This document shows positions 1 through 15,392 of a DNA stretch of 15,392 nucleotides, piece by piece. Position 1 is the first letter of the stretch; each line of letters opens with the position of its first letter. The position numbers and the translations under genes were made by a program. This stretch comes from Lutispora sp. (GTDB lineage: Bacteria > Bacillota > Clostridia > Lutisporales > Lutisporaceae). Location of the stretch: contig JAUQXG010000319.1 of assembly GCA_030834765.1 (NCBI GenBank), positions 1 through 15,392 on the forward strand. The letters are read 5' to 3'. The notes below the pieces were generated by a model. It ran no database searches, had not been told where the DNA came from, and saw only the letters and a list, made by a program, of their open reading frames with translations.

Positions 1-210
1 CACCAAATTTCCCATATATTTTACATATTGAACAGGAAGAGGTTTGTCCAGCCCATAGTATTTCATCATATTTGCTTTAATCTCTGGAGTTATTTTATCA
101 CTGCTAAAAGGATCACCAGGTAATGCTCTAATCAAGAAGAAAACGATTGTTGCCAATACCCAAACTGTTATAAGTGAAATCAAGAATCTTTGTCCTATAT
201 ACTTTAACAA
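1..210 (-). CDS. oppB: Oligopeptide ABC transporter permease OppB, N-terminal part (runs off left edge)
   Basis: This is the first 70 codons of an inner-membrane permease of the peptide/nickel ABC importer family; the rest lies beyond position 1. The start is a TTG at 208-210, chosen because a strong GGAGG (219-223) sits 8 nt upstream and no ATG is available in frame nearby. The protein begins MLKYIGQRFLISLI, continues into one hydrophobic helix (about residues 9-28) and then the LIRALPGDPF motif (about residues 27-36) that is characteristic of OppB/DppB N-termini. It lies 175 nt downstream of oppA and so is the second gene of that operon. In the family, OppB pairs with OppC to form the translocation channel for peptides delivered by OppA. 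DppB or AppB are equally possible names, because substrate specificity cannot be read from this fragment. Confidence 0.85.
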   Translation of the reverse strand, partial: MLKYIGQRFLISLITVWVLATIVFFLIRALPGDPFSSDKITPEIKANMMKYYGLDKPLPVQYVKYMGNLV

Positions 211-324
211 TCAGAACACCTCCATATCAAAATAATATCTATCATTATACACAAGTCTTTTATAAGAATTGTAGATTTTTCATGTTTTTTATCTGAACTT
301 TTGTACATATTTAGCCCACAAACA

Positions 325-354
325 CATAATGAAGGTATAAAGACCTTCATTATG
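325..354 (-). promoter_or_regulatory. Intercistronic hairpin between oppA and oppB
   Basis: A perfect 12-bp inverted repeat (arms 325-336 and 343-354, loop 337-342) lies 31 nt past the oppA stop codon. In the minus-strand transcript no U-tract follows the stem, so it is not a canonical intrinsic terminator. In peptide transporter operons the binding protein is needed in excess over the permeases, and hairpins of this kind can stabilise the upstream mRNA or attenuate read-through. That role is inferred here. Confidence 0.6.
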
Positions 355-385
355 AATTATATGGAATTTTATTTGTATTTACTAA

Positions 386-2041
386 TTATTTTACGATATC
401 AGCAAATACGAAATCTCTTTCAGCTCCGATAAACTGTCTGTTTATATTTTGCACATAATCCTGTTGAACATATGCTCTTTGTCTATTGTAAACAGGAACT
501 ATAACACCGCTATCTAGCAATATCTTTTCTGCTTCAAACATTTTGTCGCCTCTGGCTTTCATGTCTGCAGTAGTCTTAGAAAATGCTATTAGGTCTGTAT
601 ATTCTTTATTTTCCCAGTTCGTGTTATTGTGTCCGCCGCCGATTACCCATAAATCAAGATATGTCATTGGGTCATCATAGTCAGGACCCCAACCAGCCAT
701 AACAACTTGATAATCTTTTTTATTCATCAAATCAACTCTTGATTTGAAAGGAACTTGTTTGATTTCTAATTTTATACCTGCATTTTTAGAAAGCATATCT
801 TGTATCGCTTCAGCTTGAATCCTTACATCTTCTGAGTCATCTGTTAAGAATTCAATTCCTGGTAGTTTGTCAGCTGTTAATCCTAATTCTGCAAGCGCTT
901 TGTCCATATACTCTTTTGCCTTAGCTGGGTCAGCTGTTTTTGGGTAATACTCTAATGGATATTCTTCTGAGAATAGTTTTTCATTACCAGCTAATTGTGG
1001 TAATACATATCTTGTAGCTGGTGATGATCCATTTTTAAGAACTGCATCACAGAAAGCTTGACGATCTACAGCATAAGCAAATGCTTTTCTAAAGTTAGCA
1101 TTGCCCAATAATTTTTGAGTTACGCCAGTTCCGCCTGTTACGTTAAATTGGAAATAGAACTCTGAACCTGAGATGAAATATTTATCCTGTCCTTTGGCTT
1201 TATATTGATCTACAAAGTCTTTAGTAAGATTTACTGTATCAACTTCGTTTGCTTCATACATATTAACGCCTGTTTTATTATCAAGAACGATTGGCATTTC
1301 AACTCTATCAAGCTTGATAGCCTCTTGATTCCAATAATCTGGGTTCTTTTCTATTACTACAATTTCTTCATGCTTCCATTCTTTTAAAAGGAATGGTCCG
1401 TTTGTAATAAATTTATCTGGATCTGAAGCATAAGCTGCTCCATGTGTAGCAACGACATCTTCTCTTGTTGGCATTAAGGATAAGAATCCTGTTAATGCTA
1501 AGAAATATTTTGTTGGTGCAGCTAGCTTAACAACAAGAGTCTTGTCATCTGTTGCTTTCACGCCAACTTGTGTTGGATCTGTGATTTTACCTGTATTATA
1601 AGCTTCTCCATTTTCTAGATAGTAGCCTTGGAATGCATATTCTGAAGCTAACTTAGGATCTAATAATCTGATCCAAGCATATTCAAAATCTTTTGCTGTT
1701 ACTGCTTTTCCATCGCTCCATTTTGCATCTCTTAAATGGAATGTATAAGTAAGTCCGTCTGGAGAAATATCCCATGATTCAGCCATACCAGGTTGAACTT
1801 GGCTCTTATAAACTCTAACTAGACCTTCAAGAATTGCATTGTCAACTTCAATTGAAACTGTGTCTGTACCTAATTGTGGATCTAGATTTGGTGGTTCAGA
1901 AGTTTGAATCATCCTTAAAACCTTTGGCTCAGCTGTTGGAGCTCCTGGTTCTGTAGGTGTTGTAGGTGCAGGTGTGCAACCTGTTAATGCTATACTCAAT
2001 ACGAATACAAGCGCTAACACGAATGCTAATGTTTTTTTCAT
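386..2041 (-). CDS. oppA: Oligopeptide-binding lipoprotein OppA (SBP_bac_5 family)
   Basis: Extracytoplasmic solute-binding lipoprotein of 551 residues for a peptide ABC importer. The start is placed at the ATG ending at 2041, not at the upstream in-frame ATG ending at 2062, because a GGGGGAG ribosome site lies about 7 nt before it and the product then begins with a standard lipoprotein signal (MKKTLAFVLA). The lipobox LTGC puts the lipidated cysteine at residue 22; a Pro/Thr-rich linker follows (about residues 23-40). The body carries family 5 features: LDPQLGTDT near the mature N-terminus, the segment GMAESWDISPDGLTYTFHL, then FTNGPF-like and NPDYWN segments, and the late segment GWGPDYDDPMTYLD. 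The total length is usual for OppA. It is followed by a hairpin and oppB. An upstream promoter and a CodY-like box suggest control by nutrient status. Peptide specificity is not visible. Confidence 0.93.
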   Translation of the reverse strand: MKKTLAFVLALVFVLSIALTGCTPAPTTPTEPGAPTAEPKVLRMIQTSEPPNLDPQLGTDTVSIEVDNAILEGLVRVYKSQVQPGMAESWDISPDGLTYTFHLRDAKWSDGKAVTAKDFEYAWIRLLDPKLASEYAFQGYYLENGEAYNTGKITDPTQVGVKATDDKTLVVKLAAPTKYFLALTGFLSLMPTREDVVATHGAAYASDPDKFITNGPFLLKEWKHEEIVVIEKNPDYWNQEAIKLDRVEMPIVLDNKTGVNMYEANEVDTVNLTKDFVDQYKAKGQDKYFISGSEFYFQFNVTGGTGVTQKLLGNANFRKAFAYAVDRQAFCDAVLKNGSSPATRYVLPQLAGNEKLFSEEYPLEYYPKTADPAKAKEYMDKALAELGLTADKLPGIEFLTDDSEDVRIQAEAIQDMLSKNAGIKLEIKQVPFKSRVDLMNKKDYQVVMAGWGPDYDDPMTYLDLWVIGGGHNNTNWENKEYTDLIAFSKTTADMKARGDKMFEAEKILLDSGVIVPVYNRQRAYVQQDYVQNINRQFIGAERDFVFADIVK

Positions 2042-2080
2042 TAAATACTCCCCCTTAATCATTTTTGATTATATTGCAAA

Positions 2081-2099
2081 ACCACTGAATTTCAATGGT
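2081..2099 (-). promoter_or_regulatory. Dyad in the oppA leader
   Basis: A 19-bp near-palindrome (ACCATTGAA/TTCAGTGGT on the minus strand, one G-T wobble) sits 40 nt upstream of the oppA start and is followed by TTTT. As RNA it can form a 7-bp stem with a 5-nt loop. It could be an operator, a weak attenuator or a leader hairpin; the sequence alone does not decide. Confidence 0.4.
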
Positions 2100-2128
2100 C
2101 TAAACAATCCTCATTATGTATCATACTT

Positions 2129-2143
2129 GTTTCTCTGAAAGTT
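2129..2143 (-). promoter_or_regulatory. Second, degenerate CodY-like site in the oppA leader
   Basis: On the minus strand AACTTTCAGAGAAAC matches 11 of 15 positions of the CodY consensus AATTTTCWGAAAATT. It lies about 35 nt downstream of the predicted transcription start, a place where CodY can act as a roadblock. Matches at this level occur by chance in AT-rich DNA, so this is only supporting evidence for the better site upstream. Confidence 0.25.
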
Positions 2144-2184
2144 TTATAAAGAAATGATTCATTGGTTTTATACTCTTTTCATAC

Positions 2185-2213
2185 ATATTACATGATATCT
2201 ACAAAGTTTTCAA
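2185..2213 (-). promoter_or_regulatory. Sigma-A promoter of oppA
   Basis: On the minus strand the -35 element TTGAAA (2208-2213) and the -10 element TAATAT (2185-2190) are separated by exactly 17 bp. Transcription would begin near 2178 and leave a leader of about 137 nt before the oppA start. This is the best promoter match in the ligA-oppA gap. Confidence 0.65.
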
Positions 2214-2253
2214 TACACACATGTTATAAGTATAGTATATTGTAAATATACTA

Positions 2254-2268
2254 AATCGTCTGAAAATT
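2254..2268 (-). promoter_or_regulatory. CodY-like box upstream of the oppA promoter
   Basis: On the minus strand AATTTTCAGACGATT matches 13 of 15 positions of the CodY consensus AATTTTCWGAAAATT. It lies about 40 bp upstream of the -35 element. CodY is a GTP and branched-chain amino acid sensor of Bacillota that commonly controls peptide transporters, so the location makes biological sense. Whether CodY binds here is inferred. Confidence 0.45.
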
Positions 2269-2271
2269 CAA

Positions 2272-2369
2272 GGTTCTAAGGGCTTATCTCTTAAATAGCT
2301 GCAATTTGTGAAGAAAATTTCAAAATATATATTAGTCCATCATCTAATATGAAAGCTATTTAAGGAACC
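2272..2369. other. Branched inverted-repeat element between ligA and oppA
   Basis: Just downstream of the ligA stop lies a nested set of complementary arms. The outer arms are GGTTC (2272-2276) and GAACC (2365-2369). Next come CTTAAATAGCT (2290-2300) and its perfect 11-bp complement AGCTATTTAAG (2354-2364). An internal hairpin ATATTAG/CTAATAT has arms 2329-2335 and 2344-2350 with an 8-nt loop. Together they could fold into a branched RNA of about 98 nt. There is no U-tract directly after the stem, so it is not a classical ligA terminator. It could be a 3' UTR structure, a small palindromic repeat or a chance AT-rich fold. With the promoter and leader sites it accounts for most of the 336-bp gap (2042-2377), where no coding potential was seen. 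Confidence 0.4.
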
Positions 2370-2377
2370 AATTTTAG

Positions 2378-7400
<5,023 letters not shown>

Positions 7401-7428
7401 AATTACCTCCCAAATATGTACTAAGTCT

Positions 7429-7455
7429 ATTTTAGCCTAAAAGAGCTTCTGTAAA
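7429..7455 (-). promoter_or_regulatory. Weak candidate promoter in front of pcrA
   Basis: On the minus strand TTTACA (7450-7455) and TAAAAT (7429-7434) are separated by 15 bp, shorter than the optimum. No terminator is visible in the 80-nt gap between ybaK and pcrA, so pcrA is probably transcribed mainly by read-through, with this as a possible secondary start. Confidence 0.25.
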
Positions 7456-7480
7456 CCCTGTCTTTTTCTCATAAGTTTCA

Positions 7481-7960
7481 TCACGATTGCACTATAATGC
7501 TTTCTATATCACAATGAATAAGCCTAATTAAATCTTTAGGCGATAATTCAATTTGATGTCCTATCTTACCTGCGCTAATAATTATTTTATCCAACTTATT
7601 GCAAGAGCTATCTAGTACAGCTTTATATTCTTTTTTCATTCCTATTGGCGAGCACCCTCCCCGAATATAACCTGTAATCTTGTTTATGTCCGCAACTTTA
7701 ATCATCTCAATAGATTTCTCGCTCACAGATCGAGCTGCCGCTTTTAAATCAAGCTCATGGGCAACAGGAATAATAAAAACATAGTATTCTCTGCTTGCCC
7801 CCTTTGTAACAAGGGTTTTATAAACCTGCTCCATGGGTTGCCTCATTTTTTGCGCAACTGAAATTCCATCAATCAGCCCATCGCTGTGATCATACGTATA
7901 GGTATGATATGAAACTCCTGCCTTATCAAGAATCCTCATGGCATTTGTTTTTAAATTCAT
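7481..7960 (-). CDS. ybaK: Cys-tRNA(Pro)/Cys-tRNA(Cys) deacylase, YbaK/EbsC family
   Basis: Small cytoplasmic editing enzyme of 159 residues, normal length for the family. YbaK proteins hydrolyse Cys-tRNA(Pro), made when prolyl-tRNA synthetase mischarges cysteine. Family features: the KTNAMRILDKAGV start (residues 4-16), the lysine in VYKTLV (Lys49, matching the functional lysine of E. coli YbaK), the HELDLKAAAR segment (68-77), and the hallmark GYIRGGCSPIGMKK (97-110). GAGGGATC lies about 10 nt before the ATG, and a good promoter lies just upstream. Downstream, 80 nt separate it from pcrA with no terminator, so a ybaK-pcrA-ligA transcript is likely. There is no obvious functional link to the helicase and ligase. 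Other activities of the YbaK fold, such as ProX or EbsC roles, are less likely given the GGCSPIG motif. Confidence 0.92.
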   Translation of the reverse strand: MNLKTNAMRILDKAGVSYHTYTYDHSDGLIDGISVAQKMRQPMEQVYKTLVTKGASREYYVFIIPVAHELDLKAAARSVSEKSIEMIKVADINKITGYIRGGCSPIGMKKEYKAVLDSSCNKLDKIIISAGKIGHQIELSPKDLIRLIHCDIESIIVQS

Positions 7961-7997
7961 GAATTTCGATCCCTCATTTTATAATTTTATGCTTTTA

Positions 7998-8026
7998 ATT
8001 ATATGGATAATATCAATGAAATGCAA
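7998..8026 (-). promoter_or_regulatory. Sigma-A promoter of ybaK (and probably pcrA-ligA)
   Basis: On the minus strand TTGCAT (8021-8026) and a perfect TATAAT (7998-8003) are separated by 17 bp. Transcription would begin near 7991, about 30 nt before the ybaK start. It is the strongest promoter match in the window. Confidence 0.75.
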
Positions 8027-8110
8027 GTGTACTAAGAATCTGCAACAGCTATTGCAAAATATAATTTTATAAAAAATTAGAAAATAAAGGTATAAATTTA
8101 CTATTCTTCT

Positions 8111-8138
8111 TTTAGAACAAAAGTTAACAGTATATATT
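8111..8138 (+). promoter_or_regulatory. Weak candidate promoter for the small plus-strand ORF pair
   Basis: TTTAGA (8111-8116) and TATATT (8133-8138) are separated by 16 bp, upstream of the first small ORF at 8190. The -35 match is poor (4 of 6) and the DNA is very AT-rich, so this is only a candidate. The stretch 8027-8189 otherwise shows nothing else that stands out. Confidence 0.3.
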
Positions 8139-8189
8139 AGTCAATGTTTGCAAAAAATAAACTTAGATTAAAAAGATTGAGGTAAGAAT

Positions 8190-8360
8190 ATGAAAAATGA
8201 AAATGCTAGAATCCCAAACATTTTACCAATAGGTACTTTAGAACCAATTGAAGATGATGATCTTATCATTGCTAAAATTAAATATGAGTCGCAAAAGCCA
8301 AATAATGATATAACAAATATCATGGAAAGGAGATCTAAAAATGGGAAAAGAAATAACTGA
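8190..8360 (+). CDS. Small acidic protein of unknown function (56 aa)
   Basis: I do not recognise this ORF. It starts at an ATG 7 nt after a GAGG site (8179-8182) and encodes MKNENARIPNILPIGTLEPI and onward, with an acidic cluster EDDD (residues 21-24) and a basic end (RRSKNGKRNN). It has no hydrophobic segment or signal peptide and no cysteine. It overlaps the start of the next ORF by 20 nt, and the next ORF's AAAGGAG site lies inside it, which suggests the two are co-translated. It is one of only two genes on the plus strand and sits between divergent ybaK and the convergent nitrogenase-like operon. Its reality rests on the two good ribosome sites and the paired arrangement. Confidence 0.5.
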   Translation: MKNENARIPNILPIGTLEPIEDDDLIIAKIKYESQKPNNDITNIMERRSKNGKRNN

Positions 8361-8544
8361 TAAAGTCGATCAAACAGATCATGATACGAATGTAATTGAT
8401 GACACTTACAATGGCTCAAAATATCCAATCATCGAAAGAGAATTTAATGCTTATTTCTTCCCTGATAATTATAATCCAGATACTTTAAAGAGCCAGTTGG
8501 ATGGAGGGCAAATCAAAGTTTATAATAATGCTAATCCTCATTAA
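8341..8544 (+). CDS. Small protein of unknown function (67 aa)
   Basis: I do not recognise this ORF. A very good AAAGGAG site lies 8 nt before its ATG, inside the preceding small ORF. The product is polar and acidic in its first third (MGKEITDKVDQTDHDTNVID), then contains a more structured-looking aromatic stretch (YPIIEREFNAYFFPDNYN, about residues 28-45) and ends NNANPH. It has no membrane segment, signal peptide or cysteine, so it is probably a small cytoplasmic protein. It is followed 10 nt later by the hairpin at 8555-8584, which fits the end of a two-gene transcript. The opposite-strand reading at 8168-8428 has no ribosome site and is a shadow. Confidence 0.6.
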   Translation: MGKEITDKVDQTDHDTNVIDDTYNGSKYPIIEREFNAYFFPDNYNPDTLKSQLDGGQIKVYNNANPH

Positions 8545-8554
8545 ATGAATGACA

Positions 8555-8584
8555 AACCTTCTGATTTTATAAAATCAGAGGGTT
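8555..8584. terminator. Bidirectional hairpin between convergent units
   Basis: A 14-bp inverted repeat (arms 8555-8568 and 8571-8584, one G-T wobble) lies between the small plus-strand ORFs and the end of the minus-strand nitrogenase-like operon. The AT-rich tip would open to a 4-6 nt loop. It is followed by GTTTGTCATT on the minus side and CTATCATAT on the plus side, so the U-tract is imperfect in both directions. Its position makes a shared terminator the most likely role. Confidence 0.65.
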
Positions 8585-8630
8585 CTATCATATACAGGCT
8601 AATATCATATTATTTTTTTCATTCAGCTAT

Positions 8631-8993
8631 TCAAAAACCTTTCATCAGAATACCCTTATTCCTCTGTTCATAGCTGATCAATTTTTCGAGAGCAGAATCT
8701 ATGAAGCTGGCAAAAGTAAATGCTTTTATTTTTTTTGCATATAATGCATTTTCAGCTCTTGGGCCTATCTGACTTACCAATACTGCATTACAGTCTGCAA
8801 TCACCTCAATTGCTTTTTGCATATCATTTTCATCATGTTCCCCAAATTGACAAGGAGCGATGCCTTGGCGCAGCTCAATAAAACTAAATTTTCCACTATC
8901 ATTTACTTCAAATATCAAAAACTGTTTGCTTCTTCCAAAATGCTGATTCACTACTTTTCCATCGCTGCTGGCTACTGCAATTTTATATGCCAT
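8631..8993 (-). CDS. NifX/NifB-C-terminal-domain (dinitrogenase Fe-Mo cofactor biosynthesis) family protein
   Basis: A 120-residue cytoplasmic protein of the NifX/NafY/NifB-C family (PF02579 type), whose members bind and carry Fe-S cofactor precursors. Typical features are the start MAYKIAVASSDG, the VNQHFGRSKQFLIFEV segment (residues 15-30, with the usual HFG) and ADCNAVLVSQIGPRAENAL (67-85), a close match to the family pattern of a buried Cys, a hydrophobic strand and an IG motif. Cysteines are C48 and C68. AAAGGAG lies 5 nt before the ATG, preceded by a small hairpin. It is the last gene of the nitrogenase-like operon, 50 nt after the NifK-like gene. The NifB-like protein upstream lacks this domain, so this stand-alone copy may act as its cofactor carrier; that role is inferred. 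Confidence 0.88.
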   Translation of the reverse strand: MAYKIAVASSDGKVVNQHFGRSKQFLIFEVNDSGKFSFIELRQGIAPCQFGEHDENDMQKAIEVIADCNAVLVSQIGPRAENALYAKKIKAFTFASFIDSALEKLISYEQRNKGILMKGF

Positions 8994-9006
8994 TTTAACT
9001 CCTTTC

Positions 9007-9021
9007 TGCAGCTATGCTGCA
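9007..9021 (-). promoter_or_regulatory. Stem-loop directly upstream of the NifX-like ribosome site
   Basis: On the minus strand TGCAGC-ATA-GCTGCA forms a perfect 6-bp stem with a 3-nt loop, followed immediately by GAAAGGAGT, the ribosome site of the NifX-like gene. A related element precedes the NifB-like gene at 12759-12773. Confidence 0.5.
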
Positions 9022-9043
9022 CAAAATAAATTCAGAAAACTTT

Positions 9044-10360
9044 TTACCTGTAAGTATTAAGAACTCTATCATAGATATCTTCTATGGCTCTTAACCCGCC
9101 ATTATAGCCAGCATAACCACAGTTTAAAACAAGTCTGTACGAAACAGGGGCACTTACAATGAGAAGATCTGCTCCCAGATCATTTGCCAGATCTCTTTCC
9201 CAGCCGCTGCCGAGAATCAAAGATCTGTTCTTGCGCTCATCAGCCCTTATCTCCTCCTGTATGGCACCCCCATCCACTTCAAATACTACCTCAGCAGATC
9301 TATACTCAGATATATTCTTAAACTGCTCTTGAATAGATTGTCTGAACTCTTCAGGAGTATCATCTATAATAAACTGCTTTGCAGGAATTATTCCCAGCTC
9401 ATTAAGAAGGTATTTTGAAAATCCCAATGCATAAGATGCATCAAGGATTGTATAGAAACTCCTCGGCAGCCCATATCTGAATTCAAGCATAAAATCAGCA
9501 GTACGTTCAATATAAGCATAAAATTTTTCTTCTTCATTTTTTATAAAGGTCTCTACTAAAGTTTTTTCAAGATTACCAAAGTCGCCTACCTGTCTTAAAA
9601 ACTTAGAGGTTTCATTGCCCCCAATAGGCAGATAGGGAAAATGGAGGTAACGCGTTCCGTATTTCTCTTTAAGATGTTCCGCAATCTTGAGACCTGACCA
9701 TGCACTTATGACAATGTTGAATTCTGCATTAGGTATGGTCTTCCATTCTTCAACTCCATTGGAGCTATAACCAAAAAGTATATTTGCTTTCAGTCCTATT
9801 CCCTCAAGTACTCTCTTTATTTCTTCAAGATTCCCGTCCCAATACGGATCCTGATATGGAATTGTAGCAAATACATTCACCAGTCCTTTTGTAACAGTTC
9901 TGTCTACATTAAATTTGTCAACATATTGGTCTATGATAGCATTGACAACAACTTCATGGCTAACATAGTTATTGCTTTTAAATCCGCCGGTTTCTGCATA
10001 TACGATGGGCTTATTCTGGTGCTGGTATTCGCTGGTTACATTACCGATATCATCACCAACTATATCAGATGTACAGCCGGTTAGGACTACATACAAGTCT
10101 GCATCTATTACCTTAAATGCACCTTCGATAACTTTTTTCAGCTTTTCTTCGCCTCCAAAAACGATCTCAGATTCACTTGCATTGGTGCAAGGTATGGTAT
10201 TTCCTCCTGCGTAGCCTTCACCCTGTCCGATAAGGTTGCTTATTTTTCCGCTGCAGCCCGGTCCTGAATGCAAAATCGGTACTGCCCGTTTTATTGCTAC
10301 TACAGACTGCTGTGCACCTAGGGCACATGAGTACCTGGGCTGCTCAATATACTTCGACAC
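9044..10360 (-). CDS. NifK-like beta subunit of a nitrogenase-like reductase
   Basis: A nitrogenase component 1 family protein of 438 residues, shorter than NifK (about 510-520) and close to Mar/NifN/BchB-type subunits. It keeps the three P-cluster cysteines in NifK-like context and spacing: C12 (SCALGAQQ), C36 (HSGPGCSGK) and C96 (TGCTSDIVGDD). FGGEEKL (68-74) is the usual family motif. The start is GTG at 10358-10360, chosen because GGAGG lies 8 nt upstream, inside the end of the NifD-like gene. The two coding regions overlap by 17 nt, which predicts coupled translation of the two subunits at equal levels. A D-K heterotetramer would receive electrons from the NifH-like protein. It is not a standard NifK, and no separate NifE/NifN pair is in view. 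Confidence 0.9.
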   Translation of the reverse strand: MSKYIEQPRYSCALGAQQSVVAIKRAVPILHSGPGCSGKISNLIGQGEGYAGGNTIPCTNASESEIVFGGEEKLKKVIEGAFKVIDADLYVVLTGCTSDIVGDDIGNVTSEYQHQNKPIVYAETGGFKSNNYVSHEVVVNAIIDQYVDKFNVDRTVTKGLVNVFATIPYQDPYWDGNLEEIKRVLEGIGLKANILFGYSSNGVEEWKTIPNAEFNIVISAWSGLKIAEHLKEKYGTRYLHFPYLPIGGNETSKFLRQVGDFGNLEKTLVETFIKNEEEKFYAYIERTADFMLEFRYGLPRSFYTILDASYALGFSKYLLNELGIIPAKQFIIDDTPEEFRQSIQEQFKNISEYRSAEVVFEVDGGAIQEEIRADERKNRSLILGSGWERDLANDLGADLLIVSAPVSYRLVLNCGYAGYNGGLRAIEDIYDRVLNTYR

Positions 10361-11825
10361 TTAAATCACCTCCAAGGAAAGTAAATGGGTTTTGTTCTAG
10401 CCACCATTTGGTATAGGGCATTGAGCTATGTTTTGCCAGATTGATTACAAATTCTTTGTTATTGAGAGTTTCCAATATTCTTTCAGCATAGTTCAATACA
10501 CCCTGGTATCCAAATCCAAATTGTTCGTCCCCTATTAGAAGTGTAGGAACGCCTAGCTTTGCTCCCCAAAGTGTCATTCCTCCATGCCTTGCAATCATAA
10601 TATCAGGCCTTACTTTATTTAAAATATTAACAAGTTCATATGCCTGTTTATTGCAGACATTATAATTTTTTATATCTCCATAGGTATTGACATCATGAGC
10701 AAGGGCATCAGACTGAATGTCACCATTATCATAAATTGGATCATGATGGAAGATTGCCGCACCTCGCACTTCAAGTCCCAACTCCCTTAAAAGGGCTATA
10801 AGTGCATGACCATGGGCTGCCCCAGCCGTGATATAGGCAGTTTTACCCTTGAGCTTTTCCCGATATTCTTGAAGCTTAGGAATCACTCTCTCATGCTCAC
10901 TCTTAATAATCTCTTCCACTTCTTCCTGTCGGTTAAGGACTTTGCCAAGCTCTCTCATCCAGTTATCAGTACCAATCATTCCATAAGCTGGAGGGGATTT
11001 TATTTCTGGTACGCCATAGACCTGCTCAAGTGCTGCGCCCATATAAGTTCCTAGTGTAGGGCAAATCTGTATGGTTGCTGCAGCTTCTGATATGTGCTCA
11101 AGCTGTGCTACTGTTGAAAAAGGAACAATATAGTCAGGCTCATATCCCAATTGACCAAGAAGTTCATCAAATACATGGCTCCCCCAGAAATTGATGATAT
11201 TGACCTTATTCGTTTTCTTCTTTGGCGGCTTCACTAATTTTCTTACAATAGAATGATAAGCTGAATCAAAGCCAGTAGTCCATATTTTTGATTTAAAGCC
11301 TTCGCAAAAGCAGGCCACAACTGGTATGCTAAGCTCATGGGATAATCTTTCTGTAACACTCTCTACATCGTCTCCCACAATGCCTGATGCGCAAGATGTC
11401 GTAACAAAGATTGCATTCGGATGTACTCTATCGTAAACTCCACGAATGGTTTCTTCAAGCTTTTCTACTCCTCCGAAAATAGTATCCTGCTCTTCAATAT
11501 TCGTATTAAAATAACGACCATTGACAGCAGGCAGATTTCTTTCCATCTGCCCTACACGATACACAAAGTTATATCCAAAGAAATCCCCAGAGCACCCCAC
11601 AGGAGCATGATTGATAACTGCAGCATCCTTTATCATAGCAAGCTGGCATAAAGCATTTCCAGAACTGCATCCCATGCATTGACTGAAGCTCCTTGTACTA
11701 TCTTTTAAACAGCCTAGACGGGAATTTTTTACAAGTTCTCCTGCGGTTCCCTCAAATCCAGTAATGGACCCAAGGCGAACCTCGCGGATTTGAACTTCTG
11801 GTGCATGAAGATTAACTGTACTCAT
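10344..11825 (-). CDS. NifD-like catalytic subunit of a nitrogenase-like reductase
   Basis: A nitrogenase component 1 alpha-type protein of 493 residues. P-cluster ligands are visible as C53 (in CMGCSSGNALC, with C50 and C60 as alternatives), C78 (HAPVGCSGDFFGYN) and C145 (TTSCASGIVGDD). Their spacing of 25 and 67 residues is close to NifD C62, C88 and C154. C255 (ATIQICPTLGTYM) aligns with the NifD Cys275 that anchors the catalytic cofactor. The second anchor, NifD His442, appears to be replaced: the matching region reads GVPTLLIGDEQFGFGYQG (425-442), with no His. Together with the absence of NifEN this argues against nitrogen fixation and for a NifB-cofactor enzyme such as methylthio-alkane reductase (MarD). 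AAGGAGG lies 7 nt before the ATG. The protein family is clear; the substrate is inferred from context. Confidence 0.9.
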   Translation of the reverse strand: MSTVNLHAPEVQIREVRLGSITGFEGTAGELVKNSRLGCLKDSTRSFSQCMGCSSGNALCQLAMIKDAAVINHAPVGCSGDFFGYNFVYRVGQMERNLPAVNGRYFNTNIEEQDTIFGGVEKLEETIRGVYDRVHPNAIFVTTSCASGIVGDDVESVTERLSHELSIPVVACFCEGFKSKIWTTGFDSAYHSIVRKLVKPPKKKTNKVNIINFWGSHVFDELLGQLGYEPDYIVPFSTVAQLEHISEAAATIQICPTLGTYMGAALEQVYGVPEIKSPPAYGMIGTDNWMRELGKVLNRQEEVEEIIKSEHERVIPKLQEYREKLKGKTAYITAGAAHGHALIALLRELGLEVRGAAIFHHDPIYDNGDIQSDALAHDVNTYGDIKNYNVCNKQAYELVNILNKVRPDIMIARHGGMTLWGAKLGVPTLLIGDEQFGFGYQGVLNYAERILETLNNKEFVINLAKHSSMPYTKWWLEQNPFTFLGGDLSVEVY

Positions 11826-11854
11826 AAATGAACCTCCTTATAAAATAGACGTAA

Positions 11855-12745
11855 TTAACCATGAGAAAACGTATCAAAAACTTTGTCATACAGCAACCCA
11901 GAAAGTTCTTTACCGGATCCTGGAATTCCACAGGCATCAGCACGACAATGCTGGCAGTGTCTAAAAACAGGAAGATATTTTTCAGCCTTCTCTCTTGCAG
12001 TATTTAACTCATTGCAGTCAGGAGGGCTTAAGGTTGACATCTCATTTTGAGGTATCAATGGAATGATATTCAATATTGAAGCCCCTAATTTAGATGTCTC
12101 TCTTGATATATTCTCAATATCACCATCATTCACTCCTGGTATTAAAACCGTATTTATTTTTACACAAGCTCCTAGTTTCGCTATTTTTTCAATGCCTTGA
12201 AGCTGCGCATCTATAAGCACCTCTGCGGCCTCTTTACCTTGAAGAAGTTTTCCTTTATAATTGATATAAGAGCAGATATTGCTCTGTATCTTTGGATTTA
12301 TAGAATTAACTGTTACAGTTATTGTTCTAACTCCAGAGTTTATAACTGCTTCGGCCTTATCCGACAGCAGCAGGCCATTGGTGCTCATGCACTTGATAAG
12401 ATCGGGATACTTTTCATGTATAAGGCTAAATGCATCCATTGCATAATCTGATGCAAGCGTATCTCCAGGTCCGGCTATACCCACCACAGTTATTTCCGGA
12501 CAAAGCTCAAGTGCTTTTTCCACATATTCAAGTGCTTCAGCAGGGGTTATTACTCCTGCTGAAACCCCAGGCCTGTTTTCATATTTATTAAAGCCTCTTT
12601 TGCAGAATTTACATTGTATATTGCACGAAGGGCTTATAGGCAGATGCACTCTCCCATATTTGGTATTAGCTTCACCACTTAGACAGGGATGTCTTTTCGT
12701 CAGATGGGCAAAGTTGCCATCTTGCAAATTATTACGCTTTGTCAT
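11855..12745 (-). CDS. NifB-like radical SAM protein for cofactor biosynthesis
   Basis: A radical SAM protein of 296 residues. NifB fuses two Fe4S4 clusters with SAM-derived carbon and sulfur to make NifB-co, the precursor of nitrogenase-type cofactors. NifB features are clear: HPCLS near the N-terminus (C21), SAM-cluster motif CNIQCKFC (C41, C45, C48) followed by RPGVS (58-62), GIAGPGDTLA, STNGL, and near the C-terminus HCQHCRADACGIPG, which corresponds to the HCRQCRADA motif of NifB. The length is that of NifB proteins without a C-terminal NifX domain; a stand-alone NifX-like protein is encoded at the end of the operon. AAAGGAG lies 5 nt before the ATG, preceded by a stem-loop. It lies between metQ and the NifD-like gene and is expected to supply their cofactor. 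By analogy it would be MarB. Confidence 0.92.
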   Translation of the reverse strand: MTKRNNLQDGNFAHLTKRHPCLSGEANTKYGRVHLPISPSCNIQCKFCKRGFNKYENRPGVSAGVITPAEALEYVEKALELCPEITVVGIAGPGDTLASDYAMDAFSLIHEKYPDLIKCMSTNGLLLSDKAEAVINSGVRTITVTVNSINPKIQSNICSYINYKGKLLQGKEAAEVLIDAQLQGIEKIAKLGACVKINTVLIPGVNDGDIENISRETSKLGASILNIIPLIPQNEMSTLSPPDCNELNTAREKAEKYLPVFRHCQHCRADACGIPGSGKELSGLLYDKVFDTFSHG

Positions 12746-12758
12746 TTAGACTCCTTTC

Positions 12759-12773
12759 TACAGCTACACTGCA
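12759..12773 (-). promoter_or_regulatory. Stem-loop directly upstream of the NifB-like ribosome site
   Basis: On the minus strand TGCAGT-GTA-GCTGTA forms a 6-bp stem with two G-U pairs, followed immediately by GAAAGGAGT. It is the sister of the element at 9007-9021: the base changes between the two keep pairing in the stem. Confidence 0.45.
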
Positions 12774-12799
12774 TCACTTTTTTTAACTAATACTCTCTT

Positions 12800-13621
12800 T
12801 TAAAATGCTGGTACAACAGCTACACCATATTTATCTTCTATAAATTTTTTCACATCATCGCTAAGAAGCGCATTTTTAAGTTTTATAAATTCAGGACGAT
12901 TCTCTTCTCCTTTTCTCACTACAACGATATTGCCGTAAGGGGATTTAGCATCCTCTCTGAATAAAGCAGTCTCTGGATCTATTTTTGCTTCTAATACTCT
13001 GTTAGTATTGATGATAGCACCATCTACTTCTGGAAGATTTCTTACCAGCAATCCGGAGTCCACTTCTATGAATTCCAGTTTCTTTGGATTATCAATGATA
13101 TCCTTAGTGGTAGCTTTAAAATCTGTAAGCCCATCTTTTAGCTTAATAAGTCCCTTGCTCTGGAGCAGTACCAACATGCGGTATTCATTGGAAGGGTCAT
13201 TGGTAATCAATATTTTTGATCCGTCTTTCAGCTCATCTATAGACTTTATTTTTGTAGAATATAAAGCTATGGGCTCTACATGAACATTGGCTAATACCGC
13301 ATAGTCAAATTTTATTTCACCGGCTACTGATTGAAGGTATGGTACATGTTGAAAATAATTTGCATCTACCTGCTTATCTCTAACTGCTTCGTTTTGCTGT
13401 TCTACTCCGGTTACGATCTCTAGCTTCACACCTTCCTTTGCCAATGTAGGTTTTATATGCTCCAGTATTTCTGCATGGGGTACAAGATCAGCTGCGACTC
13501 TTATGGTCACTTCTTTTGGTGCATCCGTTGCAGAAGCAACTGGTGAACTTTTGGTGCTGCATCCGCCCAGTACTAATATCACTGATAAAATTGAGCTTAA
13601 CAATATTCCTTTTATTTTCAT
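12800..13621 (-). CDS. metQ: MetQ-like (NlpA family) substrate-binding lipoprotein
   Basis: Membrane-anchored binding protein of 273 residues for the adjacent ABC importer. The signal peptide ends in the lipobox LGGC (lipidated Cys21), followed by a Ser/Ala/Pro linker. NlpA/MetQ features: VPHAEILEHI (48-57), ANYFQHVPYL (87-96, where the family has ANxFQHxPYL), NDPSN (141-145), and DGAIINTN (200-207), which in MetQ contributes Asn contacts to methionine. An oddity is NDPSNEYR, where most MetQ proteins have a small Gly before the Arg; this could reshape the ligand pocket. The ribosome site is weak (AGGG). It is encoded 31 nt after metI and 54 nt before the NifB-like gene, inside the nitrogenase-like operon. 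The ligand may be methionine or another methylthio compound; the family assignment is firm and the ligand is not. Confidence 0.88.
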   Translation of the reverse strand: MKIKGILLSSILSVILVLGGCSTKSSPVASATDAPKEVTIRVAADLVPHAEILEHIKPTLAKEGVKLEIVTGVEQQNEAVRDKQVDANYFQHVPYLQSVAGEIKFDYAVLANVHVEPIALYSTKIKSIDELKDGSKILITNDPSNEYRMLVLLQSKGLIKLKDGLTDFKATTKDIIDNPKKLEFIEVDSGLLVRNLPEVDGAIINTNRVLEAKIDPETALFREDAKSPYGNIVVVRKGEENRPEFIKLKNALLSDDVKKFIEDKYGVAVVPAF

Positions 13622-13652
13622 TTATAAACCCTGCTATAATTTTGTTTTTTAA

Positions 13653-14321
13653 TTATTCATATTTATACCTTTTTCTATTGATATACTTTGCTAAGGAGTC
13701 ACCAAAATACTGTATTCCCTGCACCAATAATATGATTAATACTACTGTGCCAATCAGTACATCTGTTCTATATCTTTGATAACCGAATCTTATGGCGTAA
13801 CTTCCCAATCCGCCTGCTCCTGTCGCACCTGCTATCGCAGTTAACCCAATGATTGATATCAGCCCTAATGTCAATCCTCTTATCAAGGAAGGCAGTGCCT
13901 CTGGGATAATCACCTTTGTCACGATCTGAAATTGATTTGCTCCCATGGAAAGAGCAGCTTCAATTTTCCCTTTGTCAACTTCTCTGAGAGAATTTTCAAT
14001 AATTCTTGCGAGATATGGAGCTGCACCTACGGAAAGTGGAACTATCGTTGCTGTGGTTCCCAATGAGGTGCCCATAATAAGCCTTGTAAATGGTATCAAT
14101 ATTACAATAAGAATGATTTCTGGTACAGAACGAATGATATTAATGATTGTTCCTAAAGTCTTATTCACTTTGATATGGGACCATATATTTCCCTTATCTG
14201 TTATTGCCATAATAATGCCAAGTGGAAATCCTAAAATAAAAGAAACTATGGCAGTTGCTGCCATCATATATATTGTCTGGCCCAGTCCAACTAGCAGCAA
14301 TTCTATCAAATCATCGCTCAT
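13653..14321 (-). CDS. metI: MetI-like ABC importer permease
   Basis: Inner-membrane permease of 222 residues, normal length for MetI, with five likely membrane helices (about residues 7-40, 58-78, 88-108, 146-168 and 184-206). The coupling motif EAALSMGA (121-128) with the following [12 protein letters not shown] is the EAA loop that contacts the ATPase. The start codon overlaps the metN stop as ATGA (14318-14321), and GGAGG lies 9 nt upstream, so translation is coupled to metN. With MetN and MetQ it would form a MetN2-MetI2-MetQ importer for methionine or a related thioether. Its position between reductase genes ties this transport to the nitrogenase-like enzyme. Confidence 0.9.
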
Positions 14322-15097
14322 ATCCCATCACCTCCCTGGTAACAGCCATTCTCTTGAAAATTGGATAGGATCTCTATGAACTTCTTTAGGGTCACGCTTT
14401 TGGGATTGATAAACAAATCATTGGTAGCCCCCTTTTCTATTATTTCACCCTGTTCTATCACTGCAGTATTCTTGCATATATACTTGATCACATCCAGTTC
14501 ATGGGTTATGAGAACAATGGTAATATTGAGTTTCTCGTTTATATCCTTTAGAAGTTCAAGTATAGAGTATGTGGTCAAGGGGTCCAGGGCCGATGTAGCT
14601 TCATCGCTAAGCAAGATATCTGGCTTATTTGCAAGAGCTCTTGCTATGCCCACTCTTTGTTTCTGTCCACCACTCAGTTGAGAAGGATATGCATTCCTTT
14701 TGTCTGTAAGCTCCACCAAATCTAAGATTTCTTCCACTCTTTCCTTGATTTCTTTCTTTGGAACCTTATCAAGCTCCAAAGGAAATCCAACATTATCAAA
14801 TACTGTCCTTGAATCTAAAAGATTGAATTGTTGAAATATCATACCTACTTTTTTTCTTGTTTTATTAAGGGACTTCTTATCCAGAGAATTTATATCCAGA
14901 CCTTCTATGGTAATCTTACCCGTATCTGGCTCCTCAAGACGGTTTAAGCATCTTATCAAAGTAGATTTGCCAGCACCACTAAAGCCTATTATTCCATATA
15001 TATCTCCTTTTTCTATGGAGAGATTGATATCCTTTAGGGCAGTGACTTTGCCATAGGGCGTATGATACACCTTGCTCAGATTGGATATATCTATCAT
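14318..15097 (-). CDS. metN: MetN-like ABC importer ATPase lacking the C-terminal NIL domain
   Basis: ATPase subunit of the importer. I start it at ATG 15095-15097 (259 residues, [13 protein letters not shown], a typical MetN beginning), with AGAAGG about 8 nt upstream; a GTG three codons earlier (15106) with its own weaker site is possible. Counting from that GTG, motifs are Walker [10 protein letters not shown] (41-49), the Q-loop FQQFNLLD, signature LSGGQKQR, Walker [13 protein letters not shown], and the H-loop ITHE. Canonical MetN is about 340 residues, because a C-terminal ACT-like NIL domain binds methionine and shuts the transporter down (transinhibition). That domain is missing here, so uptake is predicted not to be feedback-inhibited. 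The stop overlaps metI as ATGA; the NifH-like gene ends 24 nt upstream. Confidence 0.9.
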
Positions 15098-15121
15098 TCT
15101 TTTCACCTTCTTTCATCCTTT

Positions 15122-15392
15122 TTAAATACTGCTTCTGATATCCCTCACTTCGCCTGTTTCAAGAGCAAGAAGGCTATCTGCCCATTTAGATGCCCAGTCT
15201 CGTAATTCTTTTGTATCAAGAGGAGCTGGTACTGTGGAATCTGTATGTTCTGCTATCTTTTTTGCAAGTCTCCTGTAAATATCAGCTTGTTTTGAATCAG
15301 GTGCCGCTTCAATAGTTGTTTTGCCCTGAAGCTCGCTTTGCGTTACAGTTACTGAACGGGGAACATATTCCATAATTCTTGTTTCAGTCTGC
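15122..15392 (-). CDS. NifH-like nitrogenase reductase, C-terminal part (runs off right edge)
   Basis: The C-terminal 89 residues of a NifH/BchL-superfamily iron protein; the open frame continues past 15392, so the ATG at 15371-15373 is internal. The diagnostic segment is MEYVPRSVTVTQSELQGKTT, the conserved NifH stretch just before the C-terminal tail, followed by IEAAPDSKQADIYRRLAKKI. The tail after it (PAPLDTKELRDWASKWADSL, ending ETGEVRDIRSSI) differs from that of NifH used for nitrogen fixation. NifH proteins hydrolyse ATP and pass electrons from a shared Fe4S4 cluster to the D-K partner. The Walker motif and cluster cysteines lie outside the window. It is the upstream gene of the operon as visible here, so the main promoter must lie beyond the right edge. 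Confidence 0.88.
   Translation of the reverse strand, partial: QTETRIMEYVPRSVTVTQSELQGKTTIEAAPDSKQADIYRRLAKKIAEHTDSTVPAPLDTKELRDWASKWADSLLALETGEVRDIRSSI

Follow-up and report, generated by a model that had tools for sequence, protein, structure and literature searches.

What does a nitrogenase-like enzyme do when its genes share an operon with those of a methionine-type importer? The question is raised by the window, which is the whole stretch of DNA analysed here (15,392 nucleotides; contig JAUQXG010000319.1, positions 1-15,392, of Lutispora sp. assembly GCA_030834765.1). We concluded that the operon probably cuts sulfur from organic compounds, rather than fixing nitrogen.

Gene content and leader of the operon

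An earlier note, made from the letters of the window alone, had described one minus-strand operon in the order H-metN-metI-metQ-B-D-K-X, and genes and order were found as claimed (Table 1). Adjacent genes are separated by 15-54 nt or overlap by 4 and 17 nt. The nflX product is probably a cluster carrier. nflH runs off the end of the contig. The initial 204 aa are encoded at the end of contig C426 (L001 1483-2094), and comparison with intact relatives shows that the two pieces abut at residue 203 of those relatives. Scanning the operon for promoters and terminators gave no more matches than shuffled sequences and no terminator after nflX. A palindrome at approximately 8554-8584 was spotted by eye.

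Table 1. Genes of the operon in the window, with their model or structure matches
Feature	Positions	Strand	Match
nflH, last 89 codons, NifH-like reductase	15122-15391	-	PF00142
metN-like ABC ATPase, 262 aa, without NIL domain	14318-15106	-	TIGR02314, 345.5 bits over model positions 1-242 of 343 (cut-off of 499.7 not reached)
metI-like permease	13653-14321	-	NF008049, 212 bits (equal to model cut-off)
metQ-like lipoprotein, clade linked to nfl operons	12800-13621	-	PF03180, 250.5 bits
nflB, NifB-like radical SAM protein, no fused NifX domain	11855-12745	-	TIGR01290, 260 bits (cut-off of 343.65 not reached)
nflD, group IV-A alpha subunit, MarD-type cofactor ligands	10344-11825	-	PF00148; 9fmg_A, E 3.1e-143
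nflK, beta subunit	9044-10360	-	PF00148; 9d9u_C, E 4e-132
nflX, small NifX-like protein	8631-8993	-	PF02579, 73.7 bits

The earlier note had allowed for a nifEN pair just outside the window. The PF00148 genes of the host draft genome (3.16 Mb in 564 contigs, 86.85% complete) are window D and K only, so no NifEN was found. Since none of 21 other genomes of the same family that were examined contains a match to window D, the operon is patchy, via transfer or loss.

The Rfam search of the window itself gave no match; the leader sits on the adjacent contig C426, where a SAM-I riboswitch (RF00162, L001 1205-1314) lies 169 nt upstream of nflH. The match is full length (model 1-108 of 108) and scores 93.2 bits against a gathering score of 44.4, and the leader also contains a promoter (from L001 1131), a terminator and an antiterminator. 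The operon thus belongs to the SAM/methionine regulon of the host, in which six other S-boxes adjoin metA-like, metK, metH-like and metY genes, a metQ fragment and a second nifX-like gene. This supports the role under methionine limitation suggested earlier. The riboswitch leader is a new result of the present analysis; the accessible part of PMC5670726 links no SAM riboswitch to nitrogenase genes. S-boxes at nfl or metNIQ genes were also present in loci L014, L018 and L023, those in L009 and L022 do not lead nfl genes, and an nfl-adjacent S-box was absent from 33 of the 36 other loci scanned (of 59).

Family and conserved residues of the D, K and B proteins

The best matches to D and K among solved structures are MarD and MarK of Rhodospirillum rubrum (Table 1), and the MarD cofactor ligand Cys270 and the Arg428-His429 pair are invariant in 59/59 clade rows (at least 51% identity over more than half of D; several are close strains). 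Around the proposed substrate site, window D keeps Trp195 and His375 of MarD, and His194 is kept in none of the 59 rows, being Ile in window D. Three P-cluster-type cysteines are retained in window D, and the P-cluster-type Cys 12, 36 and 96 of K are kept in 70/70 rows. Judged from these alignments, the cluster residues of D and K are of Mar type, both for a P-cluster and for an [Fe8S9C]-type cluster.

In the D tree, from which two long-branched Bch rows and one duplicate row of an earlier version were left out, window D falls in a clade of its own (25 rows, support 100/99), near Mar and far from NifD and NifE. The clade includes the group IV "nitrogenase" of Endomicrobium proavitum, whose D is 59% identical to window D, and Heliophilum NflD1, recognised from its position and neighbours. 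The MarD clade of R. rubrum (7 rows, 100/100) does not contain window D, which is 45% identical to MarD. At MarD positions 195 and 199 D has Trp and Phe, whereas the NifD rows have Gln and His (Gln191 and His195 of NifD). Tree and residues together rule out a NifDK or NifEN identity, the placement that the earlier note had named as contrary to its reading. Its Mar-like reading without NifEN is supported: the nearest solved structures are MarDK and the Mar-type ligands are invariant. As a correction, the protein is not MarDK itself and belongs to a separate group IV-A (Nfa) clade. MarDK was accordingly rejected as a family label, as true Mar exists alongside this clade; both types of D occur together in Heliophilum, Sporomusa silvacetica, Clostridium algoriphilum, the L018 genome and an Elusimicrobiota genome.

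Like R. rubrum MarBHDK (group IV-C), the operon combines B, H, D and K without NifEN, in a setting of methionine sulfur supply. Unlike MarBHDK, it has a linked metNIQ and a SAM-I riboswitch, and its B lacks the cysteine equivalent to C62, strictly conserved in NifB and missing in 28 of 33 B rows. By motif alignment, the radical SAM motif is intact in window B, as are the ligands of the NifB K-cluster (C29, H42, E65, C128, C273 and C276). The gene called NifB earlier is therefore NifB-like with one conserved NifB cysteine missing, which makes the nflB product less sure.

The linked importer and other neighbours

The earlier note had asked how often metNIQ sits between the H-like and B-like genes. 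metNIQ was found near D in 22/57 loci, in shuffled gene orders, and exactly between H and B, as in the window, in only one of these 22 (L064). A rough and generous binomial estimate for 21/57 loci is ~1e-21, the loci not being independent. No linked metNIQ was seen in the other 35 loci, several of which are truncated by contig ends. The loci were found with six 8-residue patterns from window D, which biases the scan to close relatives, and only 30 of the MetQ matches were retrieved as loci.

Twenty-two linked MetQs form one clade in the MetQ tree (99/98), from which the very divergent linked MetQ of L058 was omitted; L010_13 and the second L015 MetQ, labelled as linked, fell among the unlinked sequences. 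The second L015 MetQ belongs to another operon, ~8 kb from D. Recurrence and the MetQ clade together rule out a positional accident. In NmMetQ numbering, the thioether-contact Tyr81 is lost in 22/22 linked MetQs (Val in the window); the pocket residues R156, N213, N238, F98, H100 and Y103 are kept in window MetQ, and only Y81 is changed. On these residues, window MetQ is a paralog of the methionine-binding protein, with the amino/carboxylate site kept and the side-chain pocket altered. The system resembles the MetNIQ methionine importer in its gene set and amino/carboxylate-binding residues, and differs from it in the separate MetQ clade, the replaced Tyr81 and the NIL domain, which is not among the Pfam matches of window MetN. 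The host has another complete metQ elsewhere in its genome. We infer that the reductase receives its substrate through this importer.

PF01053 (MetY family) genes occur in 34/59 loci, and one of them ends 9 nt upstream of Heliophilum nflD1. Four PF01053 genes of the host were inspected, an ordinary S-box metY among them, and none was seen to be of the distinctive MetY subtype. Sulfonate/nitrate-type ABC clusters c10, c11 and c19 are present in 18, 17 and 6 of 59 loci, and an Elusimicrobiota relative has one such cluster.

Candidate functions

We favor, with somewhat better than even confidence, a Mar-like group IV-A C-S reductase system that has an importer to itself and is expressed when SAM runs low. 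In its favor are the riboswitch leader and the other S-boxes, the nearest solved structures and the invariant Mar-type ligands, the recurrent metNIQ linkage with its MetQ clade, the MetY-family neighbours and the other complete metQ of the host. Transcription would pass the riboswitch at low SAM, and hence low methionine; MetNIQ would take up an amino-acid-like organosulfur compound, and B and X may build and deliver an L-type cluster. ATP-driven electron transfer from H would then allow DK to cleave the C-S bond, releasing sulfide or methanethiol, which a MetY-type enzyme could join to activated homoserine, giving homocysteine or methionine. We counted against this explanation the report of N2 fixation by E. 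proavitum, the gaps in S-box, metNIQ and MetY occurrence, and the B protein without the C62-type cysteine.

It is unlikely, though the strongest competitor, that MetNIQ is a plain methionine importer, merely co-regulated, and that the substrates of DK are, as for Mar, permeable thioethers, for example (2-methylthio)ethanol or dimethyl sulfide. The Mar-type active site of D fits this, MetQ retains the residues contacting the amino and carboxyl groups of methionine, and a SAM-I riboswitch would suit any methionine importer. However, a host with another complete metQ, a MetN without NIL domain and a separate MetQ clade with Tyr81 replaced throughout speak against it, and so does the Mar His194, which is never kept in a clade whose members co-occur with true Mar in several genomes.

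Nitrogen fixation in the absence of NifEN has been claimed for E. proavitum and predicted for Heliophilum, and both have a D in the clade of window D. E. proavitum is reported to fix N2 (PMC11257099, PMC8399215, PMC9147875) and a Roseiflexus nitrogenase to make FeMo-co without NifEN (PMC11573651). We consider such fixation very improbable here, given the SAM-I leader, Trp and Phe where the NifD rows have Gln and His, the MetY, metNIQ and sulfonate-type importer genes that recur nearby, and the report that Mar, with the same ligands, is incapable of N2 reduction (PMC12552129). The group IV-A NfaHDK enzymes of E. proavitum, Paenibacillus riograndensis and Heliophilum (NflDK1) are described as nitrogenase, whereas the operon here has metNIQ and the riboswitch. 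We give an equally slim chance to an enzyme that, like isethionate reductase, would reduce sulfonates or other oxidised sulfur compounds and release sulfite. The sulfonate/nitrate-type ABC clusters described above suggest it, IsrD is close to MarD and NfaD (PMC11423573), and in Rhodobacter capsulatus IsrBHDK the nitrogenase-like HDK likewise comes with a radical SAM protein and with an ABC importer of a sulfur compound. However, IsrD lacks two of the three P-cluster-type cysteines and both cofactor ligands (PMC11423573), the Mar-type equivalents of which window D keeps; IsrB is of an unrelated type, resembling NifB, MarB and NfaB in the radical SAM motif only (PMC11423573); and the window importer is MetQ-type. 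Isethionate reductase was thus rejected as an identity for D.

There is about an even chance that the C-S reductase reading extends to the whole IV-A clade, including the E. proavitum and Heliophilum enzymes. All would be organosulfur reductases for methionine supply that bind an [Fe8S9C]-type cluster by an Arg-His loop of Mar type. An exchange of the partner importer would determine the substrate, with modified-pocket MetNIQ used in many Clostridia and importers of sulfonate/nitrate type elsewhere. In that case the linked MetQ would represent a new class of specificity, its ligand being a thioether or sulfonium amino acid distinct from methionine. One organism is the reason for citing a group IV-A enzyme as a functional nitrogenase, and a clade member with Mar-type cluster ligation in a SAM/methionine regulon makes the E. 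proavitum claim directly testable. Next to Mar, the clade would add another, co-occurring branch of likely L-cluster C-S reductases, and its dedicated importer offers a handle on the reductase substrate. Should the enzyme act as Mar does, methanethiol and small hydrocarbons could be among its products in soil, rumen, termite gut and other anoxic habitats.

Kountz and Balskus (PMC10418091) had earlier proposed that IV-A genes serve a sulfur role, their MarHDK-like IV-A genes being located within or close to type I mlp gene clusters. Those genes and the operon have in common a link to the metabolism of sulfur and methionine, and methionine transporters are mentioned there; the window differs in having no mlp cluster, and the host draft carries only two URO-D genes, a possible mlp link.

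Operon structure and the D, K and B proteins

Profile annotation of the window found H (cut), metN, metI, metQ, B, D, K and X in a single minus-strand operon, with intergenic gaps of 15-54 nt and overlaps of 4 nt (metN/metI) and 17 nt (D/K); the genes and the strand are those that the earlier note had described, with metN-metI-metQ inside an H/B/D/K/X operon. Only the C-terminal 89 residues of H lie in the window, and the N-terminal 204 residues are encoded at the end of another host contig, C426. In alignment with intact relatives the N-terminal part stops, and the C-terminal part starts, at residue 203, so the two contigs abut. The host draft comprises 3.16 Mb in 564 contigs, with a completeness of 86.85%; it has no PF00148 gene besides D and K, and therefore the NifEN pair is absent as far as visible, as the earlier note had claimed. 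A tRNA_edit gene adjoins the operon, and an intein-containing helicase gene is also found in the window (see table).

Coordinates of features in the window and in surveyed loci (L numbers; L001 is the host locus on C426 that carries the 5' part of H and its leader)
Feature	Position	Strand	Remark
UvrD/PcrA-type helicase	window 4392-7400	-	in-frame intein; PF14890 splicing domain, residues 289-611, between UvrD N- and C-terminal domains
tRNA_edit gene (PF04073)	window 7481-7960	-	family member also beside nifX-like gene on host contig C315
Promoter of H leader	L001 from 1131		TTGACA-17-TATAAT
Folded leader region	L001 1190-1482		z-score -3.99
SAM-I riboswitch (RF00162)	L001 1205-1314		full-length
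Terminator hairpin	L001 1350-1381		-16.1 kcal/mol folded alone
Divergent D paralog	L143 2861-4384
Divergent D paralog	L007 2481-4001
Sporomusa silvacetica nfl island	L143-L146, G024:C105 ~22.8-83.4 kb		seven D-like and seven K-like genes
MetQ-like gene, Ruminococcus MAG	L058 2123-2947		immediately upstream of nflD

The best solved-structure matches of D and K are both R. rubrum methylthio-alkane reductase (Mar): 9fmg_A for D (E 3.1e-143, vs. 2.2e-36 for the top NifD match) and 9d9u_C for K (E 4e-132). A D tree of 57 rows resolves three distinct groups, the window clade of 25 rows (support 100/99), a Mar clade of seven rows (100/100) and 12 Nif/Anf rows (100/100), which places window D apart from Nif/Anf. 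The Mar relationship suggested in the earlier note holds in that the two clades are close (97/94, including two further rows), but the window clade is separate and direct sisterhood is weak (85/51). Window-type and Mar-type D occur together in Heliophilum, Sporomusa silvacetica, Clostridium algoriphilum, the L018 genome and one Elusimicrobiota genome. The S. silvacetica island holds D-like and K-like genes of several clades within ~60 kb.

We compared the Mar residues named in PMC12552129 across 59 clade rows (window D and relatives of at least 51% identity). Cys73, Trp195, Phe199, Cys270, His375, Arg428 and His429 are invariant, and Gln74 is kept in 56 rows. Cys 66, 91 and 158, P-cluster type by our own mapping, are kept in 59/59 rows, as are the three P-cluster-type cysteines of K in 70/70. 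His194, which adjoins the proposed substrate site in Mar (PMC12552129), is retained in the Mar-clade D proteins aligned, whereas none of the 59 rows has it (Ile 46, Val 8, Leu 3, Met 1, Gly 1). In the divergent D paralogs of L143 and L007 the Mar-type Arg-His loop is changed to Arg-Asp or Arg-Glu and His375 to Asp or Glu; the cluster is possibly held differently there.

By our own motif-based mapping to NifB numbering, window B retains the NifB cluster ligands C29, H42, E65, C128, C273 and C276 (PMC9692996). In NifB, C62 is strictly conserved; it binds the radical SAM cluster as its fourth ligand and serves as plug (PMC9692996). A cysteine of this type is missing in 28/33 B rows, window B among them, and present in five (L007 twice, L017, L021, L044). 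The NifB-co-type product proposed in the earlier note is still likely, but the gating may differ.

A SAM-I riboswitch leader and the host SAM regulon

Outside the window, 169 nt upstream of the H start codon, lies a SAM-I riboswitch (93.2 bits, E 9.6e-21, threshold 44.4). On folding of the leader, an antiterminator forms once the 5' P1 strand and the terminator 3' half are removed. The host has seven SAM-I riboswitches, nfl leader included; the other six adjoin genes for a homoserine acyltransferase (metA-like) and a homocysteine methyltransferase (metH-like), metK, metY, a fragment of metQ, and a tRNA_edit gene with a second nifX-like gene after it. Because of its own SAM-I leader and these methionine/SAM neighbours of the others, the nfl operon is predicted to belong to the SAM/methionine regulon of the host. 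S-boxes at nfl or metNIQ genes were found in 3/36 other loci scanned (L014, with two, L018 and L023).

On C315 (L160, L165) the order is S-box, tRNA_edit, second nifX-like gene (PF02579), S-box and metY, preceded by the end of a PALP (cysteine-synthase-type) gene. This nifX-like gene thus sits within the SAM regulon of the host.

The linked MetNIQ importer and other neighbours

The neighbourhood survey found metNIQ near D in 22/57 loci (many ending at contig ends, some being near-identical strains), counting L058 with its very divergent MetQ. Gene orders vary (NIQ-DK, BXHDK-NIQ, DKHB-NIQ, XBH-NIQ-DK, DKH-NIQ-B), and the D-MetQ gap is 6 to 5434 nt in the 21 linked loci other than L058. In a tree of 45 MetQs, 22 linked MetQs form one separate clade (99/98). 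Tyr81, which packs against the thioether (pocket residues after PMC6739813), is replaced in all 22 of these (Asp 17, Glu 2, Val 2 including the window, Ser 1; a one-residue gap makes the position ambiguous in L011, L013, L017, L020 and L029), and the remaining 23 have Tyr (17) or Ser (6). Residues binding the amino and carboxyl groups are retained in 22/22 linked rows. Of the canonical methionine-pocket residues, the L058 protein retains almost none. By Pfam profiles window MetN has no NIL domain; 17/22 linked MetNs are 258-267 aa long, and one MetN without such linkage, from a Butyrivibrio genome, has 337 aa with NIL present. At least two MetQ matches, some partial or weak, occur in 18/20 genomes with a linked locus, and the host has one more complete metQ and a metQ fragment besides that of the operon. 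The linked MetNIQ looks like a dedicated importer of a methionine-like compound. The acidic side-chain pocket, frequent in the linked clade and not found in window MetQ, would, as a speculation, favour a ligand with a sulfonium or an additional amino group.

Other neighbours were counted over 59 loci (the 57 and two plasmid loci), with annotation of representatives of recurrent clusters only, so that rare nitrogen-related neighbours could escape. Members of the PF01053 cluster, that is O-acetylhomoserine sulfhydrylase and related enzymes, are present in 34 loci, and 25 loci have a distinctive subtype of this cluster. LysR genes were counted in 20 loci, and no sulfonate/nitrate-type ABC cluster exceeds 18. 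The Heliophilum sulfhydrylase gene that terminates 9 nt upstream of nflD1 is of the distinctive subtype, and an Elusimicrobiota relative has a nitrate/taurine-type permease and ATPase upstream of D.

Proposed pathway and earlier assignments

The genes, leader and cluster ligands are established at the sequence level. For substrate, product and flow we infer the following: low SAM would allow leader read-through, MetNIQ would import an amino-acid-like organosulfur compound, and B and X would provide an [Fe8S9C]-type cluster; H would supply electrons to DK, which would cleave a C-S bond, and a MetY-type enzyme would convert the released sulfide or methanethiol to homocysteine or methionine.

A sulfur role of the group IV-A genes is not new: PMC10418091 reports type I mlp clusters that contain, or lie close to, MarHDK-like genes of group IV-A and methionine transporters, and proposes methionine salvage. 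According to its listing, an earlier preprint version mentioned both a SAM riboswitch and a methionine ABC transporter; neither phrase was found in the text retrieved of version 4. Among the matches listed for nitrogenase/SAM riboswitch, nitrogenase-like/metNIQ and nfaD/nfaH, no paper describes the present operon, as judged by its listing. New here are the SAM riboswitch on the nfl operon itself, the Mar-type ligands invariant across the window clade (Endomicrobium enzyme included), the linked MetQ clade with an altered pocket, and the change in the B protein.

Two members of the window clade have been called nitrogenases. Heliophilum NflD1, recognised here from its position and neighbours, is a nitrogenase by prediction (PMC9147875). 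The Endomicrobium proavitum enzyme is cited as a functional nitrogenase (PMC11257099, PMC8399215); its alpha subunit (P0122) is 59% identical to window D and has the hallmark residues of the window clade, bar Thr at 74.
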